A stretch of DNA of 39,978 nt from a virus, in IMG/VR virus record IMGVR_UViG_3300009104_000047, positions 1 to 39,978 of that record; one strand, 5' to 3'. Shown one piece after another: positions 1 through 39,978 of the stretch. The position numbers were made by a program, and so were the translations under genes. The notes below the pieces were generated by a model. It did no database searches and was not told the DNA's origin. It saw only the letters and a list, made by a program, of their open reading frames with translations. Numbering within the stretch: the stretch's first letter is position 1; each line of letters begins with the position of its first letter.

Positions 1-16
1 ACCATCCACGCTTATA
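1..16. repeat. Terminal direct repeat, left copy
   Basis: The 16 bases ACCATCCACGCTTATA at the left end are repeated exactly at 39963-39978. This shows the sequence closes on itself, so the unit length is about 39,962 bases. Whether it is a real terminal redundancy or an assembly overlap cannot be told from sequence alone; 16 bases is short for a physical terminal repeat. Confidence 0.85.
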
Positions 17-30
17 TGTATAGATATGGA

Positions 31-85
31 GGGACAGTGCGTGGTTTTGGGTTGAGTTTGCAACGTTTTTGGACGGTTTTGTCCC
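31..85. repeat. Inverted GGGACA pair upstream of terminase operon
   Basis: GGGACA at 31-36 is mirrored by TGTCCC at 80-85. The same hexamer pair recurs at 170-175 (TGTCCC) and 226-231 (GGGACA) inside the leader element. Four alternating copies within 232 bases directly upstream of the small terminase gene could mark a packaging (pac/cos) or regulatory site. This is an inference from position and repetition only. Confidence 0.4.
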
Positions 86-118
86 TTGGGCTTGTCTGTC
101 GTTCTTGTAGCCTCCTGT

Positions 119-143
119 GATATCCCTCTTGACGGGGGATATC
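119..143. promoter_or_regulatory. Hairpin/operator GATATCCC...GGGATATC
   Basis: A perfect 8-bp inverted repeat (119-126 and 136-143) encloses a 9-base loop. It overlaps the proposed -35 element at 129-134, so it could be an operator for a protein controlling the rightward operon, or a DNA structure near a packaging site. No poly-T follows, so it is not a typical terminator. Confidence 0.45.
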
Positions 144-159
144 ACCATATTCATATCAT
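129..159 (+). promoter_or_regulatory. Candidate rightward (late) promoter
   Basis: TTGACG (129-134) resembles a -35 box, and TATCAT (154-159) resembles a -10 box at a long 19-base spacing. It is the best sigma70-like candidate before the rightward operon, but the spacing is poor. If a phage sigma-like protein (26151-26546) drives late genes, its promoter need not match sigma70 at all. The imperfect dyad CCATAT/ATATGG (145-163) overlaps the -10. Confidence 0.3.
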
Positions 160-168
160 ATGGCAAGA

Positions 169-232
169 GTGTCCCACTTTGGGCAATATTTTTGCTACAA
201 CCTGAAGTTCGGTGAACAGGTTTTTGGGACAC
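169..232 (+). ncRNA. Structured leader upstream of terminase genes
   Basis: An 8-bp closing stem, GTGTCCCA (169-176) with TGGGACAC (225-232), encloses two smaller hairpins. These are GCAA/TTGC (183-186/192-195) and a bulged stem AACCT plus GTTC pairing with GAAC plus AGGTT (199-222, loop GGT at 211-213). Together they form a three-way-junction fold ending 26 bases before the ATG at 259. It could be a cis-regulatory RNA in the late mRNA or a packaging recognition site. I do not recognise it as a known family. Confidence 0.45.
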
Positions 233-258
233 AGTAGCGTTTTATATTGGAGGTTACT

Positions 259-720
259 ATGGCACAGAATGGTGGCGGGAAAGGCTGGAAGACTGACCCT
301 GAGACAGGCGAGAAGATCATGCCTAAAAAGTGGAAGAATCTTTTAGATTGGCTTTTACAGGGACCCGATAGGGTTCCTTCGCATCAGTATGAGTGGGCCG
401 CCGAGAATGATATTAATGAGAATTCGATTCGGCGGATTAAGCGTGATCCTAGGTTTGCTAAGGAGTGGGATCGTCGTGCTGCGGAGTTGAATATTCATCC
501 TGAGCGTACTCAGTCTGTGATTGATTCTTTGCATAGGCAGGCTGTTGGTGGGAGTGTTCAGGCTGCGTCTTTGTATTTGCAGTATATTGAGAAGTTCACT
601 CCGAAGCGTCGTATGGTTGTGGAGGATGAGCGGGATGTTGCTGCTTTGTCTGATGCTGAGTTGGCTGATGAGTTGGAGGCGCAGATTTTGCATTTGAGGG
701 TGGTTCCTGACAGTGAGTAG
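259..720 (+). CDS. terS: Terminase small subunit (probable)
   Basis: A 153-aa protein, probably the DNA-recognition subunit of the packaging motor. Residues around 45-70 look like a helix-turn-helix (an WAAENDINENSIRRIKRDP segment), followed by a helical oligomerisation-type region ending near KFTPKRR and an acidic C-terminal tail, as in phage TerS proteins. It is first in the rightward operon and close to the large terminase, which supports the call. The ATG at 259 is chosen because GGAGG lies at 249-253, five bases upstream; the in-frame TTG at 247 would lie upstream of its own ribosome site. The assignment rests on size, fold impression and position, not on a unique motif. Confidence 0.65.
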   Translation: MAQNGGGKGWKTDPETGEKIMPKKWKNLLDWLLQGPDRVPSHQYEWAAENDINENSIRRIKRDPRFAKEWDRRAAELNIHPERTQSVIDSLHRQAVGGSVQAASLYLQYIEKFTPKRRMVVEDERDVAALSDAELADELEAQILHLRVVPDSE

Positions 721-2092
721 TCGTTTGGATGCGGCGTTGCGTAAGTTGGTTGAGGCGGGGGTACCGTTGGAGGATTTGAATCCTGAGGTGTTGTCTCGGG
801 ATTATGGGGATCCTCGTTTTAGTCGTCGTCCTATGGAACCTGAGTCTGAACCTTATATGGGTCCTATTGGAGGCTACTTGGATGCTGTGATGGATAAGGT
901 TGTGAGTGGCGCTCGGAAGGTTGATGAACATGTGCCTCGAATTCCGGGTAGTTTAAGTTCTGAGCAGGTTGTAAGAATGTTGGAACCTTTAAGAGGCCGA
1001 GATGTGGGTGCTACAGGTGAACATGAGGGTGACATTCTTCCTATGAACGCTTTGATGAAGGCGAGTTTGTTTCCTGTAATGAAATTTGGTAAACCGGGAT
1101 TGAAGCATATTGCTAAGATTTTGGGTATTGGTGGTGATAAACCAGTAGATGCTATTAAACAGGCTGATCAGTTGAAATTGTTTAAAACGGGCAGAGAACC
1201 TAAACCTAAATCTAAGTCTAAGAGGGATTGGAAGAAACAGCCGCTAACTAGAGAAGAACTTATTGCAAAAAATACACGAGAAGAAGCATTAGAGAAGCAA
1301 GGTGAACTTCCGCAATCTCCTGACCATGAACGTAAAAGAAGAGGAATGTCTCAAAAACAATACGATGATTTGATTGATGCGGGATGGGATTATCAAAAGA
1401 TTATGGATGAACATGAAATCTTACCAAATGCTAAAAGAAGAGAAGGGGCGGGTCCTGTGCGGAAAGTTCCAAAAAAACCTAAACCATTAACGGACGAAGA
1501 ATATGATCGCATGTTTGGATTGCGGGAAGATTTTAGTAAGTTAGATGAGATGAGGGGACAAATGAGGGGATATGCTTCTGCGAAATCTGGGTTTGGGGCA
1601 AAGGCTCATCCGGGCTATGATTCATTAATCAAAAAGTTGGCTAAAAAAATAGGTTGGAGGGGACCTATTAATGAAAACACAGAGAAAGCGATTTTAGAGT
1701 TAGCATCAGACAAATACGAAGAACTGCTTATGCGAAGCGAGGCTTGGAATGTTGACACACATATAAAAAGAATGAATCCTGAAGATTTAGAGAATTTTGG
1801 CATTAAAGAAGGTGAATGGACTAGAGAAGAACATATGGAAGAGTTCTTTAAAAATTATGGAAGGGATCGTCAATACCCTTATGGATGGACTGAGGAAATT
1901 GAGTGGCCCGGTGGATTTGTTGGTTCAGCAGACGATCTAATGTATGTACCACCAGAGACTTATCAGATAGATGACTTTGATATTGGAGATCTGATGGAGA
2001 ATGATATAAGGGCTTTATTTGAACCTGAATTAGGTTATATGCCGCAGATAAATCTTGATGACTGGTACAAACTAAAAGAAGATCCATTCTAA
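713..2092 (+). CDS. Hypothetical 459-aa protein between terminase genes
   Basis: I do not recognise this protein. It starts at GTG 713, overlapping the small terminase by 8 bases, with GAGGG at 696-700. The N-terminal 150 residues contain a short hydrophobic stretch near residues 115-125. Residues about 155-260 are rich in Lys, Arg and Glu and look disordered, and the C-terminal third is acidic with many Tyr and Trp. Base composition changes within the gene: the first 400 bases have T/G-rich codons like the neighbours, whereas the rest is markedly A-rich, suggesting a chimera or later insertion. It might be a minor virion or internal protein. Function unknown. Confidence 0.7.
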   Translation: MSSRLDAALRKLVEAGVPLEDLNPEVLSRDYGDPRFSRRPMEPESEPYMGPIGGYLDAVMDKVVSGARKVDEHVPRIPGSLSSEQVVRMLEPLRGRDVGATGEHEGDILPMNALMKASLFPVMKFGKPGLKHIAKILGIGGDKPVDAIKQADQLKLFKTGREPKPKSKSKRDWKKQPLTREELIAKNTREEALEKQGELPQSPDHERKRRGMSQKQYDDLIDAGWDYQKIMDEHEILPNAKRREGAGPVRKVPKKPKPLTDEEYDRMFGLREDFSKLDEMRGQMRGYASAKSGFGAKAHPGYDSLIKKLAKKIGWRGPINENTEKAILELASDKYEELLMRSEAWNVDTHIKRMNPEDLENFGIKEGEWTREEHMEEFFKNYGRDRQYPYGWTEEIEWPGGFVGSADDLMYVPPETYQIDDFDIGDLMENDIRALFEPELGYMPQINLDDWYKLKEDPF

Positions 2093-2094
2093 AT

Positions 2095-2253
2095 ATGAAA
2101 GGTGTTGACTATGAAGATGAAACGACTTTTGGGGAACGCCCTGAATTTGTATATGATGGGGCCTTTTCATCTGAAGAATACGATATCTGGTCTGACGAAG
2201 AAGAACTCGTATGCGGATTGGAAAACCCTGAGACTTGTGAATCATGCGAATGA
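2095..2253 (+). CDS. Acidic 52-aa protein with Cys-rich tail
   Basis: A small gene that begins two bases after the preceding stop. The product has about 18 Asp/Glu residues and only two basic ones. It ends with three cysteines, C40, C48 and C51 (the last two as CESC), a potential metal-binding tail. The open frame is more protein-like than the basic 94-codon frame that overlaps it. It overlaps the next gene by ATGA, which supports translation as part of a coupled chain leading to the ferredoxin. No clear Shine-Dalgarno is seen, so it may rely on coupling. Function unknown; a ferredoxin partner is only a guess from position. Confidence 0.65.
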   Translation: MKGVDYEDETTFGERPEFVYDGAFSSEEYDIWSDEEELVCGLENPETCESCE

Positions 2254-2366
2254 AACCGCCTACCGTGAAGGACTGGATAATATTAACGTTGATGGGAATA
2301 GTTGGCGCTTCTACAGTGTATCTGGTGGGGGCGTTGTCCCGGATCGTACAATCGTTGTTCCGGTAA
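2250..2366 (+). CDS. 38-aa single-pass membrane peptide
   Basis: The ATG at 2250 overlaps the stop of the acidic protein (ATGA). The peptide has a short polar start (MKPPTVKDW), one hydrophobic segment at about residues 9-29, and a basic end (RIVQSLFR), typical of a small inner-membrane protein. It stops at 2366, three bases before the ferredoxin ATG at 2370. Its place between a Cys-tailed acidic protein and a ferredoxin suggests a membrane-linked redox or anchoring role, or a holin-like peptide. Neither is shown by the sequence. Confidence 0.65.
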   Translation: MKPPTVKDWIILTLMGIVGASTVYLVGALSRIVQSLFR

Positions 2367-2369
2367 ATA

Positions 2370-2612
2370 ATGAAAACGTGGATTGATCAAGATCTTTGTA
2401 CAGGGGATGGTTTATGTGAAGAAATATGTCCTTCCATTTTTTATGGACATCAGGATGGGCTTTTTTATGTTAAAGAAGCAGGTTCCGAAACGCCTAAAGA
2501 ACCTACACATAAGATGACTGATTCTGTTCAAGTACCTGACGACTTAGTAGAAGCCGTTATTGAGGCTGCTGAAGAATGCCCCGGAGAGTGCATTTTTGTG
2601 GAGGTAGATTGA
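2370..2612 (+). CDS. Single-cluster ferredoxin with Asp at a ligand position
   Basis: An 80-aa ferredoxin of the monocluster [4Fe-4S]/[3Fe-4S] type. The binding motif is C10-x2-D13-x2-C16-x3-C20-P, with the remote ligand C70-P near the C-terminus; C74 is additional. Asp replaces the second cysteine, as in Pyrococcus furiosus ferredoxin, where Asp14 ligates the cluster. This substitution usually favours interconvertible 4Fe/3Fe clusters and altered potential. Such proteins pass single electrons, for example to cytochrome P450s or desaturases. No partner oxidoreductase is present in the window, so it would have to serve host enzymes. It lies between two small membrane-protein genes and directly before the terminase ATPase, an unusual place for an auxiliary metabolic gene. 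Confidence 0.88.
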   Translation: MKTWIDQDLCTGDGLCEEICPSIFYGHQDGLFYVKEAGSETPKEPTHKMTDSVQVPDDLVEAVIEAAEECPGECIFVEVD

Positions 2613-2791
2613 ACAAGACACTTAAATTAATAACAGCCATAACAGGTTTGTTGGTGGCGATTGGCACGTTAGTAGGTGCTATTACTGTTACACTAGGAAA
2701 AGGTGATGATGGTAAAAGTTATTCGTATACTACAGTAATATTGGATTCTGAAGAAGCATACGATAATTTTTTGAGAAACCACCCCGGATAA
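2609..2791 (+). CDS. 60-aa membrane protein before terminase
   Basis: Start chosen at TTG 2609 because GGAGG (2600-2604) sits four bases upstream and the TTGA overlaps the ferredoxin stop. An upstream ATG at 2576 would lie deep inside the ferredoxin gene. The product has one hydrophobic segment at about residues 7-29, then a short acidic domain (SEEAYDNFLRNHPG end). It is followed by TAATG coupling to the terminase ATPase. It belongs to the ferredoxin cassette by spacing. Function unknown; a membrane anchor for the ferredoxin or a small holin-like protein are both possible. Confidence 0.7.
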   Translation: MNKTLKLITAITGLLVAIGTLVGAITVTLGKGDDGKSYSYTTVILDSEEAYDNFLRNHPG

Positions 2792-3696
2792 TGCCAACTT
2801 TAACAGAATTACAAAAAGAAGCCGAATGGCGACGGTGCATAACCGATGAGAAACATTTTTTAGAAAACTATTGGCATATAGCGCACCCTGCGCATGGACG
2901 CATATTATTCAAGTTGCGTGACGCACAGTCACAGGCGTTAGACAATTGGACTAACCAAAGGTACAGTCTGACTCTTAAAGCACGACAAATAGGCTGGACT
3001 ACTCTTGTAGCCGCCCACCAGTTTTGGTTAGCGTTCTTTCATCCAGATCAGAATATTATTGATTTGTCACGCACGGAGCGTGAATCGGTTTTGTTGTTGA
3101 GAAAATCCAAGTATGGTTTTCAACATTTACCGGAATGGATGTTAGAAAGGGGGCCTGTATCTCTTGTTGAACATCAGCAAAAAATGGGCTTTGACAATGG
3201 TAGTTTGGTTACATCGATGCCTTCAGCATCCGATCCTGCTAGAGGTGAGTCGGCTACGCTGGTTGTGGTTGACGAATGGGCGTTCCTTCCAAATCCTGAG
3301 GAAGCGTGGGCTTCTATAGAACCTGTCGCCGATGTTGGTGGCAGCATTATAGGTTTGTCTACTGCTAATGGTTCTGGTAACTTTTTTCACGAATTGTGGG
3401 TTGGTTCTGAGACTGGTACTAACAAGTTTAAACCAATGTTTTTTCCTTGGTCTGCTACAGAAGACCGAGATCAGTCATGGTACGAGTCGAAGCAGGAATC
3501 TATGTTGCCGTGGCAGTTGGCTCAAGAGTATCCATCTACTCCTGAAGAAGCGTTTATTAAGTCTGGTAACCCTGTGTTTGATTTGCATGCTTTGGAAGAA
3601 ATGAGCAATCATATTGAGGAGGGGCAGATGGGTTATTTAGACGAGCCGTATAAGAGAGTTCCGAGGTTTAGGAAAGATGCTTACAGTTTGGCGTGA
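2791..3696 (+). CDS. terL: Terminase large subunit, ATPase part
   Basis: A 301-aa N-terminal motor domain. It carries an atypical Walker A-like KARQIGWTT (about residues 69-77), Walker B VVVDEWAF (about 160-167), and the coupling motif GLSTANG (about 188-194). These identify the DNA-translocating ATPase that fills the capsid through the portal. The frame stops at 3694-3696, just where the nuclease domain should start; that domain continues one frame over from 3677. The first ATG shares bases with the previous stop (TAATG). The split is either two real genes, a programmed +1 frameshift, or a one-base sequencing error. Confidence 0.92.
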   Translation: MPTLTELQKEAEWRRCITDEKHFLENYWHIAHPAHGRILFKLRDAQSQALDNWTNQRYSLTLKARQIGWTTLVAAHQFWLAFFHPDQNIIDLSRTERESVLLLRKSKYGFQHLPEWMLERGPVSLVEHQQKMGFDNGSLVTSMPSASDPARGESATLVVVDEWAFLPNPEEAWASIEPVADVGGSIIGLSTANGSGNFFHELWVGSETGTNKFKPMFFPWSATEDRDQSWYESKQESMLPWQLAQEYPSTPEEAFIKSGNPVFDLHALEEMSNHIEEGQMGYLDEPYKRVPRFRKDAYSLA

Positions 3697-4345
3697 GCCT
3701 CAAGGACATGTTCCTTATTGTATAGGTGTTGACACTGCGGAGGGTTTAGTTCATGGCGACTATTCTTGTGCTCAAGTTTTGGAGGTGCGTACTGGTGAAC
3801 AGGTTGCTGTGTGGCATGGACATATTCCACCTGACGATTTCGCTAACGATATTTATTTGTTGTCTTTATGGTATAACGATGCTTTAACTTGTGTCGAGTC
3901 TAACAATCATGGTTTGACTACGATCACACAGTTGCGTCATTTGGGCGCTCCTAATCTTTTTCGTAAAAGAAGTTTGAATCAAGTAACTTCTAAGATTTCT
4001 CAAGAGTTTGGTTGGAAAACCACTAGAACTACTAAACCGTTATTGATTGATGATTTGGGTATGGCTTTACGCAATGAGGAACTTGTTTTGCATGATAGGT
4101 TTACTATCGCAGAATTAAGAACTTATGTGCGTAATGACCGTGGTAGCATGTCTGGTAGCCCGCATGATGACCGTGTTATGGCTCTTGCGTTGGCTAATGA
4201 GATGCGTCAGTATGCGTTTATGCCAGAATTCACTACGAAACAGGACGATTATTGGACTGTAGATTGGTTTAGGCGGTTAATTCCGTCTGAAAAAGAAGAA
4301 GGACCGATGAGAATTGGTCAAAATACGGTACGTGGGACACGTTAG
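3677..4345 (+). CDS. Terminase large subunit, nuclease part
   Basis: A 222-aa RNase H-fold nuclease domain of TerL, which cuts concatemeric DNA during packaging. Acidic metal ligands are visible at IGVDTAEG (D18 region), CVESNNHG (E74 region) and SPHDDRVMAL (paired Asp near residue 182). It overlaps the ATPase frame by 20 bases in the +1 frame. ATG 3677 has only a weak AGGAAAG ribosome site immediately upstream. Reading AAA-GAT then skipping one G (3679) would fuse the domains smoothly as ...FRKD-LTVWREP..., which is how TerL proteins normally run at this linker. Confidence 0.88.
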   Translation: MLTVWREPQGHVPYCIGVDTAEGLVHGDYSCAQVLEVRTGEQVAVWHGHIPPDDFANDIYLLSLWYNDALTCVESNNHGLTTITQLRHLGAPNLFRKRSLNQVTSKISQEFGWKTTRTTKPLLIDDLGMALRNEELVLHDRFTIAELRTYVRNDRGSMSGSPHDDRVMALALANEMRQYAFMPEFTTKQDDYWTVDWFRRLIPSEKEEGPMRIGQNTVRGTR

Positions 4346-4368
4346 GCGTATTTTATAGAGACTTATGA

Positions 4369-4383
4369 GAACCTAGGAGGTTC
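4369..4383 (+). promoter_or_regulatory. Hairpin that buries the ribosome binding site
   Basis: GAACCT (4369-4374) and AGGTTC (4378-4383) form a perfect 6-bp stem around AGG. The Shine-Dalgarno AGGAGG (4375-4380) is partly loop and partly stem, and the ATG is at 4386. Such a fold could throttle initiation of the 100-aa gene until opened by ribosomes from upstream. Role inferred from position. Confidence 0.45.
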
Positions 4384-4385
4384 AA

Positions 4386-4688
4386 ATGGCAAGAAATGTT
4401 GCACACACGAGTGCATCACAAACAGTTGATGGCCCAAGCGGTCAGAACAACAGAATGGAACGTGGTAGTTCCGCAGTTGCTAATCCTTTATGGGATGCTG
4501 CGATACCTAATGCTCCTACCCAACGTTTTGATAGCCCTAAGTATGCTAATCAGACAGGTGGATACGGCGAGAATTCTGTTCGTGAAACACCATTCAATCA
4601 GCATGGACCTACTGGCAATGTAGAGCCTTCGCAACCGCAACCAGATTTGGCTGGTCACACTTACACTCCGCATACAAAACGCCCATAG
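4386..4688 (+). CDS. Hypothetical 100-aa Asn/Gln/Pro-rich protein
   Basis: I do not recognise the family. The product is low in hydrophobic residues and rich in Asn, Gln, Ser, Thr, Pro and Gly, so it is probably disordered. It has a strong AGGAGG six bases before the ATG, but that site lies in a hairpin (4369-4383). Placement between terminase and portal suggests a small virion or assembly protein. It resembles the flexible decoration or head-completion peptides often found here, but there is no motif to prove this. Confidence 0.65.
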   Translation: MARNVAHTSASQTVDGPSGQNNRMERGSSAVANPLWDAAIPNAPTQRFDSPKYANQTGGYGENSVRETPFNQHGPTGNVEPSQPQPDLAGHTYTPHTKRP

Positions 4689-4692
4689 TTCA

Positions 4693-4947
4693 GTGGCGGT
4701 TTTACCCCAAACCGCTTCCTTTCAAGAGTTTGCTGAATATGTTGAGGTTCATAAAGGACCGAAAACAGATAAGGAACTTGAAGAGTTATGGGAGTGGAGA
4801 CAAAAGTTATTGGGTTTACGGGTTATTACGGGAGCGGTTGCACGTTCTCGTTTACCTGTTGAAGAACAGCATTTAACTTTACGTGAGCGTGAAAATAAAC
4901 TTATCGCTGAAGCAAAAGCACAAGGTAGAAACATAGAGAAGGTCTGA
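4693..4947 (+). CDS. Hypothetical 84-aa helical protein before portal
   Basis: Starts at GTG 4693, four bases after the preceding stop, without an obvious ribosome site, so translation is probably coupled. The protein is charged and predicted mainly helical (EELWEWRQKLLGLR, LRERENKLIAEAKAQ). Its stop shares one base with the portal ATG (TGATG). Function unknown; it may be a small assembly factor expressed in step with the portal. Confidence 0.65.
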   Translation: MAVLPQTASFQEFAEYVEVHKGPKTDKELEELWEWRQKLLGLRVITGAVARSRLPVEEQHLTLRERENKLIAEAKAQGRNIEKV

Positions 4948-6803
4948 TGGCGCGCAAATCCCGTGCGGAACAATTTAATATTCTTTCCCAAAAACTGAGA
5001 GATTCTGCTCGTTGGCGGGAAGACATGGGTTATGACAACCTGTGGATACGCATGGTTGATTTGTACCGTGGTAAACATTGGCCTAACACTACGATCAATA
5101 ACAATGATTTAGTTGCAGTTAATCTTGCCTTTAGCACTGTTAACGTTATTGCACCTAGTGTTTCTGTTAACTACCCTAAAATAGTTGTTTCCCCTAATGA
5201 ACCTGAAGATCAGGACAGGGCAGCGTTTGTTGAAGCGATAACTAACTATGCGTGGAGACATCACGATTTCCGTAAACCTTTCCAAAGGTCTGTTAGAGAT
5301 TTTCTAATTTTTGGTCACGGATGGTTAAAGGTTGGTTGGAAGTTTGTTGAGCAGGAAAGAATGCTTACTGACGAAGAACGTGGTGTCATGTTCGATGAGG
5401 CTGTTGCTGAAGCAAATATTTTAGCGACAGAAAATCCTGCGTTGGCAACAGAGTTGCCTGACGATGAACAGATTGCTGCTGGTATTCCTGATAGTTCAAT
5501 GGAGATTGTAGAAGATCAACCATTTATTGAAAGGGTTTCTCCTTTCGATATGTATATTGACCCTGAGGCTACATGTTTAGATGATGCGCAGTGGATTTGT
5601 CAAAAAGTTATTCGCCCTGTTGAAGAGGCTAAAAAAGATAAACGTTATAAGGCTAGTGTTCGTAAAAGGTTGACTCCTGATTCTAGAGTTTCTCCTACTC
5701 TTTCTTATACTGACAGGACTGTTCAGGAAGAGTATTTGACTGAAGTGGATCGAGTAGCGATCTACGAATTTTATGATATTGAAGAGAACACTATGGCTGT
5801 GTTTACTTTAGAAAGCGACGAGTTTTTAGTTGACCCTATGCCGATGCCTTACGCTTATGGTCAGCCTTTTGTGATGTTGCGTAATTATGATGTTCCTGAC
5901 TATTTTTATCCAATGGGTGATTTGGAATCAATTGAGTCTTTGCAATTAGAGTTAGATATGACTCGTACACAACTTGTTAATGCTCGTAAACGTTATGCGA
6001 GAAAGTATTTGTATCACGAGCGTTCTTTTGGTCCTGAAGGGCGTGAAGCGTTAGAGTCGGATGAGGATGGTCGTCTTGTTCCTGTTGTGGATGAAAACAA
6101 GCCTTTAAGTGAGGTTGTTATTCCGATGCCTCAAACACCTTTGTCTCCTGAGGTTTATAATATGTCTGCGATTATTGAGCAGGACATTAATACTGTTTCT
6201 GGTGTTTCTGAGTATGCTCGTGGTCAGATGCCTGAGATTAGGCGTACTGCTACTGAAGCGTCTATTATTGCTGATGCTGGTAATGCGAGGGTTTCTGAGA
6301 AGTTGGCGATTGTTGAACTTGGTATCAGCGAATGCGCTCGTCGTGTTATTCAGGTTATGCAACAGTTTATGACTGGTGAGCAGATTGTGCGTGTGAGCGC
6401 ACGGGCTGGTGCAGATTTGTTTGTTCCTTACACTAGGGATGACATTGTAGGCGAGTATGATTTTAGTGTTGAGGCTGGGTCTACACAGCCAATAAATGAC
6501 ACTGTGCGTAAGCAACAGGCGGTTGCTTTGATGAATGCGATGGCTCCGATGATCGGTACGATTATTGATCCGGCGGCTATAGCACGTTATGTGCTGCAAA
6601 ATGCGTTCGACATTAAAGACCCTGACAAGTATTTGATGCAGCAGACACCCGGAGTTCCAGAAGCCGAAGGCGCTGTACCCGGATCTGCTCCTCAGATGGG
6701 TGGCATGGGTGGTGGAATGCAAGCAGGTATGGGGCAAATACCGCCCCAGTTGGTGAATCAACTCCGTGGACAAATGGACATGGGGTTACCTGATTTATCA
6801 TAA
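4947..6803 (+). CDS. Portal protein
   Basis: A 618-aa protein of the right size and place for the dodecameric portal through which DNA enters and leaves the head. The pattern is typical: an N-terminal helical clip region, a mid-protein segment with YRGKHWP and many Asp/Glu-rich loops, a long helical wing/stem (SLQLELDMTRTQLVNARKR at about 330-350), and a Gly/Met/Gln-rich flexible C-terminus (about 585-612). It follows the terminase genes and precedes scaffold and capsid, the standard order. The ATG overlaps the previous stop by one base. Confidence 0.88.
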   Translation: MARKSRAEQFNILSQKLRDSARWREDMGYDNLWIRMVDLYRGKHWPNTTINNNDLVAVNLAFSTVNVIAPSVSVNYPKIVVSPNEPEDQDRAAFVEAITNYAWRHHDFRKPFQRSVRDFLIFGHGWLKVGWKFVEQERMLTDEERGVMFDEAVAEANILATENPALATELPDDEQIAAGIPDSSMEIVEDQPFIERVSPFDMYIDPEATCLDDAQWICQKVIRPVEEAKKDKRYKASVRKRLTPDSRVSPTLSYTDRTVQEEYLTEVDRVAIYEFYDIEENTMAVFTLESDEFLVDPMPMPYAYGQPFVMLRNYDVPDYFYPMGDLESIESLQLELDMTRTQLVNARKRYARKYLYHERSFGPEGREALESDEDGRLVPVVDENKPLSEVVIPMPQTPLSPEVYNMSAIIEQDINTVSGVSEYARGQMPEIRRTATEASIIADAGNARVSEKLAIVELGISECARRVIQVMQQFMTGEQIVRVSARAGADLFVPYTRDDIVGEYDFSVEAGSTQPINDTVRKQQAVALMNAMAPMIGTIIDPAAIARYVLQNAFDIKDPDKYLMQQTPGVPEAEGAVPGSAPQMGGMGGGMQAGMGQIPPQLVNQLRGQMDMGLPDLS

Positions 6804-6866
6804 AAGCGGGACAAACCGCTAGTTATTAATAGGAGCAACCCTTAGGACTCCAAAGGAGAAATAAAT

Positions 6867-7583
6867 ATGAGTGAGGATGCAGCGGAATCCACTGAAGTGG
6901 ACAATCCAGAGTCTTCAGTTGAGGTTTTAGAGGAACCTTCTGGTGAAATGTACGCCGTTAAGGTGGATGGAGTAGACCAAGAGGTCAGTCTTGAAGAACT
7001 TCGGGACGGATACCAAAGACAGTCGGATTACACCCGTAAGACGCAGGAATTGGCTTCCGAACGTAGACGGTTACAGCAAGCAGAAGCGATAGTGCAATCT
7101 TTGGAGTCAGATCCAGATGGCACAATCAAGGCTCTTGGTGAGGCTTTCGGAGTTACACCTGAGCAGGCTCAACAGGAATATGACAGTTGGGAAAGCGAAG
7201 ATACCTCTGATAAGAAGATCAAGGAACTTGAAGCGCGGATTGATGGTTATGATCGTTTGCATAAAAAACAAGCATTAACGCAGCAAGTTGACACTTTGAA
7301 AACCAAGTATGGGGATTTTGACGAATCTGAACTTTTTCAGCATGCATTAAAAAATAAAATCGGAAACTTAGAAGCCGCATTAACACATTTACGTTATGGT
7401 GAAGTTGCTGATAAAGCAAACAAATTGGAAAAAGAACAGGAACGTACAGAAGCAAAGAGGGACGCATCAGTTGTAGAACCTACGGGTTCTAAACAGGCGG
7501 GTTCTTCGACCTCTACTATTGAAAAGCCGTCTTCAATCCATGAGGCATTTGAAATTGCCAAAAGGGAACTCGCTGCTAAATAA
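6867..7583 (+). CDS. Scaffolding protein
   Basis: A 238-aa acidic, helical protein that guides procapsid assembly. Residues about 30-70 carry the signature seen in many podovirus and siphovirus scaffolds: a short beta segment with VKVDG, then LEELRDGYQRQSDYTRKTQEL. A long coiled coil follows (about 60-190), and the Lys/Arg-containing C-terminus (HEAFEIAKRELAAK) is where scaffolds usually bind the capsid protein. A good ribosome site (AAAGGAG) precedes ATG 6867. A weak inverted repeat, AGCGG/CCGCT at 6805-6820, lies in the gap after the portal. Confidence 0.88.
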   Translation: MSEDAAESTEVDNPESSVEVLEEPSGEMYAVKVDGVDQEVSLEELRDGYQRQSDYTRKTQELASERRRLQQAEAIVQSLESDPDGTIKALGEAFGVTPEQAQQEYDSWESEDTSDKKIKELEARIDGYDRLHKKQALTQQVDTLKTKYGDFDESELFQHALKNKIGNLEAALTHLRYGEVADKANKLEKEQERTEAKRDASVVEPTGSKQAGSSTSTIEKPSSIHEAFEIAKRELAAK

Positions 7584-7611
7584 ATTATAGATATTAGTGA
7601 GGTAGAGAAAA

Positions 7612-8577
7612 ATGGCAGCAGGTAACGCTGACTTTAACGAGATTCTTTCCACCACTCTGAAAAACTATATCCCTAAACTGACTGATAACATTTTCACGGC
7701 TAGACCACTGTTCTACGCTTTGACAAATGGTCAGACAATTAGGCGTGTTTCAGGTGGTGCAAATATTGTCGTTCCAATTATATATGGTAAAAACTCTACT
7801 GCTGGTTCTTACGCTGGTACGGATCCTATTTCCACAACTGCTCAAACAGGCATTAGTGCTGCTGAGTATTCGTGGAGACAGTATGCTGCCACAGTAACAA
7901 TCAACGGTATTGAAGAAGCCAAAAACAATGGTGAAGCACAAATCATTGACCTTCTTGAGGGAAAGATTTTCCAAACTCAGGAAACTATTATTGAGAACAT
8001 GAACACCATGTTCTTCGGTAACAGCACAGGCAATGGTGGTAAAGACTGGATGGGTCTATCGGCTCTAGTCGGTCTTGGTAATGATGATGGTTCAGCCGCT
8101 CTTGCGGGTATTGATGCCACTGACGCTGACAACTCGTGGTGGAGATCACAAGTTCAAAACGTGGGTGGAGCATTAACTCTTGCAAAGATGGCTACATCAT
8201 ACAATGATGCTTCTGTTGGTAATGACCAGCCAACAATTATAATCACAGGACAAAAACAGTATGAAACATACGAAGGTCTTCTTGAGGGACAGATTAGGTA
8301 CACTGACACCGACATGGCTGATGGTGGATTCCAGAATCTTCTTTTCAAGGGTTGTCCTATAACATTTGATGGTACTCTTGCTGGTGAAGGCAAAATGTAT
8401 ATGCTTAACACCAAGTACCTTCAGTTAGTGGCCCACAGCGACGTATGGTTTAAACCAACCCCGTTCGTGCGCCCAACCGACACAGATGCGGTTTACTCTC
8501 AGATTCTTTGCTACGGCAACTTAACTACGAGTAACCGCGCCCGTCAAGCATACTTGTATGGTATCACACCTGCATAG
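7612..8577 (+). CDS. Major capsid protein
   Basis: A 321-aa protein, the main shell subunit, expected to have the HK97 fold. Evidence is its position right after the scaffold, its own ribosome site (GAGGTAGAG), and a typical capsid pattern. It opens with an N-terminal arm (LSTTLKNYIPKLTDNIF). A hydrophobic beta-rich core follows with VTINGIEEAKNNG and a helix-rich spine (IIDLLEGKIFQTQETIIENMNTMFFGN). The C-terminal P-domain strands include WFKPTPFVRP. No protease gene is seen and the protein has no obvious delta domain, so maturation cleavage is unlikely. Confidence 0.88.
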   Translation: MAAGNADFNEILSTTLKNYIPKLTDNIFTARPLFYALTNGQTIRRVSGGANIVVPIIYGKNSTAGSYAGTDPISTTAQTGISAAEYSWRQYAATVTINGIEEAKNNGEAQIIDLLEGKIFQTQETIIENMNTMFFGNSTGNGGKDWMGLSALVGLGNDDGSAALAGIDATDADNSWWRSQVQNVGGALTLAKMATSYNDASVGNDQPTIIITGQKQYETYEGLLEGQIRYTDTDMADGGFQNLLFKGCPITFDGTLAGEGKMYMLNTKYLQLVAHSDVWFKPTPFVRPTDTDAVYSQILCYGNLTTSNRARQAYLYGITPA

Positions 8578-8614
8578 TTTGATGGCATAGGGGTAGTTTT
8601 TACAGGAGTTTATT

Positions 8615-8821
8615 ATGAGTAAATATGAACAGCATGCGTATAAGAAAACCGCTAGACCGGCAGGGAAACCTTCGGCTGGCAGGAATTTCCGGGATGCGTC
8701 ACCACGGCCTGAGGCTGTTGGAACATCACGCAGAATTCATCGAGTAGCAGATACGTCTATTCCTCAGAATGCTCCTGTGAAAACACCTACTAAAAAGGTA
8801 AGTAGATTTAAAACCAAGTAG
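8615..8821 (+). CDS. Hypothetical 68-aa basic protein
   Basis: A strongly basic, Pro/Ser-rich protein with many Lys and Arg and little hydrophobic core, probably unstructured alone. It sits between capsid and adaptor genes with a clear CAGGAG ribosome site before ATG 8615. Small basic proteins in this position may bind packaged DNA or act in head completion. Function is not shown. Confidence 0.65.
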   Translation: MSKYEQHAYKKTARPAGKPSAGRNFRDASPRPEAVGTSRRIHRVADTSIPQNAPVKTPTKKVSRFKTK

Positions 8822-8830
8822 GGGTTTGTT

Positions 8831-9637
8831 TTGCAACTAAGCAGTTTGCGTGACTATTGCAGGGCAGTAGTTGACATTGATACAACAGATATTACAGATG
8901 CTACTCTGAACGAATTTATTCGTGAAGGGTATGATCTGATTGTCTACTCAGAGAAACGTTGGCCGTTTTATGAAGTGGCTTTATCGTTTGATACTGTTAA
9001 TGGTCAAAAAGATTACACCATGGCAGAAATTTCCACTGATATGAGTATCACACATGATGGTGTTGCTTTTACTGGTGGTTCTGCACCAACCAATCTGAGT
9101 CTAAGAGAAATCGCTGCAATAAAAACAGATAGCCACATTTTAGAATATATCGGTTACGAAGTCGGGGACATCATTTATCCTTTGAATCGTACTCCGGGTG
9201 GCACACCTTACTATTTCTCAATGTGGAATCAAGGTGGTAGCGCTTCGGCTGCTGTGAGTGGTCAATCGGTGAGGTTGTACCCCACACCTACAGGTGTTGA
9301 AACTTTGTATGTTAGGGCTTATCGTAACGCTGTTGATTTCGGTGGTCAAACACCGATATATCGTAATACAATAGCGGATGCTAACACTCCTGATTTACCT
9401 GAGGCTTTTGATCCTGTTCTTTCTTTGTATGTGATTTATAGATGTTATCAACAGCAGGAAGATGCTGGTATGGGGCAACAGTATTACGCCCAGTTTATCA
9501 GCGAGTTGGAGAATCTTCGTGCTAGGTTTGAGGACACTCCTGCTCCACAACCAGTGTTATTAAATTCGGTTAATGCTAGCAGGTGGCGTTCAAATTCTAT
9601 TCTTCCCAATCGTTTGCGTTACTCTTGGGAATGGTAA
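8831..9637 (+). CDS. Head-tail adaptor protein
   Basis: A 268-aa protein with the look of podovirus adaptors that bind under the portal ring (T7 gp11/SU10-adaptor-like). The N-terminus is helical (LRDYCRAVVDIDTTDITDATLNEFIREGYDLIV, residues about 6-38), followed by RWPFYE, beta strands, and a helical tail (VLSLYVIYRCYQQQEDAGMGQQYYAQFISELENLRARFE). Start is TTG 8831, with a weak GGGG ribosome site; no closer ATG keeps the N-terminal helix. It is directly followed by the nozzle-like gene, the usual adaptor-nozzle order. Confidence 0.7.
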   Translation: MQLSSLRDYCRAVVDIDTTDITDATLNEFIREGYDLIVYSEKRWPFYEVALSFDTVNGQKDYTMAEISTDMSITHDGVAFTGGSAPTNLSLREIAAIKTDSHILEYIGYEVGDIIYPLNRTPGGTPYYFSMWNQGGSASAAVSGQSVRLYPTPTGVETLYVRAYRNAVDFGGQTPIYRNTIADANTPDLPEAFDPVLSLYVIYRCYQQQEDAGMGQQYYAQFISELENLRARFEDTPAPQPVLLNSVNASRWRSNSILPNRLRYSWEW

Positions 9638-11383
9638 ATGGCTTTACAAGTATCTTTACCTCCTCCTCCAACCACTGATTCATACCGTTACGATGAGAAA
9701 TCTAATTTTACTGGCGGGTTAAACTTTAGGGCTGATCAGTTTAATCTTGGTGAGACTGAATCTCCTGAGTTGTTGAATGTTTCTGTTGACCCTAGGGGTG
9801 GTATTCGTCGCAGGGATGGTATTAAGCGTATTAATCCTAAGGCGGTTAATCATTCTAGTCTTTATCCTGATGGTATTATCACGGGTTTGAATGTTCATTA
9901 TAAATTTAGTGAGAATCAGGTTTTGGCAAGTGTTTATGACAGTGTAAAGAATACAACAGTGATGATGTATAACACTGGTGCTGATGGTGATTTTGATGGC
10001 ACTATTCAAAATAGTGGTGCGGATGTGGAATTTACTGGTGATCGTTCTCCGCAGGGTGTGACTTTTAATAATTACACTTATTACACTAATGGGTCTGGTA
10101 CTACAACTCCGTACAATTACAGTTGTGTACGTTGGGATGGAACCACTGGTCTTATGGGTGGGTGGAACCCTTTGGGTGGTGATGGTATTTTTCCTCTTGC
10201 TAGATATGTCGCTACATGGAATGAAATGGTGTGGGCAGCACATTTAACAGAAGTCACTCAAGATGATAATCCTAATCGGGTTCGTTTTTCTAAAACTAAT
10301 GATGGTGATAACTGGACAGCAAGTGATTATATAGACATTGATTTGGGTGAAGATGGAGATTTCATAACGGGAATTATTTCCGATCAAGACCGTCTTTTAG
10401 TGTTTAAACAGAACGCTGTTTATGCTATTTATGGTTTTGATAGAGACACTTTTGAAGTGCGTAATCTTACGAGAGCGGTGGGTAACCGTGATGGTTGTAA
10501 ACCTATAGCGGGTAGACAGGGGATCTTTTTCTGGTATGCAGAAAAGGGAGTGTATTTGTTACAAAACCCTGAGAATGAACCTGTGTATGTGTTTGAACGT
10601 ATATATCCTGCTATGACTTATGATCTTGGTAACCCTGCTTTAAGTTTAGATAATGCTCCTTCTTTGATGTGGTATGATGAGAAACTGTGGGTTTCAGTTG
10701 ACTATCAGTCGGCTGAAAACATTTCTGAATCTCAACAAACAAACCGTAGAAACGTGTTTATGTGGGATCCTAGTTTAGGTAACACGGGCGCTTGGGTGCG
10801 TTATGACATTAATGCTCGTGCATTGTTATCGTATCGTCCTAGTGGGGAAGATCATTCTCCTATAGCGGTTGTATCTGAGATAGAAGCAGGTGCCGCTTAT
10901 AAGCCTATAAGGATAGCGAAAATAGAGCAGAATGTGGACACTGACGATTATGGTGCTTCTGCTGTTAATGTTATTAATGCTTATTATCAGACCAGTTGGT
11001 TTGAAGGTAACCGTCCTACATTTTTGAAAAGATGGGGCAAAACAAGAACTGTTTTGCTATCAGATAACAGTGTTGCTTTAAGCATGTATGCGTATAAAGA
11101 TTACAATTTAGCGTCTTCTTCACAAGTTCAATCAGGTACTTTTACTGGTATAACGCAGGCTACTTGGGATTCTGATCCTACTGGTTCCGGTAATGGTATA
11201 TGGGATACGTCTGAATGGGCGCAAGAAGGCACTACAGACAAGTATTTGGTTGTCCGTTGGGGGTCAATTGGGACAGCGAAGGCTATTAGTTTGAGGTTTG
11301 TGTCATTTCCTGCTGCTGATGCTACAGGCAAGTGGGGTGTGACCTCGGTTGTTGGAATGTATAGAACTAGGAGATTGCGTTAA
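9638..11383 (+). CDS. Tail nozzle/stabilisation protein (P22 gp10-like)
   Basis: A 581-aa beta-rich protein. Residues about 25-65 read as a GGLNFRADQFNLGETESPEL segment, then NVSVDPRGGIRRRDGIKRI. This is the conserved start of beta-propeller stopper or nozzle proteins that close the portal channel in short-tailed phages. Repeated beta units with Trp and Asp (for example RLLVFKQNAVYAIYG, WYAEKGVYLL, MWYDEKLWVSV) support a propeller. It would plug the channel and hold the fibres. The ATG follows the previous stop directly. Confidence 0.75.
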   Translation: MALQVSLPPPPTTDSYRYDEKSNFTGGLNFRADQFNLGETESPELLNVSVDPRGGIRRRDGIKRINPKAVNHSSLYPDGIITGLNVHYKFSENQVLASVYDSVKNTTVMMYNTGADGDFDGTIQNSGADVEFTGDRSPQGVTFNNYTYYTNGSGTTTPYNYSCVRWDGTTGLMGGWNPLGGDGIFPLARYVATWNEMVWAAHLTEVTQDDNPNRVRFSKTNDGDNWTASDYIDIDLGEDGDFITGIISDQDRLLVFKQNAVYAIYGFDRDTFEVRNLTRAVGNRDGCKPIAGRQGIFFWYAEKGVYLLQNPENEPVYVFERIYPAMTYDLGNPALSLDNAPSLMWYDEKLWVSVDYQSAENISESQQTNRRNVFMWDPSLGNTGAWVRYDINARALLSYRPSGEDHSPIAVVSEIEAGAAYKPIRIAKIEQNVDTDDYGASAVNVINAYYQTSWFEGNRPTFLKRWGKTRTVLLSDNSVALSMYAYKDYNLASSSQVQSGTFTGITQATWDSDPTGSGNGIWDTSEWAQEGTTDKYLVVRWGSIGTAKAISLRFVSFPAADATGKWGVTSVVGMYRTRRLR

Positions 11384-11989
11384 ATGGGAGCGATAGTACC
11401 ACCTAATACTTTCTCTGCTGGGGCTAAGATTGTAGCCACCCAGATGAACGCTAACTTTACTAGCATTGTTGATTGGGCGGCTCAAACGCCCACATTGTCT
11501 GTTGCTGGTTCTTTAACCACAATAGCGGGTACCCTTCAAGTAACTCAGACTAGTACTTTTAAGGCTGCGGCTACTTTCGAGGGTGCTAGCCCAATGGAGT
11601 TTACTGGTGCTACTACTGGTAATGGGCATACTACTACTTTTGCTATTACAGATCCCAGTTCGGACAAGACTATTACGTTCCCTGATACGACAGGAACAGT
11701 AGCCCTTGATACTACGGTAATACCTAAAAGTTTAATAAATGCTAGAGGCGATCTTATTGCTGGTACAGCAGATGATACTGCTGGTATTTTAACGGTTGGT
11801 ACTAACACTTATGTTTTAACAGCGGATTCGGGAGAATCAACAGGTTTAAAATGGGCTGCGCCTACTACTGGAACAGTCACTTCAGTCACAGGTACGGCTC
11901 CTATTGTTTCTTCAGGGGGCGCTACTCCTGCTATTTCTGTAACTACTAACAACGATCAACTAATTCTGAATAATCAAATTTTCAGTTAA
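11384..11989 (+). CDS. Tail fibre/appendage-like protein
   Basis: A 201-aa Thr/Ser/Gly/Ala-rich beta protein. It contains two segments very common in phage fibre proteins: DKTITFPDTTGTVAL (about residues 95-109) and a LINARGDLIAGTADD...GLKWA region (about 117-165), followed by VTSVTGTAPI. It probably forms part of a trimeric fibre shaft or a nozzle attachment domain. Its short length suggests a fibre base to which other small fibre proteins in this run attach. The ATG follows the previous stop, with GGAG ten bases upstream. Confidence 0.7.
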   Translation: MGAIVPPNTFSAGAKIVATQMNANFTSIVDWAAQTPTLSVAGSLTTIAGTLQVTQTSTFKAAATFEGASPMEFTGATTGNGHTTTFAITDPSSDKTITFPDTTGTVALDTTVIPKSLINARGDLIAGTADDTAGILTVGTNTYVLTADSGESTGLKWAAPTTGTVTSVTGTAPIVSSGGATPAISVTTNNDQLILNNQIFS

Positions 11990-12004
11990 TAAAGGAAAGG
12001 TAAT

Positions 12005-12373
12005 ATGGCAACATATTCAAAAGTACAACTCAGCGGAGGTTCCGCAGATGGTACTGGTATAGAAATGCCAGTCGATAGTGGTGCATATGGAACAATTCAT
12101 ACCACCACAACTACAGCAACTACGTTGGATGAGATTTGGTTGTATGCATCTAACACCGATTCATCGGATCGCAAGATCACGATTCAATTTGGTGGAACAA
12201 CTGATGCTGATGACATTATCGAGTACACAGTTACTGCGGAGTCTGGGTTACAGTTAATAATCCCCGGATTGGTACTGTCTGGTAAAGCCAGCACAGGGCT
12301 AATCGTTAAAGGTGCAGCGGCTGTGGCTGATAAAGTCAACGTTTTTGGTTACGTAAATAGAATAACTGCTTAA
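12005..12373 (+). CDS. Small virion beta protein, 122 aa
   Basis: A Thr/Gly/Asp-rich all-beta protein with regular alternating strands (KITIQFGGTTDADD, VFGYVNRI end). Such sequences are frequent among marine and freshwater phage decoration or fibre-cap proteins. A ribosome site (AAAGGAAAGG) precedes ATG 12005. Its place between two fibre-like genes supports a surface role, but no specific family can be assigned. Confidence 0.6.
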   Translation: MATYSKVQLSGGSADGTGIEMPVDSGAYGTIHTTTTTATTLDEIWLYASNTDSSDRKITIQFGGTTDADDIIEYTVTAESGLQLIIPGLVLSGKASTGLIVKGAAAVADKVNVFGYVNRITA

Positions 12374-12384
12374 GAGGTCTTATA

Positions 12385-13422
12385 GTGTTTCGACAAGATA
12401 GGACTAACCCTAGTTCTGCGGTTTCCAACTGGAAAGGCAGGCGTGACACGGAGAGGGCGTGGCCGTCTACTGCTGTTTCTAGTTGGTTGAATGGCGGTCT
12501 GTTTGGTGGTGCTAGTTCGCCTTATGGTGGTTATACGCAGAAAGCATATCAGTACACAAATTTGAACATGTTTATGTTTTCGTTGCAAACTTACCAAGTT
12601 ATTACTACTGCAATAACCACTCTGACCGGAAATGTTTGTTCAGGAATTTGCAATAATCAAGTTGCTGGTTACAGCGTTTCAGGTATCAACAAAGATGACG
12701 ACCCGACTTACCGTTCAAAGCGCAGTTGGAAAGTATCATTACCTTCAAATGTTAGTTCTGACCTTGGTGCTACTGTTACGCAAACAGAACACCAAAGCGG
12801 TTTCGGTTACGCTAATAGCGGCACAGCAGGGTATTATGGTTCAGGTATAACTCAAGCAGGTTCGTATACGACATCTATCGAAAAGTTTGCTTTTTCAAGC
12901 GATACTTCCACTAGCACTATTTCACCCACGGTAAACGTAGCAAGATATTACGTTCAAGGAATGGCGAAAAGCGGTGACAGAGGGTTATCTGGAGGCGGTT
13001 GGGGTGGCATCAACGCCCCCGGAACTGTCATAACTAGCGTCATTTTTTCTTCCGATAGTGGCTCCACACAAACTTCGTTATCGACTGGTACGTATGGTGG
13101 ATATGGTTTATCCAATGGGCAGGTCGCAGGGTATATAGGTGGTGGTTACAATCTGGGTTCTTCGATTGATAAATGGGATTATGCTTCTAGTTTCACTCAT
13201 TCGACACTAAGCGCAACACTTAACCATAGCGGTTATACAACAGGATATTCAGACACAGGAAATCACGGTTACTGGTCAGGTAGTGGTCAAACTACTGCTA
13301 CTTCTCTTTTGGCTTATGCTTCGGAAACTACGGCTACTGCAACTGTTAATCTAGCCGATTCAGGTAATTGGTCAAGTAGTTCTGGAACTGCGGCTTTTGG
13401 CAGTTCGGAGGCTTCACCATGA
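12385..13422 (+). CDS. Repeat-containing (kelch-like) tail appendage protein
   Basis: A 345-aa Gly/Ser/Tyr/Thr-rich protein starting at GTG 12385, with AAGAGG upstream. From about residue 90 it shows four to five degenerate repeats of about 50 residues. Each has a SGxxGYxxGG turn (for example AGYYGSG, RGLSGGGWGG, AGYIGGGYN, HGYWSGSG) and a strand pair such as IEKFAFSSDT or IDKWDYASS. This matches kelch-like beta-propeller blades found in tail-associated proteins of aquatic phages and fits a receptor-binding role. It overlaps the next gene by ATGA. Assignment to receptor binding is inferred. Confidence 0.65.
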   Translation: MFRQDRTNPSSAVSNWKGRRDTERAWPSTAVSSWLNGGLFGGASSPYGGYTQKAYQYTNLNMFMFSLQTYQVITTAITTLTGNVCSGICNNQVAGYSVSGINKDDDPTYRSKRSWKVSLPSNVSSDLGATVTQTEHQSGFGYANSGTAGYYGSGITQAGSYTTSIEKFAFSSDTSTSTISPTVNVARYYVQGMAKSGDRGLSGGGWGGINAPGTVITSVIFSSDSGSTQTSLSTGTYGGYGLSNGQVAGYIGGGYNLGSSIDKWDYASSFTHSTLSATLNHSGYTTGYSDTGNHGYWSGSGQTTATSLLAYASETTATATVNLADSGNWSSSSGTAAFGSSEASP

Positions 13423-13973
13423 ACGAAGTTGCCCCTCTCAGGATGCAGTTCCCTGAAGCGATAGCGGAAGTTCAGCAAAGCCGTTCACGTTTTCAAATAG
13501 AAAATTTTGTTTTAAGACAGCATGACACTATTGAAATGCAGTTTTATCAGTTGTGTTTAGAAATGCAAACACTTCGGCATGCGTTGGAACTAAACGAAGT
13601 AGCGATCCGTAAATCAAAATTAGAGATTCAAAGATTGTTAGAAACAGGCGATGAGATGGATGCGTTGGATGCTGAAAGTAAACAAATTGATTTGAATTAT
13701 TTGATGGTTACATACAACGGTTCGTTGAAAGAGTATGCGATTATGGAAGATTTGTTTAATGAAATGCCGCATTTTACTCGCGATGAGATTGAACACGCTC
13801 AACCTGAATATTGGGCTGCTCGGATGACTCGACAAACCAATCTTCAAATCATGGCTGGTGGTGTTCAATGGTCGCAATTAGATGCGATGCGTCAGATTGG
13901 TTTATTGGATGAACTTGTTGAAGAAAGAAACAATCAAGTTGAAGCGCAAGTGAAAGCAGAGTTGTCTCAATGA
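13419..13973 (+). CDS. Coiled-coil 184-aa protein in fibre region
   Basis: A helical, heptad-rich protein (about residues 35-110 form a probable coiled coil) with many Glu, Gln and Met. Translation is coupled to the kelch-like gene (ATGA overlap) and to the next gene. A fibre assembly chaperone or fibre-bound linker is possible, because chaperones often follow fibre genes. There is no diagnostic motif. Confidence 0.65.
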   Translation: MNEVAPLRMQFPEAIAEVQQSRSRFQIENFVLRQHDTIEMQFYQLCLEMQTLRHALELNEVAIRKSKLEIQRLLETGDEMDALDAESKQIDLNYLMVTYNGSLKEYAIMEDLFNEMPHFTRDEIEHAQPEYWAARMTRQTNLQIMAGGVQWSQLDAMRQIGLLDELVEERNNQVEAQVKAELSQ

Positions 13974-14257
13974 TTTATTTGAAATGGAAACTTTCTGAAG
14001 GAACATGGGGAACTGGACCGTTGCCTGCGATTTCTGATAAAGGTGGCGAGGCGTGTCCGAGTGCTTATAAAGATGAGAATGGTTACCACATTGGTTATTT
14101 GATTCAAACTTGTGATTTGACTGGGCTTGAAACTTGGGATGTCACGGAAGTGACTGAATCTGAGGCTTTGGCTTTTTGTCAAAACATTTGGGCTGATGCG
14201 ATAGTTGATGAAGATGGATATATCACAGCGGTACCTCCAGCGGAGGAAGCAGAGTAA
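13970..14257 (+). CDS. Hypothetical 95-aa acidic protein in fibre region
   Basis: An acidic protein with Trp/Tyr-rich N-terminal strands (IYLKWKLSEGTWGTGPLP) and an EEAE tail. It overlaps the upstream gene by ATGA and the next one by TAATG. Its place after the coiled-coil protein suggests a fibre-assembly or small virion role. Not recognised. Confidence 0.6.
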   Translation: MIYLKWKLSEGTWGTGPLPAISDKGGEACPSAYKDENGYHIGYLIQTCDLTGLETWDVTEVTESEALAFCQNIWADAIVDEDGYITAVPPAEEAE

Positions 14258-14406
14258 TGACTTTAACTTATCGACCAACACGAAAAATGGTGGGCGATAA
14301 CGCCAGATCGCTTGAGTTTGAATTAAGAAAGATACAACAGAAAATACAACAAATGGACAGTTTGATAGATGCGAATCGTTTAAACATATTTGGAAAGAGA
14401 GATTAA
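14257..14406 (+). CDS. 49-aa coiled-coil peptide
   Basis: ATG 14257 shares one base with the preceding stop (TAATG). The peptide has a basic start (YRPTRKMVGDNARSLEF) and one helical heptad segment (ELRKIQQKIQQMDSLID), then ends one base before the next ATG. The gap-free packing with both neighbours and the protein-like helix support a real gene. It may be a small trimerising or linker peptide. Function unknown. Confidence 0.6.
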   Translation: MTLTYRPTRKMVGDNARSLEFELRKIQQKIQQMDSLIDANRLNIFGKRD

Positions 14407-14697
14407 ATGTCAGGAATAAGATATAACGCCTCTCAGTATGGGTCGTCTATCGGTGATCAAGCATTAACAGTGTCTACTGTGGCTGTTGCTTGCACTGTGC
14501 CGACTGGTGCTATTGCGGCGATGATAACGAATGGTGCTGAACCGATCAGAGTCAGGTGGGGTACACCGACTGCTTCTGTTGGTCACTATTTGAATCCGTA
14601 TAGTGTCATGGATTTGTACCAAGACGATTTGACGGATGTGAAATTTATTAGGGCTGGATCATCAGATTCTGATGTTCAGATCACTTACTTTGGATAG
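14407..14697 (+). CDS. Small beta virion protein, 96 aa
   Basis: Starts immediately after the previous stop, with GGAAAGAGA upstream. The product has Ala/Val/Thr strands and a PIRVRWGTPTASVGHYLNP stretch with hydrophobic strands at the end (VQITYFG). It is like many small phage decoration or adhesin-tip proteins. No specific family identified; a virion role is inferred from neighbours. Confidence 0.6.
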   Translation: MSGIRYNASQYGSSIGDQALTVSTVAVACTVPTGAIAAMITNGAEPIRVRWGTPTASVGHYLNPYSVMDLYQDDLTDVKFIRAGSSDSDVQITYFG

Positions 14698-14705
14698 GGG
14701 TTGTT

Positions 14706-14873
14706 GTGAGCGTACAGAGAATAAATCAGCGTATAACGCAGACCAGTACGGGAGACATTTCGGATGTCACTGCTGGGACTGCTCTCAGCGGAGGTGGCAG
14801 CAGTGGCGCTGTTACTCTCAATGTTGTTGTAGAAACTGCCACTCTTGTCATTGCGGGTCAGGTTTTTAACTAA
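14706..14873 (+). CDS. 55-aa fibre-type peptide
   Basis: GTG start at 14706 with AGGGG five bases ahead. The sequence contains GDISDVTAGTALSGGGSSGA followed by VTLNV, a motif seen many times in phage tail-fibre shafts, so this reading frame is more plausible than the Cys-rich frame that overlaps it. It overlaps the next gene by TAATG. It may be a small fibre segment or a remnant of a larger fibre. Confidence 0.65.
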   Translation: MSVQRINQRITQTSTGDISDVTAGTALSGGGSSGAVTLNVVVETATLVIAGQVFN

Positions 14874-15088
14874 TGGCTAAATTAACGGCAAGGCAGCGGA
14901 GAAACATGCCGAGGAGCCAGTTTGCTATTCCTTCTAAAGCGCCGGGTTCTGGTAGTTATCCTATTAATGACAGGTCGCATGCTAGGAATGCGTTGGCTCG
15001 TGTAGCCCAACATGGTTCTCCTAGTCAGAAAGCGCGTGTTCGTGCCGCTGTTAGGCGGCGTTATCCGGGTATTAAACAGGGACGGTAA
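14873..15088 (+). CDS. 71-aa basic protein, DUF6582-like
   Basis: A strongly basic small protein. Residues about 15-65 contain FAIPSKAPGSGSYPINDRSH, then ARNALARVAQHGSPSQKARV, then AAVRRRYP. This pattern recurs in many phage and actinobacterial proteins annotated as DUF6582-type domains of unknown function. Start and stop are coupled to both neighbours (TAATG). The domain is often fused to head or maturation proteins, so a virion role is plausible. Confidence 0.65.
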   Translation: MAKLTARQRRNMPRSQFAIPSKAPGSGSYPINDRSHARNALARVAQHGSPSQKARVRAAVRRRYPGIKQGR

Positions 15089-15513
15089 TGGCGTACAATC
15101 CTTTGGCTGATTATAATGTGAGGGACCCGTTGGGGACTTCTCCTGCTACTCGTTTGGCTACTGCTTTGGCTGGTACATCATATCAGAAGAAGAGGGCTAT
15201 GGGTACTGCTGATCGTCAGAGGTATGATATCAACAAGGCTATTCCTGATACGTTGCATAAGTTGAACACTGGTTATGCTCGGAGGGGTTTGCAGGATTCT
15301 GGTTTGCGTAATCGTGGTTTGATTAATTATTTTGAGAATTTGTATACGACGTTGGGTGATACGGATATGGCTTTGCAGGATGCGTTGTTTAATTTGACTG
15401 CTGAGAATGTTGGTGCGTATAACGAATATTTTGGTAGTGCATATGGTCGTGATTTTGATGCGGCTGCGGATCGTGCGGAGCGGGCGGCTCAGATTAGAGA
15501 GGCTAGTTACTGA
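15088..15513 (+). CDS. Hypothetical 141-aa virion-type protein
   Basis: An Ala/Gly/Asp/Arg-rich, mostly helical protein, coupled at both ends (TAATG upstream, TGATG downstream). Many Tyr and Arg occur in the region DTLHKLNTGYARRGLQDSGLR. It directly precedes two giant ORFs that look like internal virion proteins, and small Ala-rich proteins in this position can be minor ejection proteins. Function unknown. Confidence 0.65.
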   Translation: MAYNPLADYNVRDPLGTSPATRLATALAGTSYQKKRAMGTADRQRYDINKAIPDTLHKLNTGYARRGLQDSGLRNRGLINYFENLYTTLGDTDMALQDALFNLTAENVGAYNEYFGSAYGRDFDAAADRAERAAQIREASY

Positions 15514-17933
15514 TGGGTTTTGGTGGATTTAATTTAGATTCTTTACGTGAAGCAGGTTTTGACATTGTTGATGGCGAAGTTGTTGATGTAATAAATCCTA
15601 ATGCCCCTATTGCAATTGGTGGTCCTCCTCCTGTTAGCAAAAACACAGGTAATTTTGGGGATATTTTAGGAATACAATATAATCCTTCTCCTCCTACTGC
15701 ACCTGCTCCTGCTTTGACTAATGAGCAGTGGATGGATCAGATGATTGATCAAAACAGATTTGGTGTCGATTTAATAGATCCTGTTAATGTGTTTAATACT
15801 GTACCTAAAACTACTACTACGGTTCCTGCTGAGATGACTCAAGCGGCGTTTGATGCTGGTGAGATGGTTGTTGATCCTCGTATAGCGATGAGGGAACAGG
15901 CTGCTACAGATTTTTTAGCGAGTGAAGGTTACTTTGAAGGACGGGGTGGCACTCAACAACAGTTGGATGATTTTTTGAATGTTGTTGGTACGGAAGATTG
16001 GTTTAATTACCTTGCCGGTCAAGGTCCTGAGTCTGATGTTATGCAAGATTTTGGTCCTGAGATTTTAGCGGCTCAACAAAGGTTGGCTGATACAGGTTCA
16101 GCGACGTTACCTTGGATGGATTCACCTGAATTTCAAAAAGATTATGCTCCTCCTACGATAACGCAACCAGATGATGGCACAGTCCAATGCGGTCCCGGAT
16201 TTCATGCTGAGAATGGTGTGTGTGTTCCTGATAAAGTAGGAGGTAACGGAGGAGACGGCAGTGGTGAAACTCCTTTTGGTGGACCCGATGAACCTAAACC
16301 AAAGTTGACTCCTGTTGGCAATTTTGTTGATAGCCAAACTGAAGCGTTGGATGTTATCCAACGCAGATTAGATGAAATTACTAATGCTACTAATGCTGCT
16401 AGAGATTCTGGTATTGAACAAATTGATATAATTGAAAACGAGGCTCAGAAGCAGTTAGATGCTACTTTCGCTAATCAGTACACTGTGTTAGATCCTATGA
16501 CGGGTGAACCTCTTAAAGAGGGCGAGATGGATCGTCTTCTTGCAACTTGGAAAGATGAACAATCTAAATCCAAGACTGCTCGTGCGGCAGATAAGGCTGT
16601 TATAGGCAACCTTGCTTTGGCAGAAAATATTGTTTCTTCTCAAATGGAGTTCGACACTATAGATACTTTGTATGGGGATCAGATAGATGCCCAATACCAG
16701 TACATTGATTCTCTTTACCGTATAGGTAAGTTGGCTAAAGATGACCGTGACGCGATGCTTACTAACATTATGGCAGGCTACAAGTCTGATCTTGTAAGTA
16801 AGGCTATTGAGATTATTTTGGGCGCTGAGATTGATACTGCTGATAGGCGCGCTGAGGTGCGTGAGGATGCTTTGTCTGCTAGGGATGTAGCCGATTATCT
16901 TGGGGCTGATCCTAATGCCATATTTGGTGGTATGCGTGGGGATATTCCTATTGGTGAGATGGCTTATCAAACTGGTGAGCGTATAGCGGGGCAAGAGTTT
17001 ACTGCTGGTGAATCCGAGTTGGATCGTTTAGCGCAGGGTATTAATCCTGCTACTGGTAGACCTTATGGGTTTATGACTCAGGGTCCTTATGCTGGTATGA
17101 CTATTGGTGAGGCTAATGCTGCCCGTCAGGAGAAAGATTTGTTGGCTCTTCAGATGGATATCATGGAGGCTGAGGAGGCTCGTGCTGTTGATGCTGTTGA
17201 TTTGGAAGCGGAGCGTTATGAGGAGATGTGGCGTGAGGGTGGTAAGGGTTGGTACGATTTAGGTCTTAATCCTGCTACTGGCAGACCGTGGAATATGGAT
17301 GATGATGATGATGTTTATGGTGAGCCTATTCCGTCTGGTTTTTACGCTAAAGATTTTGAGATAACAAATCCTATTACAGGCGAAGTTGAACCTATAAATC
17401 TACCTAATATTGAAGTTATTGATGGTCAGTATTGGATGACTCCTAGTCAGTTCTCTCAAATAGGTCCTGTGTTGGAAGCAAATCTCGCTAAACAGCAATT
17501 TGGTGATCTCGGTGATCCTATGGGGATTATCGAAAATGCTATAATGAGAGTAGCGGGGTCACGTTTTGCAGAGTGGGATCAAGAGGCAAATGAAATAATT
17601 GCTCTTAGTGAGAGAACGGGTATTTTACCCGGAGATGATGACTACTTGCCTACGGGTTATGACAAAAAGCATGTGCTTGAAAGGATGATTTCTGAAAAGG
17701 CATATGGAGATCCTGATGCTGCTTTAGTTTGGGCTAACTACACGGGGCAACCTGTGATGGGTAAATCTACGGTAAGTGCAACTAGAGGTCTTACTTACAC
17801 TGCTAAACCAGATGGAACTATTGAATGGGGTGGGTTCCCTGAAGATACAAGAAATGATACGCCAGCCCAGAATCCTGAGTTAAGAGGTCAAGAAAATTGG
17901 GATATCTATGGTGGGAACCTTTTTAAAGAGTAG
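15513..17933 (+). CDS. Large internal virion protein candidate, 806 aa
   Basis: An acidic 806-aa protein with a Pro/Gly-rich N-terminal 250 residues, including a short Cys-containing stretch (CGPGFHAENGVCVPD, about 227-241). A helical central part (about 270-480) follows. A repeat begins with NPATGRP twice, near residues 510 and 586, the second followed by a run of Asp. It lies just before the 2168-aa giant gene and after fibre genes, where podoviruses encode internal core or ejection proteins. No enzymatic motif is seen, and the role is inferred from size and order. Confidence 0.65.
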   Translation: MGFGGFNLDSLREAGFDIVDGEVVDVINPNAPIAIGGPPPVSKNTGNFGDILGIQYNPSPPTAPAPALTNEQWMDQMIDQNRFGVDLIDPVNVFNTVPKTTTTVPAEMTQAAFDAGEMVVDPRIAMREQAATDFLASEGYFEGRGGTQQQLDDFLNVVGTEDWFNYLAGQGPESDVMQDFGPEILAAQQRLADTGSATLPWMDSPEFQKDYAPPTITQPDDGTVQCGPGFHAENGVCVPDKVGGNGGDGSGETPFGGPDEPKPKLTPVGNFVDSQTEALDVIQRRLDEITNATNAARDSGIEQIDIIENEAQKQLDATFANQYTVLDPMTGEPLKEGEMDRLLATWKDEQSKSKTARAADKAVIGNLALAENIVSSQMEFDTIDTLYGDQIDAQYQYIDSLYRIGKLAKDDRDAMLTNIMAGYKSDLVSKAIEIILGAEIDTADRRAEVREDALSARDVADYLGADPNAIFGGMRGDIPIGEMAYQTGERIAGQEFTAGESELDRLAQGINPATGRPYGFMTQGPYAGMTIGEANAARQEKDLLALQMDIMEAEEARAVDAVDLEAERYEEMWREGGKGWYDLGLNPATGRPWNMDDDDDVYGEPIPSGFYAKDFEITNPITGEVEPINLPNIEVIDGQYWMTPSQFSQIGPVLEANLAKQQFGDLGDPMGIIENAIMRVAGSRFAEWDQEANEIIALSERTGILPGDDDYLPTGYDKKHVLERMISEKAYGDPDAALVWANYTGQPVMGKSTVSATRGLTYTAKPDGTIEWGGFPEDTRNDTPAQNPELRGQENWDIYGGNLFKE

Positions 17934-17935
17934 TC

Positions 17936-20900
17936 GTGGCTACTAATGTATACACGCAGGTTCAGCAGGCTTTAAATAAAGCCAAGTTAGGTAAAATACC
18001 TACTCCTTTTACACCTCCTAAACCTAGTGGGTTGAATAATTTACAGTTACCTACCAGATCATCTCAAGTTGTCGTTGGTCCTCGTACTCCTAAGGCTCCA
18101 AGTCCGGGCAAGGGCGGTATTCTTTCTGTTTTAGGTGTCCTTGATTGGGGTCGTTCTGCTATTGCGAGTACCCTCAAAGAGGGTATCGACTGGTTCCAAG
18201 GTGAAGGTTTTGATACGTCTGATTGGTGGGATCAGACTAAATCTCATTATGGTTTCGGTGATTTGATTCGTGAGGAACGTACTGCTGTCGGTTGGGGTTT
18301 GATGGCTTTGGCTCCGTTTACTGGTGGTATAACTGCTGGCGCTTTGGGTGCCAGTGTGTTGGCGGATAATATTCATTTGGATCGTGTTGTCGGTTTTATT
18401 GGTGATGTTGCTATTGATCCGTTGACTTATATGGGTGGTTATAATGTTATTGCTCGTAACATGGGTGGCTACAAAAAGATGGGTGACGAGTTATACAAAT
18501 TAGGTCAGTTGAATCCTCAAGATTTGGTTCGTTTAGGTAACGAGGCTGGTGTTAAGAATCTTGGTAAAGGTTCTGCTGGTAAGATGAAGAAAGCGATTGA
18601 TGCCGCTATTTTGGCTGGTCGTGATGGCAGGTCGATGTCTTCTATTTCTCGGTCTTTGAACAAAACTGAGGCTGGTCAGGGTGTTGCTAGGATGATGGGG
18701 TTGGATGCTGGTATGCGTTTACGTGTGCCTTTCACTGGTCCTGTTTCTCGTGCTGGTAGGAATCTTGACAAAATGGTTTTCGAGGGGTTAAAGGGTACTG
18801 GTGCTACGATGCGTGGCGCTACTCGTACCGCTATTGGTGATAGTAGTTTACAGGGTGTTGGCAAATATTTGGATGCTGCTGGTGCTGGGTTAACTGGGGC
18901 TGCAAAAATGGCTCGTCGCGTGTTCCCTGATGACACTCCTTTGCATCGTTTGTTAGATGGTCAGCGTGTCCGTAACGTTCCTGTTGCTTACAAGAGGGGT
19001 TACACGGATGCGCAGTATAAAGATTTTGTTAAAGACATGCGTAAAGGTAGAGCATCTCAGGTTCCTGAAGATATAAGAAAGACTGTTGGTACTGTTACTC
19101 GTGCGCCCAGAGAAGTTAAATTACCTACGGGTGTTAAGGGTGGTGCTGTTTTCCGTCAAGCGGATTTCATTCAACGCACTTTAAGGAACTTGCCTGTTTT
19201 TGGTTCTGTTAAACCTTGGAGGTTGTGGCAGAAACTTTCCGAGAGTGAAACAGAGGACGCTAGAAAAGTTTTTAATCCTGAGTATTGGAAGACTTTAACC
19301 CCTGAGGTTCGTGATGAACTGCAAGGCGGGTTGGTTAAAATGTGGCGCAACAGATTCAGCCCATCTGATGAGGCGTGGAAACAGGCAATGTTGTCTAATA
19401 ACCCTGAGACTATTGCTGGGGCTTGGGCTGCGGAATCGTCGCACAGGTATGCTAAAGGTCGAAGCAATCTTGCGAGAGAGATTGTTAAAAAAGGGCGTAA
19501 CGCTATTTTTAATCGTTCTGCTGTTGTGGGTGCGCAGATCACTTCTTCAGATGCTTACAAGTTAGCGGAGGCTATTGCACGATTAGAGATGCTAATCTTG
19601 AATGCTGATAATGTAGCAACAGGCATTAACCGTAACAACCAGTGGTTTAAGAACCTTCCGCACGAGGTGCGGGAACTCCCTGACGAAGTGCTAGTACAAT
19701 ATGCTAACGATGTTCTCAGCATGATGAAAGGTGTCAGGGATGTAGCCGAAAAAGATCTCCCCGCCTTTAAACAACTCATGCAAGACCTTCTCGCTAGGGA
19801 AGGTCAAGGGTTTATTCCTCGTCGTATGACACAATCTATGCGTAAACGTTTCGGTATGAGTAGCAAAATTTATGAGGATGATTTCGATATTTCTGGAATG
19901 TTAAGAAGCCAGTCGTCTAAGCGCAGGGGTTGGGGGCCGGGTCAGCCTGTGACGCTACAAGGGCAGGCTGTGGCTGATGCTCGTAGCGCTGGAAGAATAA
20001 CTACTCATAACGGTGAGTTGGTTATCAATCAGGCTAAGGGGTCTAATAAGCCTTTTATTGTTGAGGCTCCTCGTGAGGCTGGTGTTTCTGTCCGTCAGCA
20101 GATTAACGATTTGAGTATGGATGTTTTTGGTGAAGCCATGTATGAGGACAATTTGTTCAAAGTGTTGGACAATTGGGGTTCTGGTGTGGGTATGGATCTC
20201 ACTAATAATGCTTGGTTGGCTGAGTTGCAACGTCAGGGTTGGCCTATTGAGAGTTTCCCTGAGAGTATGCAGAATGCTTTGAGGAGGGAGTCTGAGAAGA
20301 TGGTGGCTGAGGCTGCTGCTGTTGAGGCTCGTGATGTGGCTAAGGGTGTTAAGCGTTTGACTAGGTTGCAGACTGCGGCTATGGCTTATAGGGCTACTAG
20401 TGAGGAGGATTTGAAGGAAGTTTCTCGGGTTTTGGAGAATTACCGTCGTAGGTTGGAGTTTCCTGAGAAGTTCAGGGATGATATGCCTATTGGTGTTGCA
20501 GAATCGAGAATACCGAGAAAACTCAGAGAGTTCCATGCCACTATTGTTGATTTAGAAATGTTGACTCCTGTTAGATCCAACATGGTTGGTACAGGTGCTT
20601 TCTTTAAGAATGCTGAACGCACTGGTGCGCTTGATCAGTTGTTTGCGAGGATAGCGGAATCTGATCCTGAGTTTACTGAACGGTTGTTGCTTCATCTTAA
20701 TGCTGGTGATGCGACTGATGATGTATCTAATTTGGTGGAACATTATGTTATACGTGGACTATTTCCTCAAGCAATTTCAGACGGCACTCCAGAGTTTGTT
20801 GATGAAGTAGTTCAAAAACTTCCTCAACTATTTTCTAAAGGACCTGATGGATCGTTGGTTTATCAAATAGATCAGGATTGGGCTAGACAAGTTTTGATAG

Positions 20901-23900
20901 ATGAAGTTGATCGTGGCATACAGGAAATGGATCAATATCAGAGACTTGTTTTAAGTCAGGTTAGTGTCGCTGGCGAGTTGCAAAACATTGCTGACGAGTT
21001 GGATGATATAGGACGCGAGTTGGCGGCTATCGGTAATACTCTACAGCCTGATGGCAGAGTTCCTGACAAGGTTGACGAGTTGTTGTTACGACAGTACGAG
21101 TTGGGTGCTAGGTATCAGGAGTTGCATGACGATTTCAATAATGTGATCGCTCCTCAGATTACGACTTTTGAACATAGGATTACTTCGTTGGCTGAAGGTT
21201 TAGTAGGTCGTCAGATACCTAAACAGATTGGTTATTCTCCTTCTGAGCCGGTTGTCTTTAAAGGGTTATCTAAATTAGAGAATGAAAACGTTAACAAAGT
21301 TTTAGACAGGATTTTTAATAACCGTCAAGACGGTGACACTATTTTGTTACGTGAGTTATTGGGTATAGGTCAGGACAGTGTAGAGGGGTTTCATGCTGGT
21401 GTCATAGATGCTAAAGGTTTAAAAAAGATAACTCCAGAGGTTTATAGAGCATATTTCCAGTTAAGAAACATGCAGGATCCAGATTTTGCGATTGATTATG
21501 TTGATGAAGGTGGTGATCTCTTCGCTGATGATGTGTTGGAAGGAATACTTGATCCGAGAAGCGATTTTTATCAACTGAAACCAAGTGTTAAAGAGATAAG
21601 AGCCGTTCAAAAAGAATTACATAAACTCAGCCAAGAATCGTTAGCGGACTTTCCAGAAACAATAACTGTTTACCGTTTCGGGAGCCAAGAAACCGCTCCT
21701 TCTTTTAGTTTGAACCCTGCTTTTGATCCTGAAGCAGCCGGCATATTTGGAATGCAGGGTTCACGCCCAGCAGGTTTCGACATTAGGAGTGAGTCTAGGA
21801 TGGAAGCGTTCACTGTTAAAAAGAAAGACATTCTTTTTTCTATGGTGATGCGGGACGGACCAATTTTAGCCTATGAAGGAATTCCTGAAGCGGAAGTTTT
21901 AATTAGTCCTTCTGTGTCTATGAGAGTTGCTCGTAAACCTGTGACTATTGTTCAAGATTTACAAGCAGGTAACAAAGAGTTGGGGCATCTAATTCAAGAT
22001 TCTGGACAGAATCTAGTAGAAAAATTGAAGTTAGTTAATGAGAGTGCTAAACAAATCAAGTTAACTGATCGGTCTATTGCACTGATGCGTGATGTTGAAA
22101 ACATTATTAATCAACACAAACCCTTGACATCATCGTGGGAAGATCAAAAACAATCATATAGCAAATTATATCATTCCTTGGCATCGTGGGAAGAATACAT
22201 GAACATCGCTAAAGGCGACGATGTGTTTGGACACAACAATTTTATTGATATTCCTATTAATGGCACGATCAACATGGATGAAGCCAGAGGGCTTCTCGAT
22301 GATGTTCTTAATCGTATGGCACGGTTACAGGAATCAGAACTACTATCTGAGACTTTAGATCCTATTGAACGTATTGGACGTAAACCGTCCGTCAGATATA
22401 AACAGTTCGATATGACTAACGAAGAGATCGTAGCGGCTACAGAAGACCTTACTGGTAAGTCTGAGAAGATGTTTGCTGAGGCTCAAAGGTTGCGTCAAGA
22501 GGCTGAAGCGTTACGGACACGTGTTGCTGGGTCTGAAAGCCCCCAATCCGCTGGTGATATTGCAGCGTTAGAAGAAATGGCTCTCGTCGCTGAGATAGAA
22601 GCACAGTCTTTGGCTCGTGAAGCAGCAGATTTTATGAACTTGTCCGGTATGCAACGTGGTGTAGCCTCCTTGCAAGAAGCAGGTGTTGATCTACCTAGCA
22701 TACCTACTCGAAAACGAGTTGTTTTAACTGAAAGTAATGTGCAAGGTTATGATCCATCTTTCAGATTGGGAGGCTTTGATCCTATAGCAAATCCAAGAGC
22801 GATGAATGAACAAGATATCAACACTTGGATGGATTCAGTGTTGGACGGCATGTCCAACTGGGGTCCTTGGCGTATAGCAACAGGCAACACAGAGTTGAAT
22901 GAGGGCATGGTTGCTGCTGCTGAAGCGTTTAAACGAATGAACACTCCTAGAGAAGTTGAAGGTTTCCTGAAATATTATGACAAGTTCCAAAACTTCCTTA
23001 AAGCAGGAATGATCGCTACACCCGGATTCGTTTTCCGTAACGTTTTCGGTGCTTTCTTTAACGCATGGTTAGATGGTGTTAACCCTACGCATATGATTAA
23101 GGCAGCGAACATCACGAAACGTGTCGGTGAGAAGGCGAGCAGAGAGAATCTTTCTTTTATTGAGGCTGCCCGTGCTTTGGCAAAGGCTAGTGATGATGAG
23201 TATTTGCAAAATTATGTGTCGTTGTTGGAAGCGGGTGTGCGTGGTGGTGGTCAGGCTACTGTGAGTGTGAAGATACCTACTGCTGGTGGCGCTCAACGTA
23301 TTTTACCTGACCGTGTGTCACAAGCATTAAATAAACTTAGTCCTCACAAAGAGGCTGCTGGTACTTTACATATGGCTAATGTTCCTACAGGTTTAGGCAA
23401 CCATGTGCGTGGTCAGATAGTTTTCGGCATGCCTGATGCTGCCGCTAGTGATCTTGTGGCTACTAGCGTGTCTCCTTTGTCTAGTAATTTTGCTTATTAT
23501 CAGATGATAAGAAGCGCCAATGTGCAGGCTGAGGACATGATTCGTTTGGGTGTCGGGTTGGACACTATGCGTTGGGGTGGTTCTGTGGAGGATGGTTTGG
23601 AACGGATCGCTAAGTCACAGTTTGATTACAGTGAGTTGACTGAGTTTGAAAGAAACGTTATGCAACGGTTGATGCCTTTCTACACTTGGACTCGTAAGAA
23701 TGTTCCTTACCAGTTGCAACAGTTAGGTAAGCACCCTAATAAGTATAATGCTGTGATGAACGCTAAACGTAACCTTGAGTGGGGTACCGAAGATGATGGT
23801 GTGGTACCTGATTACATGTTGCAACCTTTTGGTATTAAGATGCCTTTCACTGCGTCTGGTGCGCGAGTTTATACTGTACCTGATCTTCCTTTCCAAGATT

Positions 23901-24442
23901 TACTTAAATACGATCCGACTGCTACGCAGGCGGGAGAGTTAGGTGATCCTTTGTACGGTGTTAAGAGTGCTTTGCAAAGTTTTGCTTGGCAGTTGTCCCC
24001 TATTATTAAGACTCCTGTTGAGATGGGTTTTCAGAAACAGTTATCTGGTTACGGTGCGCCTTTCACTGGTGAGAAAGTTATCGCTCCTCAGCCTATTCGG
24101 AGTATTCCGGGGTTGATGCAAGCGTTGGAGACTGTTGGTTGGGCTGAGAAAGATCCGGCTGAGGGTTGGCAGATGGCTGATCATAGTTTATATCTGGTCA
24201 CTAATGCGTTGCCTGCTTTGAGTACGTTGCGAAGGATGATACCTTCTGAGCCTAAGTATCAGGCAAAGTTTTTTGAAACAATGTTTTCTTCTATGGCTGG
24301 GTTGAGTGTGAGGCGTAACACTCCTGAAAGACAAGAAAGTTATGCTAAATATTTAAGGTATTTGCAGTCTAAATTGGACGCTGAACGTGGGGTTGCACGT
24401 AATAGGATAGGTAGTAGGACACCTCACACTAGCGTCAGGTAG
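17936..24442 (+). CDS. Giant internal virion/ejection protein, 2168 aa
   Basis: A single 6.5-kb gene starting at GTG 17936, two bases after the previous stop. The N-terminal part has a hydrophobic Gly/Ala-rich stretch at about residues 118-175. At about 1240-1345 a region resembles an ADP-ribosyltransferase fold: TVYRFG (Arg), then SFSLNP, then EAEVLI with an E-x-E pair. A coiled coil lies at about 1500-1570. A conserved C-terminal block (about 1676-1950) contains ATPGFVFRNVFGAFFNAWLDG and FDYSELTEFERNVMQRLMPFYTWTRKN, as seen in giant proteins of many actinobacterial and aquatic phages. It probably enters the host with the DNA. The ADP-ribosyltransferase idea is tentative. Confidence 0.75.
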   Translation: MATNVYTQVQQALNKAKLGKIPTPFTPPKPSGLNNLQLPTRSSQVVVGPRTPKAPSPGKGGILSVLGVLDWGRSAIASTLKEGIDWFQGEGFDTSDWWDQTKSHYGFGDLIREERTAVGWGLMALAPFTGGITAGALGASVLADNIHLDRVVGFIGDVAIDPLTYMGGYNVIARNMGGYKKMGDELYKLGQLNPQDLVRLGNEAGVKNLGKGSAGKMKKAIDAAILAGRDGRSMSSISRSLNKTEAGQGVARMMGLDAGMRLRVPFTGPVSRAGRNLDKMVFEGLKGTGATMRGATRTAIGDSSLQGVGKYLDAAGAGLTGAAKMARRVFPDDTPLHRLLDGQRVRNVPVAYKRGYTDAQYKDFVKDMRKGRASQVPEDIRKTVGTVTRAPREVKLPTGVKGGAVFRQADFIQRTLRNLPVFGSVKPWRLWQKLSESETEDARKVFNPEYWKTLTPEVRDELQGGLVKMWRNRFSPSDEAWKQAMLSNNPETIAGAWAAESSHRYAKGRSNLAREIVKKGRNAIFNRSAVVGAQITSSDAYKLAEAIARLEMLILNADNVATGINRNNQWFKNLPHEVRELPDEVLVQYANDVLSMMKGVRDVAEKDLPAFKQLMQDLLAREGQGFIPRRMTQSMRKRFGMSSKIYEDDFDISGMLRSQSSKRRGWGPGQPVTLQGQAVADARSAGRITTHNGELVINQAKGSNKPFIVEAPREAGVSVRQQINDLSMDVFGEAMYEDNLFKVLDNWGSGVGMDLTNNAWLAELQRQGWPIESFPESMQNALRRESEKMVAEAAAVEARDVAKGVKRLTRLQTAAMAYRATSEEDLKEVSRVLENYRRRLEFPEKFRDDMPIGVAESRIPRKLREFHATIVDLEMLTPVRSNMVGTGAFFKNAERTGALDQLFARIAESDPEFTERLLLHLNAGDATDDVSNLVEHYVIRGLFPQAISDGTPEFVDEVVQKLPQLFSKGPDGSLVYQIDQDWARQVLIDEVDRGIQEMDQYQRLVLSQVSVAGELQNIADELDDIGRELAAIGNTLQPDGRVPDKVDELLLRQYELGARYQELHDDFNNVIAPQITTFEHRITSLAEGLVGRQIPKQIGYSPSEPVVFKGLSKLENENVNKVLDRIFNNRQDGDTILLRELLGIGQDSVEGFHAGVIDAKGLKKITPEVYRAYFQLRNMQDPDFAIDYVDEGGDLFADDVLEGILDPRSDFYQLKPSVKEIRAVQKELHKLSQESLADFPETITVYRFGSQETAPSFSLNPAFDPEAAGIFGMQGSRPAGFDIRSESRMEAFTVKKKDILFSMVMRDGPILAYEGIPEAEVLISPSVSMRVARKPVTIVQDLQAGNKELGHLIQDSGQNLVEKLKLVNESAKQIKLTDRSIALMRDVENIINQHKPLTSSWEDQKQSYSKLYHSLASWEEYMNIAKGDDVFGHNNFIDIPINGTINMDEARGLLDDVLNRMARLQESELLSETLDPIERIGRKPSVRYKQFDMTNEEIVAATEDLTGKSEKMFAEAQRLRQEAEALRTRVAGSESPQSAGDIAALEEMALVAEIEAQSLAREAADFMNLSGMQRGVASLQEAGVDLPSIPTRKRVVLTESNVQGYDPSFRLGGFDPIANPRAMNEQDINTWMDSVLDGMSNWGPWRIATGNTELNEGMVAAAEAFKRMNTPREVEGFLKYYDKFQNFLKAGMIATPGFVFRNVFGAFFNAWLDGVNPTHMIKAANITKRVGEKASRENLSFIEAARALAKASDDEYLQNYVSLLEAGVRGGGQATVSVKIPTAGGAQRILPDRVSQALNKLSPHKEAAGTLHMANVPTGLGNHVRGQIVFGMPDAAASDLVATSVSPLSSNFAYYQMIRSANVQAEDMIRLGVGLDTMRWGGSVEDGLERIAKSQFDYSELTEFERNVMQRLMPFYTWTRKNVPYQLQQLGKHPNKYNAVMNAKRNLEWGTEDDGVVPDYMLQPFGIKMPFTASGARVYTVPDLPFQDLLKYDPTATQAGELGDPLYGVKSALQSFAWQLSPIIKTPVEMGFQKQLSGYGAPFTGEKVIAPQPIRSIPGLMQALETVGWAEKDPAEGWQMADHSLYLVTNALPALSTLRRMIPSEPKYQAKFFETMFSSMAGLSVRRNTPERQESYAKYLRYLQSKLDAERGVARNRIGSRTPHTSVR

Positions 24443-24466
24443 TCGGGACAGAAAGGGCTGATAGTT

Positions 24467-25237
24467 ATGAAACATTTATCGAGAGAGGATTGGGGAGCGA
24501 AACCACCTCCTAAGGGAAAGTTCGACAGGTTAAACCCTGCTCGTGTTACAGGCGTTGTTATACACCATTCTGGTGTAGAGAACGGACCTCGTGGGTCAGA
24601 TGCTGTTAAGGCTTTTGAACGCCATCACATGGGTAAAGGCTGGGATGGTATTGGCTACAACTGGCTTGTTGATGAGACTGGAACTATTTATGAGGGGCGT
24701 GGTTGGGCTAACCGTGGCGCTGGCACTAAGGGTTGGAACAGTCGTTCTATTAGTGTGTGTTTCACTGGTTGGGGTTTTAAGAGTGTCCCTGAGAAGTCTT
24801 TGGAGTCTTTGAAGATTATTGTTGAGGCGGCTGAGGCTCATTTCGGTAAGGGTTTGTGGGTTTCTACCCATCGTAAGAAGAGCAGTAAGGGGTACACGAC
24901 GTGTCCGGGTGACTGGTTGGGTGACTGGGTTGAGAATGGTATGGGTACTTCTCAGGCTCCTGATCGTGTCAATTGGGCTGCGATTATTCAGTTCTTTAAA
25001 GATTTACACGAGCAGGTTAAGAAGACTCCTTTGTCTCGTCCTAGCCGTAGCCGTGGTTTGCCTGTGCGTTTGGTGCAGGGAAAGTTAGCGGAGCGTGGTT
25101 TCAATCCGGGTCCTGTGGATGGGGTTTACGGTAAGAAGACAGGTGATGCTGTTAGAGAGTTTCAAAGAACACAGGGTTTTTTGAAGGTTACTGGTGTGGT
25201 GAACGGTGATACGTTTGGCGCACTGTTTATACAATAA
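24467..25237 (+). CDS. Endolysin: amidase with peptidoglycan-binding domain
   Basis: A 256-aa N-acetylmuramoyl-L-alanine amidase of the Amidase_2/PGRP family. It cuts the bond between muramic acid and the peptide stem to lyse the host. The zinc site is visible as H33 or H34 in VVIHHSG, H135 in STHR and C146 in TTCPG; the conserved Tyr of IGYNW is near residue 64. A PG_binding_1-type domain with LVQGKLAERGFNPGPVDGVYG and AVREFQ follows from about residue 190. There is no signal peptide, so release depends on the holin encoded downstream. The ATG at 24467 has AAAGGG upstream. Confidence 0.93.
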   Translation: MKHLSREDWGAKPPPKGKFDRLNPARVTGVVIHHSGVENGPRGSDAVKAFERHHMGKGWDGIGYNWLVDETGTIYEGRGWANRGAGTKGWNSRSISVCFTGWGFKSVPEKSLESLKIIVEAAEAHFGKGLWVSTHRKKSSKGYTTCPGDWLGDWVENGMGTSQAPDRVNWAAIIQFFKDLHEQVKKTPLSRPSRSRGLPVRLVQGKLAERGFNPGPVDGVYGKKTGDAVREFQRTQGFLKVTGVVNGDTFGALFIQ

Positions 25238-25246
25238 GGATATATT

Positions 25247-25438
25247 ATGCCAAAAGGTAAAGGATATGGGACGTTTGAAGAAACGTTTGGTTCACAGGAT
25301 GAACAACTTTATGACTCTACATCTTCATTTAACATGTGGGACGTAAGTCAAAAGGCTAAGAAAGCCGCATCATTTTTGCGGAACACTAAATTAGGAAACG
25401 CCGCTTATGGTGGTCTTCCTTTTCATAGAGATCATTAA
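25247..25438 (+). CDS. Hypothetical 63-aa protein in lysis block
   Basis: A small protein with a basic N-terminus (MPKGKGYG), a middle of Ser/Asp/Phe, and a basic helix (VSQKAKKAASFLRNTKLG). AAGGA precedes the ATG. It sits between endolysin and holin and may be a virion or lysis accessory. Not recognised. Confidence 0.6.
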   Translation: MPKGKGYGTFEETFGSQDEQLYDSTSSFNMWDVSQKAKKAASFLRNTKLGNAAYGGLPFHRDH

Positions 25439-25450
25439 TGAAAGTAGGTT

Positions 25451-25612
25451 ATGATGCCACATAAATTGGATGGAAAATCCCCGAGGGTGCCTGCTGCGGG
25501 CAAGGTCTTAGTTGACTCTGTTCGTCGTGGGGGTAATCAGGGTTCTCTCACTGGTGACGCTATGTTACGAATGAGTAACGGAATGCGCGCTAAATTTGAT
25601 GAGAACGACTAA
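25451..25612 (+). CDS. 53-aa basic protein in lysis block
   Basis: Two adjacent ATGs (25451, 25454) follow an AGG; either could start. The product is basic and Gly/Arg/Ser-rich (PHKLDGKSPRVPAAGKVLVD, then SVRRGGNQGS) with Met-rich C-terminus. Its stop shares one base with a 10-codon ORF. The spacing and protein-like composition support a real gene. Function unknown. Confidence 0.55.
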   Translation: MMPHKLDGKSPRVPAAGKVLVDSVRRGGNQGSLTGDAMLRMSNGMRAKFDEND

Positions 25613-25644
25613 TGGGGCGTAAAAAACCTCGTCCAAGATATTAA
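25612..25644 (+). CDS. 10-aa basic mini-ORF
   Basis: ATG 25612 overlaps the previous stop (TAATG) and encodes MGRKKPRPRY before TAA. Six of the ten residues are basic. It may be a real micropeptide, or only a coupling device that carries ribosomes towards the holin gene 19 bases downstream. Low certainty because of length. Confidence 0.25.
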   Translation: MGRKKPRPRY

Positions 25645-25663
25645 TCTAATAAAGGAAAAAAAT

Positions 25664-25837
25664 TTGAAGAACATGTTTGATGTATTGGAACGTGCTGGGT
25701 GGACTTTCGCTCAGGCTTTCCTTGGTGTTTTCGTTGTTGCTGACTTGTCGTCAGCGAAGGGTGCAGGTATCGCTGGTTTAGCAGCGGCTGTGTCTGTTCT
25801 TAAAACTATTGTTAAAGATAAAGTAGCGAAACACTAA
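25664..25837 (+). CDS. r1t-type holin (57 aa)
   Basis: TTG start at 25664, with AAAGGA at 25651-25656; an internal ATG at 25673 is a possible alternative. The sequence contains LERAGWTFAQAFLGVFVVAD and then a second hydrophobic stretch, AGIAGLAAAVSVLKTIV, followed by a basic tail. This two-helix pattern with WTFAQAF is typical of small phage r1t-like holins. It would form membrane lesions that let the amidase reach the wall and set lysis timing. It ends on the ATG of the next gene (TAATG). Confidence 0.8.
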   Translation: MKNMFDVLERAGWTFAQAFLGVFVVADLSSAKGAGIAGLAAAVSVLKTIVKDKVAKH

Positions 25838-26154
25838 TGGAAGAGTCTTCTCTTGATGTAGAGTGGAATAAGTTCATTGAAGATCAAGGGGAGAGTATTG
25901 AAAAAGAAATATATGAGGAGTTGCAAGAGACTGCGAATATATTTGATGTCGAAGATGGTACTCATGCTAAATGGACTAATGACAGGGTTCTTGGTTTGCT
26001 TCTTGTGTTCAATGAAGATGAAGCAGAATTTTTGTTGGCAGCGTTTCACGCTGGCATTGAGGGAATTGAAGACGCATCTTATTCTTGGGCTGCGTGGGTG
26101 ACATCGTTAATGGGAATTATTAAACAATCTCTTTATATTTTACCTGACGATTAA
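25837..26154 (+). CDS. Hypothetical 105-aa acidic protein, last late gene
   Basis: An acidic, helix-rich protein with many Glu and Asp at the N-terminus and a hydrophobic C-terminal stretch (ASYSWAAWVTSLMGIIKQSLYIL). It is coupled to the holin gene, so it might be a holin antagonist or lysis regulator, but there is no family signature. Its stop codon overlaps the stop of the oppositely oriented sigma-like gene by four bases. Confidence 0.6.
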   Translation: MEESSLDVEWNKFIEDQGESIEKEIYEELQETANIFDVEDGTHAKWTNDRVLGLLLVFNEDEAEFLLAAFHAGIEGIEDASYSWAAWVTSLMGIIKQSLYILPDD

Positions 26155-26546
26155 TCACGCAAATAGCCTCTAACTGCTGGTGAGTCCACCAGTGCGTCTA
26201 CTAGTCGTAGGCGTATCTTGTCGCGTCTACGTGCAAGTGTGGTTTTTGGTATACCTAGCACTGCTCCTGCTTTGCGTAGAGACATGCCTTCTATGAGGAG
26301 TCTTTCTGCTATCCATAAGTCTTCGGGTGACAGGCTTTCAAACGCTTCGGCTAATGCTTCTTTAAGTAGGAGTGTTTCTTCGAGTGGTGTTACTTTACGT
26401 GGTGCGCCGGGGGCTTGTTCCATTAACGCTTGGAGGTGGGTTAATGGGCGTGTGTCTGAGGTGCAACCTACTACGTTTGGGAGTCCTGCTGTTGCCATCC
26501 ATACTATTGTGTCTGGGTCGTAAGAGTATTCTCGTTTTTTTGCCAT
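26151..26546 (-). CDS. Sigma-region-4-like transcription factor (late switch candidate)
   Basis: A 131-aa protein whose residues about 60-125 resemble sigma70 region 4 or RinA/ArpU-type late regulators. A helical lead (LLKEALAEAFESLSPEDLWI) is followed by a helix-turn-helix (EGMSLRKAGAVLGIPKTTLA) and a basic recognition-like helix RRRDKIRLR. It is the last gene of the early operon, a usual place for a protein that redirects transcription to late genes. GAGG upstream of ATG 26546 sets the start. There is no region 2 for core binding, so it may act as an activator or with host sigma. Confidence 0.6.
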   Translation of the reverse strand: MAKKREYSYDPDTIVWMATAGLPNVVGCTSDTRPLTHLQALMEQAPGAPRKVTPLEETLLLKEALAEAFESLSPEDLWIAERLLIEGMSLRKAGAVLGIPKTTLARRRDKIRLRLVDALVDSPAVRGYLRD

Positions 26547-27031
26547 TCCGTCACCTCGTGGAGGAACTTCTCGGCAATTACTCTGGTGTTGTCAGCGTCG
26601 TAACCTGAAGGCTCTCCTAATCCCCATGCTTCGTCGTGGTCTATCCACCCGAGCATTTCTACTTCTCTGAATTCGGGTGGTACTGGTCGTACCACGAACA
26701 GGATCAGTCCTTGTCCTAGTTGCCTTTTTCTTACGGCTGCGTTGTTAGATGTTCTAACTCTTCTTACTTCTATGTTGTGTCCTACGTCTGCACGTTTACG
26801 GTTTTCTGCATGCCGGTTGCCTGCCCAAACGTGTCCTCCCCAGTATTGGTTGGTTACTCGTGCTACTGCCAATTCCCCTATTGCTGCTGCTACTTGTGCG
26901 GATCTGTCATCTTCCATGTATTCGCGCTTATAATGGGAAGCATCTTGTTTTTCCCAGTTTTCCGTAAAGCGTCTGATACCTACATGAGATGCCCATTCAT
27001 ATTCCCATTTTTCTAATTCAATCAGAATCAA
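26504..27031 (-). CDS. Possible PD-(D/E)XK-fold protein, 175 aa
   Basis: An unrecognised protein with a nuclease-like pattern: GELAVARVTNQYW (possible helix Glu), then ADVGHNIEVRRVR, where D and the EVR triad stand in for D...ExK. Next comes a hydrophobic strand (LILFVVRPVPPE) and WIDHDEAWG. The third catalytic Lys is an Arg, so activity is uncertain. It overlaps the sigma-like gene by 43 bases and the RusA gene by 14, in a recombination block, which fits a DNA-modifying role. It could be an inactive relative or something else. Confidence 0.45.
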   Translation of the reverse strand: MILIELEKWEYEWASHVGIRRFTENWEKQDASHYKREYMEDDRSAQVAAAIGELAVARVTNQYWGGHVWAGNRHAENRKRADVGHNIEVRRVRTSNNAAVRKRQLGQGLILFVVRPVPPEFREVEMLGWIDHDEAWGLGEPSGYDADNTRVIAEKFLHEVTEWQKNENTLTTQTQ

Positions 27032-27380
27032 TTTGGTTTACCTTCACAGCGCTGATACGAACTACTTGTTTGTCATCTTCCCACGCTGTCCCGTTGAGTG
27101 CATCTAATGTGAGTTTGACATAGTTGTCTATGTCTCCTCTCAGGGTTGTAGCATCATGTGGTGATTCCTGTATTGTAATTATACTACATTCTGGCGTGTA
27201 AGTTAAGGACACTTCTACTGGTCCTTGCATGGTGCCTAAGTCTGCTTCTTCCCATGCTGCTCGTATCGCTTTCTCTTCATCGAGAGTTGCTTTAGGTGTG
27301 AACACCTGTCCTTTTTTGTTGTGCCTTGGTCTTGCCTTGGCTTTGGGTCTACGATTTATTTTTAGTGTTGTACTTTTCAC
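27018..27380 (-). CDS. rusA: RusA-type Holliday junction resolvase
   Basis: A 120-aa endonuclease that resolves four-way junctions during replication and packaging. The RusA active-site pattern is clear: D83 and D85 in GDIDNYVK with K89, and D102/D103 in AWEDDKQVV, matching the spacing of Asp70, Asp72, Lys76 and Asp91 in E. coli RusA. The N-terminus (RRPKAKARPR) is also typical. It overlaps the primase gene at its start and the next gene at its end, as part of a dense operon. Confidence 0.9.
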   Translation of the reverse strand: MKSTTLKINRRPKAKARPRHNKKGQVFTPKATLDEEKAIRAAWEEADLGTMQGPVEVSLTYTPECSIITIQESPHDATTLRGDIDNYVKLTLDALNGTAWEDDKQVVRISAVKVNQIDSD

Positions 27381-28356
27381 GGTCTTTCCATGCGTCTGTG
27401 TGTGCGCTGTCTATTAGTCTCCGTAGTCTTTGCTCACCGTCGGTGCGTAAAGCGAACTTGCCTCCCCAATCTGAGTCGGCTGAAGTTAGTTCTTTCATTA
27501 TGTCCCCGTCGGTGTAGCCTTGTCTTATCATGGCACATGCCAACCCGAATAGGGTGGACGATCTGTCACCGTGTGGTTTGTCGGCTGTTCTACGTGGACC
27601 GTTTCTTCTGATTGCTTCTGCTAGTCCTGTGAGTCTGCGTCCTGTGTAACTGAATGATTCTCTTCTGACTGGTGCAGGTTCTGCTTGTTTATATAGGGTG
27701 TGTACGTGTTCCCATTGTTCAGCGGTTACTCTGGTTGGTAATGCTTCTTCTACGAAGACTCGTGATGGAACCATTGAGAAAGAATATTCTAGGTTATTCA
27801 TTTCTTGTCTGCCTGCTTCGTGATCGTGTGGGTATGGGAGTCTCAGTCCGTTGCCGAATCCTTTTCCTGTTAGTTCTATTTGTTTAGGGTTTACTTCTTT
27901 GATGGGTGCATCAACTATGTTGCATGCTCCTATTAGTCCTTCTCTGACTTTACGTGCAGGGAGTGGTTTTTGAAAGAATACCCACAGGTGGTGTCCTTTT
28001 GATCTGGATGTTTCCACCCATGATTTGACACCTAATTGTTTCAATAGATTGTATACATTGTTGGCGTGTTTAAAGGATTCTGCCATTCCTTCGTCCCAAT
28101 CGACGCAACCCCAGTGAACTACAAGGCTCTGAGAGCCGTCTGTGGGGTCCTCTAAGGCGATGAGAGGGTAAACCCCTATGCCTGCATCATTTTCTGTTAG
28201 GTGAGCCTCCACAGCCCTCAGGAAAACGTCCCCTGTGGCATTAAAATGTGTGCCATCTGTTGCCTCCATAGGAGCGAAGTAGCCGTCTTTGTGTGATTTG
28301 GCTATCTTCCCCCCTTGGAATAGTTCTGCGAAGCCTTCTATTGTTTCTGGATTCAT
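27349..28356 (-). CDS. AEP-type primase
   Basis: A 335-aa protein related to archaeo-eukaryotic primases (TOTE-type). It makes primers for replication. Catalytic Asp residues are D86 and D88 in VDWDEG, and the nucleotide-binding region shows TSRSKGHHLWVFF (about residues 116-128) with the conserved Ser-Lys-Gly-His. The C-terminal part (about 245-330) is helical with a PriCT-like SSTLFGLACAMIRQGYTDGD stretch. The start is ATG 28356, because GGAGG lies seven bases upstream; the longer frame starting 36 bases earlier lacks this. The DnaB-like helicase is encoded upstream. Confidence 0.85.
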   Translation of the reverse strand: MNPETIEGFAELFQGGKIAKSHKDGYFAPMEATDGTHFNATGDVFLRAVEAHLTENDAGIGVYPLIALEDPTDGSQSLVVHWGCVDWDEGMAESFKHANNVYNLLKQLGVKSWVETSRSKGHHLWVFFQKPLPARKVREGLIGACNIVDAPIKEVNPKQIELTGKGFGNGLRLPYPHDHEAGRQEMNNLEYSFSMVPSRVFVEEALPTRVTAEQWEHVHTLYKQAEPAPVRRESFSYTGRRLTGLAEAIRRNGPRRTADKPHGDRSSTLFGLACAMIRQGYTDGDIMKELTSADSDWGGKFALRTDGEQRLRRLIDSAHTDAWKDREKYNTKNKS

Positions 28357-28505
28357 ATGTATACCTCCACAAAAGCGTTGCATGAGGGGCAACTCAGGTT
28401 GGTTACCATTGAGTACGATCCGTCCATGATGGCTGGTCTAAGGTCATCATCTAGGTCGTGGTCTGCACCCCATATGAGTTCTGTGTTGCAGTGCCAACAG
28501 TTCAT
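28353..28505 (-). CDS. 50-aa zinc-ribbon protein
   Basis: A small gene nested between the helicase and primase genes, coupled to both by ATGA-type overlaps. It encodes two CxxC knuckles, C3-x2-C6 (NCWHCNTELIWG) and C39-x2-C42 (NLSCPSCNAFVEVY). These should form one zinc ribbon. Very similar short proteins are common in aquatic phages and contain the same NCWHCNTELIWG opening. It may assist replication proteins by binding DNA or the primase, but its function is not known. Confidence 0.85.
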   Translation of the reverse strand: MNCWHCNTELIWGADHDLDDDLRPAIMDGSYSMVTNLSCPSCNAFVEVYI

Positions 28506-29488
28506 CGTTGCGCCTCTGGTATCAGGTTCTCATGGTATGGGTGTACATGCCCTGCTGTTGGGTCCATGTAATAGGTTTGGTCTAACAGTTTCGCTGTGCG
28601 TTTGTTTTTACACAGGTTCATATTAACGGAGTTGGCGTGGTAGAGGGTTTCCCAGTCGGACAGGTCTGTTCTGTCTTTCTTTCGATAGACTTCTAACACG
28701 AAGATGGCTTCTTGCTCACCTCCGTATCTACCTCCGTACAGTCCGGCTGATTTTCCGGGGTCTGCGCTGCCTCGTCCTGCTTGGTGAACTAGCCCTATTG
28801 GTACTCGTTCTTCTTTAGCCCAGCGTTTAACTGCTTGGGCTTTTGATGTGACTCCTGTTGCGTCTGCGTCCCCTCCGGGTAGCAGTTCTAGGTAGTCGAT
28901 CATGCAGAATGAGGGTTCAGCACCCCACCATGCTCTGGCTTCTTCCATTACCCGACTCATTTCTGTCAGGTTGATCGCTTCGTCGATGATGGCTACACGA
29001 GATAGTTCTTGTGTTGCTGCACGTTCAAGGTCAGACAGGGTGTCTTTGTCCCCTGCTTTGATTGCGTCTTCGACTTCTTCTGATGAGCGTCCTTTGAGTA
29101 AACAGAACAGTTTCATTAAAACTAGTTCTCTTGGTTCATCAAGGGAGAAGATTACGGCATATGAGTCGTGTTGGTTGATCAGGTTCCACACTATGGAATT
29201 TAAAAGTATTTGACTTTTACCTGTGTGGCTACGTCCGATAACCATCATAACTTCACCTCGACCTATACCTCGGGTCGCCAGATCAAATTCTGGAAACCCA
29301 AGGTACCAGCGTTCCGTTGGGTTCCTGATGAACCCGACCAGACTCTCGACTACGGTGGATGAGAGTGGGAAACGCTTAGGTCGTTGTGGTGACGTATCTT
29401 CTATCTCTTCTGAAGTTGTGTCGTCCGCTTCCTGTTGTGCTTCTGCCAGTCTACGTGCGATCTCTTCTTCTGAGTGAAGTACCGCCAT
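28502..29488 (-). CDS. DnaB-like replicative helicase (RecA-fold ATPase)
   Basis: A 328-aa hexameric-type helicase lacking the usual N-terminal primase-interaction domain. Walker A is GRSHTGKS (residues 85-92) and Walker B ends at D198 in FCMIDYLEL. The SLDEPRELV helix and VHQAGRGSADPG arginine-finger region fit the DnaB/RadA family. It unwinds DNA at the fork together with the separate AEP primase. The first 60 residues are disordered and acidic. The start ATG lies five bases after the preceding gene. No DNA polymerase is encoded, so the host enzyme is presumably recruited. Confidence 0.88.
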   Translation of the reverse strand: MAVLHSEEEIARRLAEAQQEADDTTSEEIEDTSPQRPKRFPLSSTVVESLVGFIRNPTERWYLGFPEFDLATRGIGRGEVMMVIGRSHTGKSQILLNSIVWNLINQHDSYAVIFSLDEPRELVLMKLFCLLKGRSSEEVEDAIKAGDKDTLSDLERAATQELSRVAIIDEAINLTEMSRVMEEARAWWGAEPSFCMIDYLELLPGGDADATGVTSKAQAVKRWAKEERVPIGLVHQAGRGSADPGKSAGLYGGRYGGEQEAIFVLEVYRKKDRTDLSDWETLYHANSVNMNLCKNKRTAKLLDQTYYMDPTAGHVHPYHENLIPEAQR

Positions 29489-29493
29489 GCCCC

Positions 29494-30078
29494 CTACTTA
29501 GCGAAGGACTTTTGTTTGATTTGTCTACCTATTTCAAGGAGTTCCTCTGACCCTTTGCCTGTCTTTGGGCAGACAAACCATTCTGGGAATGCGGCAGAGT
29601 TCTCTTTGTCACGGTTGATTAACCAAACGCCTGTACCGTTAGGTCCCTTCTTTCTGTAAGCGGGACGGCTGGCGTTGCTTTCTACGCCACTAACAATGTC
29701 AGGCCAGTTGACAAACCAGTTGTCTGAGTTGTCCATTATGTCTCGCCATACTTCTTCACCAGCGGACGCACTCTTGGTTGGAGCGGATGCTGGCGCTGAC
29801 GGGGCGGCAGCCACGGCAGGACTCTGGTTGTTTTCGGGAAGGCTTTTTTGTAACCTCCGTACAGCAACTTCGTCTATCTCGTAGCCGATACCGAGTGCTT
29901 CAAAGTTAGCGGTGGCGATACGATCACCCCACGTTTTGAGTTGTGCTATCACTTCCTCGGCTGAAGTGTCAGCATCTAGTGAGAGTTCCACGCTTGCAGA
30001 AGCCTCTTCTGATTCGTACGGTGCTACCTGTGCCACGCTTCTGCGTGATATTGATATCCGTATGTCTTTTTCTCCCAT
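29494..30078 (-). CDS. Conserved phage replication-region protein, 194 aa
   Basis: The start is ATG 30078, with GGAGG ten bases upstream. A small hairpin (AGGT-AATA-ACCT) shortens the effective distance. The N-terminus (IRISISRRSVAQVAPYESEE) with the following beta-helix stretch resembles a widespread phage domain beginning with a KISVSRKV-like strand, often next to helicase or exonuclease genes. A Pro/Ala/Ser linker (about 97-125) joins a C-terminal domain with several Trp residues (NWFVNWPDIVSG, EWFVCPKTG). A single-strand-binding or annealing role is possible but not shown. Confidence 0.6.
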   Translation of the reverse strand: MGEKDIRISISRRSVAQVAPYESEEASASVELSLDADTSAEEVIAQLKTWGDRIATANFEALGIGYEIDEVAVRRLQKSLPENNQSPAVAAAPSAPASAPTKSASAGEEVWRDIMDNSDNWFVNWPDIVSGVESNASRPAYRKKGPNGTGVWLINRDKENSAAFPEWFVCPKTGKGSEELLEIGRQIKQKSFAK

Positions 30079-30092
30079 AAGGTTATTACCTC

Positions 30093-30917
30093 CTATAGTT
30101 GGTCCCATGGGTCGGGACCCGCATACCTACCCCTGCAAGAATTCCATGCCGGACACCACTTTGGTGAACAGTGCCAGCCACTCATGTGGAGTGGCCACTC
30201 TGGTAGGTTAGCGGCTATTTGTGTTCCAGCAGAGTGGGCAAGCGCAACCAGTCCTGCCCAATCTGCCGGTCCAAGTTCTAAATATGTTCTGTGTACTACA
30301 CCTTTAACAAGGTAAACGAATTCAAAGTTCTGTGCCTGTCCGAAGCCTTGTGGTTCCATTGCTTGAACAGCCCATGTGTATGCGGCGGCTTGAACTGACC
30401 AGCGTTTCTTCTCCCATTCAGCGGATGGTTTACGACCCGGATTTTTCCAATCCAATATGGGCAATGGTGCTTCTTGTATGCAGTCGATGGTTCCTTTTAA
30501 CCATATCTCTGGCGTGTGTTGGGGTACAAGAGGGAGACAGAACTCGTACTCGACTGCTACTGGGTGTATGTCGGGCATCACTTCGTCCCACCAGACGTTG
30601 GAGTTGGCTTCAATAATTTTTTCTGGTTCGCCTTCTTTGTGGTTCCACCTTACGATGTCTTTGATGTGGCTCTGCCAGTATTGCATCGCTGCGTCTAGTG
30701 TGTCTGCTTTAGACATGGGTACGCCTGTGTCCATCTTATCGATGAGACACTGTTCTATCCCGTAGTGGACTGCGGAGCCTAGGACGGTGTTGGATGAGTC
30801 TGTGCTTATCGCAACGCCCTCACGGACTTGTCTGGCTCTCTCAGGACACATAGCGAGGTCACCTAGCCATGATTGTCTGAGGATGATTGCGTCTTCTGGT
30901 GGTTTCGTAGGTTGCAT
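30093..30917 (-). CDS. Cas4/RecB-like Fe-S exonuclease
   Basis: A 274-aa PD-(D/E)XK nuclease with a Cas4-like iron-sulfur cluster. Motifs: C24 (AMCPERAR), H51 (GSAVHYGIEQ), D145 in GTIDCIQ, then ILDWK with D156 and K158, and Q176-x3-Y180 (QAAAY). C250, C255 and C261 (HCSPKWCPAWNSC) complete the four cysteines. It probably resects DNA ends during recombination-dependent replication or packaging. ATG 30917 is chosen over ATG 30926, because the latter overlaps the -10 box of the adjacent promoter; +1 would fall on the A of 30917, giving a leaderless mRNA. No Shine-Dalgarno is present, consistent with this. Confidence 0.88.
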   Translation of the reverse strand: MQPTKPPEDAIILRQSWLGDLAMCPERARQVREGVAISTDSSNTVLGSAVHYGIEQCLIDKMDTGVPMSKADTLDAAMQYWQSHIKDIVRWNHKEGEPEKIIEANSNVWWDEVMPDIHPVAVEYEFCLPLVPQHTPEIWLKGTIDCIQEAPLPILDWKNPGRKPSAEWEKKRWSVQAAAYTWAVQAMEPQGFGQAQNFEFVYLVKGVVHRTYLELGPADWAGLVALAHSAGTQIAANLPEWPLHMSGWHCSPKWCPAWNSCRGRYAGPDPWDQL

Positions 30918-30924
30918 GGTATCC

Positions 30925-30953
30925 ATCTTAGTTTAGTTTAAGTTGTGTGTCAA
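30925..30953 (-). promoter_or_regulatory. Strong leaderless promoter for the replication block
   Basis: TTGACA (30953-30948) and TAAGAT (30930-30925) are separated by exactly 17 bases. The start point expected seven bases after the -10 coincides with the A of ATG 30917, so transcripts would be leaderless. A 20-bp perfect palindrome lies just upstream of the -35 (30958-30977). Confidence 0.75.
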
Positions 30954-30957
30954 GCAC

Positions 30958-30977
30958 CATATGAATATATTCATATG
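30958..30977. promoter_or_regulatory. 20-bp palindrome next to the -35 box
   Basis: CATATGAATATATTCATATG is a perfect 20-bp palindrome ending four bases from the -35 of the replication-block promoter. It is a good candidate operator for a dimeric regulator. Half-sites of TTCATAT recur at 31005, 31012 and 31020, and once near the rightward promoter (150-156). Confidence 0.6.
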
Positions 30978-30979
30978 TT

Positions 30980-30998
30980 ACCGTCACTCCGTGACGGT
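30980..30998. promoter_or_regulatory. Hairpin ACCGTCAC-TCC-GTGACGGT
   Basis: A perfect 8-bp stem with a 3-base loop lies between the 20-bp palindrome and the TTCATAT cluster. No poly-T tract follows on either strand, so it is probably an operator or attenuating structure rather than an intrinsic terminator. It may still reduce read-through from the upstream operon. Confidence 0.45.
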
Positions 30999-31004
30999 CA
31001 TTTG

Positions 31005-31026
31005 TTCATATTTCATATGTTCATAT
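31005..31026. repeat. TTCATAT repeat cluster
   Basis: Three direct copies of TTCATAT at 31005, 31012 and 31020 follow the hairpin; a fourth lies in the palindrome at 30970. They may be binding sites for the same regulator as the 20-bp palindrome. Confidence 0.45.
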
Positions 31027-31042
31027 GGGAGGCTACAACAAA

Positions 31043-31282
31043 TTACTCCTTTTCGCCGTCAATTAATATTAAATTTGTGTTACTTTTTTCTTCTTCTTTG
31101 TGGTCTGGCTGTGGGACATGCTCGAACCCTTCCATTAACCCTGCAAAATCATTCATATACTTATGACATATATGTCCTAAATCGTGCAGGAAATCTCCTA
31201 ATAGTTTGTTTTGTATAACAGCCATAGAAGCAGCGAACTGTCCTATGTCCATCTCTACTTGTTCATTGTTGTCGTCTGACAT
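31043..31282 (-). CDS. Hypothetical 79-aa acidic protein
   Basis: An acidic helical protein with a central segment FAASMAVIQNKLLGDFLHDL and His residues, ending in a hydrophobic strand and acidic tail. GGAGAAAAA precedes ATG 31282. It is the last gene of the first early operon before the second promoter region. Function unknown. Confidence 0.65.
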   Translation of the reverse strand: MSDDNNEQVEMDIGQFAASMAVIQNKLLGDFLHDLGHICHKYMNDFAGLMEGFEHVPQPDHKEEEKSNTNLILIDGEKE

Positions 31283-31345
31283 TTTTTCTCCTTTGTTTGA
31301 AGGGGACGAGGTACAAGGAGGGGTAGTACCCCGCCCCCCAGATTG

Positions 31346-31359
31346 TTATCATCTGATAA
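31346..31359 (-). repeat. 14-bp dispersed motif, copy a
   Basis: TTATCAGATGATAA in leftward sense, overlapping the stop of the 70-aa gene. Arms TTATCA/TGATAA flank a central dinucleotide. Confidence 0.75.
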
Positions 31360-31561
31360 TATCGTTTGCATTTTCTACGGATTGGATACCTTCAAGAGCA
31401 TCCAACACGCCTTGTTTTTTACTTAATACAGAGTTTAAAGCAATCACTTCATGCCTTAATATTGTAGCCCAATCGAACTCAGCAGGGTTACACCCCCAGT
31501 CAATTGACACCTTAGGGACAAGATCATGCTCATTACCTTCATGGTCTGTCAGTTTTACCAC
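31349..31561 (-). CDS. Hypothetical 70-aa protein
   Basis: GTG start at 31561, overlapping the preceding gene by seven bases. Ribosome-site evidence is weak, so translation is probably coupled. The product has WATILRHEVIALNSVLSKKQ, a probable helix, and an acidic N-terminus. The stop codon lies inside one of the seven 14-bp dispersed motifs (31346-31359). Unknown function. Confidence 0.55.
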   Translation of the reverse strand: MVKLTDHEGNEHDLVPKVSIDWGCNPAEFDWATILRHEVIALNSVLSKKQGVLDALEGIQSVENANDIIR

Positions 31562-31821
31562 TCCACATCAACTAACTTTTCTGGTTGTTCATCAAAAATG
31601 ATGAATTGAATAGCCAAACCTGTTCTTGTCTTAGCAGTACGGACAGGCACACCCATGTTACTAGCGTGTCTATAGACCATAGCCCTCATACTTTCAACTG
31701 GGACTTCAAAGTCATCAGGGTTCACAAGTTCGTGAACTTCCCCATCCTTCCATTCATCCCAGTCATATCTACGTCTGATTGCTCCCTTCGTAGTAGGGAA
31801 ACTGTCTAATTTATTACTCAT
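31555..31821 (-). CDS. Conserved 88-aa phage protein with DEW motif
   Basis: Resembles a widespread small phage protein that begins with a basic segment, then RYDWDEWKDGEVHEL, then a VESMRAMVYRHASNMGVPVRT region. The family is known only as conserved hypothetical and probably folds as an alpha-beta unit with a DNA-binding-like helix. It overlaps both neighbours. No function assigned. Confidence 0.65.
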   Translation of the reverse strand: MSNKLDSFPTTKGAIRRRYDWDEWKDGEVHELVNPDDFEVPVESMRAMVYRHASNMGVPVRTAKTRTGLAIQFIIFDEQPEKLVDVEW

Positions 31822-31954
31822 AGGCTGCTGCCTCCTTGTATATTTGCTTTACCCCTTTGGCAAAGACTTTTTCTTTTTGACGATCCTCTTCACGGTAACG
31901 AAGATACTCTTCCCGTGTGAGAGTCTCAATCAAACCTGTAGGTGGTATTCCCAT
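31814..31954 (-). CDS. 46-aa charged helical peptide
   Basis: The start is ATG 31954, because GGAGG sits six bases upstream; a longer in-frame start at 32008 would lie inside the transglycosylase gene. The peptide is a charged helix (TREEYLRYREEDRQKEKVFA). Coupled by TAATG to the upstream gene. Function unknown. Confidence 0.65.
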   Translation of the reverse strand: MGIPPTGLIETLTREEYLRYREEDRQKEKVFAKGVKQIYKEAAAYE

Positions 31955-32508
31955 TATTTTCCTCCCCAGCATCGTCTGCTTGGATACCAGTGGGATGCGC
32001 CACCCCACCTTTTATTGCTATCTTTATTATAAAATAGATATGCTGCTACCCCCACATTAGCACGTGGTTCAACAGAAAGCCAACCACTAAACCCAGCCTT
32101 ATGACTACGCTCCTCCCACCAGTCAGGCATGTGCTGAAACCAGCCTGTCGCCCCACTCTTAGGATTAATAGCCTCTGACCATTTATCATCTGGTTTAGCA
32201 GACGATTCGCAGAAAGCAATTCGTAACATTAAAGACACATCCTCTGGTTCAAAGTATTCCCGCACCAGTTCATGCAACGTAGGAAGATGAGCAATGTACT
32301 CATGTTCCGGTATGTCACACGAACCGTACGCAGGACACTCCTCTATAGGTTCAGAAGCAACGTGTTTAGCGTAGTCAGTTTCCTCCCACACCATCGTTGT
32401 TGAAGTAGGCACTGTGATAACAGGCACTTGAACTCGGCTAGTGGAAGAGACAGGGTAACAAGACCCTATGAATCCCAAAACGCCGACCAATAATATTTTA
32501 GTTAACAT
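31954..32508 (-). CDS. Exported lipoprotein with lysozyme/transglycosylase-like domain
   Basis: A 184-aa protein with a signal peptide (hydrophobic residues 5-14) and a lipobox-like IGSC ending at C17, so it is probably lipid-anchored outside the membrane. A Pro/Thr linker follows. The domain at about residues 85-184 looks like an SLT lysozyme fold: catalytic Glu E101 in RIAFCESS, then KSGATGWFQHMPDWW, then NVGVAAYLFY and HWYPSRRCW. It would cleave glycan strands. It sits in the early operon rather than the lysis block, suggesting a role at the cell surface during infection, for example superinfection exclusion. That role is inferred. Confidence 0.75.
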   Translation of the reverse strand: MLTKILLVGVLGFIGSCYPVSSTSRVQVPVITVPTSTTMVWEETDYAKHVASEPIEECPAYGSCDIPEHEYIAHLPTLHELVREYFEPEDVSLMLRIAFCESSAKPDDKWSEAINPKSGATGWFQHMPDWWEERSHKAGFSGWLSVEPRANVGVAAYLFYNKDSNKRWGGASHWYPSRRCWGGK

Positions 32509-33410
32509 TAGTTTCTCAAATAGTTGAACGCTTGAGTAGCCAACGGTGTCTTACCATCGATAGCCTTAATCAAGGCACGGTCACGTGACCAGTTATGACC
32601 ACGACCTTTAGCATTAATGTAATGCTGTTCCGCTCCTTGAAACGCATTGTAAGCACACCATGCGTCGCCTATCCCTTCATCACCGTCACCATACTCATTA
32701 CGTTCTTTATACCAACGGTTAAGAATATCGTTACGTTTCATTTTGATCCTGTCCCGAACCAAATCATTAGTGTTGTCATACTCAGGTATAGGCATCAGAT
32801 AACTGACCATATCAAAGAACTGTTGATCAACCATCTTCTGATCCTTCCACTCTCGTGCCTGACTAGTCCATGCGTTAGCCCTAGCCTTCGCACCTTCCAA
32901 TATTTCAACACGCCAAGACAACAAACTGTCATGGTTCCTAGTGTGCCTCACACTAATCAAAGGTAAACCAATCAACTGGTTCTGACAAAAGAATCGTTCA
33001 GTCATGTCATACACTTTGGTGGACCAAGTTCCATTCAATGAACTGACCCAAATAATATTAGACTGGATGGTATCACCATCGCCTAAATCCACTGGATCCG
33101 TGAGTTGTTGCACTAAAAGTACACGTTCACCGTCACCAAACAGTGTGCATTCCTTACTAGATACTGGGAACATGAACTCCGCCATGTCCGCTAAGTGTTT
33201 GTAGCCATCCACTTCAGGATAACTACCTTTATGTATAGCCAACGGAATACTGTTGTCCATAGTTAAACGGTTCACCCACTTATACATAGGTTTGCCCGCC
33301 TCGCCGGGAACTCGAGTATAAAACCCGTTGTCTTGGAAACCAGCAGGAACATATTCAACATCGAATAATGCCCCCACGTTTTCCATTATTTCATGTGCAG
33401 TTTGTGTCAT
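32508..33410 (-). CDS. DUF932 family protein
   Basis: A 300-aa protein of the DUF932 family (YfjQ-like), common on phages and plasmids and of unknown biochemical role. Typical features are a FPVSSKECTLFGDGERVLLV region, VSSLNGTW, internal helices, and AWCAYNAFQGAEQHYINAKG near the C-terminus. ATG 33410 has GGAG seven bases upstream; the longer frame at 33434 would overlap the neighbour by 28 bases. Coupled by TAATG to the transglycosylase gene. Members are often expressed early and may manipulate host DNA metabolism. Confidence 0.8.
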   Translation of the reverse strand: MTQTAHEIMENVGALFDVEYVPAGFQDNGFYTRVPGEAGKPMYKWVNRLTMDNSIPLAIHKGSYPEVDGYKHLADMAEFMFPVSSKECTLFGDGERVLLVQQLTDPVDLGDGDTIQSNIIWVSSLNGTWSTKVYDMTERFFCQNQLIGLPLISVRHTRNHDSLLSWRVEILEGAKARANAWTSQAREWKDQKMVDQQFFDMVSYLMPIPEYDNTNDLVRDRIKMKRNDILNRWYKERNEYGDGDEGIGDAWCAYNAFQGAEQHYINAKGRGHNWSRDRALIKAIDGKTPLATQAFNYLRN

Positions 33411-33754
33411 TCTGTTTCTCCTTCTGTTGCCCACTTCTGCAACGCACCAGCAATAGCCCGAGCCTGAGAACCACGCCCGAATTGCTCGGCATAATCCTTA
33501 CCACGCATCAAACCACACTCGCTTGCTATCCAATAATGAAAATCAAGCGCCCAAATGCCCTTAACTTTCTCCTGTATCACACCATTCTTAAAAATGGTGC
33601 TCTTAGGATTGCTGGTATCTGACTCAAATTCCGTAATCAGATTCTCACAGTCAAACCCAGCATCTGTATAAAACGCTGGATCCATAATGCTGTGACCGTC
33701 ACCATCGATGATACCTTCATCAATAGCATCAATCACCTGTCGTTTGGTAATCAT
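33407..33754 (-). CDS. Hypothetical 115-aa protein
   Basis: An acidic alpha-beta protein with AAAGGG before ATG 33754. It has DGDGHSIMDPAFYTDAGFD near the N-terminus and a helical C-terminus (YAEQFGRGSQARAIAGALQ). It overlaps the DUF932 gene start by four bases (ATGA). Not recognised; possibly acts with DUF932, which it precedes. Confidence 0.65.
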   Translation of the reverse strand: MITKRQVIDAIDEGIIDGDGHSIMDPAFYTDAGFDCENLITEFESDTSNPKSTIFKNGVIQEKVKGIWALDFHYWIASECGLMRGKDYAEQFGRGSQARAIAGALQKWATEGETE

Positions 33755-33756
33755 AC

Positions 33757-34521
33757 TTACCCTTTCTGTGAAGCGAACCTCACGTTGTTAACGCCATCGA
33801 TACACATGTTGCATTCAACACACGCACCGTGACCTTCTTTCTCCGTGTCCCAAACCACCAACGGCAACTTGCCTGTCAGTTCAGGACATCGGGGACCTTT
33901 ACGCTCACCCTCAAACAAGTGAGCCACTTCTTCTGTCTGCTCCCACGTGTCAGCACAAAACGCCAACTTAACCTCAGGGAATCTTTTCTTTGTTATGAAC
34001 GCACCAAACATATTCCCCGCATCCACACTCAAATATAAAATAAAATTAGGTGGACCTATCACATCATTAACCGCATCAAAGTTCCTTGTGTACGCCCAAA
34101 ACCTGACGTTCGGGTACTCCCACGCTAAATTGCGTATAGCCTTAGCGAAATTACGGTTAGGTATATCCCCATCCCAAAACCATCTGAACACAGGCTCAAC
34201 CTCACGTTTAGAGCATTCTTCTACAAACTCTTTCATCATCGGGCGCAGTTTCTCTTGCAACATCAACCAAGATTGCTTGTTCTGCTGGTACACATCCCAA
34301 TTGTGCATCAATAGTTTGCGCACATTAGGGAAAAGTTTCTCCAATTTACCAGCGTAACAATTACTGAGACACCATTTAGTCGCACCTTTACAAGAATAAT
34401 CCTTACCCGCAGGTAAACCGAAACTATTCTTAAGTGGCTTCATCCCATTCGGGGATTTGCCCTGCCTTCTGCCGTATGGTGCAACCTTACGGTCACTCGA
34501 CGCTTTGAATATTGTCGTCAT
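33757..34521 (-). CDS. GP88-like Cys-rich protein
   Basis: A 254-aa protein resembling mycobacteriophage gene-88-like proteins (GP88 family). The N-terminal region shows C44-x6-C51-x3-C55 (YSCKGATKWCLSNCYAGK), and the C-terminal region has CVECNMC. A beta-strand core includes FRWFWDGDIPN, RFWAYTRN and ILYLSVDAG. The Cys arrangement suggests metal or iron-sulfur binding of the radical-SAM type, although a classical CxxxCxxC is absent. ATG 34521 is used because AAAAGGAAG lies just upstream; earlier ATGs would extend into the overlapping 41-aa gene. Function unknown. Confidence 0.75.
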   Translation of the reverse strand: MTTIFKASSDRKVAPYGRRQGKSPNGMKPLKNSFGLPAGKDYSCKGATKWCLSNCYAGKLEKLFPNVRKLLMHNWDVYQQNKQSWLMLQEKLRPMMKEFVEECSKREVEPVFRWFWDGDIPNRNFAKAIRNLAWEYPNVRFWAYTRNFDAVNDVIGPPNFILYLSVDAGNMFGAFITKKRFPEVKLAFCADTWEQTEEVAHLFEGERKGPRCPELTGKLPLVVWDTEKEGHGACVECNMCIDGVNNVRFASQKG

Positions 34522-34618
34522 GTTCTTCCTTTTCATTATCATCTGATAATGCTAAGTCCAAGAAATACCCGAACTGTTCTATTGAAAGAGGAATTAATAG
34601 AGTTTCTTCATCATCCAT
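34493..34618 (-). CDS. 41-aa acidic protein overlapping the GP88 start
   Basis: ATG 34618 has GAAGGAA five to ten bases upstream and overlaps the end of the 117-aa gene. The peptide is strongly acidic (MDDEETLLIP start, DNEKEEHDDNIQSVE end) with a hydrophobic middle. One 14-bp dispersed motif lies inside its frame and encodes LSDDN. It overlaps the GP88 gene by 29 bases in another frame. Function unknown. Confidence 0.6.
   Translation of the reverse strand: MDDEETLLIPLSIEQFGYFLDLALSDDNEKEEHDDNIQSVE
34536..34549 (-). repeat. 14-bp dispersed motif, copy b
   Basis: TTATCAGATGATAA in leftward sense, inside the 41-aa gene (encodes LSDDN) and 15 bases before the GP88-like start. Confidence 0.75.
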
Positions 34619-34964
34619 TGTGTTCCTTCATTCTTTCTTCCTCCAGATGCACTCCGAGTTGATACTCAAACTGCTGTTTGTTATCAGGTTCCAACTCTGA
34701 AACCTGATCACGTAGATCCTGTAACTCACCCTCAAACTCAGCCTGAGCATGTGCAACATTCACACGTAGTTCACCAAACTCACGTACCCTGTCGGATAGT
34801 TGTTGTGCCACCAGCGTTTCAACCGAATCGAAACATCCTTGTATGTAGATGTCTTTCAACTTGGTTGTACGCTTCCATTCGCCCCTCATGCAGAAAGCCT
34901 GAGTGATAGGCACAGCAACTGCCACCCCTATAGCAATCCACAGGAATTTTTCAATAATTTCCAT
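34611..34964 (-). CDS. 117-aa membrane-anchored coiled-coil protein
   Basis: One N-terminal transmembrane segment (IIEKFLWIAIGVAVAVPITQ, about residues 3-22) is followed by a short basic stretch and a long coiled coil to about residue 105. This is like an i-spanin or a membrane-tethered regulatory protein. A clear GGAAAG precedes ATG 34964. Its place in the early operon and the probable Gram-positive host argue against a spanin. Role unknown. Confidence 0.65.
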   Translation of the reverse strand: MEIIEKFLWIAIGVAVAVPITQAFCMRGEWKRTTKLKDIYIQGCFDSVETLVAQQLSDRVREFGELRVNVAHAQAEFEGELQDLRDQVSELEPDNKQQFEYQLGVHLEEERMKEHNG

Positions 34965-34966
34965 TA

Positions 34967-35359
34967 TTAACTTTCCTTTCCATATTCTTCGATGCTTCTT
35001 ATAACATCGCTTAGTATGCGTATTAAACGCAGGTTGATTTGTGCATCAATAACATCACGCAGGTCGTTAGCCCGCACATAGTTGTCCAGCATGTGATATC
35101 TCACAAACGAATAAGTATCCGTATCTGGTTCTATGTTGCGTATCTTTTCACGCAGTTCATCAACATCAGTTGATAAGTCATCGACTTCAACTTTCAGTTG
35201 ATAATCATCCATCCGTTCATCCACATAAGCATGCAGAACAGTATCATCCACTAAGTTGTAACTTTGGCAGAGTTCCTCCGCTAAGGTTCCAACATCAATT
35301 TCCAAATTGACAGGTGCATACTGGTCAATTTCTATATTGACCTCACCATCTATTTCCAT
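34967..35359 (-). CDS. Hypothetical 130-aa acidic coiled-coil protein
   Basis: A strongly acidic protein with repeated beta-like IEID and LEIDVG elements at the N-terminus. A probable coiled coil follows (VDDLSTDVDELREKIRNIE, about 68-86), then a helix near the end. The start shares a base with the upstream stop. No family recognised. Confidence 0.65.
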   Translation of the reverse strand: MEIDGEVNIEIDQYAPVNLEIDVGTLAEELCQSYNLVDDTVLHAYVDERMDDYQLKVEVDDLSTDVDELREKIRNIEPDTDTYSFVRYHMLDNYVRANDLRDVIDAQINLRLIRILSDVIRSIEEYGKES

Positions 35360-35562
35360 TATTTCTCAGCCTCCTGACTGTAATAAAGAGACATGGATTC
35401 ATCCATCTCCCTGTCTTGCTCAGTTACAACGAGTCGATTCGTACACCAGCGTTTACTGCCATACGAGTCGCCACAATATTGACATTCAACATTGTCCCCG
35501 TCGTAACTGTTTGTCCAGCGATGCCCGAAATTTTCAGACACGCCGTTCAAATCTTTCAACAT
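35359..35562 (-). CDS. 67-aa Cys-containing protein
   Basis: ATG 35562 is chosen, with GGAGG nine bases upstream inside the end of the preceding gene; a GTG at 35568 is the alternative. It has CQYCGDSYGSKRWC, suggesting a zinc or metal site (C-x2-C...C). Coupled to neighbours by short overlaps. Function unknown. Confidence 0.6.
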   Translation of the reverse strand: MLKDLNGVSENFGHRWTNSYDGDNVECQYCGDSYGSKRWCTNRLVVTEQDREMDESMSLYYSQEAEK

Positions 35563-35744
35563 TCCCACTCACCTCCATGTTCATCTTCAACTGTTTGCAC
35601 AGTGAATTCAATTAAATCAGTTGTATGCCTATCGAATATCTCCCAAGAAATAAAATCTTGAACATCCTCCAGTGGTGTCCCATCTGGAACCTCAAGTTCT
35701 ATTTCTTGTTCCCATAGCCATTCACATAACGCTTTAACTTTCAT
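35556..35744 (-). CDS. 62-aa acidic protein, paralogue 3 of 3
   Basis: Starts at ATG 35744, overlapping the upstream stop by ATGA. It is shorter but aligns with the next two genes: EWLWEQEIELEVPDGTPLED, then a VQDFISW helix, then an IEF...VED tail. All three are acidic. The C-terminal GGEWEC is forced by the Shine-Dalgarno of the following gene (GGAGGTGAGTGG). Function unknown. Confidence 0.65.
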   Translation of the reverse strand: MKVKALCEWLWEQEIELEVPDGTPLEDVQDFISWEIFDRHTTDLIEFTVQTVEDEHGGEWEC

Positions 35745-36025
35745 ATCCACCACTCTTCATCTGTGTCCAAGTCGTTGATATTCCAACATTCAAACTCCAT
35801 GAAGTCAGCGTTAGCCTGATCAAAGTTCTCATCATGTGTGTTTGGATGAAACCCAAGTATGTTCTCCCTTACCTCATCAAGCGACATGTCGACAGGGACA
35901 TCAAATATCTTGGAGTCCTCCCATCGCCAATACACATTGATTTCAACCCTTCTTTTGGTCGGGTCTTCATTATACGAATCTGCATCCTTGACCTCTACAA
36001 ATTCTGGTGTTTCTTCTACTTTCAT
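35741..36025 (-). CDS. 94-aa acidic protein, paralogue 2 of 3
   Basis: Shares INVYWRWEDSKIFDVPVDMS and a following VRENI helix with the gene upstream, showing tandem duplication. The C-terminus is acidic and ends WWI. Start at ATG 36025 overlaps the upstream stop (ATGA). Acidity and small size could suggest a DNA mimic or inhibitor, but nothing in the sequence proves it. Confidence 0.7.
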   Translation of the reverse strand: MKVEETPEFVEVKDADSYNEDPTKRRVEINVYWRWEDSKIFDVPVDMSLDEVRENILGFHPNTHDENFDQANADFMEFECWNINDLDTDEEWWI

Positions 36026-36270
36026 AATGACCACTCATTCCTTTCTTCATCTTCAACCCTGTACACATCAAACTCCACTAAACAGGCGCTTGTCGCATCA
36101 AAGTCGTTATCCCAAACAATCATGTCTCTCACTTCGCTGAGTTCCATGTCCGCAGGGACTTCCATTAGTTTGTTGTCTTCCCATCTCCAATACACGGAGA
36201 CTTCAACAGTTTTAGTTTCTTTATTTTCAGCAACATGCTTTTGCACATTGCTGTCTTCATAAGTAGGCAT
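36022..36270 (-). CDS. 82-aa acidic protein, paralogue 1 of 3
   Basis: Contains VSVYWRWEDNKLMEVPADME and then SEVRDMIVW, the best-kept copy of the repeated family. About 22 of 82 residues are acidic and about 8 basic. GGAGAAGG lies before ATG 36270. It is followed without gap by two paralogues. Function unknown. Confidence 0.7.
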   Translation of the reverse strand: MPTYEDSNVQKHVAENKETKTVEVSVYWRWEDNKLMEVPADMELSEVRDMIVWDNDFDATSACLVEFDVYRVEDEERNEWSL

Positions 36271-36284
36271 CAGCCTTCTCCTTT

Positions 36285-36473
36285 CTATATTGTTAATATC
36301 GTGCAGGGTTTACATTTGTATCCCCGCACACTTTTCTCCCTAGCCTCTTGCTCGGCTTCAGGAGAAACCCAACCAACCTCGATGCCAAAAAGTTTGCCAT
36401 CCCAAGGTTCCATAAACCCATCCTCGCCACAATCTCGGCAATAAACAGGTATAAGGTCTGTTTCAGTTTCCAT
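36285..36473 (-). CDS. 62-aa zinc-ribbon-like protein
   Basis: Two CxxC pairs, YCRDCGEDGF and YKCKPC, frame a charged middle. This fits a small zinc ribbon. AAAGGAGGTGAGTAATGG gives a very strong ribosome site, overlapping the end of the preceding gene by 11 bases. Function unknown. Confidence 0.7.
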   Translation of the reverse strand: METETDLIPVYCRDCGEDGFMEPWDGKLFGIEVGWVSPEAEQEAREKSVRGYKCKPCTILTI

Positions 36474-36687
36474 TACTCACCTCCTTTACTATTTTGTAAG
36501 AAATAATGTCCACATCCCATCCCCACTCGATTGCTTCGGAAATAGTGTCATTCATGTCATATGGCGTGAAATCATCAGAGTGGTCGCTGTTAACCCACTC
36601 CAATAATTCGGGAACACGCCATCTCATAACATCTTCATCCGTAGTTACTTCAATCAAATAACCATCAGGTACATCTTTAAATAACAT
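36463..36687 (-). CDS. Hypothetical 74-aa acidic protein
   Basis: ATG 36687 shares a base with the upstream stop (TGATG), with GGAGG six bases before. The product has VPELLEWVNSDHSDDFTPYD and a tail AIEWGWDVDIISYKIVKEV. It could be a very distant relative of the three acidic paralogues downstream, but this is not clear by eye. Confidence 0.6.
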   Translation of the reverse strand: MLFKDVPDGYLIEVTTDEDVMRWRVPELLEWVNSDHSDDFTPYDMNDTISEAIEWGWDVDIISYKIVKEVSNGN

Positions 36688-36998
36688 CACTCACCTCCCT
36701 TCAAATACTCTCCATCGACTATCAAATCATCGCCTTCTTCCCAATAGATTTCCTCGTAAGACTCATGGTCATACGACTCGATACCATAAAATGAACTTTC
36801 AAAAGACGCAGATGGGGACACCGAATAATAGTCTCTTTGAAGACGCAAATCCTCTGCCTCCACTTGTTCTTTTATGTAGTCCAATAGGTCTTCAGGTTTA
36901 ACCGTGTAAGGTACATCGTACTCAGCATCAAAATTTCTACTTTCGGTAGTGCGTGTAGTGCCTTTCACTTTTACTGTGTAATGTTGTTCAGATGTCAT
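36687..36998 (-). CDS. Hypothetical 103-aa acidic protein
   Basis: ATG 36998 is chosen because it overlaps the upstream stop by 11 bases and has GGGA upstream; a longer start at 37100 would overlap the neighbour by 113 bases. The protein is acidic with many Tyr, Ser and Glu, and an NFDAEYDVPYTVKPEDLLDY region. It ends KGGE, dictated by the next gene's ribosome site. Unknown function. Confidence 0.6.
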   Translation of the reverse strand: MTSEQHYTVKVKGTTRTTESRNFDAEYDVPYTVKPEDLLDYIKEQVEAEDLRLQRDYYSVSPSASFESSFYGIESYDHESYEEIYWEEGDDLIVDGEYLKGGE

Positions 36999-37284
36999 AA
37001 TCCATTGTCCCTTCTTTGATTGCACCATCACAATCTTCGCACTCGGTAGGAATTTCATCCATATACCAGTGGTACTTCCGTTCCCACCATCCGCAATCAT
37101 CGTCTAGACATTCATAGACTTCCTCGTTTTCAGGCAAGTGGTTTAATACTTTTTCTGCATCCATAACGGTTACGTCAATGATTGTCTCGACATCAGGGTC
37201 TGTAATAAGCAACGTTTCCCAATCCCATTTGTTTGGGTCGCCCATCTCAGACTCAATGTTCAGCACTATTTTATATCTAGGCAT
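36988..37284 (-). CDS. 98-aa Cys-containing acidic protein
   Basis: Has CLDDDCGWWERK (C-x4-C) and a CEDCDG pair (C-x2-C), probably a zinc ribbon at about residues 60-85, after a beta-rich acidic N-terminus. GGAGGGCTAA before ATG 37284 is a leader shared with two neighbouring genes. Unknown function. Confidence 0.65.
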   Translation of the reverse strand: MPRYKIVLNIESEMGDPNKWDWETLLITDPDVETIIDVTVMDAEKVLNHLPENEEVYECLDDDCGWWERKYHWYMDEIPTECEDCDGAIKEGTMDYDI

Positions 37285-37587
37285 TTAGCCCTCCTCTGTT
37301 AGTGATTCAACAGTCTGTGTCTTCATCCATGATTCAAAATCTCTCATTTTTTGTTTCACATCCTCACAATCACAGTTGTCTTCCAAGAGACGTATGACAT
37401 CGTTGATGATTTGCTGGTTTGATTCGACCATTAACTCATCTGATGTGTATATCAATAACATTTTGTCAGTATGTTGTCGCCCTCGCCCTCCTCGAAGCGC
37501 AAGATTTGCCTGTTTGAGCCGTTCAATTTCCTCAGCCTGTTCCTTGACGACTCTCTCAAGGTACTGCTGGTCTGTTTCAATAGGCAT
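37285..37587 (-). CDS. 100-aa coiled-coil protein
   Basis: ATG 37587 follows GGGAGGGCTA and overlaps the upstream stop (TAATG). Residues about 5-35 form a probable coiled coil (QQYLERVVKEQAEEIERLKQ), and the C-terminal half is helical with CDCED. Not recognised. Confidence 0.65.
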   Translation of the reverse strand: MPIETDQQYLERVVKEQAEEIERLKQANLALRGGRGRQHTDKMLLIYTSDELMVESNQQIINDVIRLLEDNCDCEDVKQKMRDFESWMKTQTVESLTEEG

Positions 37588-37835
37588 TAGCCCTCCCATA
37601 TTCCACTACCAATTAGTAGTTCACCTTCAGACCAAACCTCAATGTGAGGTGGCTTCCTCTTTTGTTTTTCAAGCCAGTCAGGGATACCATCAGACATCCC
37701 ATCAATGACCTCAGCCAACACAGACACATCCGCCTCGCCATAAGCGACACGCCTAGCATCCTCTAGCAACCACAACAATTCGTCAATATATGTAACGTGT
37801 TGTGGCTCTCTCTCTATTTCTTCATTAGTAGGCAT
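37587..37835 (-). CDS. 82-aa acidic protein
   Basis: GGAGGGCTAA precedes ATG 37835. The product is acidic with helices YIDELLWLLEDARRVAYG and LAEVIDGMSDGIPDWLEKQK. Its end, WEG, is set by the next gene's leader. Function unknown. Confidence 0.65.
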   Translation of the reverse strand: MPTNEEIEREPQHVTYIDELLWLLEDARRVAYGEADVSVLAEVIDGMSDGIPDWLEKQKRKPPHIEVWSEGELLIGSGIWEG

Positions 37836-38120
37836 TTAGCCCTCCATTTCTTCTAAGTCTGCCCAGCACACATTGCACAGATGCCACCCAGCCTTATTAC
37901 CTATCAACACCTCACGATTTGCGGGTGTCAAATCAGGAAACGCATTCTGAACATTGATTGTCGGAGTGCGATTACCATCATCATCTTCTTCTCCACTTTT
38001 CATCCATTCCTGCCAAGTTTTCAAGTCGACACTCACAGAACTTTGTTCGCCACACGTATTACACGTAGCAAACACTTCTACTAACCAATCGTTAGACCGA
38101 TGATTTAATTGGGTATGCAT
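37836..38120 (-). CDS. 94-aa zinc-ribbon protein
   Basis: CNTCG near residue 20 and CNVCW near residue 82 (two CxxC pairs) flank a helical middle, giving a probable zinc ribbon. GGAGGTGAGTAATA precedes ATG 38120. The last residues end EMEG, dictated by the following leader. No specific function. Confidence 0.65.
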   Translation of the reverse strand: MHTQLNHRSNDWLVEVFATCNTCGEQSSVSVDLKTWQEWMKSGEEDDDGNRTPTINVQNAFPDLTPANREVLIGNKAGWHLCNVCWADLEEMEG

Positions 38121-38122
38121 TA

Positions 38123-38281
38123 TTACTCACCTCCTCTCTCATATAGAAAATCAACCAAAGCACCATGACGCTTATTAACCTCAGACAACACAACAGTCAT
38201 CTCAGTATGCAAATCAACAACAACACCCAAAGCATCATCAACCTCTTTCAAAAGAATAGCCAACTCTTTGTAGCCTCCCAT
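38123..38281 (-). CDS. 52-aa helical peptide
   Basis: ATG 38281 overlaps the upstream stop (TGATG). The peptide is a likely coiled coil (ELAILLKEVDDALGVVVDLH, then EMTVVLSEVNKRHG) and ends ERGGE, where the GGAGGTGAG of the next ribosome site is embedded. Helical periodicity and coupling support a real gene. Function unknown. Confidence 0.65.
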   Translation of the reverse strand: MGGYKELAILLKEVDDALGVVVDLHTEMTVVLSEVNKRHGALVDFLYERGGE

Positions 38282-38361
38282 CAGACACGCCTTTTCGGTG
38301 GAGTATAACGACCACCCTTCGCACGTTTCATGTTGTGAGGAACCTTACGTTTCCTACTCAT
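38281..38361 (-). CDS. 26-aa basic peptide
   Basis: ATG 38361 has GGGAGG six bases upstream. It encodes a very basic peptide (SRKRKVPHNMKRAKGGRYTP, then PKRRV). It overlaps the previous gene by eight bases and the next by one. It might bind nucleic acid. Small size limits certainty, but the ribosome site and coupling are good. Confidence 0.6.
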   Translation of the reverse strand: MSRKRKVPHNMKRAKGGRYTPPKRRV

Positions 38362-38560
38362 TACTTGCCTCCCTTATCTCACGCTGAAGCAGAATCGGAC
38401 ACCTACGAATAACCTTCACCCGACCAGAACGCCCACCCTTTTTATCAGATGATAAACTAGGTTTCGCCACCTTAATGATAGGAACTCTGCGTTGCTCATC
38501 AAGTGTCGCAATATCCACATACTCCGCACCGTTCAACGTAATCAATCTATTATTATCCAT
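38354..38560 (-). CDS. 68-aa basic protein, first gene of long early operon
   Basis: ATG 38560 lies six bases after the -10 of a strong promoter, so its mRNA is probably leaderless; no Shine-Dalgarno is seen. The protein is basic in the C-terminal half (KKGGRSGRVKVIRRCPILLQ) with a 14-bp dispersed motif encoding LSSDK. Possibly a small DNA-binding regulator. Function unknown. Confidence 0.65.
   Translation of the reverse strand: MDNNRLITLNGAEYVDIATLDEQRRVPIIKVAKPSLSSDKKGGRSGRVKVIRRCPILLQREIREASNE
38442..38455 (+). repeat. 14-bp dispersed motif, copy c
   Basis: TTATCAGATGATAA on the plus strand, inside the 68-aa gene, where the minus strand encodes LSSDK. Confidence 0.75.
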
Positions 38561-38566
38561 ACATAT

Positions 38567-38595
38567 ATACTAGCATACCGCACACTATCTGTCAA
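38567..38595 (-). promoter_or_regulatory. Strong leaderless promoter of the long early operon
   Basis: TTGACA (38595-38590) and TAGTAT (38572-38567) are separated by exactly 17 bases, and ATG 38560 begins seven bases beyond the -10, at the expected +1. One 14-bp dispersed motif (38625-38638) lies about 30 bases upstream. Confidence 0.75.
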
Positions 38596-38624
38596 CTAGC
38601 AAAATCGCACCCTCCAACAACCCA

Positions 38625-38638
38625 TTATCAGATGATAA
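38625..38638 (+). repeat. 14-bp dispersed motif, copy d
   Basis: Intergenic copy between the intrinsic terminator and the long early promoter, 29 bases upstream of its -35. Confidence 0.78.
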
Positions 38639-38650
38639 AAAAAACAACAA

Positions 38651-38684
38651 AAAAAATAGAAAAAGGGGACAGTTTCCTGTCCCC
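38651..38684 (-). terminator. Intrinsic terminator after the 281-aa gene
   Basis: GGGGACAG-GAAA-CTGTCCCC (38684-38665, leftward sense) is an 8-bp stem with a GAAA tetraloop, followed by TTTTTCTATTTTTT. This is a textbook Rho-independent terminator placed just after the stop at 38691. It makes the 281-aa gene a separate transcription unit. Confidence 0.92.
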
Positions 38685-38690
38685 AATTTC

Positions 38691-39536
38691 CTATTGAACT
38701 GGCGTTTCCACCGACTCACTGACCGCCTGATTTATCTGATAAGTCTCAATAGCCTCAGCCAAATCACCTACCAATTTATCAAACCCAGCCTGACCAGTGA
38801 TTTTAATATCACCACTCAAAGCCCTCAGAATAGTGTCGCCCGCCTTATGAACCTGTGCATCAGGTGTCTTAGGTTCTTTATTATCAGATGATAATTTTTG
38901 AGCCTTTTTAACCTGAGCAGACTCGCCCTTATCCAGCGTACCGCCAGTCGATTGAATAGCACCGAGTATGTGCGCAGTCTGACTATTACCAAAATCGTTC
39001 TTATACGATGTTGAAGCCATCTCACGTAATACCTCATTCATACGAGATACAAAATACTCACTATCAACATGACCGTCAATAGGCTTCGCACCTATCGCCC
39101 GAGTGAAAGCAGTAGACTGAGCCACTAGCCTTAGGTTAGACCACGAAACACGTACCGAGTCAAACATCCGATTAGCGATGCCATCGATAGCGTCCCGTAC
39201 CTGAGCATTAGTTTTCAAATTATCAGATGATAACAAGAAAGCGATACCCTCGAATACAGTCGTCATTGGACTAAGTGTTGACGGTTGTGGCTCAAAATAC
39301 TCAACAACAATCTGTTCAGCATCAGCGCCCACCGTAACCGTTTTACTCTTTCGAGAAAAACCTACCGTATCACCTACGAGATTAAAGAAAGCCTCTTTAG
39401 TCCATAGCCCTACATACTCCCCGACAAGAGCCACCAAAACTGCATGACACGTGCCTCGAAGAGCACCAACACGATAGACATCCGTCCAAAAAGAGACAGT
39501 CGACTTATCGTCAATGGTCGTTATTGCGTTACTCAT
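38691..39536 (-). CDS. Unknown 281-aa first early protein
   Basis: The first leftward gene, with AGGAG before ATG 39536 and its own terminator. It is mainly helical with hydrophobic stretches (HAVLVALVGEYVGLW, FEGIAFLL) and a Lys/Ser/Gly-rich linker at about 200-230. Two copies of the 14-bp dispersed motif lie within it and encode LSSDN in the same reading register; a third is upstream of it. An immediate-early host-takeover or regulatory role is possible. I do not recognise the family. Confidence 0.7.
   Translation of the reverse strand: MSNAITTIDDKSTVSFWTDVYRVGALRGTCHAVLVALVGEYVGLWTKEAFFNLVGDTVGFSRKSKTVTVGADAEQIVVEYFEPQPSTLSPMTTVFEGIAFLLSSDNLKTNAQVRDAIDGIANRMFDSVRVSWSNLRLVAQSTAFTRAIGAKPIDGHVDSEYFVSRMNEVLREMASTSYKNDFGNSQTAHILGAIQSTGGTLDKGESAQVKKAQKLSSDNKEPKTPDAQVHKAGDTILRALSGDIKITGQAGFDKLVGDLAEAIETYQINQAVSESVETPVQ
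38881..38894 (+). repeat. 14-bp dispersed motif, copy e
   Basis: Inside the 281-aa gene, encoding LSSDN on the minus strand. Confidence 0.75.
39220..39233 (+). repeat. 14-bp dispersed motif, copy f
   Basis: Inside the 281-aa gene, again encoding LSSDN in the same register. Confidence 0.75.
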
Positions 39537-39565
39537 AATGAGTCTCCTAAAGAATAGGCAACCGT

Positions 39566-39634
39566 TCAGAGTCCCAGCGTAGACACGAGGCATGGAAAAT
39601 AGAGTCCATGACATCGCACTACGTCATATTTCAT
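39566..39634 (-). CDS. Possible 22-aa leader peptide
   Basis: ATG 39634 opens a 22-codon frame (MKYDVVRCHGLYFPCLVSTL, then GL) with GAGGG about ten bases upstream, ending 29 bases before the 281-aa gene. It could be a leader peptide for that gene or chance. Weak support. Confidence 0.2.
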   Translation of the reverse strand: MKYDVVRCHGLYFPCLVSTLGL

Positions 39635-39673
39635 TACAGCGACCCTCTACAGTCGCCAGTTCTATAAGTTCAG

Positions 39674-39687
39674 TTATCAGATGATAA
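39674..39687 (+). repeat. 14-bp dispersed motif, copy g
   Basis: In the untranslated leader of the 281-aa gene, between its candidate promoter and start codon. Confidence 0.78.
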
Positions 39688-39726
39688 CTAAGATAAATAT
39701 GTATTTCATATCTATCTACAAATATA

Positions 39727-39756
39727 ACAATAACACAAGTAGCAATCCCGAGTCAA
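39727..39756 (-). promoter_or_regulatory. Candidate promoter for the 281-aa gene
   Basis: TTGACT (39756-39751) and TATTGT (39732-39727) with 18-base spacing. The 14-bp motif at 39674-39687 lies about 40 bases downstream of the -10, within the leader. Moderate match only. Confidence 0.4.
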
Positions 39757-39770
39757 ATTGTGCTCATAAT

Positions 39771-39811
39771 TAAAACAGATAGTTTTGTAGCCACCTATCT
39801 CTAAAACAGAT
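39771..39811. repeat. TAAAACAGAT direct repeat pair
   Basis: Two exact 10-base copies at 39771-39780 and 39802-39811. Between and after them are imperfect inverted pieces (TAGTTT...GCCA against TGGC...AAACTA), suggesting protein-binding sites or a folded structure. Confidence 0.4.
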
Positions 39812-39849
39812 GGCGAAACTACAACAATGTAATTAAACGCTTTCATACT

Positions 39850-39878
39850 TATGCAGACGTTCGCATAAATATGCAGAC
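39850..39878. repeat. ATGCAGAC pair, 20 bases apart
   Basis: ATGCAGAC occurs at 39851 and 39871, about two helical turns apart. TATGC/GCATA arms (39850-39867) give a partial dyad. Directly precedes the 14-bp tandem array. Confidence 0.4.
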
Positions 39879-39881
39879 AAG

Positions 39882-39937
39882 TTACACCCTTGAAATTACA
39901 CGAATGTAATTACACAAATGTAATTACACCAGTGTAG
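39882..39937. repeat. Four-unit 14-bp tandem array, TTACAC-N3-TGTAA type
   Basis: TTACAC begins at 39882, 39896, 39910 and 39924, exactly 14 bases apart. The middle units are TTACACGAATGTAA and TTACACAAATGTAA, each with TTACA/TGTAA dyad symmetry; the outer two are degenerate. This is typical of iterons or of a cooperative operator. It is a different motif from the seven dispersed sites. Confidence 0.75.
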
Positions 39938-39965
39938 CCCCCCCTGCACACCCCCCCACCCCACC
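39938..39965 (-). other. G-rich strand, G-quadruplex-capable tract
   Basis: The minus strand has G runs of 4, 7 and 7 separated by 1 and 6 bases (plus-strand C runs 39959-39962, 39951-39957, 39938-39944). The seven-G runs can supply two tracts each, so a quadruplex is possible. It abuts the tandem array and the circular junction. Confidence 0.5.
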
Positions 39966-39978
39966 ATCCACGCTTATA
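39963..39978. repeat. Terminal direct repeat, right copy
   Basis: Exact copy of bases 1-16, confirming that the sequence ends overlap. Confidence 0.85.

What the first reader, a model, noticed from the sequence alone, without database searches (positions are those of the whole stretch)
31346..39687. Seven copies of a 14-bp near-palindrome, only in the early module
TTATCAGATGATAA (or its reverse) occurs at 31346, 34536, 38442, 38625, 38881, 39220 and 39674. A given 14-mer is expected by chance well under 0.001 times in 40 kb on both strands. Five copies cluster in 1.3 kb around the first early gene; two flank or sit in promoter and leader regions, and two are inside the 281-aa gene. The arms TTATCA/TGATAA surround an asymmetric TC/GA centre, so each site has direction. 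This resembles the dispersed stoperators of cluster A mycobacteriophages, but no repressor or integrase is recognisable. An early-gene shut-off protein or a host factor could be the reader.
Basis: partly seen in the sequence, partly recalled or inferred. Interest (0 to 1): 0.78.

Follow-up and report, generated by a model that had tools for sequence, protein, structure and literature searches.

The report
Marine phage's dispersed, self-specific repressor sites
A marine phage carries scattered copies of one short mirror-image DNA word that almost certainly bind a protein made by its own first early gene; related phages have the same layout with a different word and a different protein, as in the self-recognition (immunity) switches of known phages, although no integration gene was found here.

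Summary
The repeat is real. All seven copies are at the stated places, and an eighth lies in a late gene (23497). Relatives show what it is. In 21 related uncultured phage loci, the region upstream of the small terminase gene carries a palindrome (1-8 copies) that differs between lineages: TTATCA-NN-TGATAA, TTAACC-NN-GGTTAA, TTATCC-NN-GGATAA, TCTAGAA-N3-TTCTAGA and others. It accompanies a ~210-310-aa early gene ('gene 1'; window 38691-39536) of unknown family. In 20 of 21 loci a site lies within 200 bp upstream of that gene; the last is at 205 bp. The word follows gene 1, not overall relatedness: a phage 96% identical in small terminase has a 30%-identical gene 1 and another word at matching positions, while one 89% identical keeps both. 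The swap also occurs in register inside genes.

Best reading: gene 1 makes a DNA-binding protein that binds its own palindrome as a dimer and represses itself and the early operon, with recognition diverging as in heteroimmune phages. A model of one gene-1 family matches ParB/Noc DNA-binding domains without their CTPase domain. It works like mycobacteriophage stoperators but is not a member: sites are symmetric, orientation is mixed, no integrase family was detected. Binding and repression are inferred.

The parts
39674..39687 (.). site 1: leader of gene 1, 138 bp upstream of its ATG, downstream of candidate promoter P1
   Evidence: equivalent site in L111 (TTATCGTCTGATAA); L034 has its own word TTAACCGTGGTTAA 181 bp upstream of gene 1
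39220..39233 (.). site 2: inside gene 1, in frame as L-L-S-S-D-N
   Evidence: equivalent in L111 at 1790 (TTATCAGACGATAA)
38881..38894 (.). site 3: inside gene 1, in frame as K-L-S-S-D-N
   Evidence: equivalent in L111 at 1466 with centre flipped (K-L-S-D-D-N), arms kept
38625..38638 (.). site 4: between the gene-1 terminator and promoter P2
   Evidence: same place in L111; two copies of its own word in L034
38442..38455 (.). site 5: inside gene 2, in frame as L-S-S-D-K
   Evidence: the same codons carry TTAACCACGGTTAA in L034 (L-T-T-V-N); L145 has a site in the same part of its gene 2 (L-S-Q-D-N)
34536..34549 (.). site 6: just upstream of the likely gp88 start (ATG at 34521) and its ribosome-binding site
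   Evidence: L034 has TTAGCCACGGCTAA at the same codons (arms changed symmetrically); L014 lacks it
31346..31359 (.). site 7: at the stop codon of the 70-aa ORF, before a hairpin
   Evidence: conserved in L013 (3762) in a stretch of 79% nucleotide identity
23497..23510 (.). site 8: inside the late 2168-aa gene (Y-Y-Q-M-I-R); not conserved in relatives, possibly accidental
38691..39536 (-). gene 1 (281 aa): proposed site-binding autorepressor; no Pfam, PHROGs or PDB sequence match of note
38354..38560 (-). gene 2 (68 aa): small protein more conserved than gene 1; disfavoured as the specificity determinant
38567..38595 (-). candidate promoter P2, TTGACA-17-TAGTAT; both hexamers kept in L111 and L034
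39727..39756 (-). candidate promoter P1, TTGACT-18-TATTGT; weak, consensus match only
38665..38684 (-). intrinsic terminator after gene 1

Best explanation
The palindromes are operators for the protein of the first early gene (281 aa). The protein most likely binds as a dimer, one subunit per 6-bp arm, represses its own leader and the promoter ahead of the second early gene, and damps the rest of the leftward early operon from further sites, possibly as roadblocks inside genes. Gene 1 and its sites change together between related phages, giving each lineage its own recognition word, as in heteroimmune phage groups. Supported by comparison: gene-site linkage, positional conservation, in-register swaps and symmetry. 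Inferred: binding, repression, roadblocking and any superinfection immunity.
For: (a) Linkage: all 21 gene-1 loci tabulated have lineage-specific palindromes; loci without gene 1 have none or only hairpin/terminator-like repeats. (b) A site lies within 200 bp upstream of gene 1 in 20 of 21 loci, the last at 205 bp. (c) The motif follows gene 1, not relatedness: L034 terS 96% but gene 1 about 30% and TTAACCNNGGTTAA; L111 terS 89%, gene 1 69%, same motif. (d) Five sites at equivalent places in window and L111; leader, P2 and gene-2 sites also in L034; the words change in register inside gene 2 and before gp88. (e) The pattern held in loci found later: L128 and L130, L142, L202 and L203. (f) Symmetry is conserved, including a matched change in both arms (TTAGCC..GGCTAA). 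(g) The model of the c16 gene-1 family matches ParB/Noc DNA-binding domains (Z 6.3-7.2, rmsd 2.9-3.9 over 95-111 residues for the best aligned). (h) In one MAG the exact word occurs only in the phage contig.
Against: No binding or expression data. Gene 1 of the window matches no DNA-binding family, and its own model is poor (mean pLDDT 57). Most gene-1 families show no detectable homology to one another. No tyrosine integrase, resolvase/serine-integrase catalytic domain or ParA family was found in the 12-14 records scanned, so classical lysogenic immunity is doubtful. Two loci with a large ORF in the gene-1 position show no convincing repeated palindrome (L121, L146), and L136 has a single clear site. 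Loci are phylogenetically related, so counts are not independent, and the gene-1 start codons used were partly chosen by eye.
Confidence: 0.72

Rival explanations
1. Centromere: gene 1 is a ParB-like protein and the palindromes are parS-like sites for partition of an extrachromosomal prophage.
For: The c16 model resembles ParB/Noc DNA-binding domains; its sites are 16-20 bp palindromes with a CACGTG-type centre in L138 and L156.
Against: No ParA-family ATPase in 12 records; in c16 the ParB-like domain starts near residue 13-31, leaving no room for an N-terminal CTPase domain; sites sit at gene-1 leaders, promoter and ribosome-binding regions.
Confidence: 0.08
2. Replication origin: gene 1 is an initiator and the palindromes are its binding sites (iterons).
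For: A gene-1-sized initiator with sites in and near its own gene would be plausible (own knowledge, not tested); two window sites lie inside gene 1.
Against: Sites are spread over up to 12 kb (93-kb contig) rather than clustered, are symmetric, and keep positions at gene boundaries.
Confidence: 0.06
3. Activator or antiterminator sites: gene 1 switches on, rather than off, the early or middle operon.
For: Site 4 lies upstream of the P2 -35 hexamer, an activator-like place; two copies lie there in L034.
Against: The near-universal site shortly upstream of gene 1's own start, in many loci 11-43 bp from the start codon, and sites inside genes fit repression or roadblock better.
Confidence: 0.12
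4. Sites for a host transcription factor used by the phage.
For: The host is unknown, so its regulators cannot be scanned; no tool result speaks for it.
Against: The word changes among close phage relatives together with gene 1; in one MAG all 5 exact words are in the phage contig and none in the rest.
Confidence: 0.04
5. Same family as the cluster A mycobacteriophage repressor and stoperators.
For: Dispersed sites in a leftward early operon with lineage-specific words; gp88 relatives occur in many mycobacteriophages.
Against: Sites here are symmetric with mixed orientation, while stoperators are asymmetric, oriented 13-mers bound by a monomer of 183 residues (PMC9283540). Direct homology of the proteins was not tested.
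Confidence: 0.03

Closest known systems
Cluster A mycobacteriophage immunity repressor and stoperators (L5, Bxb1, TipsytheTRex)
   Same: Short sites dispersed along the genome in leaders, intergenic places and promoters; site sequence differs between lineages together with the repressor (PMC6550527, PMC9283540).
   Different: Here sites are symmetric palindromes with no fixed orientation, several lie inside genes, the proposed binder is an unrelated-looking first early gene, and no integrase family was detected.
ParB/Noc family and parS/NBS sites
   Same: The c16 gene-1 model matches the ParB/Noc DNA-binding domain; symmetric sites of about 16 bp; small changes switch site specificity in that family (PMC7383237).
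   Different: No room for the CTPase domain in the c16 protein, no ParA found, and sites are placed at early-operon control points. The resemblance was shown only for c16, not for the window protein.
KorB of plasmid RK2
   Same: A global repressor, treated in the literature as a ParB-type CTP clamp, with several dispersed operators that also act at a distance (PMC11790492).
   Different: KorB works as a CTP-dependent sliding clamp with KorA; neither feature is seen here.
Heteroimmune operator-repressor modules of temperate phages (lambda type)
   Same: Repressor gene and operators change together while neighbouring genes stay similar (own knowledge).
   Different: Sites here are spread over several kb, and no lysogeny genes were found.

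Membership tests
Cluster A stoperator system | Asymmetric 13-bp site | tested here: not met
   6+6 perfect palindromic arms around a variable 2-bp centre
Cluster A stoperator system | Orientation of sites fixed relative to transcription | tested here: not met
   Five window sites read TC and three GA on the coding strand; centre flips at a conserved site in L111
Cluster A stoperator system | Many dispersed copies, lineage-specific word | tested here: met
   copy number is lower (1-8 per locus) than the more than twenty of L5
Cluster A stoperator system | Homologue of the 183-residue L5-type repressor | not tested
   Window genes were not compared with the L5 repressor directly; the genes scanned gave no repressor match
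ParB/Noc family | ParB/Noc DNA-binding domain | tested here: inconclusive
   c16 (L140): Foldseek probability up to 0.98 but E above 0.001, VIA Z 6-7 with Raf1 chains scoring similarly; window gene 1: no match, low-confidence model
ParB/Noc family | N-terminal CTPase domain | tested here: not met
   In the c16 protein the matched domain starts near residue 13-31 of 235; not assessed for other gene-1 families
ParABS partition system | ParA ATPase encoded nearby | tested here: not met
   PF13614 absent from 12 records, 14 of 14 controls positive; many records are fragments
Integrating temperate phage | Tyrosine or serine integrase | tested here: not met
   PF00589 absent from 12 records, PF00239 from 14; many records are fragments
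Autoregulated phage repressor with cognate operators | Operator in the leader of the repressor gene | tested here: met
   Site within 200 bp upstream of gene 1 in 20 of 21 loci
Autoregulated phage repressor with cognate operators | Protein binds the operator and represses | not testable with these tools
   Needs gel shift and reporter assays

The most novel reading that the evidence does not exclude
A previously undescribed immunity-like module, widespread in uncultured marine phages that lack detectable integrase and partition genes: a fast-diverging family (or several families) of early autorepressors, at least one built on a ParB/Noc-type DNA-binding domain without the CTPase clamp, each with its own dispersed palindromic operators, so that phages without an evident lysogenic route still sort into mutually exclusive regulatory groups.
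Probability: 0.35. Interest if true: 0.8.

Novelty: new variant of a known kind. Interest (0 to 1): 0.64.

Why it matters
It points to a regulator-operator module that changes recognition word between close relatives in an uncultured, apparently marine phage group with no detectable integration or partition genes. That would offer a natural set of co-diverged protein-site pairs for studying how DNA recognition evolves, a new family of phage repressors to test, and the question why phages without an evident lysogenic route diversify an immunity-like switch. The pairs are short enough to test directly.

Tried and rejected
Megablast of two long stretches of the window against named phages found nothing. 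Searching IMG/VR with gene 1 alone found nothing, and with the first two-sequence alignment only the L009 contig; the portal and small-terminase routes opened the family. Gene-1 proteins gave no meaningful Pfam or PHROGs hits, no meaningful PDB sequence match, and no convincing profile-profile link between families. The AlphaFold model of the window gene 1 is too poor to interpret. ParB and Raf1 chains tie in the c16 fold comparison, so only a ParB/Noc-like domain is claimed, weakly. Repeated palindromes in L164, L150, L165 and L168 look like terminators or RNA hairpins (longer arms, A/T tracts or stable loops), not operators. A host-factor reading was set aside. The late copy at 23497 was checked for conservation and not found in relatives. 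Orientation as a functional feature was rejected. A six-term literature search on dispersed palindromic operators in metagenomic phages returned nothing.
Full report
CHECK. All seven copies of TTATCAGATGATAA are present as stated, plus an eighth at 23497 in the late 2168-aa gene. At up to 3 mismatches 28 matches occur against a shuffle mean of 5.6, with 0 of 100 shuffles reaching that number; shuffled early regions of the window never gave two copies of any 6+6 palindrome (0 of 60). The late copy is not conserved in relatives of that gene, so 'only in the early module' is nearly but not strictly right here.

RELATIVES. The window has no near relative among named phages; its portal is 41% identical to that of an unclassified podovirus from Manatee Spring. 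IMG/VR contigs related by portal or small terminase and two MAG contigs gave the comparison. Upstream of the small terminase gene, many of them carry a palindrome repeated in the early region, and the word differs from lineage to lineage: TTAACCNNGGTTAA (L034), TTATCCNNGGATAA (L128, L129, L130, L133, L145), ACTAACCAGNNCTGGTTAGT (L134), TTTAGATAGCNNGCTATCTAAA (L135), TGTACANTGTACA (L126, L136), CTTGTGCCANNTGGCACAAG (L138), GTTGCCGNNCGGCAAC (L140, L142, L148), GTTGCCACGTGGCAAC (L156), GTTATGTTNNAACATAAC (L149), CCCTACGNCGTAGGG (L159), AATGGTAGTACTAYCATT (L132), TCTAGAANNNTTCTAGA (L203), GTTACTAANTTAGTAAC (L202). Copy number per locus is small: one clear site in L136, two in several, up to eight in L129. 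In the longer contigs the close-matching sites are confined to the early side: 36.8 kb G023, 24.4 kb G024 and 93 kb G022.

THE BINDER. Gene clustering of the early regions shows a ~210-310-aa gene beside the small terminase in the loci that have the sites; in the window it is the 281-aa gene, 38691-39536. Of 21 such loci, 20 have a site within 200 bp upstream of its start codon and the last at 205 bp. The product of per-locus chances is about 10^-15, but the loci are related, the choice of loci was made on having sites, and some start codons were chosen by eye, so that number is illustrative only. Loci without the gene have no such repeats or only hairpin/terminator-like ones. Two loci with a large ORF in that position, L121 and L146, show no convincing repeated palindrome.

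CO-CHANGE. L034 is 96% identical to the window in small terminase and 94% in portal, but its gene 1 is about 30% identical and its word is TTAACCNNGGTTAA. L111 is only 89% identical in small terminase, yet its gene 1 is 69% identical and it keeps TTATCANNTGATAA. So the word follows gene 1. L111 carries all five gene-1/gene-2 sites at equivalent places. L034 carries its own word in the leader, before P2 (two copies) and in gene 2, where the codons line up without a gap: L-S-S-D-K in the window against L-T-T-V-N in L034. Just upstream of gp88 the same codons read TTATCAGATGATAA in the window and TTAGCCACGGCTAA in L034, the latter with matched changes in both arms. Site 7 is conserved in L013, while a second L013 site in the DUF932 gene is not matched in the window. 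Gene 2 relatives stay recognisable beside unrelated gene-1 families, so gene 2 is an unlikely specificity determinant.

SYMMETRY AND ORIENTATION. Read on the coding strand, five window sites have centre TC and three GA. At the site equivalent to 38881 the centre is flipped in L111, changing K-L-S-S-D-N to K-L-S-D-D-N while both arms are kept. Centres vary in L129, L203 and others. This fits a dimer reading two arms and argues against a directional site.

FOLD. The window gene 1 has no Pfam or PHROGs match of note, no meaningful PDB sequence match and a poor model (pLDDT 57). The c16 family (L140) models well over residues 10-155. Its best structural matches are ParB, Noc and Spo0J DNA-binding domains (Foldseek probability up to 0.98, E not below 0.001; VIA Z 6.3-7.2 at rmsd 2.9-3.9 over 95-111 residues for the best aligned), with Raf1 chains scoring similarly. 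The matched domain starts near residue 13-31, so there is no room for a CTPase domain. ParB and Noc are known to switch site preference by few residues (PMC7383237). Whether the window protein shares this fold is not shown.

MECHANISM. Most likely a dimeric autorepressor of the early operon with extra sites that damp or block transcription further along. Candidate P2 (TTGACA-17-TAGTAT) keeps both hexamers in L111 and L034; P1 is only a weak consensus match. Site 4 lies between the gene-1 terminator and P2. Roadblocking by intragenic sites is a guess by analogy with stoperators (PMC9283540, PMC6550527). No tyrosine integrase, resolvase-type catalytic domain or ParA family was found, although many of these records are fragments; lysogeny is therefore not assumed, and superinfection immunity is only a possible consequence.

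HOST. Unknown. One relative lies in an Acidimicrobiaceae MAG, and gp88 homologues occur in Mycobacterium and Streptomyces phages, which suggests an actinobacterial host. In that MAG all five exact copies of the phage's word are in the phage contig.

Noticed in passing
window 39850-39871 (- strand): A 22-bp element, TATTTATGCGAACGTCTGCATA, upstream of the gene-1 leader is identical in the window, L111 and L034 although their operators differ; perhaps a site for a second, unchanging regulator.
   Followed up: partly
window 31283-31365: The hairpin directly after site 7 folds better than shuffles (z -3.4), and the sequence is largely conserved in L013.
   Followed up: partly
window 39874-39930 and the region just upstream of terS in L011 and L076: Spaced GTAATTACA or GTTAC-type repeats before the late genes, perhaps part of a late promoter region.
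   Followed up: no
window 39930-39978: G-rich tract at the right end; relatives continue through the equivalent stretch, so the contig probably broke there and the genome may be circular or permuted.
   Followed up: no
window 26151-26546 (- strand): 131-aa protein with weak sigma-factor-like and helix-turn-helix matches; a candidate regulator of later genes.
   Followed up: no
L126 (contig of 93140 bases): Unusually large contig for this group, carrying the TGTACANTGTACA sites only within 12 kb of early region.
   Followed up: no
L019 (MW202803): GTTTCCATCGGAAAC and GTTTCGCCAGAAAC each occur three times in a distant podovirus; not examined.
   Followed up: no
L143 and L153, within about 0.7 kb upstream of terS: Clustered TACTTAGTNANTACTAAGTA palindromes, six in L153, with no gene-1-like gene in view.
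   Followed up: no
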